Origin: Erinaceus europaeus
Taxonomy: Eukaryota; Chordata; Mammalia; Eulipotyphla; Erinaceidae
Length of the DNA stretch: 64,000 nt
Direction of reading: 5' to 3'
Assembly (NCBI RefSeq): GCF_950295315.1
Contig: NC_080170.1
Span: 93,170,054-93,234,053, forward strand
Positions 1 through 64,000 of this stretch are shown here, piece by piece (positions within the stretch are counted from its first letter, which is position 1; each line of letters begins with the position of its first letter). The translations under genes were made by a program, and so were the position numbers. The notes under the pieces are model-generated. The model did not search any database. It was not told the DNA's origin and was given only the letters and a program-made list of their open reading frames with translations.

Positions 1-108
1 CTCCTCCTCCTCCTCCTCCTCCTCCTCCTCCTCCTCCTCCTCCTCCTCTTCTTCTTCTTCTTCTTCTTCTTCTTCTTCTTCTTCTTCTTCTTCTTCTTCT
101 TCTTCTTC
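1..108. repeat. (CTC)n/(TTC)n microsatellite
   Basis: Pure CTC triplets to about position 47 switch to TTC triplets up to about 108. The tract lies inside antisense L1 ORF2 sequence. It is a simple repeat with no coding meaning. Confidence 0.97.
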
Positions 109-1061
109 GTCTGTAAGGTGTGCAATCAGGCTGTTTATTTGTGCTTTTTCTTGTTTCCTAATGTGTGCTTGTATGGCTATGAACTTCCTTCTCAGTACTG
201 CATTATCTGTGTCCCAAATATTTTGATAGTTTGTGTCTTCATTTTCATTGAACTCTCAAAACATTTTGATTTCTTCCTTGATTTCCCCTTTGACCCAGAG
301 GTTGTTAAGGAGTGTACTGTTGATCTTCCACATTTTGGGACTATTACTAATCTTTTGTTGATTGTTCAAAGTGTTAGTTGAATTCCACTGTGGTCTGAGA
401 AGATGCTTGGGATGATTCCAAAGCTCTTGAATTTGTTAATGCTGTCTTTGTGGCCTAACATATGGTCTAGTCTTGAGAACTTGAGTAAAATGTGTATTCC
501 AGTTTCTTGGGATGAATGACTCTGAAAATGTCCAATAGTTCTAGTTTAGCTATCTCCTCATTTAGCTCCCTTATGTCTTTATTGATTTTCTGCTTGGATG
601 ATCTGTCAAGTTGAGAGAGAGGGGTGTTGAAGTCCCCTAGTATGACTGTGTTGCTGTTAATATATTGCTGTAGCTCTTTTAGTAGATGTTTGGTGTATTT
701 AGATGGCTTCTCATTGGGTGCATAGATGTTAATAATTGTTAAATCCTCTTGATTGACTTATCCTCTGAGCATTAAGTAGTGTCTATCCCTATCTTTTTAA
801 ATTTTATTTATTTTAAAGTCTATCATGTCATATATAAGACTGGCTGTTCCTGCTCTTTTTTGTGGGCCATTAGCTTATATGACAGTTTCCCTTCCTTTCA
901 CTTTGAGTCTGTTTGTCTTGTTGAGTTAGGTGGGCTTCCTGTAGACAGCATATTGTTCGGTTGTGTTTTCTGATCCATCTTCCTACTCTGTGCCTTTTAA
1001 TAGGTGAATTAAGGCCATTGACATTTATTGATATCAAAGATTGAAGATATTTTAATGCCAT
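109..1061 (-). pseudogene. L1 ORF2 N-terminal part (endonuclease region), decayed
   Basis: The minus-strand translation of 1061-870 contains INVNGLNSPIKRHRVGRWI followed by CCLQEAHLT, the hallmark start of the L1 apurinic-type endonuclease. The family uses this domain to nick target DNA. The remaining ~750 bp down to the microsatellite continues ORF2, but with stops and frameshifts, so only fragments stay open. The reverse transcriptase domain would lie beyond the window edge. Confidence 0.85.
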
Positions 1062-1073
1062 TTTTGCAGATTT

Positions 1074-1508
1074 TTAGATTGTTCTGATATATGGCATTTT
1101 TATGGTGATCTGAGTGTTTATAGGAGAACTTTTAGAACTTCTTCCAGGGCAGGCTTGGTGATAGTTGATTCTTTCAATTGTTGCTTGTCTGAGAAAGTTT
1201 TTTATGCCTCCATCTAGTCTGAGTGAGTCTAGCAGGACACAGTAGTCTTGGTTGAAAGCTTTTCTCATTGAGCACCTGATAGACATCTTGCCGCTCTCAC
1301 CTGTAGTGTGTGTGTGGAGAAGACTGTTGTTAATCTTATGTGTTTTCCTCTGTAGGTGACTCTTTGTTTTTCTCTTGCAGCCTTCAGGAGCCTTTCTTTA
1401 TTCTTATTCCTTTCCATTTTAAATATAATGTGTCTTGGTGTCTTTAAGTCTAGGTAATTCTGTTGGGACCCTCTGGGCTTCTTGAACCTTTATGTCTTTG
1501 ATTATGTC
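1074..1508 (-). pseudogene. L1 ORF1 C-terminal domain remnant
   Basis: The minus strand encodes, across frames, peptides such as KAAREKQRVTYRGKHIRL and then FNQDYCVLLDSLRLDGGIK. These correspond to the nucleic-acid-binding C-terminal half of the L1 ORF1 protein. Frameshifts separate the blocks. The sequence ends where the solo LTR begins at 1515, and the coiled-coil half resumes beyond the LTR. Confidence 0.75.
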
Positions 1509-1514
1509 CTGAAG

Positions 1515-1812
1515 TGTGTCGAGAGTTATTATCCTATCCTGGAGTGCTATGGTTACTCCTCCCCCTTCCTATTCTCGAGAAAGCTACTCCTATAAAAGCC
1601 CTTCTTCTTCCATACCTCACTCTCTTGCCAGCGCTTCACTTCAGTGTTCAGACGCAGGAAAGGTTACTGCGTGAGGCGGCCATTTTTGCTACCTCCACGT
1701 GGCCCAACCTGTTTCTCTAGCACCCAACTCTGAGGTGCCAGCACAAATAAAGATTTGTGTTCCCTCTTTGCTCCGGACCTCCTTTCTCTCTTCTCCACGG
1801 CACACAACAACA
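1515..1812 (+). mobile_element. Solo LTR, class II-type, 298 bp
   Basis: The segment starts TGTGTCGAGAG and ends CAACAACA. It is flanked by the perfect 6-bp direct repeat CTGAAG at 1509-1514 and 1813-1818. It holds a TATA-like 'ctataaaagccc' near 1588 and a polyadenylation signal 'aataaag' near 1746, in promoter-then-signal order. Six-bp TSDs fit class II (beta-like) endogenous retroviruses. It interrupts antisense L1 ORF1, so it is younger than that L1. A related LTR end occurs at 63472-63544. Confidence 0.85.
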
Positions 1813-1818
1813 CTGAAG

Positions 1819-2260
1819 AATGCTTTCTTCCTCTCCCTCTCTTTCTTCCTCTGGTAAGCCAATAATGCACATATTATTTCTTTTGAAGTCATTCCATCGA
1901 TTTCTATTGTTGTTTTCAGTATCTCTTAATCTCTTTTTGAGATCTTTTACTTCTTTTTTAGTTGTCTCTAATTCGTCTTCGATCTTGCTAATTCTGTCTT
2001 CAGCCTCATTGATTCTATTCTCTCTCCCCTGTACTGTTTTTTGGAGTTCATCTATTTTGTTACCCTGTTTTCATATTATTTTAATTTGTTCAGCTAGTTG
2101 TGTTCTTAGCTCAGCTATTTCAGCTTTCAGCTCTCTAATAACCTTGAGATAATTAGTGTTTTCTTCCAGAGTCTCATTTTTTGTTTCTGCATTTCTGATG
2201 ACAATTCTTTCACACTCTTTGCTCACTCCTATGATTATTTCCTTAAGTAGTGATTGAATG
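1819..2260 (-). pseudogene. L1 ORF1 coiled-coil region remnant
   Basis: The minus strand reads as a Glu/Lys/Leu-rich coiled-coil segment (for example RELKAEIAELRTQLAEQIK), typical of the trimerisation domain of L1 ORF1p. It continues past the 2276-2609 insertion into about 2700. The forward-strand open frame here is an antisense shadow. Confidence 0.75.
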
Positions 2261-2275
2261 TTGACCTCATTATTA

Positions 2276-2609
2276 TTTTTTTAATTTTTTATTTATAAAA
2301 AGGAAACATTGACAAAACCATAGGATAAAAGTGGTACAACTTCACACAATTCCCACTACCAGACCTCCATATCCCATCCCCTCCCATGATAGCTTTCCTA
2401 TTCTTTAACCCTCTGGGAGTATGGACCCAAAGTCATTGTGGGATGCAGAAGGTGGAAGGTCTGGCTTTTATAATTGCTTCCCCACTGAACATGGGTGTTG
2501 ACAGGTCGATCCATACTCCCAGCCTCTCTCTCTCTTTCCCTAGAGGGGAAAGGCTCTGGGGAAGCAGAGCTCCAAGGAACATTGGTGGGATTGTCTGTCC
2601 AGGGAAGTC
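2276..2609 (-). mobile_element. 5'-truncated L1 3' end, antisense, with TSD
   Basis: On the minus strand this matches the L1 3' terminal segment also seen sense at 8300-8605, with 'ggtggtgggaattgtgtg' type sequence and an A-rich tail (T-rich on the plus strand at 2276-2300). It is flanked by TTGACCTCATTATT at 2261-2274 and 2610-2623, a clear target-site duplication. It is nested inside the antisense L1 ORF1. Confidence 0.85.
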
Positions 2610-2703
2610 TTGACCTCATTATTTTGTGCTTCAACCTTTGGGGGGGGGTAGCTGTACTCTTGTCCTGGTTCATTTCTCCAATATTTCTTCTTGTTGGATT
2701 AAC

Positions 2704-2709
<6 letters not shown>

Positions 2710-2751
<42 letters not shown>

Positions 2752-2790
2752 TTATATATATGTATATATACCACTATATACATATATATA
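2710..2790. repeat. (TA)n microsatellite
   Basis: An interrupted TA dinucleotide run within the antisense L1 5' region. The overlapping Ile/Tyr-rich open frames are artefacts of the repeat. Confidence 0.95.
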
Positions 2791-3053
2791 GTCCCTCTCT
2801 CAGTAATTTTCAAATTACTAATCACTCTTCCCTGGATTGACTTGTGTCTAAGTAAGGTAATTAAAGGGTTCCACAGTTGTGGAAATTGACAGTTGTTTCA
2901 GTATTATTTTAATCCCTGAGTTGGAGCACAGTGGCTTAAAAGCCTCTTTTATTCTTTTTCTTCCCTTTAGTCTATAAGAGCCTGAGGGCTTTTAAACTAT
3001 AAGTAGGCTTCTTAGCTTAATCACTGACTTCTGACCAAGAGATAAAGCAGGGT

Positions 3054-3125
3054 GGGGCAGAGATAATCCAGTGGTTATGCAAAAAGACTCTCACAGCCTC
3101 ACCACTAAGCCACTGAGGTATAGAT
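3054..3125 (+). mobile_element. SINE-D fragment
   Basis: It contains the SINE-D core 'ggttatgcaaaaagactctc' followed by a diverged tRNA-like stretch. It is truncated and nested in the antisense L1 leader. Confidence 0.6.
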
Positions 3126-3557
3126 CTTCTCCTAAGCTTCCTAGTTAGTTCTCTGTCCCCTGGTGTCAGTACAGGGCCTCCCCTCCCTACCTACCCCCTT
3201 CCCTGTCAGATTCTGAGGGCAGTAGCAGTGGAGACTCACAGTTGCATTTGGTGAATCTTAGGGGTGTTCTCTCCTCCCTATAGCCATCTTCTTTTTCGTG
3301 AAACAGACTGTTGGTGGTAAATTGGTAAACTGGTAAACTGCTGGACTTTTACCAGCTACTTAGTCTCTCCCTAGGCTCCTTTCTGTCCAGTAGCCACACG
3401 TATATGCACTCAACAGTGATTTGTTGGATTCCTGAAATCATTCTAGTCCTGCCTTATTTCAGTCCCAGGTGGTCTCCTTTGGTATTCCTAGTTGACCCTG
3501 GAGAGGAGAGGAAAGAAACACAGCTGCTGCTGCTACATAGCCCCGCCTCCCAATTCA

Positions 3558-5824
3558 GTTTATATATTTAATTGTACATGCTTTAGCCTCTTTTTTTTTT
3601 TTTAGCTCACATGCACATTCTGTATATGATTTAAACCCAAGTTTACCAACACTGCCTCCAGAGACTGAGTTAGATAGGTAGGTAGTATCTTAGTGGTATT
3701 TAATTAAGCTTAAAAAATCTTTTACATGTCATCAGCCTATATTTTCTGTGATCACAGCTTTCCATTATTTAATAACTATAGCTCTTCTCTAATTCTTAAC
3801 ATTGTGTACTATACATACAATATATATTTGGTATAGTATAATGTACTGGCTGATAGTATAAATTCTGTGCGTCAGGAGATAGCTTACCCAGTAGTATACA
3901 TGCACTGTTATGCATCAAGTCCTGGGTTTTAGTCCCAGCATCCTAACACCAGAGAGAATCTCCAATGATGAAGAAGCAATTCTTTCTTTGTGTCTCTCTC
4001 CTCTCTCTCTCTCCTCAGTTTATCTATCTTTATATTTCTATCTGAAATTAAAAAGAATGAAAAATGCCCCAGAAGCAGTAATGCCACACATGTACAAGGT
4101 ACTGAATCCATAAAAGGGAGAGAAAAATACATATTTATTATCACCTATATTACCATTGCTATGGCCAGGCTTTATAAGTTTTCCTTGATGATTCTTCTTT
4201 AATTATCCATCATTTTATATTTTTCAAGTAGCTGTATCTTTCTGAGTATTTGAAAAATGTGTTCATAATTAAAGAAATTCACTTTTATAAATATATAAAA
4301 ATCCATTTCTAAAATAGTGTTGCTGTTCAATTTTCCTTATCTTACATGCCAGCTGCATAATCTCCAGTAGAAATACCTCCTGAAGTTTGCTCATGCCGAA
4401 CTTAGCATTCTGCTCCTTTTCACTATTTTCCACTATAAAAGGCTAATTACTTCAGATACTTTAATTCAAAATCAAGTCTCAAATATCAGAGAGTATGTTT
4501 TTTTTTAAATAGTCACAAAGGATATTCAAGTAAGCTTATCCAAATTCCTTTGCTTCCAGATCAAACTCTTTCCAAATTAATGAGGCTTTTTAAACTCCAC
4601 TGTTATTCTCATTTGGACTCTGCTCAGGATAACTAGGTTTCTGGTCATTAAAAATGATATTCAGAAATACTCTGCTATGGCAGAGATCATTGTTACTTTA
4701 GCATAATGAAGTAGCCTATCCAGTTAGTCCAATGAGATCCACCTGTTTTTACATGCTGCTTTCCTTATTTAAGTTGTAAGATTTAAGTCTTAGTGTAGAG
4801 GTAACATTTTCAACTATTCACTTATGCAACATAATACATCACCTCAAAATTCAGTGGCTTATACTAAAGGCCATGACATTGTCTTGTTCCTGAAATGACT
4901 GAAATTACCTCGGTGGTTCTTCTGTTCCATATAATCTGTTTCAGTACCACATGTTTAAATATGATATTGACAGGGTCTGCAACTATCTGAGTCTCAGTTG
5001 CATTGGGAAATCTCAGATGACTCACTTTTAAGCAGGCAGTTGATACTGATTGTCAACTAGATTGAGTTGTATATTGACTTTTGGAGTTGTAAACTAGATC
5101 TCCTCCAAGTTTCACATTTATAGGGTGATGTCTGAGTTTTGAAGTAATAGCACAAAAGCAAGTACCCTAAGAATAAAGGAACAGAAGCCACTAGTCCTTT
5201 TAAAACACAGATTCAGAATTTCCAGAATATTTTATTGCTAAAAACAGGCACAGGAACAACCCAGGTTAAAAGAGGGACTTCATGTCATTACTTCTTCTTG
5301 TGAGGAATTGTTAGCCATGCAGACAGTGAAGTAATTGAAGGCAGCATCTGGAGACTGGTTAGCACAAATAGACAAAATTCTGCTTCCCTCACAGACTTCT
5401 GTCTATTAGTCAGCAACAAATGTAATAAGAATTTAGAAAGGAGTTCAGAATACAAAATAAGTCATAGATAATATTAAATCCTTCCAAAAATAGTAAGGAG
5501 AAATAAAATCTTGAAAACAAAGTTCTAACCCAGGGTCTGTAATTTATACATTAATGAAAGCTAGAAAAATTACTCTAACCTGATATGTCAGGTCATCCCA
5601 TTATAAGATAATGCTGAAGATATTAGGCAAGTATCAAAACCACCATGAAAAGAAAAATAGGTGATGTGCAATATTCACAGAGAAAGTCATTTATAAGAGT
5701 TAGAAAGACAAGCTCTGTGTCTCAATATAGTCATAGGATAGTTGCAGACTCCTCACCAAAATGAACTGAGGATTTTGGGTACAGGTATAAGTTAGACAGT
5801 AGGAAGAGCTAATGAGTTAGTATA
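3558..5824. other. AT-rich unique DNA, no gene seen
   Basis: About 2.3 kb with no open frame over 75 codons that looks coding. I see only one old SINE-like block (3868-4110) and scattered A/T runs. No splice-bounded conserved exon is recognisable by eye. Confidence 0.6.
3868..4110 (+). mobile_element. Old, diverged tRNA-derived SINE
   Basis: A diverged head ('ggagatagcttacccagtag'), a tRNA B-box-like 'gggttttagtcccag', a (TC)-rich body and a 'ctatctgaaattaaa' tail resemble degraded hedgehog-type SINEs. Divergence is high, so the family assignment is uncertain. Confidence 0.55.
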
Positions 5825-6087
5825 GTGTGGGGTGGGCAGTAGCTCACTGAGTTAAGCACATGCTCAAGGACCAAGTTCAAGTCCCAGCTCACCACCTGGA
5901 TGGGGGATGTTTCACAAGAGATGAACCAGGTCTGCAGGTTCTTTCTCTTTCCCTCTCTATCTCCCTTCCTCTCTCAAATTTTCTCTGTCCTATCAAATAA
6001 AAAATTAGAAAGAAAAAAGGTGGGGTGGATTGTATATTGGCACCAAGCCTCAACAATAACCCTAGTGGCAAAAAATAAAAATAAAGT
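5825..6087 (+). mobile_element. SINE-A-like copy (old)
   Basis: Head 'gggcagtagctcactgagtt', 'aaggaccaagttcaagtccc' B-box-like region, pyrimidine-rich body, 'ctgtcctatcaaataaa', then the 3' block 'ccaagcctcaacaataaccc'. It is several percent diverged from the younger copies. Confidence 0.85.
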
Positions 6088-6134
6088 TAGTATAGTCAGG
6101 TTTCACTAGTGCTTTATCTAGATTTGTTAAGTAA

Positions 6135-6763
6135 TGTAGGGAAATTGTGAGGATGTGGTAGAGCCTGGCAGGGCTTGACCTGAGGGGTGAGTCTGTCCTG
6201 TCAGTCTCTCTCTACCAAGAAGTTGAGCAAGAGGGACACAGGATCCTCAAAAGGTTGCCACATCTCTAAGACTCCCCACCTCACAGATGACCCAACATTT
6301 TTCTGCCTCCAGGAGCCTGGCATTCCTTAAAACACTAAGCCTGCACCACCCTGCATTCTTTGATACTATGGCCCGTCCTTTTATTATCTACATATCAATC
6401 TTCTGCTTCTTTCTAATTCGTCACAGGACATTATTAATCCTACTAGTTAAACCCCTAGCAACAGTTGCTAAGGAAGCCCCCTACCATTCCCAGCCCCTTC
6501 CACCTTTATCCTCCCCTTTCCTAACCATGTATGGTATTGTCAAGCCACTTCCGTTTCTGATTTGTCTCTTCCCTTGTCTGGACTAGGGAGGCAGGCAGGC
6601 AGAACAGGAGGCTGACTCAGCCATTGCGTTTTGCACCACATGGCTTAACCAGGTGTGCTACCACCAGACTCTGGGGTATTCGGATAAATAAAGATTTGAA
6701 TTGCCTTGCTGCCATGAGCTTGGTTCCTGGATCATCTCTCTCACATGCGTTGCTAGCCTGACA
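6135..6763 (+). mobile_element. Solo LTR, 629 bp, with perfect 6-bp TSD
   Basis: The LTR starts TGTAGGGAAATTG and ends GCCTGACA. It is flanked by AAGTAA at 6129-6134 and 6764-6769. A polyadenylation signal 'aataaag' lies near 6686, about 75 bp from the 3' end. No internal retroviral sequence remains, so it is a solo LTR left by LTR-LTR recombination. The 6-bp TSD suggests class II. A related LTR is on the minus strand at 47605-48242. The 99-codon open frame inside is not recognisably a protein. Confidence 0.85.
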
Positions 6764-6789
6764 AAGTAATAAGCAAGTCTAATTAAAAA

Positions 6790-7146
6790 ATGTTCCACTA
6801 CAGCAGCAACAAATGCTGGAGAGGCTGTGGGAACAGAGAAACACTTCTGCACTGCTGGTGGGAATATAAACTGGTCCAGCCTCTATGGAGAGCAGTCTGG
6901 AGAACTCTCACAAGTCTAGGCATGGACCTACCATATAACCCAGTAATTCCTCTCTTGGGAATATACCTCAAGGACTCCATAATGTCCAACCAAAAAGATA
7001 TTTGTACACCTATGTTCATAGTAGCACAATTCATAATAGCTAAAACCTGGAAGCAACCCAGGTGCCCAACAACAGATGAGTGGCTGAGAAAGCTGTGGTA
7101 TATATACACAGTGGAATACTATGCAGCTATGAACAATGAACAATGA
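6790..7146 (+). pseudogene. L1 ORF2 C-terminal fragment
   Basis: The translation contains [40 protein letters not shown] and AKTWKQPRCPTTDEW, the conserved Cys-rich C-terminal domain of L1 ORF2. About 118 residues are open. The upstream endonuclease and reverse transcriptase domains are missing through 5' truncation. Confidence 0.9.
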
Positions 7147-8612
7147 AGAACAATGAACCCACCTTCTCTGACCTATCTTGGACAGAGCTAGAAGGAATTA
7201 TGTTAAGTGAGCTAAGTCAGAAAGATATAGATGAGTTTGGGATGATACCACTCATCAACAGAAGTTGAGAAAAAAGAACAGAAAGGGAAACTAAAAGCAG
7301 AATTTGACTAAATCTGGAGTAGGGCACCAAAGTAAAAACCCTGGGGTGAGGGTGAGGATGGATATTCGGCTTCCCAGGGTGGTGGGGGAGGTGGGGGGTG
7401 GGATGGGACACAGTCTTTTGGTGGTGGGAATGGTGTTTATGTACACTCCTATTAATTTGTAGTCATATAAATCTCTAATTAATATGAGAGGGGAAAAAAT
7501 TGATTGTATGTCTCAAACTTTTTAAAACACAGACTGAGTCTTTTTAATACATAGGCTGAGTCTTTGATATGTTGACTCTCTCAAAAGCCTAGACCAGGGA
7601 GAACAGAAGCAACCAGTGGCACAGCTATATACAAATAATATCAAAGGATAAATTATGGTGATGTTGGGTATTATCCTAACAAAGGGATTTTTCAGAGTTA
7701 ACCCAATTACCAAACAATGTGATGATAACAATAACTATCTATTGTCTTCTTGAACCCTAAAACAGCAGGAACCTCACCTTTCCACTATAGAGCCTATATT
7801 TCCCCCAGTCCTGGAAACTTAGGGTGGGGCTCACTTTCCTGCATGCTTCTCTTAATTCATACCAAATAATATTGCATCCATTGATCCCAACCTAATCAAT
7901 GCAATGAGACCACCTCAGCATGCTTCACTTCAGACCGTGTCCAGAGACTTCAGGTGTGGAATGACAACCCTTCAGATTCATTAATCGGGTGAGACCTTTC
8001 CTTTCATAGTATTCTGTAATTCCATTCCAGGGGGTTCACTTCCTAACAAAGTCCCAAAACCTAGATATAGACCGGTCCCTTGAGATAGAGCATATGTTCA
8101 CACATATCTATAAACTAGGGCAAAATATATACCTGAAAGCAAAAGTACACACTAGTCTGCAGTGAGTACCCCCCAACACTTCATCTGCACTATTCCAGCC
8201 TTTAGGTCCAAGATTGTTCAACAATTTGTTTGGCTTTGTATGTTAACTCTCTTTTCAGCCACCAGGTTCCAGATGCCAGCATGATGCCAATCAGACTTCC
8301 CTGGACTGAAGACCTCACCAATGTGTCCTGGAGCTACACTTCCTCAGAGTCCCACCCTACTAGGGAAAGAGAGAGGCATGCTGGGAGTATGGATTGACCA
8401 GTCAACGCCCATGTTCAGCGGGGAAGCAATTACAGAAGTCAGACCTTCCATCTTCTGCATCCCATAATGACCTTGGGTCCATACTCCCAGAGGGATAAAG
8501 TCCAGGAAAGCTATTAGGGGAGGGGATGGGATACCGAGATCTGGTGGTGGGAATTGTGTGAAGTTGTACCCCTCTTGTCCTATGGTTTTGTTAATGTCTT
8601 CTTTTTTAAATT
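6790..8612 (+). mobile_element. L1 3' portion: ORF2 C-terminus plus long 3'UTR
   Basis: A sense, 5'-truncated L1. The ORF2 C-terminal end is followed by about 1.45 kb of 3'UTR and an A-rich end. The 3'UTR holds the segments that recur as separate fragments elsewhere in the window (antisense at 13145-13735 and 21985-22247; sense at 12300-12570, 46720-47275 and 61190-62635). The final ~100 bp carries the 'ctggtggtgggaattgtg' block and 'cctatggttttgttaatg'. Confidence 0.85.
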
Positions 8613-8624
8613 AATTAATTAATT

Positions 8625-8815
8625 AATTAAGGAAATGTCCCACTGTAATTTTTTACCAAAAACTCCTGTGGAAATTTTAAAAACTAAACCCACATTATGA
8701 TGTTACTCATTCTATCTGAAGCATATCATCTCTTGGGTCTTTCCAATTCACCCTTCAAGTCAGCACCACTATAAACCAGAGCTGAGCAGTGCTCTGTTAT
8801 AAATAAATATTTTTT
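8625..8815 (+). mobile_element. SINE-D 3' fragment and AT repeat
   Basis: A short (TTAA)n-like run at about 8612-8633 is followed by 'ataaaccagagctgagcagt', the SINE-D 3' end, at about 8765-8805. The SINE head is not recognisable. Confidence 0.55.
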
Positions 8816-9098
8816 AAAAAATAATTTCTTTATCAGGGGACTAATGGTTTATAGTCAACAGTAAAATACAATAGTTTGTCCATGCATAATATTGCCCAGT
8901 TTTCTACGTAACAATTTAATCCTCACTAGGTCCTCCTCTACCCATGTTCCAGGATCTGAACCCTCACCCCCACATCCCGGAGTCTTTCACTTTGGTGCAG
9001 TACACCAACTCCAGTCCAAGTTCTGCTTAATGTTTTCCCTTCTGATCTTGTTTTCAACTTCTGTCTATAAGTGAGATCATCCCATATTCATCCTTGTT
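8816..9098 (-). mobile_element. L1 3' end, antisense (second L1 tail type)
   Basis: The plus strand shows the complement of the second L1 tail type: 'gtaaaatacaatagtttgtc', then the 'ctttggtgcagtacaccaac' region, then 'gatcatcccatattcatcc'. The order matches the sense copies at 14945-15320 and 24765-25370. It is diverged. Confidence 0.75.
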
Positions 9099-9530
9099 TC
9101 TTTTTTTTAATTTTTTATTGGGTTGACAGTAAATACAATAGTTTGTACATGCATAACATTTCTCAGTTTTCCACATAACAATACAATCCCCACTAGGTTC
9201 TCTGTAATCCTTTTCCAGTACCTGTACTCTCCCTCCAAACTGCCCCAGATTCTATTATTTTGGTGTAATACACCAATTCCAGTTCAGGTTCTACTTGTCT
9301 TTTCTCTTCTGATCTTGTTTTTTCAACTTCTGTCTGAGCGTGAGGTCATCCCATATTCATCCTGTTTCTTATTTATCTCACCTAACATGATTCCTTCAAG
9401 CTCTATCCAAGATGGGGTGAACAAGATGAACACAGTATTTTGTGTATATATACCACAATTTGTGTATATATACCACAATTGTGTATATATACCACAATTT
9501 ACTTAGCCACTCATTTGTTGTTGGATACCT
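9099..9530 (-). mobile_element. L1 3' end with end of ORF2, antisense
   Basis: A second antisense copy of the same L1 tail type directly follows the previous one. Here it extends into the ORF2 C-terminus: 'cttagccactcatttgttg' is the complement of the TTDEW codons. A local triplication (9440-9498) lies at the end of ORF2. Confidence 0.8.
9440..9498. repeat. Three tandem ~20-bp units in L1
   Basis: The unit 'tgtgtatatataccacaatt' occurs three times head-to-tail, the third slightly shortened. It is a local amplification of the L1 segment that normally occurs once ('gtatatatacaca' in other copies). Confidence 0.85.
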
Positions 9531-9871
9531 GTGCTTACTTTGGGGAGGTGGGAGAGTAGGTATCCAGAACTTTGGTGGTGTGTGTGGTATGGAACTATAT
9601 GCTGTAACCTTACAATCTTGTAAAATACTATTAATCACAAATTATAAAGTTATCTTTAAAAAATATATATCTTGTTTTGTGCACCATGATGGGTTTTTCT
9701 TAACTTCTGCAAAACAACTTCTACAAACAGTTGAAGAGAGTTATTTTTCTTTGCCTAACCCAATTTAGCCATGTAAATTAATATGTTAGACAGCTGTACC
9801 CATTTGGGGACACGATATCAGTGGCATGAATAAATATGATCTGCCAATTTACATATAAAAACTACCAGTTC

Positions 9872-10156
9872 AGGAGGTCTGGTGGTGGTACACCCGATTA
9901 AACGCACATAGTACTAAGCACAAGGGCCCGCTCAAGGATCCAAGTTCTAGCCCCCAGCTCCCCACTTGCAGGGGTAGAGGTGTGTGTGGGGGGATCACCT
10001 CACAAGTGCTGAAGCAGGTCTGAAGGTGTCTATCTTCTCTCCCTATCTTCCCTCCCCTCTCATTTTCCTTCTGTCCTATCCAAAAAAATTTAAAAAATGG
10101 CCACATAGTACCAGCACCAATACCCAGCAATAACTATGAAGGAAAAAAAAAAAAAC
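9872..10156 (+). mobile_element. SINE-A-like copy with long A tail
   Basis: Head 'ggtctggtggtggtacaccc', tRNA-like region, pyrimidine body, 'gtcctatccaaaaaaa', the 3' block containing 'accagcaccaatacccagc', then 13 A residues. Confidence 0.85.
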
Positions 10157-10314
10157 CACTACAATTTGAGCATCCTAGGATGTAGTACAATGGCTTGTGT
10201 GTGTGAAGTCTTGACTTCTTGGGCTTCATTATCCTAGAGTGATATTCTGGCTCATATATACTGTCTCACATACAGCTTAATAAATGAATAAATGAGTATC
10301 ATATTTTATTTACT

Positions 10315-10650
10315 ATTTTTTTTCCTCCAGGGTTATTGCTTGGGCTTAGTGCTTGCACCATGAATCTACTGCTCCTGGAGGCTATTTTTTTTTCCCTGTT
10401 GTTGCCCTAGTTGTTTTATCATTGTTCTGGTTATCATTATTGTTGTTGTTGTTGTTGTTGGATAGGCCAGAGAAATTGAGGAGGGGAAGACAGAGAGGGG
10501 GAGGGAAAGATATATACCTGCAGATCTGCTTCACCACTTGTGAAGCAACCCCCCTGCAGGGGGATGAGGGGCTCAAACCGGGATCCTTGCGCCTGTCCTT
10601 GCAGTTTGCGCCATGTGCACTTAATCCGCTGCACCATCACCCGACCCCCA
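10315..10650 (-). mobile_element. SINE-A, antisense, near full length
   Basis: The plus strand shows the complement: 'cctccagggttattgcttgg', then (TTG)n, 'ggataggccagagaaattg', 'gcttcaccacttgtgaagc', and the tRNA-like head ending 'caccatcacccgaccccc'. The open frames over it are shadows. Confidence 0.9.
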
Positions 10651-10737
10651 TATTTACTATTTTTTATTGCTCTAGAAGCATGGGCCAAGGAACATTATGG
10701 GGTGCAGAAGGTGGAAGGTCCGGCTTCTATATTTTTA

Positions 10738-10961
10738 TTTTTAAAAAATATTTATGGGACCGAGATAGGAGGAGAGAGAAAGAACCAGACATCATTCTGG
10801 CACATGTGCTGCCGGGAATCAAACTCAGGACCTCATGCTTGAGAGTCCAAAGCTTTATCACTGCGACACCTCCTGGACCACACGAAATACAAACTTCTAA
10901 TGTGATGCAAGTATTTGTGGCAGAGGGTTACTGTTTCAATTAAATCTTGTATGGAATTAGT
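10738..10961 (-). mobile_element. SINE-B plus flanking DNA, duplicate of 11765-11985
   Basis: An antisense SINE-B (10738-10881) is followed by about 80 bp of non-SINE DNA ('aatgtgatgcaagtatttgt' and onward). This is repeated almost exactly after the SINE-B at 11753-11922. This copy lacks the left target-site duplication, so it looks like the derived copy. Confidence 0.85.
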
Positions 10962-11216
10962 GAACCCAGTTGAATGCACATATTACCATACTCAAAGGTC
11001 TGGGTTCAAGCCCCAGCTTCCCACCTGCAAGAGGGACAAGCAGTGAAGTAGGTCTGCAGGTGTTTTTCTCTCACTATCTCCCCCTCCTCTCTAAAATTCT
11101 CTTTGCCCTATCAAGTAAATTAGAAAGGGAAAAAAATGCCTTCTGGAAGTGTTGGATTCATAGTGCTGCCACTGAACTCAAGTGGCAACCTGGTGGCAAT
11201 AATAGGACAGAAAGTA
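10962..11216 (+). mobile_element. SINE-A-like copy, head partly lost
   Basis: It begins inside the tRNA-like head ('acccagttgaatgcacat') and runs through 'ctgggttcaagccccagc' and the pyrimidine body to the 3' block 'ctgccactgaactcaagtgg'. The missing head coincides with the end of the upstream duplicated segment. Confidence 0.8.
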
Positions 11217-11672
11217 ATTTAGCAAGAAATTTCTTTAAGAAGATGATACTAATGGAATACCTGACATATTTTAACAGATCTACAAAGAAAACATGAGATT
11301 ATTCAAGAAAATAATGTTATCAATACCCATTATGTATCTCAGCTGCCAATTGTATTTAAGTCTATCAAGAGGACATGGATTATAAAGTGGTACTCATACA
11401 GTGCAGAGTGGGAATGAGAATGAAAGAGAGCTTTATCTTCAGATGCTATAATAAGAAGTCATGACCACGTCTGTGACTAACAAATAGGTATAGTGCATAT
11501 AATTCAGAGATGCATAAATATCCCCCTTAGTAACCTGCCAAAATATCAAATGAAGAACATAGTTCTCAGAACAAATCTTGCAAGCACTTCTTTCTTTAAA
11601 CTTTGTATAACTTTAATATAAATTAAAATTAAAAATAAAAGAATTCTAGAAAGTGGTTACTTGGGGACATGA

Positions 11673-11722
<50 letters not shown>

Positions 11723-11750
11723 TATATAATGTAGAAATACAAACTTCTTT
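11217..11750. other. AT-rich DNA with (TA)n at 11673-11728
   Basis: No gene-like frame is visible. A long alternating TA run lies at 11673-11728, just upstream of the 'gaaatacaaacttct' repeat that bounds the next SINE. Confidence 0.6.
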
Positions 11751-11752
11751 TT

Positions 11753-11922
11753 TTTTAATTATTTAGGATTTTATTTATTTATTAATGAGAAAGATAGGAG
11801 GAGAGAGAAAGAACCAGACATCATTCTGGCACATGTGCTGCCAGGAATTGAACTCAGGACCTCATGCTTGAGAGTCCAAAGCTTTATCACTGCGACACCT
11901 CCTGGACCACACGAAATACAAA
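11753..11922 (-). mobile_element. SINE-B, antisense, with TSD
   Basis: An antisense SINE-B with T-rich (A-tail complement) left end. It is flanked by GAAATACAAACTTCT at about 11738-11752 and 11910-11924. Both TSD copies are present, marking this as the original insertion from which 10738-10961 was copied. Confidence 0.9.
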
Positions 11923-12054
11923 CTTCTAATGTGATGCAAGTATTTGTGGCAGAGGGTTACTGTTTCAATTAAATCTTGTATGGAATTAGTACTGTCATGT
12001 CTCAAAAACAATTATTTAGAAGTGAAAAATGAATTGTCAAATTTCACCTCATCC

Positions 12055-12299
12055 TAGAGCAGGAGAGCTAGTTCACTGGTTAGGGTACCTGCCTTGCCAC
12101 TTGCATAGTACAGTTTCAAGTTTAGCGCCACAGGGAATGTAATTGGCACTAGAGGGAGCTCTAGTTCTGTGATCTCTCTCCCCACCCCCCACCCCCTCTG
12201 CTTCCTATCTATCTATCCCTATCTATCTATCCCTATCTATCTATCTATCTATCTATCTTCATCTCTATCTCTCTCTCCCTATTTGAATAAAAAAAATTG
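12055..12299 (+). mobile_element. Old tRNA-type SINE with (CTAT)n expansion
   Basis: Head 'gcaggagagctagttcactgg', a SINE-like middle, then an expanded (CTAT)n tract at about 12203-12256 and an A-rich tail. The family is unclear. Confidence 0.65.
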
Positions 12300-12572
12300 T
12301 ACTACACCTCTCCAGAGCCCTACCCTACTAGGGAAAGAAAGATAGATACAGGTTGGGGGTATGGATCAACCTGCCAATGCCCAAGTCTAATGGAGAAGCA
12401 ATTACAGAAGCCAGACCTTCCACTTTCTGCACCCCATAAGGAAATTTGGGTCATACTCCCAGAGAAGGGTAAAGAATAGGAAGCTTCCAACAGAGGGGAT
12501 GGGACACAGAACTCTGATGTTGGGAACTATGTGGAACTGTACCCCTGTTATCTTACAATCTTGTTAATCATT
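12300..12572 (+). mobile_element. L1 3'UTR end fragment, sense
   Basis: It aligns by eye with the final ~290 bp of the L1 3'UTR (compare 8330-8605): 'ccctactagggaaagaaag', 'aagcaattacagaagcc', 'ggaactgtacccctgtt'. It is diverged and ends near 12572. Confidence 0.8.
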
Positions 12573-12583
12573 ATTGAATGACT

Positions 12584-12632
12584 ACAGAGAGAGAGAGAGG
12601 GAGAGGGGTAGGGAGAGGGAGAGAGAGAGACT
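12584..12632. repeat. (GA)n-rich microsatellite
   Basis: A GA dinucleotide run with GGG interruptions follows directly after the L1 tail. The Arg/Glu-rich open frame over it is an artefact. Confidence 0.95.
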
Positions 12633-13144
12633 AGGAGCAATAATTTCACATATGTGCTATACCTCAAGTACTAAAAATAATAATAATAATCAAAGCTATT
12701 CCTTTCTTTGCACTCTCATTTGTCCTACCCTTGTAGATGACATTCTGCTTATATTCTAACAACAGATTCTGAGGAAAAAAATGAAACATAGACTCAGAGC
12801 ATACCATGATAACCAGTAACATACATGATGCTAAATAAATGTAGATACCTTCCCTTTTCATACCAAGGTAGTTTCCTTGATTTTAGTTAGCTTTCAGCAG
12901 TGAATCTCCTACATTTAACATATTTTCACATACATCACTTTCAACCTTCCCTATTCCAACTTGTAATGAATGCATCGTATCTCTATAGAAAGACAATACT
13001 TAATCGTGAGTCTATGTCATATTCCCCAAGTGGCCATTCACTCTTCTATCTCTATCCTTTCTCACATCAATCCATTTTCCTGTTGTCTGCTTCTCTCTTA
13101 AAAGCATTTCTTTCTCTTTTCTTTTTTCTCTTTTCTTCTCTTTT

Positions 13145-13735
13145 ATTATTATTAACTTATTTGTAAAATAAAAATATCAACAAGACAGGGCAAGGATCAG
13201 GGCAGAGAGTAGCTCCCAAATATGGGAAAGGTATATAAGTGTCATTTTATTGTGTCTTTTTTTTAGGTCTTTCTATTTGTTTCCTGTTTTTGGTCACTGC
13301 AAACTATTGTGCACTTTTGCTTTAAGGTGTATATTTTCCCCTAACTTATGGGTACATGTGCACATGTGTACTGTCTCATGAGGCCTGATCTATATCTAGG
13401 TTCTGTGGCTTTGTTAGGAGGAGTCCTATGAGCTAGGAACAAACAGTCTCACCAGAGTGTTGGAGCTGAAGAACTGACATTTCATGCCTGGTGTCTCTAG
13501 CTACAATCTGAAGTGAAACATGTCACAGTGCTACTGGTTGCATTGATTTTGTTGAGCTCAGCAGATGCAGGATCAAATGGTATGGATTGAGTGAAGTGTG
13601 CAGCCCCAGAGCCACGCCCCAGAGCCACGCCCCAGAGTTTCCAGGACTGGGAGAAATATGGGTTTTATAGAGAATGGGGAGGGTTCCTGCTGTCTTGCAG
13701 TTTAAGAAGGCAATAGATAGTTATTATTCTAAAAT
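13145..13735 (-). mobile_element. L1 3'UTR fragment, antisense
   Basis: The complement of the central L1 3'UTR at about 7740-8200: 'gggttttatagagaatgggg' and 'ttctgtggctttgttagg' pair with the sense copy. It carries a local ~15-bp duplication (gagccacgccccaga twice, 13608-13638). Confidence 0.8.
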
Positions 13736-13843
13736 TCTATATTCTCCAACTACTTTAGTTTTTGGTATTCCTTACTGAATTATTCTGGCATTTACTGAAG
13801 CTTATTCATTAGGCCCTAGAAGACTGTTAAGATACCCATCTAT

Positions 13844-14190
13844 TGGGGGTTAGGCAGTAGCACAGTGGGTTAAGCACAAGTGGTGCAAAGCACAAGGATT
13901 GGTGTAAGGATTCCAGTTCGAGCCCCCTGTTCCCCTGTTCCCCACCTGCAGGGGGCTCGCTTCACAAGTGGTGAATCAGGTCTGCGAGTGCCTATCTTTC
14001 TCTCCCCCTCTGTCTTCCCTTCCTCTCTCCATTTCTCTCTGTCCTATCCAACAACAACATCATTGGCAACAATATCAATAACAACAAGAATAAGGGCAAC
14101 AAAATAGGAAAAAATGACCTCCAGGAGCAGTGGATTCATAGTGCAGGCACCAAGCCCCAGCAATAACCCTGGAGGCAAAAAAAAAAAAAG
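13844..14190 (+). mobile_element. SINE-A, full length, with TSD
   Basis: Head 'ggttaggcagtagcacagtg', tRNA-like B-box, pyrimidine body, 'gtcctatccaacaacaac', the 3' block 'accaagccccagcaataacc' and an A12 tail. The TSD is AGATACCCATCTATT just before 13844 and just after 14190. Confidence 0.93.
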
Positions 14191-14930
14191 ATACCCATCT
14201 ATTTGTAAGACCAACCATCTGTTGTTGGCCTCTTGAATTGCCATGCTATTTTCTCTAGCCAATGTTATCCAGCTCCACTTGCAAAACTGTCTCAGTTATC
14301 TTACCTCTTATGCTTTCCAGTTAATGATTTTGCCTTTCCAAAATAACTAGACAAATCATCTAGATTAATATAGGTTGTAAAGAGATAAAAAATAATTGCC
14401 TTTGATTCATGGTAGATTTATACTAATACATTTTCCTCTAAAAGTTTAATATCGAAAAAATAGTGAAAAAGAAGAAAAAAGAGCATTTTTTTCTTCTAGT
14501 ATGAGTTGCATGTCTCAGAGGAGTTCATGGTGCTTTAAAGAGACTGTATTTTCACTGCACTATTCCTGTGATTTTGAGATATATGTAACCTAATATCTCA
14601 ATCAGTATCTGTTGGTGATAATGAAAAGAATATTAGAATATTCTGTCTTTTACCATAGGAATAGTGCTTTGAAAATACAGTCTGCACTAAAGTGGCTCTT
14701 GAAACAGCCCCTAGAAGCAGTATTAAAGGAGAAGTTTACAGCATTCAAGCAAAAATACAGAAAATGACATACTCTCAGAGTAGACGACAAAAGTATTACA
14801 CTAAATTGCATACTATATGAATCTATGTTCTTATAACGTGCAATGCTTTTATACTGAGCAAAATACTCAATTCAATATTTATATGAACATGAAATTTTGA
14901 TAAAAACCACTTTTCAAAGAATTCAAAGAA
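14191..14930. other. Unique AT-rich DNA, nothing recognised
   Basis: No long open frame, known repeat or RNA motif is visible by eye in this stretch. Confidence 0.5.
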
Positions 14931-14944
14931 TAAGAAATTAAAAT

Positions 14945-15312
14945 GGTGATTTCCCCGTTTTCAGCCGATCTTGGATGGACCTTGAAAAAATCATGTTAAG
15001 TGAAATAAGTCAGAAACAGAAGGATGAATATGGGATGATCTCACTCTCAGGCAGAAGATGAAAAACAAGATCAGAAAGAAAACACAAGTAGAACCTGAAA
15101 TGGAATTGGCATATCGCACCAAAGTAAAAGACTCTGGGGTGGGTGGGTGGGGAGAATACAGGTCCAAGAAGGACTCAGAGGACCTAGTGGGGGTTGTATT
15201 GTTATATGGGAAACTGGGGAATGTTATGCATGTACAAACTATTGTAGTTATTGTTGAATGTAAAACATTAATTCCCCAATAATAAAAAAAATTTTAAAAA
15301 AACTTTAAAAAA
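14945..15312 (+). mobile_element. 5'-truncated L1 3' end, sense, with TSD
   Basis: L1 tail type 2: 'gatcttggatggaccttgaa', 'aagtgaaataagtcagaaac', 'agactctggggtgggtgg', 'taattccccaataataaa', then an A-rich end. It is flanked by AAGAAATTAAAATGG just before 14946 and again at about 15313-15327. Confidence 0.9.
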
Positions 15313-15454
15313 AAGAAATTAAAATGGAAAGTAAACATGTAGGGATTTATCATAATGACATAAAAGGGGTAGAAATTTATATATTTGTATAACTGGATAT
15401 GTATATTTTAAACAACAATATCATATAAACTATAAAAACTTTTCTATCTTATAG

Positions 15455-15497
15455 TCCAGGAGGTGTCGCAGTGAATAAAGCATTAGACTCTCTCTTT
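15455..15497 (+). mobile_element. SINE-B head, interrupted
   Basis: 'gtccaggaggtgtcgcagtg' through 'attagactctc' is a SINE-B 5' part. It stops where an antisense L1 tail begins at about 15498. Pyrimidine-rich sequence at about 15800-15860 may be its displaced 3' part. Confidence 0.7.
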
Positions 15498-15770
15498 TTT
15501 TCTTGTTAGCAATTCAATATTGATTTACAAAATTACATGTGAACAGGGGTATACTTCCACACCATTCCCACCACCAGAGTTCTGAATTCACAGTCCCTCC
15601 ATTGTAAACCACCACAATTCTCCTAAGGGCACAGACATGGGTTAACTGTCATCTCTACATTAGTACATCATTATCCCCCTTTACTTCCAGGTCCAATCCT
15701 CTCTTTCCCTCCAAGCCACACATAAATCTATTTATTACATCCAAATATTTCTCCCTTTTTCGTCCTCTCT
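15498..15770 (-). mobile_element. L1 3' end, antisense
   Basis: It starts with a T-rich stretch and 'caatattgatttacaaaatt', then 'cacaccattcccaccaccag', the complement of the L1 'ggtggtgggaat' tail block. It appears to be inserted into a SINE-B. Confidence 0.7.
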
Positions 15771-15954
15771 CTCTCTCTGAGACCTTATGGAGCTGAAGAA
15801 GTACAATAAGTATCTCTCTGCCTCTCTCTCCCACTCAATTTATTAGTCTTATGAAAAGAAATAGAGTTCTTGTTTATTTTATCTTGAAATTCCTTTTACT
15901 TTGTCACCAGTTCTCACCAAGAAAACTTTGCCGTCTATAAAATGATGGTAGAAA

Positions 15955-16150
15955 TACCATCCCCTGCCTTTTCTAACCCAAGAGTGAGCTATAAGACCCC
16001 TCTTTGGTGTCACTCTTAGGACCCCTTATTCACCCTCCTGCTGATGTCCCAGTATCCTACCTATCCAGAGAATCCTAGGTGACAAGCCACTGCTTGTTGG
16101 AGCTCATGCCAGCAGCTGCCTCCAAGTCACCTCTTGGCCTGCAGCCCTTA
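15955..16150 (-). mobile_element. L1 5'UTR fragment, antisense
   Basis: The reverse complement aligns by eye with 57262-57425, which begins with the L1-like start 'gggggtggagccaagg'. Shared blocks include 'gagctccaacaagcag' and 'gtaggatactggg'. An isolated internal piece of an L1 5' leader is unusual, because most L1 copies keep only 3' ends. Confidence 0.65.
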
Positions 16151-16399
16151 TTCTGGAATTCTGTGAAGGCTTTTTTTCTCACCATAGTCTAGAGAGATGA
16201 CTATCTTATATTAAGTAGTATCAAAGCTGATTTCCTGGCCAGTGAATGAAAGCTAGTTGTGTAAAATATCCTTTTCTAGATTTAACAATTGAATAACCCT
16301 TAAACTTCAGTTACTAAGAGCAATCTTGGTGATCAAACATAAGAACTCTTCTGGGAGATAGGAAATGAGAATGTCATCATGTTTGGATCATCTTTACCA

Positions 16400-16510
16400 G
16401 TGACCTGCAAATGGGGAGCCAGGGTTTCAGCCAGAATCTTTGCATGGATCCTTGAGCTTTTCTTCAAACTATGTGTGCTTAACCCAGTGTACTACCGCTG
16501 GGCCCCAGTT
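16400..16510 (-). mobile_element. Old SINE fragment, antisense
   Basis: 'tgtgcttaacccagtgtact' is the complement of a SINE head ('agtacactgggttaagcac'), preceded by a degraded tRNA-like region. Strongly diverged. Confidence 0.55.
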
Positions 16511-17040
16511 AACAGCTTATTCGCTGCACTGAACTACACTGGATTTAAACCAGCAATGACATTCTCTTTCCATTGCCATATACATGACCATGCAAAGTTT
16601 TTGTGAGCACTTGTGACACTAAATGGATTTATCTGGCTTCCTCTCCAAATACACTCCATTAGTGCTTGTAACTTTCTTGTCACTCACCAATCAGAAATGG
16701 GGAGGAGGCTAAGAGGGAACTATATGACCTCTTGCTCATTGACTGGAATTGAAGGTGACAGATGAAAAATCAAGCATTTGTATATCATCTGTAAAGTTAG
16801 TAAGTGCTGAATCTTTCCTGTCCTCAGGCAAAGATCTACATTGTGCATCAACAGGGTGGCAAATAGATATGAGTATAGAAATCTCAGAAATTCAAAAGTT
16901 TCTGTCTGTAGGCATTTTACAAGGTCAAATATCCAAGTGGTGACTGGTGTTGGGATTACAAATCAGTTTTTAAAGTAACATAATGGTCCTCAGAGCTAGC
17001 AACTAGGTATCCAAATAAATTGTTAAGTTCTTTTCTAATG

Positions 17041-17092
17041 CTTCCTCCTTCCCTCCCTCCCTCCCTCCCTTCCTTCCTTCACTCCTTCCTTT
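17041..17092. repeat. (CCTT)n/(CTTC)n microsatellite
   Basis: A tetranucleotide pyrimidine run with a few interruptions. Confidence 0.9.
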
Positions 17093-17274
17093 CTTTATTA
17101 GTCTGCATGAGTATCATTGAAATAAATGTCTCTGCCATTGATGATACTTCATTGCAAAGCAATGAAGAAGAAACTTGTTAAGTAGGTGGGGTGCAGGAAG
17201 AGTTGCTTTTTTCCTTCCCATGGAACTGTGGTCTACACATATGGCTATCTAAATTTATTTGGAAAATTATTAAG

Positions 17275-17432
17275 AAAACAATAGCCAGCAAAATAGTTCA
17301 CTTCGACAGTGTGCCATGTTGCCATATAAATGACCCAAGTTCAAGCCTAGCCCCTCACAACACTGAAAAAAGCTTCAGTGCTATAATTTTCCCTCTATTT
17401 CTATGCTTCTCTGTATCATTCATATAAATATA
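17275..17432 (+). mobile_element. Old diverged SINE
   Basis: 'atagccagcaaaatagttca' followed by 'caagttcaagcctagcccc' and a TC-rich end resembles a degraded tRNA-SINE. Confidence 0.5.
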
Positions 17433-18400
17433 TATCTGGATTCTACAAACTACTCCAGCTGCTATCTGTTATCTACATTTTATATAGCTGCTGTCTGATA
17501 TCTACATTTTATATAACTTTTGCGTTGAGTTTAACATCCAGCCTGGAATGAGAGACTCTGCTTATTGAGGCTGCCAGAGAAGGGCCGTTGATCCTTTGTC
17601 ATTGTTAGCTCTGATGTGGGACACCTGTTTACTAAGAAATTGGGTTGTGGTGGCAATTCATTCTGTTCAGAGCACAAAGTCACATTCAGATGTTAATGGC
17701 TTTTTCACTGCACTGACCTACACTGGATTTAAACCAGCAATGACCTTCTCTTTCCATTGACTGTAATTAAGGATGTCTGCTATGGCCATAATCCAGTTTG
17801 GGGCTTGATTAATTCTCATAATGACCGAATACATTTTTTCAGCTGGAGAAAAAGCAGGTCTAAGCCACTGAAATGTGATAAAGCCATGATGGCAAAGAAT
17901 AAATAACAATAACGTGTAGTGCTTACTTCATGTTTAATCATTATCTTTTATGCTCCTGACATTCATTAGCTACTTATTCCATATGATGTTCTGGAGAAGT
18001 AATTCAGAATTATTATTTGAATTTTATGTCTGTCACTGGAGCAGGAAAGTATTTTGCCAAGGCTTAGGAGTTGTAATTTTTAAATTATTTGGTGCATGAT
18101 TAAACTTGCAATTTCCTTTTCAAGAAAAGAGCAGTATGTAGGTGGTGACACAGAGACAGTGAGATTTGCACTGATCTCAATAAATAACCTCTATCAAAGT
18201 GGACAAATTAATGATCCATTTTATGACTAACTCATCATGTTCTAGTTTCCTTCACAGAGTCCACTAGTAGTCACCTACAGGATATTCAAAGTCTCTATCT
18301 TCAGGGTAAAAAACCAGAATCCTTTTGCCTAAATATTAAATCAAGAGTTGCTCTCACAAGGAAGATAGTATTTCTTTTTTCAATTTTTACCAGTGGTTTA
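17433..18400. other. Unique DNA, no gene seen
   Basis: About 1 kb with no recognisable repeat, apart from a ~50-bp stretch (17711-17760) that resembles 16525-16575. No coding frame is supported. Confidence 0.5.
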
Positions 18401-18415
18401 ATAGTTGCTTACAAT

Positions 18416-18640
18416 AGCGGGATGGGTGGTGGTTCACCTGGTTAAGCACACACACTACAGTATACAGGGACCCTGGTTTAAGACCCTGGTCCCCACCTGC
18501 ATAGGGGAAGCTTTGCAAGTGGTAAAGCAGGGCTGCAGGTGTCTCTGTCTCTCTTCCTTGCTGTCTTCCCCATCACTCTCGATTTCTCTCTGGGTCTATC
18601 CAATAATAAGTAAATAAAATGTTAAAAAAAATAATTGCTT
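18416..18640 (+). mobile_element. SINE-C with near-perfect TSD
   Basis: Head 'gggtggtggttcacctggtt', B-box-like region, TC-rich body, 'gtctatccaataataagt' tail. It is flanked by AATAGTTGCTTACAA and AATAATTGCTTACAA. Confidence 0.9.
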
Positions 18641-19550
18641 ACAAGATTATAGGAATATATTCCACACCAGACCTACTATTAAAGTACTGTGTCCCAACAC
18701 CCACACCTATAACAATCACCAAAGTTCTCATAAATTATTTCATTTATCTATATTCTACAAATGAATGAAATTATTGAATGGTTGTTATTCACCCCCCTTA
18801 CATAACTTCACTAAGCATAATCACCTCCAGTTCCTTGACATTTCCTACAAACTTCGAATTTCAACATTATCAGAATGTATGCCCAGCCCAAAATGGTTGA
18901 ACATGCATGATTTTCTCAGGTTCAGTTTGTTGAGTACTTATCTTACCTAACTGTGCTAAATAGCTTTATATTCTGTAACACAATTAACACAAATCATCTA
19001 GTAAGTGGTTTTACTCTTTCCTTGACTTATGGATGAAAAAAAAATAAAGCTAAGAGTAACCCAGCAACTAATTTTTTAAAAAATGTGTAACAGATAGGAA
19101 CAAGACTAAAGTTCTGGTCTGTCTGACTCTGAGAATCAAAACAAAACAATTCTATAAAAACTGTTGGGTGTTTTGGGCTTGCTTCTCTTCTACATATCCC
19201 CTCAGCAAAATCCCTCTATTATAGTCTCCCACTAAAACTTAGCTTTCTCTCACCTCAAAGAAGCTCATTTGACAGACTCTTCTATCAGGCCCTCACAAAC
19301 TAGTTAAATCCAACTTTTGAGACCAAGAGGGAACCATTTTCTGCCCTTCATATCTGAATTTAGGTTAACCAGAGTTATCTGCCCACTATTTCCATTTGAT
19401 GTTTTTTCTACTTCTACCATTACTACTTTTGGGCCATATTCTAATACAAATTCTCTTCACTATTACCATGCCCTGCTTACTAAATGACTATAGGGTCAAT
19501 TATCTTTGTATGTGCCTTCATGGGTGCAGTGTTCTAGCTCAGTAATCTTC
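18641..19550. other. Unique DNA, nothing recognised
   Basis: About 0.9 kb of AT-rich sequence without a supported gene or repeat. Confidence 0.5.
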
Positions 19551-19551
19551 C

Positions 19552-19690
19552 ATGGTGGCCCCAGAGTTTGCGTAAGAGTAGAACATCTGACTTGCAAGTA
19601 TTAGGCCCCAAGTTTGATTTCTTGCACTAAATATGCCAGAATAATGTTTTCTCTCCTACCCGCTCATTAATAAATAAATTTTAAAAAGAA
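19552..19690 (+). mobile_element. SINE-B-like copy, diverged
   Basis: 'ggccccagagtttgcgtaag' through 'ccaagtttgatttcttgcac' and an AATAAATAAA tail fit a degraded SINE-B. Confidence 0.6.
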
Positions 19691-19694
19691 AAGC

Positions 19695-20010
19695 AGTCAG
19701 GGAGATAGTTCAGCTGGAAAATCTCAGGATTGCATGTCGGAAGTGCCTGGTTCAAGACGCTGTATCGCATATGTCATAGTGGATAGTGGTGTTCTGATCT
19801 GTCATCATTATTATTTAGTATTGGAAAGAAACAGAGAGAAATTTAGAAGGGAGGGGGAGATAGAGAGGGAAAGAGACAAAGAGAGACACCTGCAGCCCTG
19901 CATCACCACTTGTGAAAATTTCCCCCTGTGGGTGGGGACCAGGGGTTTGAACCTGGGTCCTTGCACACTGTAATGTATGTGCTTAACAACATGTGCCACC
20001 ACCTGTCCCC
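19695..20010 (-). mobile_element. SINE-C, antisense, nested in an older SINE
   Basis: 19695-19805 is an old sense SINE ('ggagatagttcagctgg'). From about 19815 an antisense SINE-C follows: GA-rich body, 'tgcatcaccacttgtgaa', 'gtttgaacctgggtccttgc', and head complement 'tgtgccaccacctgtccc'. Confidence 0.8.
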
Positions 20011-20064
20011 TTTCTGATGTGTCTCTGTATTTCTATCAGGTAAAAATGTCTAATATGAAATTTT

Positions 20065-20182
20065 TTGTTGTTGTTGTTTTACCAAAGCACTGCTCAGTTC
20101 AGGTTTATGGTGTTGCAGGAGATTGAACCTGGGACTTTGGAAACTCAGGCATGTCTCTTTGCCATATGTTATCTCCTCCCTA
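20065..20182 (-). mobile_element. SINE-D, antisense
   Basis: The plus strand shows 'accaaagcactgctcagttc', 'gattgaacctgggacttt' and 'gccatatgttatctcctccc', the SINE-D complement. Confidence 0.88.
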
Positions 20183-20282
20183 ATATAAAATTAATTTTTA
20201 AAAAATCTTCTATGAAGGGGCAGAAGCAGGCACAGAAAATTTGGTGGCCAGTATGGTGAACTGAACATATACACAAAGGGGG

Positions 20283-20420
20283 GGGGGGTGTGGATAGCAT
20301 AATAGTTATGCAAACCGACTCTCATCTTTGAGGCCTCCAGGTCCCAGGTTCAATCCTTACACCTCCATAAATAAGCCTGTAAACGAGAGCTGAGCAGTGC
20401 TCTGGTAAAAATAATAATAA

Positions 20421-20424
<4 letters not shown>
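20283..20424 (+). mobile_element. SINE-D, sense
   Basis: 'gatagcataatagttatgc', 'aggttcaatccttacacc' and 'gagctgagcagtgctctgg' in order, followed by an AATAAT tail. Confidence 0.9.

Positions 20425-20460
<36 letters not shown>
20425..20460. repeat. (GT)n microsatellite
   Basis: About 18 GT units directly after the SINE-D tail. Confidence 0.97.
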
Positions 20461-20461
<1 letters not shown>

Positions 20462-21360
20462 ACTACACCATGTTTATTCTCTATTAATCATAATTATGTT
20501 CAGAAAAAAAACAACCTCCCATGGATCCTCATTTCCTTTAATAGAAACTCAAAACCTTTATTGTCTTTCAGGGCATCTCATCTCATCTCACATTATTAAC
20601 ATGATTTCAATCTCCCATTCAATTTCATTTCAGCTTCATTAAGAGCTCATCTTCTGTCATTAGATCCATTAATAAGTCATTATTACCATTTATAATTAGT
20701 TATTTGCTTGTTATTCATATTTTAACTATTTTCTATGGGGTTTACATGTCAAAATTAACTATTTATAGGTGATATAAACAAATGGCCACTTGATTATCTC
20801 TGAGTTGCCAAGTTGAGGGACCCTTGCCAGCTATTCTTTCAGCCACTGCAAAGGTCATTCATGATCTCCACCTCAGGCCACTGCAACTTTCCAGGTGTTG
20901 AGAATTAGGCATCTAGATTTCTCTCAAATAAACCTCACTGAAATTCAAGTGGCTAGGCAACCAAATTCAGAGTATTTCCCTTCCAGGGCAACTATCACTG
21001 TTGTCTCATCCAAAGAGAATATGGGATGGGGCCTCTCTGAGAGAGCAGTGTCAGTGTACATATTTGTCCATGATCAAACATGCCTCTGAGCAAGAAACTA
21101 TGACAGTAATGAGTGCTGACATCAAAAAATGTGTTTGTTTCATGAAAAACCAGGCATGGTCTCATTCAACAATTCAAAAAAACAGAAAATTCACATGTGA
21201 AGGTATTAAAAAATATTTATTTTGCAGATTCAAGAAGCATCTAAAATAAATCTAAATAAAATATAAAATAACAACCATAAGCATAAAAACCATTAAATTT
21301 TTTAAATCCAAAATAGAATCAAAAGCTGAACTCTTTATTATGATGATGATATAATGATGA

Positions 21361-21393
<33 letters not shown>

Positions 21394-21965
21394 AAACATT
21401 CCCAAGACAGTTGTTGTCTTGAGTGTGCAGTTTCACATCTCCCAGCACATACCTGACCTAACACCAAAGTGCTGTCTCTCTGTATGTCTCCCTTATTGTA
21501 GGACACAGTATCCCCAAAGTCCCGGAAAGGCAGACACTTAATCTAAAAGGCTGTACAGTTTCTGTGCTTATTGCTTGGAGTTCCACATAAATGGCAGTTT
21601 CTGAATTATAACAGATGTATTTTCCATTAAGTACAAGGAGGTTTCCAATTCAGAAAGTAAAAAAAAAAAAAAAAAAAGTGAACTACATGAGATGTGAAAA
21701 GAGAGACTAAAAGGACTGAGATTCATTTTAGATCATATTGCAGTGAACGATGTAAAGAAGTTTATATTGAAATTTAATGTAGTTTAATGAAATATAAAGA
21801 GCCATATAAAGGATTATAATAGGAAGGTGGTAAGGAACAGAGAAAATAGCAATTATAGGATACATTTATTGAGAACAAAGCATACATAAGACAAGGTATA
21901 AATAGATGGGTTGTTTCATTAAATCTTTAAAGCATATATATGAAAGATACTGCTCTTTTAAGAAA
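20461..21965. other. Mostly unique DNA with (GAT)n/(GGT)n and poly-A runs
   Basis: No gene-like frame. A GAT/GGT triplet run lies at about 21340-21394; the poly-His open frame on the minus strand comes from it. An A19 run lies at about 21660-21678. Confidence 0.6.
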
Positions 21966-21984
21966 TATATATATGTTGGTTGTC

Positions 21985-22530
21985 TGCCCAGTAAGTTGTT
22001 GACTAATCATGAACGTAAAGGCTGGAGTAGTGCAGATGAAGAGTTGGTGGTCTCTGTTCTGTAGATAGCTAGTAGGCATGTTTTAGTTATATTCCAAAGG
22101 GCCTGTGGCTATACTAGTTGTTTTTTTCCTGAGCGTGAAATCTGATATGCAGGTGGATCCCAGTTATTGTCTGAAGAGATGATGTCATGGCTGGAAAAAG
22201 GACTAGAAAGCTGGATCAAGGAAGAGAGTAGCTCCCTAATATGGGAACCCCACCCCACTAGGGAAAAAGAGAGGCAAGCTGGGAGTATGGATCCACCTGT
22301 CAACGCCCATGTTCAGCGGGGAAGCAATTACAGAAGCCAGACCTTCCACCTGCTGCATCCCACAAGGATCTTGGGTCCATAATCCCAGAGAGTTAAAGAA
22401 TAAGCTAGCTTTCAGTGGAGGGGATGGTATACGGAGGTCTGGTGGTGGGAATTGTGTGAAGCTGTACCCCTCTTATCCTATGGTTTTGTCAATGTTTCCT
22501 TTTTATAAATAAAAAATTTAAAAAAAAAAA
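21985..22530 (+). mobile_element. L1 3' end with 5' inversion
   Basis: 21985-22247 is antisense L1 3'UTR (complement of the region seen sense at about 61600-61865). 22248-22530 is sense L1 3'UTR with an A-rich tail. The upstream 3'UTR segment inverted in front of a sense tail is the classic twin-priming product of L1 integration. Confidence 0.8.
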
Positions 22531-22676
22531 AGAATAGGAAAGCTATCAAAGGAGGGGATGGGATACAGAGTTCTGGTGGTGGGAATTGTGTGGAGTTGTA
22601 TCCCACTTATCCTATGGTTTTGTCAGTGTTTCCTTTTTATAAACAAAAAACCAAAACAAACAAACAAAAAAATAAA
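22531..22676 (+). mobile_element. Second L1 3' end, directly after the first
   Basis: It starts 'gaataggaaagctatcaaag' straight after the A tail and repeats the 'ctggtggtgggaattgtgtg' to 'gttttgtcagtgtttcc' block, ending in AAACAAAC repeats. It is either one L1 tail inserted into another or a tandem duplication of the tail. Confidence 0.8.
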
Positions 22677-23426
22677 TATTTTAAAATATATATGTGTTGG
22701 TAGGAAAGCTGAGGTTTAATGAATTCAAGTGTTTTGAGTATTTTTTAATCAAAAACAGAAATGACAGGAAGGTGGATCAGCTAGGTAATTTATCCACAAT
22801 TGACAAAATGACAGAATGCAGAGATAGCATTCGAACACAGATCTTTTGACTCTAGGTCATATGCTTCTTGTCAATATACGAGCATATGCTTATTCCATGA
22901 AGACATTGCAAATACTCCCTCAGAGTTTGTTGTGTTTTTTTTCCCCTTATATACCATAAATACACTCTAGGAGTTATCCCTGATCCTCTCACAGGTTTTG
23001 TGAGAAGGAATAGATAAATGGATTTGACACAAGAGGCAGCATTGCCACGGTTCTTCACCTTCAATTAATTAAGAGCAGACAGAAAAAAATAGTCAGGTAT
23101 TGGAAAGAAATCAGATTTAAGCAGTTTAGAGTTAAAGAACACTCTGCTTGATGATGGGCTGTGACATGGGCAGCATGGAAAGGGCAAGGCTGCAACGCTC
23201 TGGGGAGCATCACAGGTAGCTTTAAATTCAAAATGCTTTCTTTATGAATAAAGGAAAGCTAGAAAGCAGAAAATGAAAACTGCAAAAAGTCTGAATGCTT
23301 GGTACTATTTAATGTCTTCAATCAGACAGGTAGACTGTTGGGTAATAAATATTTAAGGAGAATTTACTCAGGGAGGATCGCTGAAGGCTGTGGATATTGT
23401 AAAAATATATAAAACACAATTTGTCA
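22677..23426. other. Unique DNA, nothing recognised
   Basis: About 0.75 kb without repeat or coding signal that I can support. Confidence 0.5.
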
Positions 23427-23441
23427 TCAAAAAGTATACAG

Positions 23442-23594
23442 CTGTAGTCCTGGAGGTGGCGCAGTGGTAGAGCTTTGGACTCTCAAGCATGAGATCCTGA
23501 GTTCGATCCCCAGAAGCACATGTGCCAGAGTGATGTCTGGTTCTTTCTCTCTCCTCCTATCTTTCTCATAAATAAATAAAATCTTTTTTAAAAA
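23442..23594 (+). mobile_element. SINE-B, young, with TSD
   Basis: 'gtcctggaggtggcgcagtgg', 'gactctcaagcatgagatcc', 'ttcgatccccagaagcac', tail AATAAATAAAATC. It is flanked by AAAAGTATACAGCTG at 23427-23441 and about 23595-23609. It is close to a consensus-like copy. Confidence 0.93.
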
Positions 23595-23815
23595 AAAGTA
23601 TACAGCTGGTGAAAACACTGAATGGCACCATGTACCAAAATTTGCAGAGTGTAAATACCTAGAAATCCAGCAAGTTTCATGAATCCATGTGACCTCTCAA
23701 TGCCTAATGTCAAATTTCATGTATACCCACTTGCTTAACCAAGAAATATCTGTTTAACACATCAAACAAAGTAGGCATATTTGCATGCCAGAAATGAAAA
23801 GTTCTAGTATCAGAT

Positions 23816-23912
23816 GGTAGGACATAACATTCAAGAAGTATACAGGTAGGTAGGACATAACATTCCTTACTGTATAACAAGTATACAGTATGGTAGGACA
23901 TAACATTCCTTC
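23816..23912. repeat. Tandem repeat, three ~35-40-bp units
   Basis: The motif 'ggtaggacataacattc' occurs three times, each with a related spacer containing 'aagtatacag'. It is a local minisatellite in unique DNA. Confidence 0.85.
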
Positions 23913-24484
23913 CTTTTACTGTGTTTTTTAGAGTGTCAGAGATGGAGATCCTTCTAAGTAAAGTTTAGGTCAATCTTGTAATCTGACTGTAATTCAAAAT
24001 AATTCAGATCTCCGATGTGCCATCTCAATTCATCCTTATCAGCTCCATACTTTACAATTCCTCCAATCAGTTCACTTCTCTTTTTCTCCTCCTTAAATCA
24101 TAAATGCAATCTTTGTTAAGAAAAAGACTATTCACAGACTGGAAATAGTCTTACAATAAAAACAAATTGAAATCATATTTTTATAAGCCCAGAAAGGCAA
24201 GGCTAGGTTTGGGCTGGTTGACTTTCATCACTGTCTCTGTTTTCTATCTTAGACTATGAGTTTTTGAACAGGGACATGGTTTTATGACTCTCTCTGGAAG
24301 AAAGTACATTTACCCAAGAATTGAAATTACTTTACCATGTAAATTTTCATGAGTCCCCAGGGCCAAGCCCCCAAACAAACAAGGTTGCCAGACAGATACT
24401 TTCAGACATCAATACAGTGCTGAAATAGGACAAGCAAACCCAAAGCTATGAAAACCATAAGAGAAATACATTATTAATAAAGGT

Positions 24485-25375
24485 TCCCACTAGAAATGGA
24501 CCTACCCTATGATCCTGCAATTCCTCTCCTGGGGATATATCCTAAGGAACTCAACACACCCATCCAAAAAGATCTGTGTACATATATGTTCTTTACAGAA
24601 CAATTTGTAATAGCCAAAACCTGGAAGCAATCCAGGTGTCCAACAACAGATGAGTGGCTGGCAAGTTGTGGTCTAGACACACAATGGAATACTACTCAGC
24701 TATAAAAAATGGTAACTTCACCGTTTTTAGCCGATCTTGGATGGACCTTGAAAAACTCATGTTGGGAGTCGGGGGGTAGTGCAGCAGGTTAAGTGCACGT
24801 GGCACAAAGCGCAAGGACCAGCATAAGAATCCCGGTTAAAGCCCCCGGCTCCCCACCTTCAGGGGAGTCGCTTCACAAGGGGTGAAGCAGGTCTGTAGGT
24901 GTCTGTCTTTCTCTCCCCCTCTCTGTCTTCCCCTCCTCTCTCCATTTCTCTCTCTCCTATCCAACAACAACGACAACAACAATAACAATAAAACAACAAG
25001 GGCAACAAAAGGGAATGAATAAATAAATAATTTTTTTAAATCTTTAAAAAAGAAGAAAAATTCATGTTAAGTGAAATAAGTCAGAAACAGAAGGATGAAT
25101 ATGGGATGATCTCACACTCAGGCAGATGCTGAAAAACAAGATCAGAAGAGAAAACACAAGTAGAACCTGAACTGGAATTAGCGTATTGCACCAAAGTAAA
25201 AGACTCTGGGGTGGGTGGCAGGGGAGAGAATACAGGTCCAATTAGGATGACAGAGGACCTAGTGGGAGTTGTTATATGGAAAACTGAGAAACATTATGCA
25301 TGTACAAACTATTGTATTTGCCGTTGAATGTAAAACATTAATTCCCCAATAAAGGAAAATAAATAAGTAAATAAA
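24485..25375 (+). mobile_element. L1 3' end (ORF2 tail and 3'UTR) split by a SINE-A
   Basis: 24496-24720 encodes the ORF2 C-terminus (DLPYDPAIPLLGIYPKE, AKTWKQSRCPTTDEW). The L1 3'UTR resumes at about 25056 and ends 'taattccccaataaagg'. A SINE-A interrupts it at 24765-25054. Confidence 0.9.
24765..25054 (+). mobile_element. SINE-A, full length, nested in L1, with TSD
   Basis: 'gggagtcggggggtagtgca' head, B-box-like 'cggttaaagcccccgg', body and (CAA)n tail. The TSD is GAAAAACTCATGTT upstream and GAAAAATTCATGTT downstream (24751-24764 and 25055-25068). Confidence 0.93.
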
Positions 25376-25435
25376 ATAAATGTTCCCTACATGACCACTC
25401 TATACCAAATACTTTAATTGTTTTCTTTAATTTTT

Positions 25436-25715
25436 TTATTATTTATTTTCCCTTTTGTTGCCCTTATTGTTTTGTTGTTGTAGTTATTATTGTTGTTATT
25501 GCTGCCATTGTTGTTGGATAGGACAAAGAGAAATCGAGAGAGGAGGGGAAGACAGAGACTGGGAGAGAGAGACAGACACCTGCAGACCTACTTCACCGCC
25601 TGTGAAGCAACTGCCCTGCAGGTGGGGAGCCCAGCCTCGAACTGGGATTCTTAAGCCGGTCCTTGCACTTTGCGCCACGTGGGCTCAACCTGCTGTGCTA
25701 TGGTCCGACCCCCAC
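25436..25715 (-). mobile_element. SINE-A, antisense
   Basis: T-rich start, 'cccttttgttgcccttatt', (TTG)n, 'ggataggacaaagagaaatc', and tRNA-like head complement ending 'ctatggtccgaccccc'. Confidence 0.92.
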
Positions 25716-26127
25716 TTTGTTAATTGGTTCATATTTGCTTAGTCCATTGCAGACTCTTACTAAGCATTGGCTGATTTAACACCATATTTTTAATCATCAC
25801 TAAAAATTTTTGCATGTAGGTCTTATTAGCTTCCTTTTCCATGTGAGAAAAATCAAGTCAAACAGCTTATAAATCATGGCACTCTTCTCTATATTGACTG
25901 TCCCATCACCTGGCAATAGAAAACTGATGATCCTACAGTGAATACAATTTATTAAAATTGACTTTTTAAAAATAATTTGAATGCCCTTAAATGGAGCATT
26001 TGAAACACCTTTTAAAGTTGCAAGCATATAGGAAATACAAATACATCATTTTGCAAGCATAACTAAGCAGTGAAAAAAATGCCAGTGCTTGACCTCCCGT
26101 TGTTATGAATTTGCATACACACAATCT

Positions 26128-26346
26128 TTTTTTTTAATTTATTTTTTTATTGGGGAATTAATGTTTTACATTCAACAGTAAATACAATAGTTTGTACATG
26201 CATAACATTCCCCAGTTTCCCATTTAACAATACAACCCCCACTATGTTATTTATCATCCTTCATGGACTTGTATTCTCCCCACCCACCCACCCCAGAGTC
26301 TTTTACTTGGGTGCAATATGCCAATTCCATTTCAGGTTCTACTTGA
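26128..26346 (-). mobile_element. 5'-truncated L1 3' end, antisense, with TSD
   Basis: The complement of L1 tail type 2, beginning with T-rich sequence and 'attggggaattaatgtttta'. It is flanked by CATACACACAATCTT at about 26113-26127 and 26347-26361. Confidence 0.92.
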
Positions 26347-26361
26347 CATACACACAATCTT

Positions 26362-27797
26362 GAGGTCCTTTGAATGAAACAAAGAAAGAAATCAAAATTG
26401 TTACTTAATAATTACTATCGTGTCATACATAATAGTAAACAGTATATAACTGAATTTCCATTTAAACTATAATTTTCATTCAGGAAGATATGTGTATATG
26501 TATGTAACAGAGAGAGAACACTTGCTAAAAGAAGGCTACATAAAGGAAAATATTAAAAGTGGATGTTTAGCACAGTTGATATTTGGCATCTACAGTCTAT
26601 TCTACCTCTTACATTTTAGAATATAAATTGCCATTAGTGTAAAATTATAGCCACTTTTCTTTCTTTTATTAAGAACAACGCTGATAAACTGTCTTCATTT
26701 TGCTGCTATTTCTATGCATAATGTAACTTACATCTCCTCCAAAGCAAATGGATGAATTCTAAAAATCAATTTAACTGGTGGCAAAATATTATTAGTATTT
26801 CATACTCAAGATGAAGAAATTATAATAAGGGAAATTGGTGATTGATCAATATCCAGAGTCAAGTGAGGAAAAGATAAACAACAGACAATAGGAACAACTT
26901 GCTTCAACACTTAAACTGTGTATCCTAAAAACTAAAATGCGAAATATTACTGACCACTCTTATTTTAACGCATTGTCATTATATCAACTGACTATCACAT
27001 ATTGTGATACATAAGAATAGGTAATTCAGCTATGAAAAAAATCATATGGACATTGCATTTCTACATTACTTTTATTTTTAATTATATTAACTCTGCATAG
27101 AGACAAATTAAATATTAAGTATAATTTAACATTATCTGAGCTGTATTTGAATTTTATTTACCAGTAATTGATGTTTAAAGAACATGCATCAATAGAGTCT
27201 ATTTATATTCCCTCTACATTACATGTAGGGTTTAGACCGACCTTAATAAATTAAATATTATGAATATATTAGACCTCAGAAACAAGAATGTAGACATTCT
27301 CCTGGAAACAAATGGCCTTGCCTGCTTGAAAGACTCAGTAACTGTCATGACCATGCCAGTATGAATGATAGATATTTTTAAATGTTCTAGAGAACACACA
27401 GAAGTCCTTCATTAAAAGAAACTATAGGTTTTACATAAAATCTGGCCTATTCAGAGTTCCTGAAATCTAGTAGATAGGCAAGTATGCAGGAGAAAGATAA
27501 GGTATTCAGGAATGTCAATTATAAATTTAAAATTCTCTCCACATTTTAGTAAATGTGGTACCTTGAGCAATTTATTTCATTGCTTGAGGCCCCAGTTTCC
27601 TCATTGGAAAAATGATACTAACATTGCCAAATGTGCCGATCTCTGACAGGGAAAAGAGATATTTTAATAGACATGCATATTTCATTCATTTCACAATTTA
27701 ACATTCAAAATACTAATATGCAACCTAGTTTTTTATGTGACAGAGATCTAAATTTTTTATTATCAGTTTTTTCAACTGCTTATACCACTTCCCTCAT
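26362..27797. other. Unique AT-rich DNA, nothing recognised
   Basis: About 1.4 kb with no repeat or gene that I can support. Confidence 0.5.
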
Positions 27798-27810
27798 ACA
27801 GTATAGAGTG

Positions 27811-27855
27811 AGATCAGACAAGATCAGGCGTGTTCAGGGTGGTATGGCCGTAGAC
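27811..27855 (-). pseudogene. 5S rRNA retropseudogene, 5' 45 nt only, no tail
   Basis: The minus strand reads GTCTACGGCCATACCACCC and continues to nucleotide 45 of 5S rRNA with three C-to-T type changes. The 3' 75 nt of 5S are absent and there is no A tail. It is flanked by the direct repeat ACAGTATAGAGTGAG at 27798-27812 and 27854-27868, which marks target-primed insertion. It cannot be a functional 5S gene because most of the gene, including much of the internal promoter, is missing. Confidence 0.85.
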
Positions 27856-27902
27856 AGTATAGAGTGAGAATCTGTTGGGTTAATAACTCTATAGATTTTT
27901 AT

Positions 27903-28103
27903 TGTGGGGCTAGGAGGTAATTTATCCAGTAAAGTACATACATTACCACACACAAGGACCCAGGATAAGCCATGGGTCACAACAAATGAGTGCCTGCAGA
28001 GGAGAAGCTTCAAGGGTGGTGCTGTGATGTCTCTCCTTCTCTCTCTCTCACTCCTCTATCTCTCACCCTCTATCTAACATAATAAGGAAAATAGGAAAAA
28101 TAG
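27903..28103 (+). mobile_element. Old SINE-C-like copy
   Basis: 'ggggctaggaggtaatttat', 'cacaaggacccaggataag', TC-rich body and 'ctatctaacataataagg' tail. Diverged. Confidence 0.7.
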
Positions 28104-28405
28104 GGGGGTCGGGTAGTAGCGCAGTGGGTTAAGCACCCATGGTGCGAAGTGCAAGGACCAGTGTAAGGATCCCGGTTCGAGCCCCTTCACAGGCGGTGAA
28201 GCAGGGCTGCAGGTGTCTATCTTTCTTTTCCCTTTTCTGTCTCCTCTCCTCTCTCGATTTCTCTCTGTCCTATCCAACAACAACAGCGATGACAATAATA
28301 ATAACAACAACAACAAGGGCAACAAAATGGGAAAAATGGCCTCCAGGAGCAGTGAATTCATAGTGCAGACACCGAGCCCCAGCAATAACCCTGGAGGCAA
28401 GAAGG
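28104..28405 (+). mobile_element. SINE-A, full length
   Basis: 'ggggtcgggtagtagcgcag' head, 'atcccggttcgagcccc', body, 'gtcctatccaacaacaac', and the 3' block 'caccgagccccagcaataac'. Its tail has expanded into the purine repeat that follows. Confidence 0.93.
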
Positions 28406-28409
28406 AAAG

Positions 28410-28448
<39 letters not shown>

Positions 28449-28607
28449 GGAAGGAAGGAAGGAAAGGAAAGGAAAGGAAAGGAAAGGAAAGGAAAGGAAA
28501 GGAAAGGAAAGGAAAGGAAAGGAAAGGAAAGGAAAGGAAAGGAAAGGAAAGGAAAGGAAAGGAAAGGAAAGGAAAGGAAAGGAAAGGAAAGGAAAGGAAA
28601 GGAAAGG
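28406..28607. repeat. (GA)n-(GGAA)n-(GGAAA)n purine repeat
   Basis: A SINE-tail-born repeat: GA dinucleotides, then GGAA, then about 30 GGAAA units ending near 28607. The Lys/Glu/Arg-rich frame on one strand and the Phe/Leu/Ser-rich frame on the other are repeat translations, not genes. Confidence 0.97.
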
Positions 28608-29340
28608 GCTACTGGGAGCAGTGGAGTCATGTAGGTGTGAAGAAATTGGGCTCCCTAAGGCTCCCTATGGATAATTCAATTAAAAGTCCCCCTCATATAG
28701 AAAGTTAAGTAGATCTTTAGAAGACTAGATAATATAAGAATGCACCCTTTGCCCTAGCTCAGTTTCTGGTTAACTAGAACGTTTACCCAGAAGATACCTT
28801 GCTCTACAAACTTTGTACTTCCTAGTTAGCTGTTAAACCTGCATGTTTCCCTTCTGTAAAACCCCACTTGCTCTCTGGTGTCGGATGATAGTCCTGAAAT
28901 ATTCTAAGTTTACATGACATGTACTCATATAGCCCCTTAAGAAACCCCCACTCCCAGACCCTTTAAAAGAAGACGGGTTTCAAGCCTCAGCATTTCAGCA
29001 CTACAGGACCAAAACTGGTATACCAGCCTGGGACCTCCCAGCTGGGATTCATTTTTGTCCTTTGGTTTTGTCTCTGTGTTGTAAGTCTATTCTGCTGGCC
29101 TAAACTTAAAATCTGAACCTCTAAATTTCTCATTAACTTAAATTTACTTCTCATTTACTGTGTCTGTGTCGGTTGTGGGTCGGAACAGAAGCATCCTTTC
29201 AGTAGGCTTTTGATTGAATATCATATTTAGGTTTTATTATTATTAATATTATTATTTAGACTTTGGACTTTTATTATTATTATTTATATTTTGGACTTTC
29301 CTACAGTAGTTTGAACCAAATAAAGTTCCACAGGATTTAT
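28608..29340 (+). other. Possible LTR-like sequence
   Basis: It contains a 'ccctttaaaagaagacgg' TATA-like site near 28960, a transcript-like stretch, T-rich blocks and 'accaaataaagttccac' near 29318. The spacing is compatible with an LTR or its remains. I find no TSD, no TG...CA ends and no second LTR. Confidence 0.3.
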
Positions 29341-29344
29341 TGGT

Positions 29345-29677
29345 TTTGGGTTTGTTTGCCTCCAGGTTTATAGCTGGGGCTCGGTGCCTGCACTATGAAT
29401 CCACTGCTCCTGGAGGCCATTTTTTTCCTCTTTTGTTGCTCTTGTTGTTTTACCATTATTATTATTATTGTTGATATTGCTGTTGTTGTTGGATAGGACC
29501 GAGAGAAATCGAGAGAGGGGTGTAAGGCAGAGAGAATGATAGACAACTGCAGACTTGCTTCACCGCTTGCAAAGCGACCTCCCCGCCCCCGCAGGTGGGG
29601 AGCAGGGCACTAAAACCCGTTCTTGCGCTTATCCTTGCGCTTTGCTTTACCCCACTGAGCTACTGCACGGCCCCCAA
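29345..29677 (-). mobile_element. SINE-A, antisense, full length
   Basis: 'gcctccaggtttatagctgg', 'ctgctcctggaggccattt', (TTA)n/(TTG)n, 'ggataggaccgagagaaatc', and head complement 'gagctactgcacggcccc'. Confidence 0.92.
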
Positions 29678-30985
29678 GATTTACCGTTTTGAAGTGGAAT
29701 TGGTGTGATGAGAACGAGTGAATTTCAGGCCTTACCAAGTAAATGCCCATAGTTACTTACTTGCTCCATAGTTACCTACTTTCAGTAAGATGCAGTAACC
29801 TTTTTTCTAACAGACCCAACATTTTTAACTGACACCGTGAAAGAAAGGTTTAAGTGCTTGTTACAATGAAACAACATTTTACATCACAATGTTGAGAAAC
29901 ATTATGCAAATCTAATTTTGATCACAAATATACTGCTCAACTAGCATCTCTAAACTGGTGTTGAGCATTGAACTTAGTTACCTGTAATTACCCACTTATA
30001 TCATTGTTTATTTATTTATTTACATTCTTTCTTTATGAAGGAAAACTGGCAGCTCATTAAAACTGAGAAATCAGAAACACTAAATGCAACCACAATAGAA
30101 AAAGAATAATTATCCACAGTGAACAGCAAGAAAAGTTTTCTCCAAAAGTACATTAAGTAGCATTTTTAAAAATCATTTTTATGCTTTGTCAACTTGCAGG
30201 CAAGCCATTAGTGCAAGAGGAAAGAGATAAAAAGGGGGAAAAAATTCTGAAAGCACTTGGCCAGTTGTCCATAACCAGTTCCCTGTCTAAGTCTCTATTA
30301 AAGGTCAGTTCCATTAACGGGTCCCTGGAGAATTTGTTCTTCTTAATCCATATGTGTTGTTCCATAAAGATAAAGGGGCACACGAGCACCAAAAGATATC
30401 TGGCCTTTTGTACAGACCTTTAAAAGCAAGGTCTAAGCTTTGTTCAGTACTATAGACCCATCTACCAATCAAAATTAGCAATTATGAAATCAGTTTGAAT
30501 ATGATTATGTGGATTAGAACATGTTAGATAGTAATCCTTTAGGTGCCTTATTTATGAACTATATCTCCCCTGACCAAATTTTATCAATTCCAGTGATTCT
30601 GTTAATCTGAGTTGATCTACAAACCTCTTCCACCAGATACACATGCATTTGCAATAATCTATTCTTATTTATCACCTTTTTAGCCACATAGTTAACCAAT
30701 CAATCTTTCTTTCTTTCTGAGTTCCTCTAATTGGCTCCAACTTTGCCATTCCAGTTGCCAGTGCTAACATTATCTTAATACCCTTTTCCCAAACAGTATA
30801 GAAAAATGAGTCAGAGGATATTCTTCCAGTGACATAGGAGATGACACAAGGTCACCAAGATGGCACAGGAATTGCTAGTGTGTGGTACCAAGCTTGATCT
30901 CTGGCACTGCATATCTCTATCTCTAACAGATAAACTCTTTTGTAAGCTAGAAATTAGCTCATTCGGGTATAACCAATAAGTTATA
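29678..30985. other. Unique DNA, no supported gene
   Basis: About 1.3 kb. The 80-codon frame at 30181-30423 has no motif and no support. A degraded SINE-B-like piece may lie at about 30870-30930. Confidence 0.5.
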
Positions 30986-30989
30986 AGAT

Positions 30990-31187
30990 ACCAGGGGTAT
31001 CACATTACAGTGTGCAAGGACCCAGGTTCAAGCTCCTGGTCCCTACCTGCAGGGGGAAAGCTTCAGGAGTAGTGAAGCAGGGCTGCAGGTATCTCTCAGT
31101 TTCCCTCCATCTCTATCTCCCCCTCCTTCTCAATTTCTCTCTGTCTCTATCCAATAATAAATAAGTAAAAATATAAAAAATTTAATA
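30990..31187 (+). mobile_element. SINE-C
   Basis: 'gtgcaaggacccaggttcaag', 'cttcaggagtagtgaagc', TC body and 'ctctatccaataataaat' tail. The head is diverged. Confidence 0.85.
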
Positions 31188-31204
31188 ATCATAACACTGC
31201 AACA

Positions 31205-31690
31205 TTGGGAAATAATGTATCTTCCAATGGAAGGAATGGGGATACAGAACTCTGGTGGGAATGGTACACAATTAGACCCCTAGTATCTTATAAATTTTTA
31301 AATCAATGTTAAGTCACTAATAATTTTTTTAAAAATGAATTAACATTCTTCAGTTCATCTTAGATGGAACTTGAAGAAATCTTGTTAGATGAGAAAGTCC
31401 AGAAAGAGAAGGATGAATATGTCACTCACAGACAGAAGTTGAGAAATAAGAACAGAAAGGTGAAGCACAAGGTATAACCTGAACTGGATTTGGTGTATTG
31501 CACCAAATGAAAAGACTCAGGGAGGGGAGCTTTCAGGTCTTAGTGCATGATGATAGAGGAGTACCTAGCCTGGGCGTTAGAGTGTTTTGCAGAAAACTGA
31601 GAAACTTTACACAGGTACCAATAACTATATTGACTGTAGACCATTAATCCCCCTAATTAAAAAATAATAAATAATAAAAGAAAAGAAGAA
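31205..31690 (+). mobile_element. Two diverged L1 3' ends, sense
   Basis: 31205-31330 matches the 'acagaactctggtggg' tail type. 31345-31690 matches tail type 2 ('tagatggaacttgaagaaat', 'taatccccctaattaaa'). Confidence 0.75.
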
Positions 31691-31929
31691 ACTCACCAGG
31701 AACCCTCTCTTCAGGTTCATTTGCCTCACTTCCACTGTCCAGTACCTAAATCCTACGAGGAATTTATATTCTCCACATCAGCCTTAGAATCTACTCTACT
31801 TTCACCAGGCTGGTGGTCAGAGCAGCACCTGCCACCCTCACAGATGTCACCATAGTGAGCAATTCTGCTCAACAATGCAATGACCAACACTCAGATGAAG
31901 TTATCCTACAAAAGAAGATATTATAAAAG

Positions 31930-32545
31930 AATATTGTCTTTAATAACAGCTTTAAGTTTCAAAAAAATGGTAGATTTATCGTATAATCCTCACCCCCCTC
32001 CATGCATAATCTTCCCCATATCAACATTCCCTCCCTGCTGTAATTGGTAAACTTACATTAGTATACCATAATAGCCTAAAGTCCATAGTTTACCTGAAGT
32101 ATCACTATTAATGTGATATAGTATGGGTTTGGATAAATGTATAATACATACCCAATCGTATGGTGTCATATAGAATTTATAATCCACTAAAATAATCTTG
32201 TATTTCACCTATTCTCTCTCCCCTAAACCCAATTTCTATCAACAACTGGTCTTTCTACTGTCTCTACTTTCTTCAGAATGTCATATACTTGAAATTATGC
32301 AGTATGACGCTTACTCAGACCAACTGACAATTTTTTTTCACTGAGTTGTATGCATTTAAATTACTTTCATGTGTTGTCATGTCTTAGTAATTTTCCCTTT
32401 TTAGCAGTGAAAGTACTCTACTGTTTGAATGTAACACCATTTAGGTTTCCATCAACCTCTTAAAGAACTTCTTGGGTGTTTGAATATCTAGGTAATTATG
32501 AACAAAGCTGCTATTAATATTCTTGTGCGGGCTTTTGTGTGAACA
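31930..32545 (-). mobile_element. Ancient L1 3'UTR, antisense (probable)
   Basis: 'ttttttttcactgagttgta', 'tgaatatctaggtaattatg' and 'aacaaagctgctattaatat' resemble the antisense 3'UTR of old mammal-wide L1 families. This is based on recognition only. It is diverged. Confidence 0.55.
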
Positions 32546-32885
32546 AAAAGAAAGTTAGCATCTGGAACCTGGTGGCTGAAAAAAGAGTTAACATATAGAG
32601 CCAAATGGTTGACTAATCATGTACCTAAAAGCTAGAACAGTTCAGATGAAGAGTTGCGGGGGGGGGGGGGGGGTCTTTGTTTTGTAGATAGCTAGTAGTC
32701 CTATTTTAGTTATATTCCAAAGAGCCCATAACTGTACTAGGTGTTTTGTTTTGTTTTGTTTTGTTTTGTTTTGTTTTTCCCTGAGCCTGACATCTGAAAT
32801 GCAGGGGAGGGGGAACTGGTTGGAAGCAATGGGTTTTTCCTTTTTCTCATTTTAAATAAAGTTTAATTTTCTTTTTCTTGCCAAA
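32546..32885 (-). mobile_element. L1 3'UTR fragment, antisense, with G-run and (GTTTT)n
   Basis: 'ggttgactaatcatgtacc', 'gtagatagctagtagtcct' and 'ttatattccaaagagccc' are the complement of 61680-61880. A run of 18 G at about 32655-32672 and a (GTTTT)n run at about 32743-32776 lie inside. Confidence 0.8.
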
Positions 32886-33051
32886 AAAAAAGTTTTTAAC
32901 TCCTTTGGGTAAGCACCACACATGAATCATGATTGTTGGATTCTATAACAACAACAACAACAAAAAGTGTTTAGCTTTGTAATAAAACAAGAACCTATCT
33001 GCTAAAGTTTCAAAAAATGCTCTTCAATGAACTATACAATAAGGTAAATTT

Positions 33052-33090
33052 GGGGCCGGGCAGTGGCGCACCTGGCTGAGCGTACACGTT
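33052..33090 (+). mobile_element. Tailless SINE head (39 bp) with TSD
   Basis: 'ggggccgggcagtggcgcac' plus 19 bp is the tRNA-like 5' start of a SINE-C/A, cut off before the B box. It has no body and no A tail. It is flanked by ACAATAAGGTAAATTT (33036-33051) and ACAATAAGTTAAATTT (33091-33106). Confidence 0.85.
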
Positions 33091-33436
33091 ACAATAAGTT
33101 AAATTTTTCCTTTATCACTTATCTTTAAAGGTATCTCTCTAATTTATGGGGTTAGAGGGTAGAAGATCTTTTCAGTATGATGACACTAAGCTTTGGTGGT
33201 GAGTATGGTGATTCATATATGTGTGTTTGTGTGTGTAACTATACTCCTAAAATCTTATAATATTGTAAGCCAATGCCATACTCTGGTTTCTCTTCAGATT
33301 GCAATCATTTGCCTTTTACCAGTGTTAAATCAGAAAAAATAAATAGCTATCTTTCTAAGCAAAAACAACTGTTGAAAGGGAAAGCTAGAGAGCGTACACT
33401 TTTTGCTTTCAAGATGTATTATAAAACTGTAAATAT

Positions 33437-33710
33437 TGGGAGTCCAGTGGTAGTGCAGCAGGCTAAGCGTGGCACAAAGCACAAAGACTGGTGTAAGGAT
33501 CCTGGTTTGAGACTCTGGCTCCCCACTTGCAGGGCAAGTTGCTTTACAGTCAGTGAAGTAGGTTTGCTGGTGTCTATCTTTCTTTCTCCTTCTCTGTCTT
33601 CCCCTCCTCTCTCCATTTCTCTCTGTCCTATCTAACAAGGACATCAATAAATACAACAGCAATAAAAAAACAAGGGCAACAAAAGGGAAAGTAAATAAAT
33701 ATTAAAAATA
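33437..33710 (+). mobile_element. SINE-A with TSD
   Basis: 'gggagtccagtggtagtgca' head, body and 'aacaagggcaacaaaaggg' tail. It is flanked by AAAACTGTAAATAT on both sides. Confidence 0.92.
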
Positions 33711-34162
33711 AAACTGTAAATATCAATGCAATGTATTACTGACATAAATGTAGACATAGGACCCAGAGTAACTTTATAGAGTGCAAGATTATTAAACCAG
33801 TATTGGTCAAATACCTCGTAGACTAGAAAAATATAACATATACTTTATTATTCCATTTATATAAAAATCTAGGGAATGCAAATTAAATTATAGTGACAGA
33901 AAGCAAAGCAGCCATTGCTTGGGCTAAGGCCCATAAGTAAAAATGCGAAAAAATTACAGAGGGATCTTATAGAATCTTTGGAGGTGGAAGTTATACTAAT
34001 GTCTTGATTGTGATGATGATTTCACAGATGTACACATTAAATCAAAGTGTATCAAATTTTCACTTAAAATATGCATAGATTATGGTGTATCAATGATACT
34101 TCAATAAGGCAGTTTCTTAAAATAAATGAAAAGCCATTACTCTTCTTTAAAAAAAAAAATTC

Positions 34163-34375
34163 CTGGGGCTGGGTGGTGGCACACCTGGCTGAGAGCTCAT
34201 GGTAAAGAGTGCAAGGACCTGGGTTCAAGCCCTCAGTCCTCACCTGGAGGAGGAAGGCTTCACAGTGGTGAAGCAGGGTGGCAGATGTCTCTCTGTCTCA
34301 TTCCCTCTCTTATCTTCCTCTTCCTTTTGATTTCTGGCTGTCTCTATCCAATAAATAAATAAAGATAACAATTTT
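34163..34375 (+). mobile_element. SINE-C
   Basis: 'ggggctgggtggtggcacac', 'caaggacctgggttcaagcc', 'ctctatccaataaataaat' tail. Confidence 0.92.
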
Positions 34376-34594
34376 TTTTTAATTCCTTATAAAATAAAGA
34401 ATTAAATATGGGAAATGAAAATATGGCCATGGCATACTGCTAACTGAGCAAAACTATCTGTCAGTTTATTTCATCTATCGATCAAAAGACATAGAGGATT
34501 TGTTTCTTTTAAACTTTTTTTTTTTTTTTACTGTGGAGAGAAAAAAAATGCCCAAGTGGTATACATACTGACTCTTCAGCAAAAGAAACTGCTT

Positions 34595-34795
34595 TAGGGC
34601 TGGCAAAACAACTTACCTGGGAAGACACCTGCCTTACCTTGCACACAACCCAAGTTGCAATCCAGCCCCCACCACCACCACAACTGGGGAAGCTTTCATG
34701 CTGTGGTGGCTCTCTGCTTTCCTTCTATCTATCTGTCTTTCTCTTTCTATGCGACAAAGTTGACTTGGAACACTTGAGTACCAACAACAACAGTA
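34595..34795 (+). mobile_element. Old SINE, diverged
   Basis: 'agggctggcaaaacaactta', a TC-rich end and a CAACAACA tail. It looks like a degraded SINE with weak family signals. Confidence 0.6.
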
Positions 34796-34847
34796 AGTTA
34801 TTTCTTTAACTTTAGCACGGGGTGGGGATTAAATGTGCATATTGATT

Positions 34848-34985
34848 GGTTTGGGAGGTGGCACAGCAGAGAAAGCATTGGACCCTCAAGCATGAGATCC
34901 TGTGTTCAATCCCCAGCAGCACATATACCAGAGTGACGTCTGATTCTTTCTCTCCTTTCTTACTAATTATAAATTAATTTTTAAA
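34848..34985 (+). mobile_element. SINE-B
   Basis: 'gggaggtggcacagcagag', 'gaccctcaagcatgagatcc', 'caatccccagcagcacat'. Confidence 0.9.
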
Positions 34986-35177
34986 TGCACATTCTGAAGT
35001 AAGAAACTATACTTTAAATATTACCAGCATTATAAATCAGTAAAGCTTAATAAAAGTGAAGAAATCATTTCATTATATCTGTCCAATATGAAGAACAATT
35101 AAATTTTTCCTACTAAATAAGTTCTCAGAGCTTACACTTTATGTGATAATATGTCAAGTAGGAATCTATATGTTTTT

Positions 35178-35295
35178 TTAACCATAGCATTGCTCAACTC
35201 TTATTTATGGTGGTGCTAGAGATTGAACCTGGGACATTGCAGACTCGGGCATGAAAATCTTTTTGCATAACTATTTTGCTTTCTCCCCTACCAGA
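35178..35295 (-). mobile_element. SINE-D, antisense
   Basis: 'accatagcattgctcaactc', 'gagattgaacctgggacatt', 'gcataactattttgctttct'. Confidence 0.88.
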
Positions 35296-36235
35296 GTGTC
35301 ATTTTGATGATGATGATGACAGCATTGTGACAATTTCCATACAAGGCAGAACAATAAAGGTAGAATTTAAAAATCGTTGAAAGTTTATACTTCCAAATTC
35401 AGTTGAATTACATATGTAAGTAAACATTCATAAAGGAAATAAGTTTGTTATTTCCATACTTAGTCAAAGGGGAAATGAATAAAGCTCTAGAATACTGAGT
35501 GACAGGGACATGGAAAATGTCTAAGCAGACCCTTCTAGTTGAAAAATTGTTATATTACTGATTCATATGAATAATTAAGCAAACACTTCCCACCTCCAGG
35601 ACGTAGAAAGCGAAAGATATTATCAAGAACCTTTCAACTCTAACACTGCAAAAAGAAAAAAAAAAAAAAAGGAGTAACAATTTTCTCTAGGAATCAGTAA
35701 TTCCAACTTGATCCACTGACACAAAATTATTAATTCGTTGTGTTTTACAAATTGAGAGATAATAGCTTTTAAAGCTTCATCTGCCCGTTCTTGATAGCTG
35801 TGCGAATTACCTTCCACTTTGCAGTTCTCTTCCTCTCATTAGTGGATATGTGTGTGTGTGCAGGCACACACACATACAATTTTAAACTTGCAACAGGATT
35901 ATGAAAATAGATTTTGAAATAATGTAATAACATTTAATATTAATAACTGCTACTAAATACTTTGCCTTAGGTTAGTCAGTTTTTAATTGATAATAATTTT
36001 TAATTTAAATTTTTTCAAATGCCCAAGTACTGATTGATTAAAAATGTATATATGAAAACAAAAGTACTCTTTCTGCCAAGTGGAAATGTGTGGTCTCCAA
36101 AGTTTCAGAGTCATTCTCCTCTAGTTGTACTTTCTCTAAGAGTAAACAGTTGTTATTTCTCTAAGAAAAACTCTAGAGAAAACGGAAATACTGTATCATT
36201 GTATTACTGTATTACTGTGTGTTTATTTTCTTAGA
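35296..36235. other. Unique AT-rich DNA
   Basis: No gene supported. A short GT/CA run lies near 35848-35875. Confidence 0.5.
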
Positions 36236-36354
36236 AATAAAGGGATGATTTTTTAAAGGGATGCTAAGAAGGTGACCTCTATAAGCAAAGAAAAGTCTCA
36301 CTAGAGAGAAATTTTTAGGTTATAGGGTAAGTCCATTTCTTGCATTTTAAGTCC

Positions 36355-36493
36355 TATTTATTTATTTACTTTCCCATAGTTGCACTTGTTGCTTTATTGT
36401 CGTAGTTATTATTGTTGTTGGTATTGAATTTGTTGTTGTTAGAACAATGAAAAATGGAGAGAGGAGGGGAAGACAGACAAGGGGAGAGAAATA
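36355..36493 (-). mobile_element. SINE-A 3' half, antisense
   Basis: 'tagttgcacttgttgctttat', (TTG)n and 'gagaggaggggaagacagac'. The head half is missing and the sequence passes directly into the local repeat at about 36494. Confidence 0.8.
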
Positions 36494-36990
36494 CTCTTCT
36501 TCTACTTTTCCTCTCATCTATCAACTACACACACGAATCAACTACACACATCTCTGAAGCCTAGAAAGCCTGAAATGGAGGTGCCTGCCTAACTGGGTTC
36601 TGGTGAGGCTTTTCTTTGCTTATAGAGGTCACCTTCTTGGTATTGCTTTAAAAAAAAAATTGGCAAAAGCATTAATAAGGAAAAAGAGGAGAAATGATGG
36701 GGTACCTAGGGTTTAAAAGTGGAGTACATAGGGATGGTCTGGTCTTTGTGAAGCTATGGCACGGAAAGGGAAGAAAGAGGGCAAGAGTGACATGGAGAAT
36801 GGAAAACATCTGAAAGGTGTAATTGGCAGCAGAAAGTGGGTCCTTGCAGGTTTTCATGATTAGGGATAGAAGCTAAGTTTACTAGAAACGCTTCCCCAGC
36901 ATGGATGACAGCTGTGGAAGAGAGGTTAAGTGAATAGATGTGAAGCTAGAGGCCTCTGATCGAATCCCTGGAGTCAGATGTCTCTAAGGT
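36494..36990 (-). repeat. Inverted, internally deleted copy of the 37-39 kb repeat
   Basis: 36494-36645 is the reverse complement of the end of the unit (38045-38213), and 36660-36975 of its start (37085-37345). The middle is missing, with an A-rich stretch at the join. It is clearly more diverged than the two tandem copies are from each other. Confidence 0.85.
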
Positions 36991-37065
36991 AAGCCTGAAA
37001 GGTACGCGCTGGGACCCCCCTTCCCCTTGCCCTTCTCCCCTCCCCCATACTCCTACTCCAGCATC

Positions 37066-38213
37066 TCAACTTTAAGCACAGACATCTGACTCCAGGGATT
37101 CTATCGCAAGCCTCTAGTTTCACATCCACTGACTTAACCTCTCATTCACAGCTGTTAGCCATGCCGGGAGAAGGTTTCTAGTAATCTTAGCTTCTAGGCA
37201 TGATCTTGACAACCTGTAGACACCCACTTCCAGCTTCCATTTCAGCTTTCAGATGTTGTCCCTTCTCTATCTCACTCTGCCCCTCTTTCTTCAATTTCAA
37301 TATCACATCTCCACAAAGACCAAACCATCCCCATGTATCCCACTTTTTCTTTTTTTTTTTTATTTTTTTTAATTATTTATTTATTTATTCCCTTTTGTTG
37401 CCCTTGTTGTTTTATTGTTGTAGCTATTATTGTTGTTGTCGTTGTTGGATAGGACAGAGAGAAATGGAGAGAGGAGGGGAGGACAGAGAGGAGGAGAGAA
37501 AGACAGACACCTGCAGACCTGCTTCACCGCCTGTGAAGCGACTCCCCTGCATGTGGGGAGCCGGGGTTCGAACCGGGATCCTTATGCCGGTCCTTGTGCT
37601 TTGCGCCACCTGCGCTTAACCCGCTACGCTACAGCCCGACTCCCCCACTTTTTCAAAACATCCCTCCATACCCCATCATTTCTCCTCTTTTCCTCATTAA
37701 TGGTTTTGCTATTCTGGGAGGGGGGGTGGTGATGAGGAACTGTGGTGATGTGTAGTCTGTGAAATTATACCCCTCTTTTCCAATGGTCTAGTCGATCACT
37801 ATTAAATCAATAAAAGGTAAATAAAGAAAGAGAGCTTATAGGATAGCTAAGATGGATTACATCATAGGCTCCCCACAATATATGATGAAATCTTACTTGC
37901 TGATGTGACTATACTTGTAGAAAGGGCTCTTAGAGGGTGGTTATCATCAAATACAATGAGAAAGGTGGAGTCTTAATATGATAGTGTCAGCAACCTGTTA
38001 AGAAGCAGAGACACCTTTTGTGCTTCTGTCTTTTCTCTTCTCTCACAAATAAGGTGGCCTCTATAAGCAAAGAAACATCTCACCACCACCCAGTCAGGCA
38101 GGCAGGCAGGCAGGCACCCACATCTCCGGCTTTCTAGGCCTCAGAGATGTGTGTATGTGATGCGTATGTGTAGTTGATAGAAGAGAGGAAAAGTAGAAAG
38201 CCGGCATCTCCAC
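37066..38213 (+). repeat. Tandem duplication unit, copy 1 (with SINE-A inside)
   Basis: Without the SINE-A at about 37352-37652, this copy is about 0.85 kb. It aligns end to end with copy 2 (38225-39050) with only scattered differences. Shared landmarks: 'acaacctgtagacacccac', 'ttgctattctgg', 'gctaagatggattacatcat', 'gcctctataagcaaagaaa'. No coding frame is supported. Confidence 0.88.
37352..37652 (-). mobile_element. SINE-A, antisense, inserted in copy 1 only
   Basis: T-rich start, 'cccttttgttgcccttgttg', 'ggataggacagagagaaatgg', tRNA-like 'ggttcgaaccgggatcc', and head complement ending 'acagcccgactccc'. It is absent from copy 2, so it inserted after the duplication. Confidence 0.93.
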
Positions 38214-38224
38214 TTACCTTCGGG

Positions 38225-39050
38225 ACATACTTTTCAGCAGAGACAACTGACTCCAGGGGTTCGATCACGGGCCTCTAGCTTCACATCCACCAACTTAACC
38301 CCTCATCTACAGCCTCCAGCCATGTTGAGAGAAGGTTATAGTAATCTTATCTTCTAGCCATGATCATGACAACCTGTAGACACCCACTTCCAGCTTCCAA
38401 TCACAGCTTTCAGATGTTGTCCCTTCTCTATCTCACTCTGCCCCTCTTTCTTCAATTTCAACATCACATCTTCACAAAGACCAAACCATCCCCATGTATC
38501 TCACTTTTTCAAAACATCTCCCATACCCCATCATTTCTCCTCTTTTCCTCATTAATGGTTTTGCTATTCTGGGGGTGGGATGGGTTTGATGAGATACTGT
38601 GGTGATGGGTAGTCTGTGAAATTGTACCCCTCTTTTCCTATGGTCTAGTCAATCACTATTAAATCAATAAAAGGTAAATAAAGAAGGAGAGCTTATAGGA
38701 TAGCTAAGATGGATTACATCATAGGCTCCCCACAATATATGATGAAATCTTACTTGCTGATGTGACTATACTTGTAGAAAGGGCTCTTAGAGGGTGGTTA
38801 TCATCAAATACAATGAGAAAGGTGGAGTCTTAATATGATAGTGTCAGCAACCTGTTAAGAAGCAGAGACACCTTTCGTGCTTCTGTCTTTTCTCTTCTCT
38901 CACAAATAAGGTGGCCTCTATAAGCAAAGAAGTGTCTCACCACCACCCAGTCAGGCAGGCAGGCAGGCACACACATCTCCGGCTTTCTAGGCCTCAGAGA
39001 TGTGTGTATGTGATGCGTATGTGTAGTTGATAGATGAGAATAAAAGTAGA
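38225..39050 (+). repeat. Tandem duplication unit, copy 2
   Basis: The second copy of the unit, without the SINE. It continues to 'tgatgcgtatgtgtagttg' at about 39005-39030 and runs into a purine-rich tract (39040-39170). Confidence 0.88.
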
Positions 39051-39172
39051 AGGAGTAATAATATAAAAGTAGAAGGAGTAAGGGGAAGAGGAGGAAAAGG
39101 TGGAAGAGGGGGTAGAGGGGGAAGAAGGGGAAGAGGGTGAATAGTGGAAGAGAGGGAAGAGGGGGGAAGATT
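39040..39172. repeat. GGA/GAA-rich purine tract
   Basis: A polypurine stretch of AAGTAGAAGGAG-like and GGAAGAGG-like units that runs out of repeat copy 2. The Pro/Leu-rich frame on the opposite strand is an artefact. Confidence 0.85.
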
Positions 39173-39401
39173 TCTGGTACTTGGGATGAAGATTGAAAGG
39201 AAAATATGTTTCAGTAACATATCAAAAGACATCAAATCCTAATCCTATTAGTTATGAGGTTTTTGCTTTTTACTTCTGAGCTGGAAGGAGACCTAAATTT
39301 TTCTAATACTTGATGATGACATTGCAAACTAAATATTCAAGTTTTTCTCACATTTTTTTTTAACTTGGATTAAGAATTTATATGGTCCCTTTCCTTTTCT
39401 T

Positions 39402-39763
39402 CTTCTTTTTTTTTTTTTTCTTGCCTCCAGAGTCATTGTTGGGGCTCAACGCCTGCATTACGAAGGCTATTTTTTTCCCTTTTCTTTCCCTTGTTGTTTA
39501 TCATTGTTGCTATTATTATTATTATTTTTCCATTATTATTATTGTTACTGCTGTCATTTTTTTTGATAGGACAGAGAAATCGAGAGAGGAGGGGAAGACA
39601 GAAAGGGGGAGAGAAGGATAGACACCTGTAGACCTGCTTCTCTGCTAGTGAAGCATCCCCTCTGCAGGTGGGGAGCCATGGGCTCAAACTGGGATGCTTA
39701 TGCCAATCCTTGAGCATCGTACCATATGCTATTAACCCGCTTCACTAGTGCCAGGCCCCCTCC
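39402..39763 (-). mobile_element. SINE-A, antisense, full length
   Basis: 'cttgcctccagagtcattgt', (TTA)n, 'gataggacagagaaatcgag', head complement 'cactagtgccaggcccc'. Confidence 0.9.
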
Positions 39764-39771
39764 TTTTCTTT

Positions 39772-39897
39772 CTTTTTTTATGTCATAGCACTGTTAAGAT
39801 CTGGATTATAGTGGCAATGGGGATTGAGCCTGGAAACTCAGAGACTCCAGCATTAAAGTCTTTTTTTATAATCATCGTGTACTCTCCCTTAGCCCTA
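39772..39897 (-). mobile_element. SINE-D, antisense, diverged
   Basis: 'tcatagcactgttaagatct', 'ggggattgagcctggaaac', 'atcgtgtactctcccttag'. Confidence 0.7.
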
Positions 39898-39941
39898 AAA
39901 TCCTTTTTGTAAGATAGGCTCACTAAATATGAAGAACTAGA

Positions 39942-40192
39942 TATAGTGGGTTAAGCGCACGTGGAGCAAAGCGCAAGGACCAGCTTAAGAATACCGGTTC
40001 GAGCCCCCAGCTCCCCAGCTGCAGGGGAGTCGCTTCACAGGCAGTAAAGCAGGTCTGCAGGTGTCTATCTTTCTCTCCCTCTCTCTGTCTTCCCCTCCTC
40101 TCTCCATTTCTCTCTGTCCTATCCAATAACAACAATAATAACTACAATAATAGAACAACAAGGGCAACAGAAGGAAATAAAAAAAAAAAAAA
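39942..40192 (+). mobile_element. SINE-A, head truncated
   Basis: It starts inside the head ('agtgggttaagcgcacgtgg'), then B box 'ccggttcgagcccccagc', body and tail. A purine run (GGGA)n follows at 40193-40240. Confidence 0.92.
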
Positions 40193-40284
40193 GAGAGGAA
40201 GGGAGGGAAGAGGGGAGGGGAGGGGAGGGAAGGAGAGGGCAATCCTTTACACAAACACTAAACTAAAAGAATGAATCTGGAAAT

Positions 40285-40480
40285 TGATTCATTTTACTAA
40301 CTCAGCAAAAGCAACCAGATGTATAGGGAAAAACCTAACAAAGGAGATGAAAGACTTGTATGGCAAAAATTATGAATCACTATTCAAGGACATAGAAAGA
40401 GACACAAATAAATGGAAAGATATACTACTGTGCTCGTGGACTGGAAGAACAAACATCAGCAAAATAATTTAATTTTTAAA
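40285..40480 (+). pseudogene. L1 ORF2 internal fragment
   Basis: The translation GKNLTKEMKDLYGKNYESLF followed by RDTNKWKDILLCSWTGRTNI matches the L1 ORF2 region downstream of the reverse transcriptase core. The fragment is isolated and does not continue into a 3' end. Confidence 0.85.
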
Positions 40481-40514
40481 GATGGTTTAATGCTAAAAAA
40501 AAAAAAAAAAGTGT

Positions 40515-40722
40515 ACAATGGGGCCAGGCAGCAGTGCACTTGGTTAAGACACATTACAGTGATCAAGGATCTGGGTTCAAGCCCTTGGTCACCACCTGCA
40601 GATGGGAAAGCTTCAAGAGTGGTGAAGTAGGACTGCAAGGTGTCTCTCTGTCTCTCTCTCTCTACCTCCCTCTCTCCTCTCAATTTCTCTCTGTCTCTAT
40701 CCAATAATAAAAGAAATTAAAA
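40515..40722 (+). mobile_element. SINE-C
   Basis: 'ggggccaggcagcagtgcac', 'gatctgggttcaagccctt', 'ctctatccaataataaaag'. Confidence 0.9.
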
Positions 40723-40732
40723 AATATTTTAG

Positions 40733-41065
40733 GGGGCCGGGGCAGTAGCGCAGCCGGTTAAACACACATGACGAAGAACAAGGACCAACCTAAACATCCT
40801 GGTTCGAGCCCCCAGCTCCCCACCCACAGCAGGGTCACTTCACAAGCGGTGAAGCAGGTCTGTAGGTGTCTTTCTCTCTCCCTTTTTGTCTTCCCTTCTC
40901 TCTCGATTTCTCTCTGTCCTATCCAACAACGACGACAGTAATAACAACAATGATAAACAACAAGGGCGGCAAAAGCAAAAAAAAAAAAAAAATAGCCTCC
41001 AGGAGCAGTGAATTCATAGTTGCAGGCACCGAGCCCCAGGGATAATCCTAGAGGCAATATATTAG
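40733..41065 (+). mobile_element. SINE-A, full length with 3' block
   Basis: 'ggggccggggcagtagcgca', 'ctggttcgagcccccagc', body, 'gtcctatccaacaacgac', 'gcaccgagccccagggataa'. Confidence 0.92.
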
Positions 41066-41077
41066 AATTTAAAAATG

Positions 41078-41340
41078 GTGGGAGTCGGGCAGTAGCACAG
41101 CAGGTTAAGCGCAGGTGACTTAAAGCAAAAGGACCGACAAGGACGGGTGTAGCTTCTCAAGCGATGAAGTAGGTCTGCAGATGTCTATCTTTCTCTCCCT
41201 CTCTCTGTGTTCCCCTCCTCTCTCTCCATTTATCTCTGTGCTATCTAACAACAACATCAATAACAACAACAATAATAACCACAACAATAAAAAACAACAA
41301 AGCAACAAAAAGGAATAAATAAGTATTTAAAATAAACAAA
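41078..41340 (+). mobile_element. SINE-A, internally deleted
   Basis: 'gggagtcgggcagtagcaca' head and body with 'gctatctaacaacaacatc' tail. The B-box region between head and body is shortened. Confidence 0.9.
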
Positions 41341-41649
41341 CAAACATGGTGCACAAGAAGGGTCCATAAATATTTTGTTTAGAGAATAAGATAATGACAG
41401 GAAAAAATGAGTGAATAAACAACAGGAAGTAGTGAGTGAAGATGTATGAGGTTCACCCAGTGAAGCTATCCTCTAGAACTTCCCTCCTGTTTGCTAGGCC
41501 TTTGGATATACCCCTTTTTCTTAGTAGGGACAGTGACTCAGCTGGTGAGTCCTTGAATGAGGTAGTAAGTTCAAACTATGGTAACATATAAAAAAATAAT
41601 AGTAATGAACTATTGTATTAAATACCATTTACCTTGGTTATTGAGGTAT

Positions 41650-41888
41650 TTCATTGCCACCAGGATTTTTGCTGGGACTTGGTGCCTATGTGACTCCACT
41701 GCCTCCTGCAGCCATTTATTTGTTTCCTTTCTGTTTTATGATAGTGTCAAAGAAGAGAAAGGGGGAGGAGATAAATCTGCAGCACTACTCCAACACTTGT
41801 GAAGCTCCCCCACTGTGGATGGTGACCAGGGACTTGGAAAGGAATTTGTATGTTCTAGTGGGTGAACTACTACCACCCAGTGTCTTGA
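41650..41888 (-). mobile_element. Old SINE-A-like, antisense
   Basis: 'gccaccaggatttttgctgg', 'ctccactgcctcctgcagcc', 'caacacttgtgaagctcccc', 'actaccacccagtgtc'. Diverged. Confidence 0.75.
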
Positions 41889-42019
41889 GATTTTTTTTTT
41901 GTCAATCTCCTTATATTTTGCACTTGAGGTAAATGCCTCATTCATATCATGTAATTTTCAATTCAATTAATGTTCATCTTATAAATTCCAAGGTTTGTCG
42001 CATTAAATTAAATAGGCCA

Positions 42020-42185
42020 GTGTGGGGCCAAGTGGTGGGTCATCCAGTAAAGTATACACATTACATGTATGAAGACCTGGGTTTAAGCCCCAAGTCTCCA
42101 ACCTGCTAAAGAGCCGCCAAAATGACGGCACTGTGCTGCCAGTATCTATGTCTATCTATCATCTATCTCCCCCATTCTTTTATTT
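42020..42185 (+). mobile_element. Old SINE-C-like copy
   Basis: 'ggggccaagtggtgggtcat', 'gacctgggtttaagcccc', TC/TATC-rich end. Confidence 0.75.
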
Positions 42186-42524
42186 GTCCTGCATCCTCTC
42201 ATTTCCCAAAGATAACAGATAACCACCATAGTTCAAAGTCTTAGAGCTCCTTTCTTCCTTCTTTTCCTTCTTTCCTCTCTTTCTTTCTTTCTCAAAAGAG
42301 AAAGCAAGACATGCAAATATCTTCTTCCAAATGCTAATACTTTTTCTATACCCTTAACACAGAATCCAAACAGTTTTCACATTAAAACTGAAGAAATAAT
42401 TCAGCAAAAGAAAGCATGGAGTCCTCTAAATAAGGCACCCTCTGTTCTTTTTGTGCCCTATTTCCCAGACTGGGCACTAAAGCAACCAGCAACTCAGACA
42501 CTAACATGTACAGACAAAATGCAT

Positions 42525-42730
42525 TCCCAGGGGGTCAGGTATTGGCACAACTGGTTGAGTGCAGATGTTACAATGTACAAGGACTTGGGTTCAAGCCCCC
42601 AGCCCCCACCTGCAGGGAGAAGGCTTCATGAGTGTTGAAGTAGATCTGCAGGTGTCTCTTTTCCTCTCCATCTCCCCCTTCCCTCTTGATATCTGGCTGT
42701 CTCTACTTAAAAAAAAAAAAAAAAAAAAAG
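42525..42730 (+). mobile_element. SINE-C with A tail
   Basis: 'gggggtcaggtattggcaca', 'gacttgggttcaagccccc', 'tggctgtctctacttaaaa'. Confidence 0.9.
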
Positions 42731-42936
42731 CAAAACAGCATTCCCAAGAAAAGCCTTTTTCAATCATGCCAATAAATTATTAAAAGAGAAATTTGCCAAG
42801 ATACTTCTAAAAAAAAAAAAAAATTAGTCAGGTCTTTTGAAGTTGGAAGTTGGCACATTCTCCTAGAAATGGTGCCTCACATGAAAATAATGTGGGTTTT
42901 TGGTGGCATCAAATGGGCAGCTCTGTGCCCAAGGGG

Positions 42937-43365
42937 TGTTGTTAAAATTTCGGAAGGCTCTGGTCGGGCTGGCTTGCTTCACGGTGGGTAACAGAGACGC
43001 GGAGACAATGGCTGGGCAGGGAAGCTGTATTTCTTTATTCAGGAACAACGATTCATAAACTAAGACAAACTAATCACCAAACAGAACTCTGCTGTCTCTT
43101 TGCAGCGGCGCAAGCACTCTCTCTTTTACTCTGGAACTCAGGAACCCTCTCCCTTACTCTCGAACTCAGAAACTCTCGCACTCTCGCACTCTCGAACTCC
43201 GGAACTCAGGAACTCTGTCACTGGGGAACTCAGGAACTCTCGGACTCCGGAACCCTCTCCCAGGGTCCCTTGGGGCGGGGCCAAGCAGGCCCGCGAAATT
43301 AACAGGACTCATCCAATTCTCTTGGAGGGGGAGGGCTAGAACAAGCCAATGTAAAGCATACGACA
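42937..43365 (-). mobile_element. 3' LTR of the element
   Basis: It is a downstream LTR in minus-strand sense. It carries an 'aataaag' polyadenylation signal (complement 'ctttatt' near 43032) and a U3 rich in GGAACTCAGGAACTCT-type short repeats at 43138-43260. It differs from the other LTR at 6 substitutions and 2 indels, all within about 85 bp of the U5 end. Confidence 0.93.
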
Positions 43366-43377
43366 ATTCCCCCTTTT
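43366..43377 (-). promoter_or_regulatory. Polypurine tract
   Basis: The minus strand reads AAAAGGGGGAAT directly before the TG start of the 3' LTR. In retroelements this resists RNase H and primes plus-strand DNA synthesis. Confidence 0.8.
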
Positions 43378-43611
43378 CTTTTTAACTAAATGACTATAGT
43401 ATCAAGGGTGTGGGGTGAACAGAAGCATATATAACCAAAACCAGCATGTTGCCAAGGGAAGGCCTGAGGGGGCCATATCTGAAAAAAAAAAATTTTCTTG
43501 CCTCTGGGGGGCTACTTGCCTCGACGGGCAATTGCATGGGGGCGGGGAATGGCCTAGGGTCCCACAGGCAGCTGGCTGCAACTTACTTACTATGAAACAA
43601 AACTTGTTATT

Positions 43612-43851
43612 AGCATATCTACTGCAGGATCTAACGTTTTTAATAGAGAAGGAATTTGAGACTTTTACATATCAACAACTGTCTTTTAACCTTTTGTTAC
43701 ACCCATTCAAGATGGAGACACACCCTAGGTGTGGGCCGGAGAGGAAACCTCAGGCATGAGAATAATTAGCATAGCCATTGTGCGATCTACCATTTCTAAT
43801 AGAGAAGGTAGTGTTTTACATATCAACAAGTCTATTTAACCTTTTGTTTAG
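43612..43851 (-). repeat. Imperfect ~85-bp direct repeat in the element
   Basis: 43612-43699 and 43769-43851 share 'tagagaagg' and 'tttacatatcaacaa', and both end near 'aaccttttgtt'. This is an internal duplication in the 3' noncoding part of the element. Confidence 0.75.
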
Positions 43852-43996
43852 ACCAACTTAGTTGAAATATATTGATTGTTAACTAATTTTTACCTCAGAC
43901 TTTAAATGTAAGTTAATTTTTATCTTTATGAGAATTACGTTGAAAACCTTTTTCATTTATCTTTGACTAGTAAGAATTTAGCCTTAAAGCTACTGT

Positions 43997-44914
43997 TTAC
44001 CAAACTTTAAACATACACATAAACATAGTCATTAATACACGAGGAGAGAAACCTTTGTTACGAAGACATGTCATTTTAAACACGAATTTAAATCTATATT
44101 GTCTTAGTTGTTGGGGGGGGGGTTCACCATCCGGAGGTGGCTTCCCGCGCAGCTCCACTTCTAGGAATTGCAGGTTGCGATCTCTGCACAAATCTCTGCG
44201 TACTCCAGCTTGTCTGTCTTCAGACCGGACCGGCGGCTGGAGATCTCGTGTGCCCAGTTTTGGCAGGGAGCCCGGGGGTCCGGGAGGCCCGGGATGGTTC
44301 CAGAATTCATAGAAAGAGGGCAGGCAGGCCATCTTTGTAGAAGGCGTGAGCCTAGGTGCCCAGGGGTGGCGGCCATGATAGAACGCCGCGGCCCTGCCCC
44401 ATGGCCCTGCCATGTCTGCTCCCCTGTTCGCAGTGGCCGAGCAGCGTGGAGGGATCACGCGTCCAGTGCCCTGCACCACGCGGTGGAGAGCCGGCTCCTG
44501 TGGGCTGGCCTCAGGCTCCAGCATGTTGGCATCGGGCTCCAGCATGTTGGCCTCAGGCTCCAGCATGTTGGCATCGGGCTCCAGCATGTTGGCATCGGGC
44601 TCTAGCGTGCTGGCATCGGGCTCTTGCATGGTGGCGTAGGCCTCCTGCGGGCTGCGGGGCTGCGGGGTTGCTGGCGCGGTGCGCGGGGTTGTCTGGGCGC
44701 AGCCGGCTGGCTGGCTGTTTAACCAGGTGGAAACGGCAGCTCCGCGCCTCGCCTCCCGCCCGCTGGCTCTTCCCGCTGGCTGTTCTGAGTTCGCCCGAGC
44801 GAGTGGAAACCACAGAGTGGTCCAGAGATAAATGTTCCAGAAACAGCAAAACAGTCTCGTGAAGAAAGAGCAGAGGCCTTTGGAGATCTCTTCACAAGCA
44901 GAAGAGAAGGCCAT
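43997..44914 (-). CDS. 305-codon ORF of unknown function inside the LTR element
   Basis: I do not recognise this protein. The ATG is the first long-frame start after a ~50-nt leader downstream of the primer-binding site. Residues 17-39 form a hydrophobic, Cys/Trp/Phe-rich stretch that could be a membrane segment. Residues 97-139 are six seven-residue repeats of the LEPDANM type. The middle and end are Pro/Gly/Arg-rich, with no matrix, capsid or zinc-knuckle signature. The region is GC-rich, which favours chance open frames on both strands, so it may be a noncoding leader that happens to be open. If translated, it would occupy the position of gag. Confidence 0.4.
   Translation of the reverse strand: MAFSSACEEISKGLCSFFTRLFCCFWNIYLWTTLWFPLARANSEQPAGRASGREARRGAAVSTWLNSQPAGCAQTTPRTAPATPQPRSPQEAYATMQEPDASTLEPDANMLEPDANMLEPEANMLEPDANMLEPEASPQEPALHRVVQGTGRVIPPRCSATANRGADMAGPWGRAAAFYHGRHPWAPRLTPSTKMACLPSFYEFWNHPGPPGPPGSLPKLGTRDLQPPVRSEDRQAGVRRDLCRDRNLQFLEVELRGKPPPDGEPPPQQLRQYRFKFVFKMTCLRNKGFSPRVLMTMFMCMFKVW
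44507..44632. repeat. Six 21-bp tandem repeats
   Basis: Units of the type 'ggcatcgggctccagcatgtt' occur at 44507, 44528, 44549, 44570, 44591 and 44612. They keep the reading frame of the 305-codon ORF (seven residues each). The last two units are the most diverged. Confidence 0.93.
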
Positions 44915-44964
44915 CGTGCATAGGTAGCCAAATTGTCTTTACTTATCTGAGAGATGCGCAGGTC

Positions 44965-44982
44965 AGGTCCACGTGGGCGCCA
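44965..44982 (-). promoter_or_regulatory. Primer-binding site, Lys-tRNA-like
   Basis: The minus strand reads TGGCGCCCACGTGGACCT two bases after the 5' LTR. It resembles the Lys(1,2)-tRNA primer site of betaretrovirus-type elements, with one base missing after GCCC and changes at the 3' end. Confidence 0.75.
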
Positions 44983-44984
44983 TT

Positions 44985-45411
44985 TGTTGTTAAAATTCGG
45001 AGGCTCTTGCCAGGCTGGCTTGCTTCACGGCTGGTAACAGAGACGCGGAGACAACGGCTGGGCAGGGAAGCTGTATTTCTTTATTCAGGAACAACGATTC
45101 ATAAACTAAGACAAACTAATCACCAAACAGAACTCTGCTGTCTCTTTGCAGCGGCGCAAGCACTCTCTCTTTTACTCTGGAACTCAGGAACCCTCTCCCT
45201 TACTCTCGAACTCAGAAACTCTCGCACTCTCGCACTCTCGAACTCCGGAACTCAGGAACTCTGTCACTGGGGAACTCAGGAACTCTCGGACTCCGGAACC
45301 CTCTCCCAGGGTCCCTTGGGGCGGGGCCAAGCAGGCCCGCGAAATTAACAGGACTCATCCAATTCTCTTGGAGGGGGAGGGCTAGAACAAGCCAATGTAA
45401 AGCATACGACA
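44985..45411 (-). mobile_element. 5' LTR of the element
   Basis: It is the promoter LTR in minus-strand sense. It is identical to the other LTR over about 340 bp (U3, R and part of U5) but differs in the terminal U5 segment. GGGGCGGGGCC near 45319-45329 is a potential GC-box in U3. Confidence 0.93.
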
Positions 45412-45417
45412 AAGGGG

Positions 45418-46715
45418 AGAAGAACAGATGCCAGGGTTCTAACCTGCAAGCCATAGACAAATACTAGGCACTAAATGAGATTGGCTGGATGTGGAAGTGT
45501 TGGATTTAAATCTGAATCCAATACACTTAGGTCCACAATCGCCTTTCTTTGTGCAGATGTTGGAGAACCTTTACATGAAGATAGAAAGGGCCAGGCTGAC
45601 TACAAGGAGTTTTAAGCAATGGCAGACCATGTTTCATGGAAATTTCAAGGGAATATAAGCAGTTGTGCAGCTTATCAACTGGAAACAGCTAAATGGAATG
45701 GATACTCATGGGATAGGAGGTTAAAAGAACATCATTTAAAACATTTATTGATAAGAGAGAAAGGGGAGAGCTTCACTCTGGTACACGTGGGGTATGAAAC
45801 TCATGTCTGCAAGTCCATTTCTCTAGCTCCCGGGCCACTAAATAAACTTATTAATAAATTTTTCACTAACCATTAAAAAAGTAGGTGCTATCCACTCTAC
45901 TTCACCCAGGCATTATAGAAAAATCTACTCTTGTGCCATAAAAATTAAATAACATGAAGGAACTAAAATTCTACTCTCACCATACTATTACAAGCCACCT
46001 AATTCCAATGCCATAAAAGTGTTAGATGAGGGTAAGAAAGGAGAGAGGATGTCCGTCTTCTCTAGAGGGTAACAAGGTGCACCCCCTCACCCCCTGCCGC
46101 CCCTCGTGAGATCAATGACTATCACATGGGAAGCCTGGACTTCCACCACCACCCACTGTCTCCTTCCTGTCTTGGTTGTCAGATGATGCTTAGTAAAGAG
46201 ATTTTTCACCAATACTTATTAATAGAAAGACATCACCCCACTGACAGACAATATTAGGGAGGTCATAGGGGAAGTAGTAGTGAGGTACCTCTCTTGTTCC
46301 AATTGAAGTGGTATTAGTTGATGCATAATGGGTGGCCAACAGTCCCCCACCCTGGAAAAAAAGGCATTAATCTTCTTTTCATCAAGGTCAGTAGAAACTA
46401 AGGTGCAGAACCTGGACCTCCACATGACACTAATAAGGTGACACCTCTCTTTTCTCCCTAGAGTGGTGTCAGAACATGCTTATAATATTACAGTGTGAAA
46501 TAAATAAATAATATAATCTGCCATATCACCTCATGTTCAGGGTTCAATTTAATAAATGCAACCAAATTTTTCCAGTATTCAAGTTACAAAAAAAAAAAAT
46601 CACTTGTCACAAAATCTAGGGAATTCTCAACTAGAGTGAGAAATAACAATAAGCATATGCCAACATTAAGATATAAATATTGGTACTTTGCCACTCAAAA
46701 GAGACTGGTCTTGAA
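45418..46715. other. Mostly unique DNA with a possible degraded SINE-B
   Basis: About 45740-45845 may be an antisense, degraded SINE-B ('aagtccatttctctagctcc'). No gene is supported in the rest. Confidence 0.5.
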
Positions 46716-46719
46716 ATAA

Positions 46720-47271
46720 GTGCAGCCTAGAGTATTCCCAGCTGTGACCATGGACTGAGAACACAAACTGACTAAGAGGCCACACAGGCTCCTGTGCTAT
46801 ATATATATATACACATATGCCCTAGGTCAGATCAACAGGGTAAACAATTGGTGGTATATATTTTTTCTCATGTTTGTGATCTACTCTTTGTCCTAATCCA
46901 GATTTCTAGCCCTATTTTTAACACTGGCACCATCTTCCCAGATAATATTTTTAGTCTGCCTGCATGTTAACTATCAGGTTCAGGCAAAAATTACTAAAGT
47001 CATGAGCCATATGGAACATACCTAAAATAGACTTCCTAGCTTCTTCCCACCCAAAGATCCCTAATTTCATCTGCTCTATTCCTACCTTTGGGTTCCTGTT
47101 TATTAGGCAATTTGTCTTGCTTTATATTTTACCACCTTTTAGCCACCAAGTTGCAGATGCTACTATAATTCCATCCTGACTTCCCTGGATAAATGACCTC
47201 ACCAATGTGTCCCAAAGTCCCACCTCTCCAGAGCCCTACCTTACTAGGGAAATATAGAAATAGACTGGGGG
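46720..47271 (+). mobile_element. L1 3'UTR fragment, sense
   Basis: It aligns by eye with 61490-62020: 'ccacacaggctcctgtgct', 'caggttcaggcaaaaatta', 'gccaccaagttgcagatgc', 'ctaccttactagggaaat'. It lacks the terminal part, being cut by a SINE-D. Confidence 0.8.
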
Positions 47272-47402
47272 TGGGCAGGGGAGCTAGCACAATTATTATG
47301 CAAACAGACTCTCACGCCTGAGGCTTCTAAATCCCAGGTTCAATCCCCCGCACCACCATAAGCCAGAGCTGAACAGTGCTTTGATAAAAATAATAATAAT
47401 AA
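47272..47402 (+). mobile_element. SINE-D, sense
   Basis: 'gggagctagcacaattattatg', 'ggttcaatcccccgcacc', 'gagctgaacagtgctttg', AATAAT tail. Confidence 0.9.
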
Positions 47403-47444
47403 TTAGTAAACAAAAATTCACTAAACTGAAAGAAAAAAAATAAT

Positions 47445-47590
47445 TTTGGCCTGGCAGTGGCCGCACTCAGTTAAGCACACATAGTATGAAGCTCAAGGAC
47501 ACATGCAAAGAGTAGTGCTCAGCTCTGGCTTATATTGGTGATGGGGATTGAACCTGAAACCCTGCTAGCACTTGAGTGAGTGGCCTCTCA
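47445..47590. mobile_element. SINE fragments (SINE-A/C head, then antisense SINE-D)
   Basis: 'ggcctggcagtggccgcact' is a truncated sense head. It is followed by 'agtgctcagctctggctta' and 'gggattgaacctgaaacc', antisense SINE-D. Confidence 0.7.
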
Positions 47591-47604
47591 GCAGAGGTAA
47601 GCTT

Positions 47605-48242
47605 TGTTACTGGCCTCTCGTGTTAACTCTAGTGGCTAACAACAGAAAAAGGACCAGGAGACCATTCCAATTACAAATTATCTATTTTATTGTACAGAAG
47701 GCAGGGTTTAAGTAGCAGAAGGGAACAAAGGACATTTTTCACATGAGTTGATAGTGATGGGTTTTGAAGGTCAGAACCTTCATGGTGAAAGTCCTAAGGA
47801 ATGAAGAGAATTGATAGTGATAAAGGGGAGTTCCGGAGTGATTAGTGGCAAGAGAGAAGCAGACAGAAAGAAGCTTTGAAGGCAGAGAGATAAGATAGAA
47901 GAGTTAGACCAAAGTGGAGGAGGAGGCAAAGGAAATAAAAAGAAGGGCCTTTTAGTTAAGGCAGAATGGAGTATGTGTGATCAAAAGCAGGTGAACTATA
48001 AGCAGACAACTTTAAGCAGGCAAAGCATTTGTTTTATAACAAGGAAATGAGTTAAGTGTTAGGGGGTATAGGTTCTTGTGATTCTTGAAAGACTGACAAG
48101 GGGAAACTGAGTCAGGAATGCTTTTCTTCCATGCTCAACCCCTGAAAGAGAGAGACTGACAGGTGGGGTATCTTTTCAGCCCACCATCTTTATGATGGGA
48201 GTTCCCCTATGCTCTTACCATGCTTTCACAATTAACCCCACA
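47605..48242 (-). mobile_element. LTR, same family as 6135-6763
   Basis: In minus-strand sense it starts TGTGGGGTTAATTGTGA (compare TGTAGGGAAATTGTGA) and ends CCAGTAACA. It carries 'gtacaataaaatag' as a polyadenylation signal at the same relative place. It shares 'ctgtcagtctctctct' with the other copy. The flanking 6-mers differ (aagctt and caaaac), so it is old or has recombined. Confidence 0.7.
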
Positions 48243-48479
48243 CAAAACCCTTTGTTCCTCTGGCATAAAAGTCTGTTTTGAAAGTCTATTTTTGAATAGC
48301 CATTATTGTGTCTCCCCAGCCTAACATTTAATTTTTTTTAACACTACTAAAAATAGTGTGGTTCGGAAGGACAGTATTTCTCCCTCTCTGTGCCTCTTTC
48401 TGTCTGAAAAAGTGCACCCAAAGTGGTGAAAGCCATGGAAATAACAAAATAAAATAAGATAGCACTGAAAATAAAAAAC

Positions 48480-48690
48480 CCTTAAGGATAGGGGCTGAGT
48501 GGTAGTGCATCTGGTTGAGTGCACATGTTATAATGCACAAGGACCCAGGTTCAAGGCCCCCAGTCCCCACCTGCAGAGGGAAAGCTTTGCAAGCATTGCA
48601 GGTGTCTCTCTGTCTCTCTCCCTTTATCACCCCTGCCCTCTTGATTTCTGGCTGTCTCTATCCAATAAGTAAAAATAATTAAAAATAATA
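48480..48690 (+). mobile_element. SINE-C
   Basis: 'ggggctgagtggtagtgcat', 'gacccaggttcaaggcccc', 'ctctatccaataagtaaaa'. Confidence 0.92.
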
Positions 48691-48884
48691 AACTTAAGTA
48701 TATATCTGATAAAATAGGTATAAAATATATACACTAAATCTTCAAAATTCCATTAATCCCCCAATAAAGGGGGGAAAAAAGAAAAGAGAACTAACATTAA
48801 GTTCAAAGATTTTTTAAATATATCTTCAAAATATAGCTCAAATTAAAGACAACCTAAATCAATCAAATGATGAACCACATTCTA

Positions 48885-49005
48885 ATACCAGAAAACACAA
48901 TACTGCTAAGATGTCGATTCTTCCCCTAATTGATGCAGAAGTACAATGCACTTCCAATCAAAACCAGCAGTTTATAGATATAGAAATTGACAAGCTGTCA
49001 GGGTC
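48885..49005 (+). pseudogene. L1 ORF2 internal fragment
   Basis: 'tactgctaagatgtcgatt', 'cacttccaatcaaaaccag' and 'gaaattgacaagctg' match the L1 ORF2 segment after the reverse transcriptase core. Decayed. Confidence 0.75.
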
Positions 49006-49526
49006 CTCACCAAATACTGACATTCTGGGGACCTAACCTTGGCTCTCTAACCCCAGAAATGTGAGACAATAAATTGATGTTTAAGCAAAAAAAAAAAAAA
49101 ATTAAATTATCAATACATTTAAAATGCAGAGTGTAGAAGAATCTGAACAATCTTATAAAAAAATATAATTAGAAAACTTACATTAAATTACTGCAGGGCA
49201 TATTGTAAAGTTATGTGAATAGTATCAAGATGAACACAATGTTCCAACTCTACCGAATAAAATCCATAAAAAGTTCCAATTATATTTGGTTGATTTTTAA
49301 ATTACAAAGTAAATTCAGGAGAGAAGTCATAGTTTATCCAAAAGACAATGCTGAGTCAAAACTATATGTGAACTTTAATAATGTCTTCCATAACAGTTAA
49401 CTTAAAATTCATAGTAGACCTCAATTTTAAATCTAGAATTCCAAAATTCCTAATTATATATAGGAGAAAATTTGGATTAGGCAAAAAAATGTTAGGTAAA
49501 ATCCCAAAAGCAAGGGGGTGGAGGGG

Positions 49527-49623
49527 TGGAAGGTGGTGATGGTACACCTGGCTGAAAGCACATATTACTGTGCTCCGACTCTCAGACCCACTTCATAAGT
49601 GGTGAGGCAAAGCTGCAGGTCTC

Positions 49624-49663
<40 letters not shown>

Positions 49664-49765
49664 TCCCACTCTATCTGCCCCCTTCCCTTTCAATTTCTCT
49701 CTGTCTCTATCCAAAGTAAATAAATAGAAGTATTTAAAAAAAATTATTAAAAAATACTGAAAGCC
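49527..49765 (+). mobile_element. SINE-C with expanded (TTTC)n
   Basis: 'ggtggtgatggtacacctgg' head, 'cacttcataagtggtgagg', a (CTTT)n expansion at about 49621-49665, and 'ctctatccaaagtaaataa'. The B box is lost. Confidence 0.85.
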
Positions 49766-50054
49766 TGATCCATCAAAAATAAAACTGCATGGTGGCCTCC
49801 TTCCTCCCTTGACAATAAATAAATAAATAAATAAACAGGCCAAAACAGGGGCCTCTGGACCTGGTGACCTTCAGCCTCAGTCTCTCCTCAAATAAAAAAA
49901 ATTTGAACATTGAGGAAATAACAATAAAAAAAACATAGACCTTGTATTATGACACTCCAGTTTCACCCCCAGGCACCACATAGTTACCTGAACTTAGTGG
50001 TTCTCTGGATTTTCTCTCTCAAAAAAAATAATAATAATAATTAAATACATTTTT

Positions 50055-50200
50055 AAAAATTATCAGAATCAGGGAGACATTATAGTGTTTATGCAAAAGA
50101 TTTTTATGTCTGAGGCTTTAAAGTCCCAGGTTCAATCCCCTACACCCTTACATGCAAGAACTAAGCAGTGCTCCAGTAAAATAAATAAATAAATAAAAAG
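50055..50200 (+). mobile_element. SINE-D, sense
   Basis: 'agggagacattatagtgttt', 'aggttcaatcccctacacc', 'aactaagcagtgctccag', AATAAATAAA tail. Confidence 0.88.
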
Positions 50201-50214
50201 AGTATGTATTATTT

Positions 50215-50400
50215 CAGGAAAAAATAGCTCACTTGGATAGTGCACCTACTTGCCTACTTTCCCATGTGAACTACTCAGGTTCAAACCTGTTTACCACTGC
50301 ACTAGAAGAAGCATCAAAGCTGTGATTTTTTTTTTTCTTCTTCTCTGTCTTTCTATCTGAAAAAATGATCCCAGAAGCTCTGGTGATAATAACAACAAAG
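50215..50400 (+). mobile_element. Old SINE
   Basis: 'aaaatagctcacttggatag', 'caggttcaaacctgtttacc', TC body, 'aataacaacaaag' tail. Confidence 0.65.
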
Positions 50401-51705
50401 TATATGTCAATAGACTGAGCTATCATGTAAACAGATATTTAGTCAAACATAATTCTGGCTGTTTCCCTAAGGTTGCTTACAGATGAGACTAACATTTGAA
50501 TAGTAAGAGTAAGTAAAGCAGAGTATCCTCCTTGATACAGGTCAGTCATATTGAATAAGTTGAAGACTTAAATAGAAAAAAAAAAAACTTTTTTTTTCTC
50601 CAGTAACGGAGAAGAAAGTCCTCCTGCCTGGTTGCCTTCAAATTGGCATGTTGGTTTCATTCTGCCTGTGGATATGAGCTAAATCACTGGTTCCTGAGCC
50701 TGCTGACTTTCAGACAGAAAGTATACCTTGGGTTTTCTTGGTTCACATGTCATCAACTCAGATAGAAATAAGCTAGTTTGCCAACTGACCTTGAAGATCT
50801 TTGGATTTGTCAGCTTCTATAATTGCATGAGGCAGGAAGTTCCTTGGTCCACAAATTCCTAAAATCTGTTTCCCAGCATGACCTCACTATAAAGACTTTT
50901 TCAGCTATCAAGTTTCAACATAATTTAATCTTAAGCCATATATGAATCTACATTATAATTCCATACTCACCAAACTACTTTTGGCTTTAATTTACTTTTG
51001 CATGAATAATGTCTCACCTGGGGAAATATTCCCACCTTATGCAGAGCATCTCAGACTGTGTGACAGATTACATGGGTCATTTTTCTATTTGGCATTCATT
51101 TAGCTGCCATACAGTGAGAAATTTGTCATTCTCCTCAGTCCATGCTTGTGAAAGGAAGACAAAACCTTCCTGATAGAGAACTAAAAAAGTGTCTCAGGCT
51201 TAGCTAAATCAACTTACTCTGACTGGTTTCCTAGTGGCCAAATCTAGATCAATAAATAGTTATAGGACTCTAGCTAGAGTTACCTGCAAGTTCTTATAAT
51301 GAGATATGCTCATTTTGTCAGAAATGCTAAATGGTTAAAACTTAATATGAAGTTTTACAGATTTTTCCATATTTAGCTGCTTAAGAATAAAACCAATGCA
51401 AATGAAAATAATACCAAGAAGTAGGTTAATATCTATGCTAATTGGCCTAAATATTTGAATCCAGCTGTCTCTCAAAATAGCACTGTTCTTTTCAATTAAA
51501 GAAGCCAGCATTTTTTGTCTTTTTTTTTACTTTGTTTTGCATAAGCCAAGTTGTTAGCTTTTGTAACTTTCCACAGAGAATGATCTGACTCATGCAAATA
51601 TGAAATCAACAAAATAAGTTAATTCCTCTGGCTTAAGCATTGGTATCTGTAAACTTGGATGGTAAGGCTACTCTTAGTAGACTGACATACTCTTCAGTGT
51701 ACAAA
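50401..51705. other. Unique DNA, nothing recognised
   Basis: About 1.3 kb upstream of the reverse transcriptase element with no repeat or gene that I can support. Confidence 0.5.
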
Positions 51706-51777
51706 ACTGAGACTCAGACCCTAGAGTAGGGCACATTCACTCAAGTAGGAAGGCCTGGAAGCTTCTTCATAGTCTGG

Positions 51778-53676
51778 GTGCCGGTAGCCAACCCCCTCCC
51801 GTCTCCCATCCTCCCGTATCTCCAAACTCAGTGGCCAGTCACCTAACTCAAGTTGGACATGCTAAGATCGACCCAGTCTGGAAAAGAGAAATTTCCCATG
51901 AGTGGTCATCCCACTTCCGTTTATCTTGTCCATCTCCAAAACTCTCTCCCTTTACACTGTCTGAACTGGAAGACGCTTTGAAGAAGGTTAAACTGGGAAT
52001 GGCTGCTGGCTATGATAACATCACCCCAGAACTCATTCTTAACTTGGGCCCCACAGCAAAGAAGTGGCTCACTTCATTCCTGTCCCACATCTTGGAATCT
52101 GAATCTATGCCCAAAATTTGGCGTCGTGCGAAGATAATAGCAGTTTTGAAACCAAAGAAAGACCCAACACTGGCTGCCAGCTATAGACCAATTTCTCTCC
52201 TCTCCGTGTGTTACAAACTCCTTGAGAGGCTGCTTCTGTCACGTATTTCTCCTCTTACAGAGAAATTCCTATCACCCGCCCAAGTTGGTTTCTGCCCAGG
52301 AAGATCTACCTGCGAACAAGCCCTGGCCCTCTCAACTTACATTGAAAATGGATTCCAGAAGAATTTAAAGACAGGTGCTGTCTTTGTTGATCTCACAGCA
52401 GCCTATGACATGGTCTGGCACCGTGGTCTCCTAGTCAAGACCTCAAGATGCCTGCCTCCATGGGTGGCCAACACTATATCGTTTCTTCTCCAAAACAGAA
52501 GATTCCAGGTGCATCTGGGTGACAAGTCTAGCAGATGGAGACTTGTCTCAAGTGGCCTCCCCCAGGGCTCTGTTCTGGCTCCTACGCTATTTAATATTTA
52601 CATCAATGACCTCCCAGAAACTTCTTCAAGGAAGTTCATCTACGCTGATGACATCTGCTGTGCAACTCAGGCATCCAAGTTCGACATCCTCGAGGAAACA
52701 CTCACGAAAGACATGTCTCTGATATCTGATTACTGTAAAAAATGGCGACTAATCCCTAGCACTGCAAAAACGGTATCAGCTGTTTTCCATCTACACCATG
52801 CCTCGGCCTCGCGTGAGCTTAATGTGCAGCTTGACGATAAGAGAATCCAGCATGAAGCCCAGCCAGTCTATCTTGGCGTTACTCTCGATCGCACTCTGTC
52901 ATTTCACAAACATCTCATAAAAACTGCAGCAAAGGTGGGCGCGAGGAATAACATCATTGCAAGACTGGCCAGCTCCTCATGGGGCGCTAGCGCTTCCACA
53001 CTACAATCATCATCTCTGGCATTATGCTATTCCACTGCAGAATACTGTGCCCCAGTATGGTTCCGTAGCCCCCATGTCCACTTGGTCGATTTCAAATTAT
53101 ATTCCTCCATGAGGATAATTTCTGGAACCATCCGTTCCACCCCGGTTCCATGGCTGCCAGTTCTTAGCAACATGGCCCCACCAGATATTCATCGGGATGC
53201 AGCATCATCTAAGTTCATTTCCCACGTCTATGCTCGACCAGACCTGCCAATATACGCAGATATCTTTGCCCACCCTGTCCAACGCTTGACGTCTCGTCAC
53301 CCAATCTGGTCCCCTACGTCTACACTGAACTTCTCTGTTCCAGACTCTTGGAAACAGAGTTGGCAGTCAGCTGAGGTAAAGAACAAACACCTCATCACAG
53401 ACCCCTGCAAGCGTCAACCTGGCTTTGACCTAGCACGTTATGATTGGGCTCTCCTCAATCGCTATCGAACAGGCCATGGCCGGTGCGCCGCTATGTTCCA
53501 TCGCTGGGGAGCCAGAGACAACCCGAACTGCCCCTGCGGCTACAGACAGACTCTGACCCACATAGTCAACGACTGCCACCTCTTCAGATTCAAAGGAGGT
53601 CTCGAAACTTTACATCAGGCTCAACCTGACGCTGTTGACTGGCTACGGAAGAAGGGCAAATGCTAGAAGAAGAAGA
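51778..53676 (+). mobile_element. Non-LTR retrotransposon of Jockey/CR1-like type, 5'-truncated
   Basis: About 1.9 kb of GC-richer sequence with abrupt composition change against AT-rich flanks. The coding frame runs to a stop at 53664-53666, followed only by a (AAG)n tail ('aagaagaaga'), so the 3'UTR is essentially absent. The upstream endonuclease is missing, consistent with 5' truncation during insertion. The 5' boundary is uncertain (frame open from 51711; element-like Pro/Ser codons from about 51780). I could not find a TSD. The family is inferred from domain layout and motifs, not from a search. Confidence 0.85.
51831..53666 (+). CDS. Reverse transcriptase protein (non-LTR, Jockey/CR1-like), uninterrupted
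   Basis: 611 codons without a stop; the frame is open back to 51711. The codon at 51831 is GTG; the first in-frame ATG is at about 51999, so this is the open part of a longer ORF2. Counting from 51831: SYRPISLL at 118-125; VDLTAAYD with catalytic Asp187; GLPQGSVLAPTLFNIYIND at 242-260; YADD at 271-274 with Asp273 and Asp274; a thumb-like region to about 430; and a C-terminal Cys/His cluster C567-x-C569-x7-H577-x4-C582, typical of several non-LTR clades outside L1. All three catalytic aspartates are present. The family copies element RNA into DNA at a nicked target. L1 ORF2 is clearly different (compare the fragments at 6790 and 60427). Confidence 0.9.
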   Translation: MASHLTQVGHAKIDPVWKREISHEWSSHFRLSCPSPKLSPFTLSELEDALKKVKLGMAAGYDNITPELILNLGPTAKKWLTSFLSHILESESMPKIWRRAKIIAVLKPKKDPTLAASYRPISLLSVCYKLLERLLLSRISPLTEKFLSPAQVGFCPGRSTCEQALALSTYIENGFQKNLKTGAVFVDLTAAYDMVWHRGLLVKTSRCLPPWVANTISFLLQNRRFQVHLGDKSSRWRLVSSGLPQGSVLAPTLFNIYINDLPETSSRKFIYADDICCATQASKFDILEETLTKDMSLISDYCKKWRLIPSTAKTVSAVFHLHHASASRELNVQLDDKRIQHEAQPVYLGVTLDRTLSFHKHLIKTAAKVGARNNIIARLASSSWGASASTLQSSSLALCYSTAEYCAPVWFRSPHVHLVDFKLYSSMRIISGTIRSTPVPWLPVLSNMAPPDIHRDAASSKFISHVYARPDLPIYADIFAHPVQRLTSRHPIWSPTSTLNFSVPDSWKQSWQSAEVKNKHLITDPCKRQPGFDLARYDWALLNRYRTGHGRCAAMFHRWGARDNPNCPCGYRQTLTHIVNDCHLFRFKGGLETLHQAQPDAVDWLRKKGKC

Positions 53677-53727
53677 CTGATCCAAATGTTAGGTTGTTCA
53701 TATATCTGACAAGGATTAGATAAAATA

Positions 53728-53939
53728 TTGGGCTGCTGGGAAAGTCATGACACATTTTTGCTCAGAAAAAAGGGCGAGGTTAGATAGCATGGTGGTTATG
53801 CAAAAAGACTCATGCCTGAGGCTCTGAAGTCCCAGGTTCAATTTCTCTCACTACCATAAACTATAAACCATAAACCAGAGGTGAGAAGTGCTCTGGTTAA
53901 AAAAAAAAAAAAAGCATCATGACTTTTCCAACAACTCAA
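53728..53939. mobile_element. Mariner-type short inverted-repeat element with SINE-D inside
   Basis: The left end TTGGGCTGCTGGGAAAGTCA and the right end (minus strand) TTGAGTTGTTGGAAAAGTCA match 19 of 23 positions over the full terminal repeat, all differences being transitions. TA dinucleotides flank both ends (53726-53727 and 53940-53941), as Tc1/mariner insertion requires. Without the SINE-D (about 53770-53915) the element is under 80 bp, so it is a MITE-like deletion derivative with no transposase. Confidence 0.75.
53770..53915 (+). mobile_element. SINE-D, sense, in the mariner-type element
   Basis: 'gatagcatggtggttatgc', 'cccaggttcaatttctctc', 'gaagtgctctggttaaa', A15 tail. Contains a short 'ataaaccataaaccag' duplication. 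Confidence 0.9.
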
Positions 53940-54012
53940 TATATAAAGAGTCAATTATCAGTAAGAGAATATGGATGTCTCAAGAGAAGCCACTATAGCT
54001 ATACAGAGCAGT

Positions 54013-54165
54013 GATCCAAGAGGTGGTATAGTGGATTGGACTCTCAAGCAGGAGGTCCTGAGTTCAATCCCCAGCAACACATGTACCAGAGTAATGTCTG
54101 GTTATTCCTCTCCCTCCTCCTATTATATCTAATGAATAAATAAATAAAATATTTTTAAAAACAAA
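54013..54165 (+). mobile_element. SINE-B, sense, with TSD
   Basis: 'atccaagaggtggtatagtg', 'ggactctcaagcaggaggtc', 'caatccccagcaacacatg', AATAAATAAA tail. ATACAGAGCAG flanks both sides. Confidence 0.9.
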
Positions 54166-54436
54166 GATACAAAAATACAGAGCAGCAGTAGCATAGGATT
54201 ACAACTTGCCTCATGCTTGCTTTGCATCAGTTTTCCTATCTGAAAGGCATAGATTGTATTGGGCATTGATTTAAAGCTATAAAGACTTTTTAGAGGAGTC
54301 TTTTACCTACCCTCTCCAGCAAAAAAATAAATAAATAAATAAAGCTATAAAGATTCAAAGTCTTGTATAGAACTTTGATACTGGGGATGGGGAATTGTAG
54401 ACAAATTTTGCAGCTAAAAATTAAAATTTGAATTTT

Positions 54437-54642
54437 TTAAAAAAATATTTGTTATTTCATAGAGATAGACAGAGATTAAGATGGAAGGGGGAAGGAGAGG
54501 AAGTGAGAAAGAAATACCTACAGAACTGCTTCACCACTCATGAAGCTTCCCTTCTCCAGGTGGGGAGTGGGGACTTGAACCCAGGTGCTTTCATCTGGCA
54601 ATTTGTGTACTCAACTAGGTGTGCCACCACTGTGCTCCAAAA
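54437..54642 (-). mobile_element. SINE-C, antisense
   Basis: 'ctgcttcaccactcatgaag', 'gacttgaacccaggtgctt', 'ggtgtgccaccactgtgc'. Confidence 0.88.
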
Positions 54643-54859
54643 TTTACTTTTAATAACCAGACCAGATAGACGTTTACTCTGTGCCTATCTATGCCTAAGT
54701 ACTGCTCATTTAACTTGCTCGACAATATTCAAATAATAATTGTATATGAAGAAGTTAAACAAAGTATTTAAGAAATCTAATGTTACACAATTTAAATATA
54801 GTAAAGCCAAGACTTAACAAATTTTCATATAAGGTCAAAATCGGCATTTTTTTTCCCCC

Positions 54860-54920
54860 TGCCTGCCTATCTATCCATCTGTCTACCTAGCTATCTACCT
54901 ACCTATCTACCCATCTCAAA
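54860..54920. repeat. (CTAT/CTAC)n microsatellite
   Basis: Mixed tetranucleotide units: ctgc, ctat, ccat, ctac. Confidence 0.85.
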
Positions 54921-54939
54921 ATCAGCATTTCTCTTTTAT

Positions 54940-55052
54940 ACAAGAGCACAGCTCAGCTCTAGTTTACGGTGGTGAGAGGAATTGAATCTGGGATGTTGGA
55001 GCCTCAGGCACAAGTCTGTTTGCATAACCATTATGCTGTCTCCCCTATCCCA
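54940..55052 (-). mobile_element. SINE-D, antisense (first of two)
   Basis: 'gagcacagctcagctctag', 'ggaattgaatctgggatgtt', 'gcataaccattatgctgtct'. Confidence 0.9.
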
Positions 55053-55062
55053 AATCAGCACT

Positions 55063-55192
55063 TTTTTTTTTTTTTAACCAAAGCACTGCTCAGCTCTGAT
55101 TTATGGTGGTGTGGGGGATTGAACCTGGGACTTTGGAGCCTCAGGCATGAGAGTCTGTTTGCATAACCACTATGCTATTTACCCTTGCCCCC
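55063..55192 (-). mobile_element. SINE-D, antisense (second), with TSD
   Basis: 'aaccaaagcactgctcagct', 'gggattgaacctgggacttt', 'gcataaccactatgctattt', T-rich left end. AAATCAGCACT lies on both sides. Confidence 0.92.
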
Positions 55193-55203
55193 AAATCAGC
55201 ACT

Positions 55204-56238
55204 CTTAAACACAAATTTATACAGCTTTCCTAATAGATCAATATAAACATACAGGAAGTCAAAGATCTAAGTTTTCTGTATAGAATCTGTGTACTAGGGC
55301 ACCTAGTCAGGAAATAGATTTTCAGGCCTAAGGAATTAGTTGTGTCTTACATATGTGATTGCTTCTGACCACAGATTAAATAGTGGACCTCCATAAGATT
55401 GATAGGAACAGAATAATCATCACTTTTCCAAAATTTCCCTTGGCAGGTATTTATTTATGTTTGTCTCAAACAGTAGAATGCCTAGAAGCATTGCCATGAA
55501 TCTAAATCTTGCCTTTTAGCAAGATTATTAAGGGGGCAACTTTACAAGTGCCTGAAGTAATGACCAAAGCAATTTTTAAAATGTGTTCAAATAACAGTTG
55601 TAAGCAAACAGTCAAATTGTTCTACCCAAGATGCAACAGAGACACAATTACCTGTAAGAGACATAAAATGTATATTGTTTACTCATCATTAACTCTGAAT
55701 ACCTTTATGCTAATGCAAAGAATAAGACATGTTCCCAACAATAAGGTGCCATAAACAGTCAGAATAAGTCAGAGGGATTCACAGTCTTCCCCAGGTAAGT
55801 GAATAGCATCCCAATAACCTTGGAGAACTCTTGTAGCAAGTCAGACTTCAATAACCTGTGGAAGCAATAAATTGTGGAAGGAAACCCAGTAGGTACTAGA
55901 TACTACTTTATAAACATGACCTTGTCCTTACATAATCTCTACTAAAGTGACAGAACACAAGTTAGGCAGTGAACCGGAGACAAGGAAGAATAGAAATGAC
56001 AAGATTCAACAGAAAAGTCAAAGTCTCGATTGTCTAAATCCCAACTTTTTTTTTTTTAATTTTTGCTACTTTTCCAACATCACTATCATATAAAAGTTAT
56101 GATTTGGAAAGTTCTAAAATCACTTAACATAGTTTTGCTTTTATCATTTATTCATTCCACAGTCTTAGGAAATCACAAAAGTTTTGAGTTCCTGCATTGT
56201 GCCAAGGATTTTATAGGCATCATACAAAGAGATATTTT
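55204..56238. other. Unique DNA, nothing recognised
   Basis: About 1 kb. The 81-codon frame at 55509-55754 has no motif and no support as a gene. Confidence 0.5.
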
Positions 56239-56239
56239 C

Positions 56240-56515
56240 TGGGGGGCCTGGTGGTGGCACACCAGTTAAGCACACATAGTACTAAGTGCAAAGACCCATA
56301 CAAGGAGCTGGATTTGAACTCTTGCTCCCCACTTGTAGGGGGCATACTTCAGAAGCAGTGAAGCAGGTCTGAAGGTGTCTGCCTTTCTCTCTCCCTCTCT
56401 ATTTCCCCCTCTTCTCTCAATTTCTCTCTGTCCTCTCAACCAAAATGGAAAAAATGGCCACCAGGAATAGTGGATTCCTAGTACCATCACTGAGCCCCAG
56501 AGATAACCCTGAAAG
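56240..56515 (+). mobile_element. SINE-A-like, full length
   Basis: 'ggggggcctggtggtggcac', body, 'gtcctctcaaccaaaatgg', 3' block 'actgagccccagagataacc'. Confidence 0.9.
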
Positions 56516-56689
56516 CAGAGATGAGAGAGGCAGAAAGATATTCTGAATAAATATTTTACTAGTAGTATTTTTCTTCTTTAATAATCCATCATTCCCTCCT
56601 AGAAGCAGAAACTATTCAAGGAACAATTGCAAAAATGTTAGAAGAATAAAAAGGCAATATATGTCACTAAGATTCTTCTTCTTCTTTTT

Positions 56690-56872
56690 TTTTTTAGATA
56701 CAGAGAAATTGAGAATGGGGGAGATAGAAAAGGAAAGAGAGAGACCTGCAGCCCTACTTCACCATTCATGAAGCTTTCCCCTTGCAGGTGGTAGCCAGGG
56801 GCTTGAATCTGGGTTCTGGAACACTGTAATGTGTGTGCTTAACCAGGTGTGCCACATTCTGGCCCCCCTAAT
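56690..56872 (-). mobile_element. SINE-C, antisense
   Basis: 'acttcaccattcatgaagc', 'ggcttgaatctgggttctgg', 'ggtgtgccacattctggcccc'. Confidence 0.9.
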
Positions 56873-57034
56873 ATTCTGATATTTATCCTTTTTATATAGT
56901 GACTTTTCAATTCTGAAAGAAATTTTGAGGTTAAAGGCATCTGAATTATCAAACACTTTTACTTAGTTTATGATGGCTTCAGTAATAGAAAATTGGGCTG
57001 CTGGTAGCTAAACAAATTTTATTAAAGTAATTTA

Positions 57035-57176
57035 CAATATCAGCCCAGCAGTACAGTTACAATGGTTATACAAATGGACTCTCATGCCTGAGGCTCAGAG
57101 ATTCCAGATTCAATCTTTTGAAGATATAAACATAACCCAGTGCTGAGTAGTGCTCTGGTCAAAAAAAAAAAAAAAA
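57035..57176 (+). mobile_element. SINE-D, sense, with A tail
   Basis: 'caatggttatacaaatggac', 'gattccagattcaatctttt', 'gctgagtagtgctctggtc', A16. A second short SINE-D 3' piece follows at about 57185-57220. Confidence 0.85.
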
Positions 57177-57257
57177 CAATTCCCCCACATGACCATAAGC
57201 CAAAGCTGAGCAGTGCTCACTCCCTCGATATTTCTCATGAAAATAAAATAATGTACA

Positions 57258-57825
57258 GGGGGTGGAGCCAAGGTGGTGACTTGGACTCAGCAGCTGACAT
57301 GAGCTCCAACAAGCAGCAGCCTGTGACCAGGGATTCTCTGGCTAGGGTAGGATACTGGGCCATCAGCAAGAAGATGTATAACGGGTCCTACAGGTGATAC
57401 CACTCTTGGGTTAGAAAACAGAGGCCAGGAGGAAAAAGAAAGGAAATCTTTTTACTATTTCTGAAGCTCACCCCTCACCCCCACCATCCCCCACTGGCAG
57501 GATAGCCTTTCTTAGCAGGCAACACGCTGAGTTATTTCCTTTACCAAGATTCCTGGCTCACCAGGGGTGTCATTCCAAGCCTTTTCCTTTCCTTCTCTCT
57601 CTTTTTTAAGTGGCTAGAGTTCTGTTTGAGTGACAAAACATCTGAGCCTCACCCTTGCCTGGGAAAGACTACCATGAGGGTTTTTGTTTTTTTGTTTGTT
57701 TTTCTGGATACTTCTTACAATTGGCTGTCTTTGCTTAGGCTGCCTACAGCCAATCCATCTGGAGCAGTCCAAGCTGCAGACTGACTTTTAGAGTTTTTAC
57801 TCTATTCTATTTTATTATTACTACT
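57258..57825 (+). mobile_element. L1 5'UTR, sense, interrupted by a provirus
   Basis: It begins 'agggggtggagccaaggtgg', very like the conserved start of mammalian L1 leaders. The following 160 bp recur in antisense at 15955-16150. It is the 5' end of an L1 otherwise missing here. It stops where the LTR starts at 57826. No ORF1 follows that I can recognise. Confidence 0.65.
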
Positions 57826-58115
57826 TGCCGGGAGCCAAAACCTTAGCTAAGTCTCTCACATAACCGGTGAACAGACATTCCGATCATTGTAACTGCGATT
57901 ACCATTTAACTGTTTGGAAAGTTGCTCACCCACCTCCCTCCCCCCACTACCTTAGCAGAACTTCCTCATGGTGTGTGCTTAAAATGCGGCTGTAAAATAA
58001 AATTTTCAGAGCTTGATCAGAAACCTGTCTTGCTCTCTTTCTTCATGTCTCTTGTTCCCTCCATTCTCTCGCCCCCTACCCTAGGTTTCCGTCGATAACC
58101 CCACAGGCTGGGGCA
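57826..58115 (+). mobile_element. 5' LTR of a betaretrovirus-like endogenous provirus
   Basis: A 290-bp LTR starting TGCCGGGAGCC and ending GGCTGGGGCA. A polyadenylation signal 'aataaa' lies at 57996-58001, followed by a TC-rich U5. The primer-binding site starts two bases after its end. No matching 3' LTR is visible downstream in the window. Confidence 0.8.
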
Positions 58116-58117
58116 CC

Positions 58118-58135
58118 TGGCGCCCGACGTGGGAC
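58118..58135 (+). promoter_or_regulatory. Primer-binding site, Lys(1,2)-tRNA type
   Basis: TGGCGCCCGACGTGGGAC agrees with the Lys(1,2)-tRNA primer site at 16 of 18 positions. This primer is usual for betaretroviruses and related class II elements. Confidence 0.85.
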
Positions 58136-58317
58136 CTTTTTGGGTCTGGGGTCCGAGAAAATGTCGCTCCCCGATGGTCGACCAAGGAGCATAGGACCGC
58201 CACTTCAGAGAAGGAGTGAGTGAAGGTTCGCATTGGATCGCCACTCCAGCCCAGAGTGAGTGAAGATCTGCGTGGTGATCACCGCAGATTCGCCCGTCTG
58301 TGAGATTGATCCGTTTT

Positions 58318-58326
58318 GAGGTAAGA
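58318..58326 (+). promoter_or_regulatory. Candidate major splice donor of the provirus
   Basis: GAG|GTAAGA lies between the primer-binding site and the gag start, the usual place for the donor that makes subgenomic mRNA. Position and consensus only. Confidence 0.5.
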
Positions 58327-58341
58327 AAGAGCAACGCAATT

Positions 58342-58951
58342 ATGGGACAAGCATTGAGTAAACATGATTTGTTGCTTAAGGGCCTCAAAGAGTCCCTCAA
58401 GACACGAGGAGTAAGAGTTAAGAAAACGGATCTCAAGAAGTTTTTTGATTTTGTGAGTGATGTTTATCCATGGTTCCCCTTAGAAGAGACTATTGATGAA
58501 AAAAGATGGGCCAGAGTAGGAAACTGTTTAAGAGATAACCTTCTGTTTGTGAGTCTGTCTCTATTCCCATGCCTGATTCAGGAGACCCATCCCTGAGGCT
58601 CCTGCTAAGTCCCCTCCTGTTAAGATTTACCCCTCTTTGACAACCTTAAGACCCCCCGCCAAAGATGGGCCTGATGATAGTCTTTCTCCTGAAGAGGCCT
58701 TATCCCTTGAGGAAGAGATAGCCAAATATCATAATCCTGACTGGCCACCCCTTTGCTTTTCTTTGTCCAGACCGCCTCCCTATGCCACCACCCCTCCGTT
58801 TTGTGCTCCGGTCCTCGACTTGGCCGACACCACTAAGGCTAAAACTCAACTAGCACAAAAGACAGCTTCCCTTAGAAAATTAATAGAAGAAAAACAAGAC
58901 CATTTACAATTAGTTAAAGAACTGTGGGCTCTTGATTTGGCATTATCTTAA
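58342..58951 (+). pseudogene. gag: Endogenous betaretrovirus-like gag, matrix and late-domain region, broken
   Basis: The frame from ATG 58342 starts Met-Gly (myristoylation type) and encodes about 85 residues of matrix, including [19 protein letters not shown]. It then frameshifts and stops at 58594-58596. A second frame (58637-58951) continues with KYHNPDWPP and a PPPY late-domain motif, then a coiled-coil-like Lys/Gln-rich stretch ending at a stop. The frames differ by +1. Capsid and nucleocapsid are absent. A run of 18 A lies just after the second stop. It is an old, inactive copy. Confidence 0.85.
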
Positions 58952-58954
58952 GAC

Positions 58955-60204
58955 TAGCCAGCAAAAAAAAAAAAAAAAAAGATCCAGGTTTTTCCCTCTG
59001 GCTACCACCAGAGCTCTTAGAAAGCGTTAAACCAATTCTGAGCGAGATCTTATCTGGCTAGCAAGCTATTCTCTAAAGAAAAAAGAAATCAATCAAACAA
59101 GACATTCTCTCTAACTTAAAAACTATTAATCAGAGAACCAGCACACACTTTTGATAGAAATTTAATGATTTATTTCTTTAAAACTAAAAATGTACCTTAG
59201 CCCAGAAAAAGAATTTTAAAGATTTTTCTCTGTGTGCAGTAAACTAAGTCCACCTGTTCCATCTGTGCAGCCAATCACATCACAGAGCTCCTGCTCCACA
59301 GATTGGCAAAGACTGCAGTCAATCATTCCTCTAGCCACACCCGCCCCTCCTGGGGTCGGGGTGTGGGGGTAGTGGCAGTGAGCTAAGGAAAAATTTTTTT
59401 TTCACCAAAAATGTCTGTTTTAAGTCTGTGCTAACCTTGTTTTCACTAATATGTGTTAACCCTCCAAAATAATAGAGTTTGCTTTAAGTTTTAAATAAGA
59501 TTTAGTTAAGCTAAATGTGGTTTTAAAGATCCCGACTCATAAAGTTGGCACAACTTTACCAAAGTAAAATATAAGACAGTTTCATCCTTATGATAGCTAA
59601 TATCAGCATCAATTCATTAGTTAAAATATTTTCTGAGATCTCTAGGCATGGTTAAATGCCCCTGCAGTATCTCTCCCTCTTGTGAGAATTGTAAATCTTA
59701 CCAGCACCCCAATACCAACTGCCACTGTTTGTTAATTTGTTAATTCCATGCTTGAACTGGCTTTCTAATAACCCAGTCAGTGTAGAGCAGTGGCCTTGCC
59801 AGGAAAAAAGGGTTAAATGTGGCATTCCTGACCTGATAAAAATTTTTCATTTGGCAAATGTGATTCAACAAAATTATTTAGAGTAAAATGGTCATCTAAA
59901 AGAAATGTTAACAGTAAAAATTTATTTTGAACATTTCAGCTATGAGGTTTATCTTAGCTTTTTAAGTTACCCATCCAAATCAAAGTGAAAGATCAATTAA
60001 GTTGTGTACCGATCCTTGTTCATAGCTGCCCTAAGGGTGTGATAGCTTTGTGATAAGCAAAGATCCTAACAAACAAAGTTTAACATTTTACTTAAAATTG
60101 TTTAAGTGATTTAAAAAAAAAGCTTTTAAAATACTTTCTCAACTAAACAGGCAAAACTGGCTTGGGTTAGTAAAAGATAACACAATGGTTATGTTAATTA
60201 TTTA
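58955..60204 (+). other. Probable decayed provirus interior
   Basis: About 1.25 kb without a long frame. One short frame at about 59775-59830 reads SVEQWPCQEKRVK, reminiscent of the start of a betaretroviral reverse transcriptase, but nothing follows it. The rest is not identifiable by eye. If proviral, it has large deletions. Confidence 0.35.
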
Positions 60205-60511
60205 CATGCCAGAGACTTTTTCTCTGATAAATGAGGTTTAATTTAAATAAGATATGTAAAAAAAAATTGCTCCAGATCACTGATTGTCAGAAAAATGCAA
60301 ATAACAACAGTATATAGTCCAGCTAACCTGACCAGCCTATCCAAGTCTTCTCTTTCTGCTGACCTACCACTGCTGATGTCATCCTTGCATGTTTATTGAC
60401 TGCTCACTTTTCTCAAAATATTCCTCATGTTCAAGGAACCTTACCTAATGTGTATTGATGAAACAAACTCAACTGCAAGGAAGACTAAAGCAAAAACAAA
60501 CCAATGGGACT
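60205..60511 (+). repeat. Left arm of a 0.3-kb inverted repeat
   Basis: The reverse complement is at 62091-62388. The arms differ by a 13-bp and a 4-bp indel and about one substitution. The arm is chimeric: unknown sequence, a displaced 48-bp L1 ORF2 piece (60263-60305, also present in place at about 60759), unknown sequence, then L1 ORF2 from about 60428. Confidence 0.88.
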
Positions 60512-61123
60512 ACATCAAATTGAAAAGCTTCTGCACAGCCAAAGAAACTATCACACAAACAAAGAGACTTCTCACAGAATGGGAGAAGATCTTCACGTGC
60601 CAGACATCAAGACAAGAGACTAATCACCAAAATATACAAAAAGCTCAGCAAACTTAGTAACAAAAAAGCAAATGACCCCACCCAAAAATAGACAGAGGAT
60701 ATGAACAAAACATTCACTCCAGAAGAGATTCAAAAGGCTAACAAACACATGAAAAATTGCTCCAGATCACTGATTGTCAGAAAAATGCAAATAACAACAA
60801 CATTGAGATACCACCTAACCCCTATGAGAATGGCATACATTAAAAAGAACAACAGCAACAAATGCTGGAGAGGCTGTGGAGACAGAGGAACATTTCTGTA
60901 CTGCTTGTGGGAATGTAAATTGGTCCAGCCTCTCTGGAGAGCAGTCTGGAGAACTTTCACAAGCCTAGACATGGACCTTCCATATGATCCAGTAATCTCT
61001 CTGCTAGGGATATACCCCAAGGACTCCATAATACCCAAACAAAAAGAAATATGTACACCTATGTTCATAGCAGCACAATTCATAACAGCTAAAACCTGGA
61101 AGCAATCCAGGTGCCAACAATAG
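60427..61123 (+). pseudogene. L1 ORF2 C-terminal fragment, frameshifted
   Basis: Peptides: [80 protein letters not shown] stop near 60657 and a frameshift before TDEW break the frame. Non-functional. Confidence 0.9.
60508..60955 (+). repeat. 448-bp direct repeat, copy 1
   Basis: It is identical, as far as I can read, to 63025-63472 (offset 2517). It is part of L1 ORF2. Confidence 0.92.
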
Positions 61124-62049
61124 ATGAGTGACTGAGAAAGCTGTGGTATATATACACAATGGAATACTACGAAGCTATTAAGAACAATGAACCCACCTTC
61201 TGTGACCCATCTTGGATGGAGCTAGAAGGAATTATGTTAAGTGAGCTAAATCAGAAAGATAAAGATGAGTATGGGATGATCCCACTCATAAACAGAAGTT
61301 GAGAAAGAATAATAGAAAGGGAAACTCAAAGCAGGATTTGATTGAATTTGGAGTAGTGCACCAAAGTACAAAACCCTGGGTGGAGGGTGAACAAACGGAG
61401 GATGGACAATATACTCTATCCTACACCTGAGGAAGACAGATCCTGATATTAGGGCAGCTTGGAACGTTACTACTTATGACCACAGAATGTGAGCTCAGAT
61501 CTACAGGGATGCAGAGGTCACACAGGCTTCTAAGCTGACTAAGAGCCCCAGATCACATCAAATCTATGGGATTTACAATCAACAATATTTATACACCTTT
61601 CCCATATCTGGGAGTTAACTCTCTTCCCTGATCCAGCTTTCTGGTCCTTCTGCCAGCTTCCCCAGTCAACAATTAGGATCCACCTGCATATCTGATTTCA
61701 GGCTCAGACAAAAAACAAACAAACAAACAAACAAAAAACCACTAGTATAGCCACAGACCCTTTGGAATATAACTAAAATATGCCTACTAGCTATCTACAA
61801 AACAGAGACACCCCCCCCCCCAATTCTTCACCTGCACTATTTCAGCCTTTAGGCCCATGATTGGTCAACAATTTGTTTGGCTTTGTGTATTAACTCTCTT
61901 GTCAACCATCAGTTGTAAGCCACCAGGTTCCAGATGATGCCGACCAGACTTCCCTGCACAGACAACCCCACCAATGTGTCCTCTAGCTCTGCTTCCCCAG
62001 AGCCCTTTCCCACTAGGGAAAGAGAAAGACAGGCTGGGAGTATGGATTG

Positions 62050-62387
62050 TTGTTTATTGTTGTTATTATTATTGTTATTGCTGTTGTTGTAGTCCCATTG
62101 GTTTGTTTTTGCTTTAGTCTTCCTTGCAGTTGGGTTTGTTTCATCAATACACATTAGGTAAGGTTCCTTGAACATGAGGAATATTTTGAGAAAAGTGAGC
62201 AGTCAATAAACATCAGCAGTGGTAGGTCAGCAGAAAGAGAAGACTTGGATAGGCTGGTCAGGTTAGCTGGACTATATACTGTTGTTATTTGCATTTTTCT
62301 GACAATCAGTGATCTGGAGCAATTTTTTTTTACATATCTTATTTAATTAAATTAAACCTCATTTATCAGAGAAAAAGTCTCTGGCAT
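62050..62387 (-). mobile_element. Chimeric retro-insertion with TSD in L1 3'UTR
   Basis: Flanked by GTATGGATTG at 62040-62049 and 62388-62397. Read on the minus strand it is the 60205-60511 segment followed by a SINE-A-type tail of CAA/AAT units, ending at the TSD. That order (body, then A-rich tail, then TSD) is what an L1-mobilised RNA leaves. The same 43-bp tail sequence is found sense at 63549-63592. Confidence 0.8.
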
Positions 62388-62654
62388 GTATGGATTGACC
62401 AGTCAATGCCCTTGTTCAGCGGGGAAGCAACTACAAAACCCAGACCTTCTACCTTCTGCATCCCACAATGACCTTGGGTCCATACTCCCAGAGGGTTAAA
62501 GAATAGGAAAACTATCAGGAAAGGGGATGAGATACAGAGTTCTTGTGGTGAGAATTGTGTGAAGTTGTACCCCTCTTATCCTATCTTTTAATCAATGTTT
62601 CCTTTTAATAAACAAAAAATTTTAAAAAAAAAGTACCAAGGGGAAGTGAGCGTG

Positions 62655-62828
62655 CAGATTGGGAGATACCTCACTTGGCAGAGGCATACTTTACCATGTG
62701 CAAGGACTTGGGTTCAAGCCCCTGGCCACCACATGGGAGTACCACTCAAAGGGGAAGCTTCAGGAGCAGTAGAGCATACTGTGTCATCTCACTTCCTGTC
62801 TTTCACTTGCTATCTTAAAAAAAAAAAA
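62655..62828 (+). mobile_element. SINE-C with A tail
   Basis: 'gggagatacctcacttggca', 'gacttgggttcaagcccct', then a TC-poor end and A12. Confidence 0.8.
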
Positions 62829-62984
62829 GCGCACATGGTGTGAAGAGCAAGGACCAGCATAAGGAACCTGGTTCTAGACACCCCACCTGCAGGGGGCCCG
62901 CTTCGCAATTGGTGAAGCAGGTCTGCAGGTGTCTATCTCTCTCTCTCCCCCTCTCTGTATTCCCCTCCTCTCTCAATTTCTCAA
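62829..62984 (+). mobile_element. SINE-A middle part, both ends missing
   Basis: It starts within the head ('gcgcacatggtgtgaagagc') and stops after 'ctctctcaatttctc', before the usual tail. The join to the next block is abrupt. Confidence 0.88.
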
Positions 62985-63024
62985 TAAACATGCAAGGATG
63001 ATTATCACTGCTGATGTCATCCTT
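62985..63024. repeat. Small palindromic junction
   Basis: 'aataaacatgcaaggatga' (62985-63003) is the reverse complement of 60379-60397. Right after it, 'cactgctgatgtcatccttg' repeats 60368-60387 forward. Copy 2 of the 448-bp repeat starts next. Confidence 0.88.
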
Positions 63025-63472
63025 GACTACATCAAATTGAAAAGCTTCTGCACAGCCAAAGAAACTATCACACAAACAAAGAGACTTCTCACAGAATGGG
63101 AGAAGATCTTCACGTGCCAGACATCAAGACAAGAGACTAATCACCAAAATATACAAAAAGCTCAGCAAACTTAGTAACAAAAAAGCAAATGACCCCACCC
63201 AAAAATAGACAGAGGATATGAACAAAACATTCACTCCAGAAGAGATTCAAAAGGCTAACAAACACATGAAAAATTGCTCCAGATCACTGATTGTCAGAAA
63301 AATGCAAATAACAACAACATTGAGATACCACCTAACCCCTATGAGAATGGCATACATTAAAAAGAACAACAGCAACAAATGCTGGAGAGGCTGTGGAGAC
63401 AGAGGAACATTTCTGTACTGCTTGTGGGAATGTAAATTGGTCCAGCCTCTCTGGAGAGCAGTCTGGAGAACT
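63025..63472 (+). repeat. 448-bp direct repeat, copy 2 (L1 ORF2)
   Basis: Identical to 60508-60955, with the same L1 ORF2 peptides. It ends abruptly at an LTR fragment. Confidence 0.92.
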
Positions 63473-63544
63473 GTGTACCCCTTTGCTCTGGACGTCCGCT
63501 CTCTTCTCCGCGGTGCAGCCCGACACCAGACCACCTCAACAACA
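63472..63544 (+). mobile_element. LTR 3' fragment, related to the LTR at 1515-1812
   Basis: 'tgtgtacccctttgctctgg' and the end 'caacaaca' parallel 'tgtgttccctctttgctcc' and 'caacaaca' in the solo LTR. Only the last ~73 bp (R/U5-like) is present. Confidence 0.7.
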
Positions 63545-63676
63545 CTATCCAACAACAACAGCAATAACAATAATAATAACAACAATAAACAACAAGGGCA
63601 ACAAAACGGGGGTGGGGGAGAATCCACTGGAAGTGGTGGAATCCTGCAAATACAGGAACTCTGGTGGACTTGAAAA
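63545..63676 (+). mobile_element. SINE-A 3' part
   Basis: It starts at 'ctatccaacaacaacagc' and runs through the tail and a diverged 3' block. Head and body are missing. Confidence 0.85.
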
Positions 63677-63687
63677 AATATTTTGAA

Positions 63688-63828
63688 GGAATGGGGAGAC
63701 AGCATAATGTTTATGCAATTGACTTTCATGCTTGAGGCTTCAAAATACCAGGTTCAATCCCCAGCACCACCATAAGCCAGAGATAAGCAGAGCTCTGGTA
63801 AAAGTAAAATAAAATAAAAGTAAAATAA
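63688..63828 (+). mobile_element. SINE-D, sense
   Basis: 'ggggagacagcataatgttt', 'aggttcaatccccagcacc', 'gagataagcagagctctgg', AAATAAAATA tail. Confidence 0.92.
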
Positions 63829-63839
63829 ATAAAATTATA

Positions 63840-64000
63840 GTGGTCTAGGAGGTGGCTCAGTGGAAAAAGCACTGGACTCTCAAGCATGAGGTCCCACATT
63901 CAATCTTCAGCAGCACATGTTCCAGAGTGATGTCTGGTTCTTTCTCTCTCCTCCTCCTCTTTCTCATTAATAAATAAATAAAATATTTTTAAAATTAAAA
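63840..64000 (+). mobile_element. SINE-B, sense, at window end
   Basis: 'gtctaggaggtggctcagtg', 'gactctcaagcatgaggtcc', 'caatcttcagcagcacatg', AATAAATAAA tail reaching the window edge. Confidence 0.92.

Follow-up and report, generated by a model that had tools for sequence, protein, structure and literature searches.

Evolutionary origin of an open reverse transcriptase frame in a hedgehog

A stretch of 64,000 nucleotides from Erinaceus europaeus (contig NC_080170.1, positions 93,170,054 to 93,234,053; hereafter the window) holds a long, unbroken reverse transcriptase frame. The locus raises the question of what this frame belongs to and why it is still open. A sequence-only reading of the window had taken it for an intact Jockey/CR1-like element, an unusual survivor in a mammal, and had offered recent activity, horizontal transfer or selection on the protein as the reason. 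Our analysis indicates, with a probability of about 0.93, that positions 51738-53675 are a copy, 5′-truncated and dead on arrival, of an APE-type non-LTR retrotransposon that is young and multicopy in Erinaceus and belongs to the Vingi clade, almost certainly to Vingi-1_EE. To our knowledge, a young non-L1 LINE family in hedgehogs is unusual among mammals.

The open frame and its domains

By the ORF listing of the window, the frame runs from stop to stop over 51711-53666 and codes for 651 amino acids, in agreement with the length of about 1.95 kb first given for it. It is by far the longest frame in the window. The next longest, of only 313 amino acids, has no Pfam match at E ≤ 0.1, so the 651-residue frame is not a product of chance. 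This second frame lies at 44000-44938 on the minus strand, in the GC-richest part of the window. Pfam recognizes RVT_1 at residues 148-391 of the 651-residue frame (E = 3.3e-32), and the best matches in the PDB include R2 and L1 proteins, placing the frame with the non-LTR reverse transcriptases. All three catalytic aspartates named earlier (D187, D273 and D274, counted from 51831) are in place, in the motifs FVDLTAAY and YADD. The C-terminal CxC...H...C cluster reported with them is present as NCPCG...THIVNDC at 53529-53576, and relatives P0063 and P0082 carry the motif as well. Directly 3′ of the stop codon in the window copy is AAGAAGAAG, the bare AAG-triplet tail that had also been described. 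The 611-residue product proposed for the frame begins at a GTG codon with nothing supporting it as a start.

The first bases of the frame are not part of the element. Alignment starts at 51738 in 57 of the 59 other genomic copies and at 51735 (L041) and 51739 (L019) in the remaining two; the 27 bases of the frame before 51738 (51711-51737) are therefore host flank, and the element does not begin at 51711 as had been assumed. A 60-base query ending at 51737 matches nothing but itself among 60 loci, and no inverted piece of the element was found there. The observed/expected ratio of CpG is 0.51 in the frame versus 0.14 and 0.19 in its two flanks. The coordinates of the features are collected in Table 1.

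Table 1. Features of the Vingi-type copy, in positions of the window.
Feature	Position	Strand	Basis
5′-truncated Vingi-type LINE copy (3′ part of the single ORF, and tail)	51738..53675	+	57/59 copies align from 51738; TAG(AAG)n 3′ end in 60/60
Host flank in frame with the element ORF by chance, not element	51711..51737	+	Sequence not common to other copies
Remaining open frame, 642 codons and TAG, without endonuclease domain	51738..53666	+	Frame listing, P0009 alignment, N-terminal query search
Reverse transcriptase domain RVT_1, residues 148-391 of the 651-residue frame	52152..52883	+	Pfam, E = 3.3e-32
Catalytic Asp, FVDL motif	52389..52391	+	Alignment to relatives
Catalytic Asp-Asp, YADD	52647..52652	+	Alignment to relatives
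C-terminal CxC...H...C cluster	53529..53576	+	Sequence; motif also in P0063 and P0082
AAG-triplet tail abutting the stop codon, no 3′ untranslated stretch	53667..53675	+	Identical arrangement in 60/60 copies

The window copy lacks the 5′ part of the element

Eight full-length relatives that we scanned are 965-1072 amino acids long and have an endonuclease at the N terminus. Aligned to one relative of 1003 residues (P0009), the window copy begins only at about residue 360. We searched the window for the endonuclease part with 24 N-terminal queries and did not find it: the best matches were loose ones with E = 0.01, located at 0.6-1.0 kb, and in the region 49.5-51.8 kb nothing scored better than E = 2.7. 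The N-terminal 370 residues of P0009 are matched, in part or whole, at 55 of 60 loci, with the window copy among the five without a match.

Of the 60 copies, 21 extend to the same 5′ end, which lies about 1,117 bases before the first base of the frame (51711) and gives a full element of about 3.08 kb. The remaining 39 are shorter at the 5′ side, a few of them by no more than 60 bases. The window copy thus lacks about 1.14 kb at its 5′ end, endonuclease part included, and is not the intact element it was taken for. Four frames of 995 amino acids are found among the scored copies, three with one internal stop and one without. In a domain scan, two long natural copies (L048 and L029) had both endonuclease and reverse transcriptase, one of the two endonuclease models falling under the cut-off in L029. 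At the level of the family, an AP-type endonuclease is therefore encoded in the same ORF as the reverse transcriptase. No RNase H was matched at E ≤ 1 in the window frame, L048, L029, P0001 or the eight full-length relatives. The full-length element consists of a brief 5′ leader, a single ORF of about 995 codons that encodes endonuclease, reverse transcriptase and the C-terminal CxC...H...C, the stop codon and a few AAG triplets.

Copies in the Erinaceus genome

The sequence-only reading had called for a count of genomic copies and their divergence. Out of 71,868 first-look candidates in the 2.72-Gb genome, 68 copies were scored, all matching across nearly the whole query; the 67 others are 93-95% identical to the window copy in protein. 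Copy statistics refer to 60 of these 68, picked by protein score, which biases their openness upward. Fifty-seven of the 60 are on contigs of at least 45 Mb and three on contigs of 36-96 kb. Every one of the 60 ends in TAG and (AAG)n, mostly with two to four triplets and with one in L030 and L060, and the sequence beyond the tail is visibly different from copy to copy. The bare AAG tail is the normal 3′ end of this hedgehog element family.

LINEs copied by target-primed reverse transcription are recognized by a shared 3′ end, 5′ truncation at varying points and target-site duplications. We tested 45 of the 60 copies for duplications, the 15 left out being mostly those with an unclear 5′ boundary. 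Among mismatched flank pairs (n = 300), the median score was 5, 95% of pairs scored no more than 7, and the highest score was 9. A score of at least 8 was found in 27 of the 45, a few of these flank matches sitting some bases off the element ends; the other 18 had no score above 7. For the window copy the match is just 4-5 bases, within chance, and its duplication may have been lost or the insertion may have occurred without one. Target-primed reverse transcription is the likely mode of copying here: a protein encoded by the element would nick DNA and prime on the RNA 3′ end. Synthesis, which often halts short of the 5′ end, would have left the window copy without the endonuclease part.

Some truncation points coincide. 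L001, L021 and L041, which have different flanks, have 5′ ends that agree to about one base (relative position 27-28), and truncation points are also common to within a base in L036 and L050 and in L018 and L056. Such coincidences may mark a site at which the reverse transcriptase stalls.

Relatives of the hedgehog element

The window frame is matched by 1,334 proteins, and our comparisons use the best 120 of these. One (P0001, on a contig of 2,072 bases) is 95% identical to the window copy and is probably another hedgehog copy. The 119 other relatives among the best 120 of 1,334 are 43-61% identical. Named organisms among them are Phlebotomus papatasi (a sand fly) and Uroleucon formosanum (an aphid), both with uncharacterised proteins. 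A 35-row tree held the window copy and relatives, two of which are known by organism; the stem leading to the window copy and P0001 is 0.55 changes per site long. P0001 aside, the best 120 of 1,334 matches do not exceed 61% identity, and no close donor was found among them. No relative was found in viral and prokaryote collections, in a search that reaches close relatives only.

Probable assignment to Vingi

Like the hedgehog element, L1 is a LINE of the APE type that is copied by target priming, with 5′ truncation to varying extents. L1 membership was rejected because both close reverse transcriptase similarity and a poly-A tail are missing: L1 ORF2p chains in the PDB score just 43.7-45 bits against the window frame, below R2 at 50 bits, and the tail is (AAG)n in 60/60 copies whereas L1 has poly-A. 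An element of about 3.08 kb with a 995-codon frame would also leave no room for a first ORF. The earlier recognition of a non-L1 LINE in this genome was correct.

Ingi elements share APE and reverse transcriptase with the hedgehog element, and the title of the 2011 work calls Vingi Ingi-related. The Ingi clade carries an RNase H domain, in contrast to the hedgehog element, in which a search for this domain at E ≤ 1 gave nothing. Kojima, Kapitonov and Jurka (2011, Mol Biol Evol 28:17-20) reportedly defined Vingi as a sister clade of Ingi without RNase H. They are also said to have described nonautonomous Vingi derivatives, to have suggested horizontal transfer and to have found no Vingi in the other mammals they examined. 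Vingi is also treated in other papers. One reports Vingi in hedgehogs and lists X12_LINE as a trace of Vingi in the human genome (PMC5753468). Another, in the passages concerned, calls hedgehog Vingi a likely horizontal transfer and gives 311 copies of Vingi-1N3_EE under 1% divergence in Erinaceus europaeus (PMC3183009). In a passage of a third, one pre-amniote Vingi protein fossil is counted in human, which makes an old vertical presence in vertebrates possible (PMC9004415). Our data neither show nor exclude an origin by horizontal transfer, as proposed earlier for hedgehog Vingi.

Vingi-1_EE matches the element in its hedgehog host, in forming a young multicopy family, in having APE and reverse transcriptase in one ORF without RNase H, and in its compact size. 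It differs from the window copy, which is 5′-truncated and without endonuclease, and the likeness rests on descriptions of the family. The name is very probable and rests on host, architecture and the papers citing the 2011 work rather than on a direct sequence match. There is a slim chance that this is a different, undescribed hedgehog LINE of the I/Ingi/Jockey group that merely resembles Vingi, given that Vingi was compared by description only and that the named relatives are uncharacterised insect proteins (Phlebotomus, Uroleucon). Such a second young family would, however, have to have escaped Repbase, and the host genus, APE and reverse transcriptase without RNase H, compact size and recent expansion all fit the descriptions of Vingi in Erinaceus given above. 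Vingi is our best identification.

Age of the copies and selection on the frame

Mean pairwise K2P distance among the 60 copies is 0.035, and 0.019 without the 300 CpG-affected columns of 1956. With Erinaceus copies 3.5% apart (1.9% off CpG columns), the element has expanded recently in hedgehogs, as the sequence-only reading had supposed of the family. Mammalian substitution rates are 2-4e-9 per site per year; from half of 1.9% and this rate, the sampled copies are very roughly 2-5 million years old. The window copy is on average 3.75% from the other copies, its nearest copy being 3.1% away.

Could the frame instead be open because selection keeps the protein, as in a domesticated host gene? 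The 642 open element codons and the retained catalytic residues would suit this proposal, but the other copies behave in the same way. No in-frame stop is present in the region in 31 of the 60 copies, one in 24, two in four and three in one. Youth alone is thus enough for openness, and the window copy is not the rare survivor it had seemed. Pooled private non-CpG changes comprise 236 amino-acid, 141 silent and 14 stop changes, where 264.9, 109.0 and 17.0 are expected, so there is no visible purging of stops. The ratio of amino-acid to silent changes is 0.69 of expectation; this mild deficit could reflect constraint on source copies, the choice of copies by protein score, or both.

The window copy itself has decayed. 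It differs from the commonest base at 46 positions, 37 of them C>T or G>A; by its total number of differences it is 55th of the 60 copies. CpG decay affects 26 of 88 sites, and no sampled copy is higher. Of the changes that it has alone or shares with a single other copy, 10 of 11 replace an amino acid. Numbered in the 651-residue frame and with conservation counted over the 119 listed relatives, near-invariant residues are changed by T234M (T in 118/119), R494H (R in 118/119) and R195C (R in 115/119), and likewise by I488M (I in 115/119) and A192V (A in 113/119). P0001 departs at other invariant residues (R178C and N414H), so the window copy is not exceptional in this respect. We reject domestication, which is very improbable given the stop-free share of 31/60, the near-neutral number of stops and the changes at invariant residues; selection on the protein is not needed to account for the frame. 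The window copy, like the others, is unconstrained, and its frame is still open because the insertion is young rather than because its protein is maintained.

Contaminating arthropod DNA or an assembly chimera, which the occurrence of relatives in insects and on many environmental contigs and an element GC content above that of the flanks might suggest, is a negligible prospect and was rejected, as the 68 scored copies include 57 of 60 fetched on contigs of at least 45 Mb, each time with a different flank, the excess of C>T and G>A is that of methylated mammalian DNA, and one SINE family lies on both sides of the element; contamination had been judged less likely before.

Other features of the window and loci

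A pair of imperfect 35-base inverted repeats lies at 53725-53942; the two are 80% complementary, stand 148 bases apart and surround an A-tailed SINE at 53772-53913. The arrangement resembles a small element of the mariner type with a SINE nested in it. The frames at 60692-61120 and 63209-63670 begin with 50 identical residues and, by motif, are presumably broken L1 ORF2 pieces; the second has no Pfam match. Scans of the whole window gave 0 Rfam matches and 0 tRNA matches.

In one further locus, L061 (C95:53909140-53910480, on an 82-Mb contig), COX1 and COX2 can be read as open frames with the vertebrate mitochondrial code; the locus is probably a recent nuclear insert of mitochondrial DNA. Its COX2 is 98% identical to Erinaceus europaeus and E. 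amurensis, 95% to E. concolor, 90-91% to Mesechinus, Paraechinus and Hemiechinus, and 87-88% to Atelerix, which supports a hedgehog host down to the genus Erinaceus.

Discussion

The Vingi family in hedgehogs was already known, and the window adds one ordinary truncated copy to it. The family is numerous and fairly recent in hedgehogs and is very probably the one described in 2011. An unbroken frame is ordinary for a young repeat, and the window copy is no longer mobile. More tentatively, Vingi might still be mobile in living Erinaceus, with the RNA signal by which its reverse transcriptase recognizes the template having to lie inside the protein-coding sequence, a proposal we consider rather doubtful; the signal is placed there because the stop codon abuts the AAG tail and leaves no 3′ untranslated stretch.

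With 31 of 60 sampled copies equally open, an open frame in a recently amplified repeat tells little about selection. Hedgehog Vingi is a useful case for studying the arrival of a second autonomous retrotransposon in a mammal, a point made in 2011.
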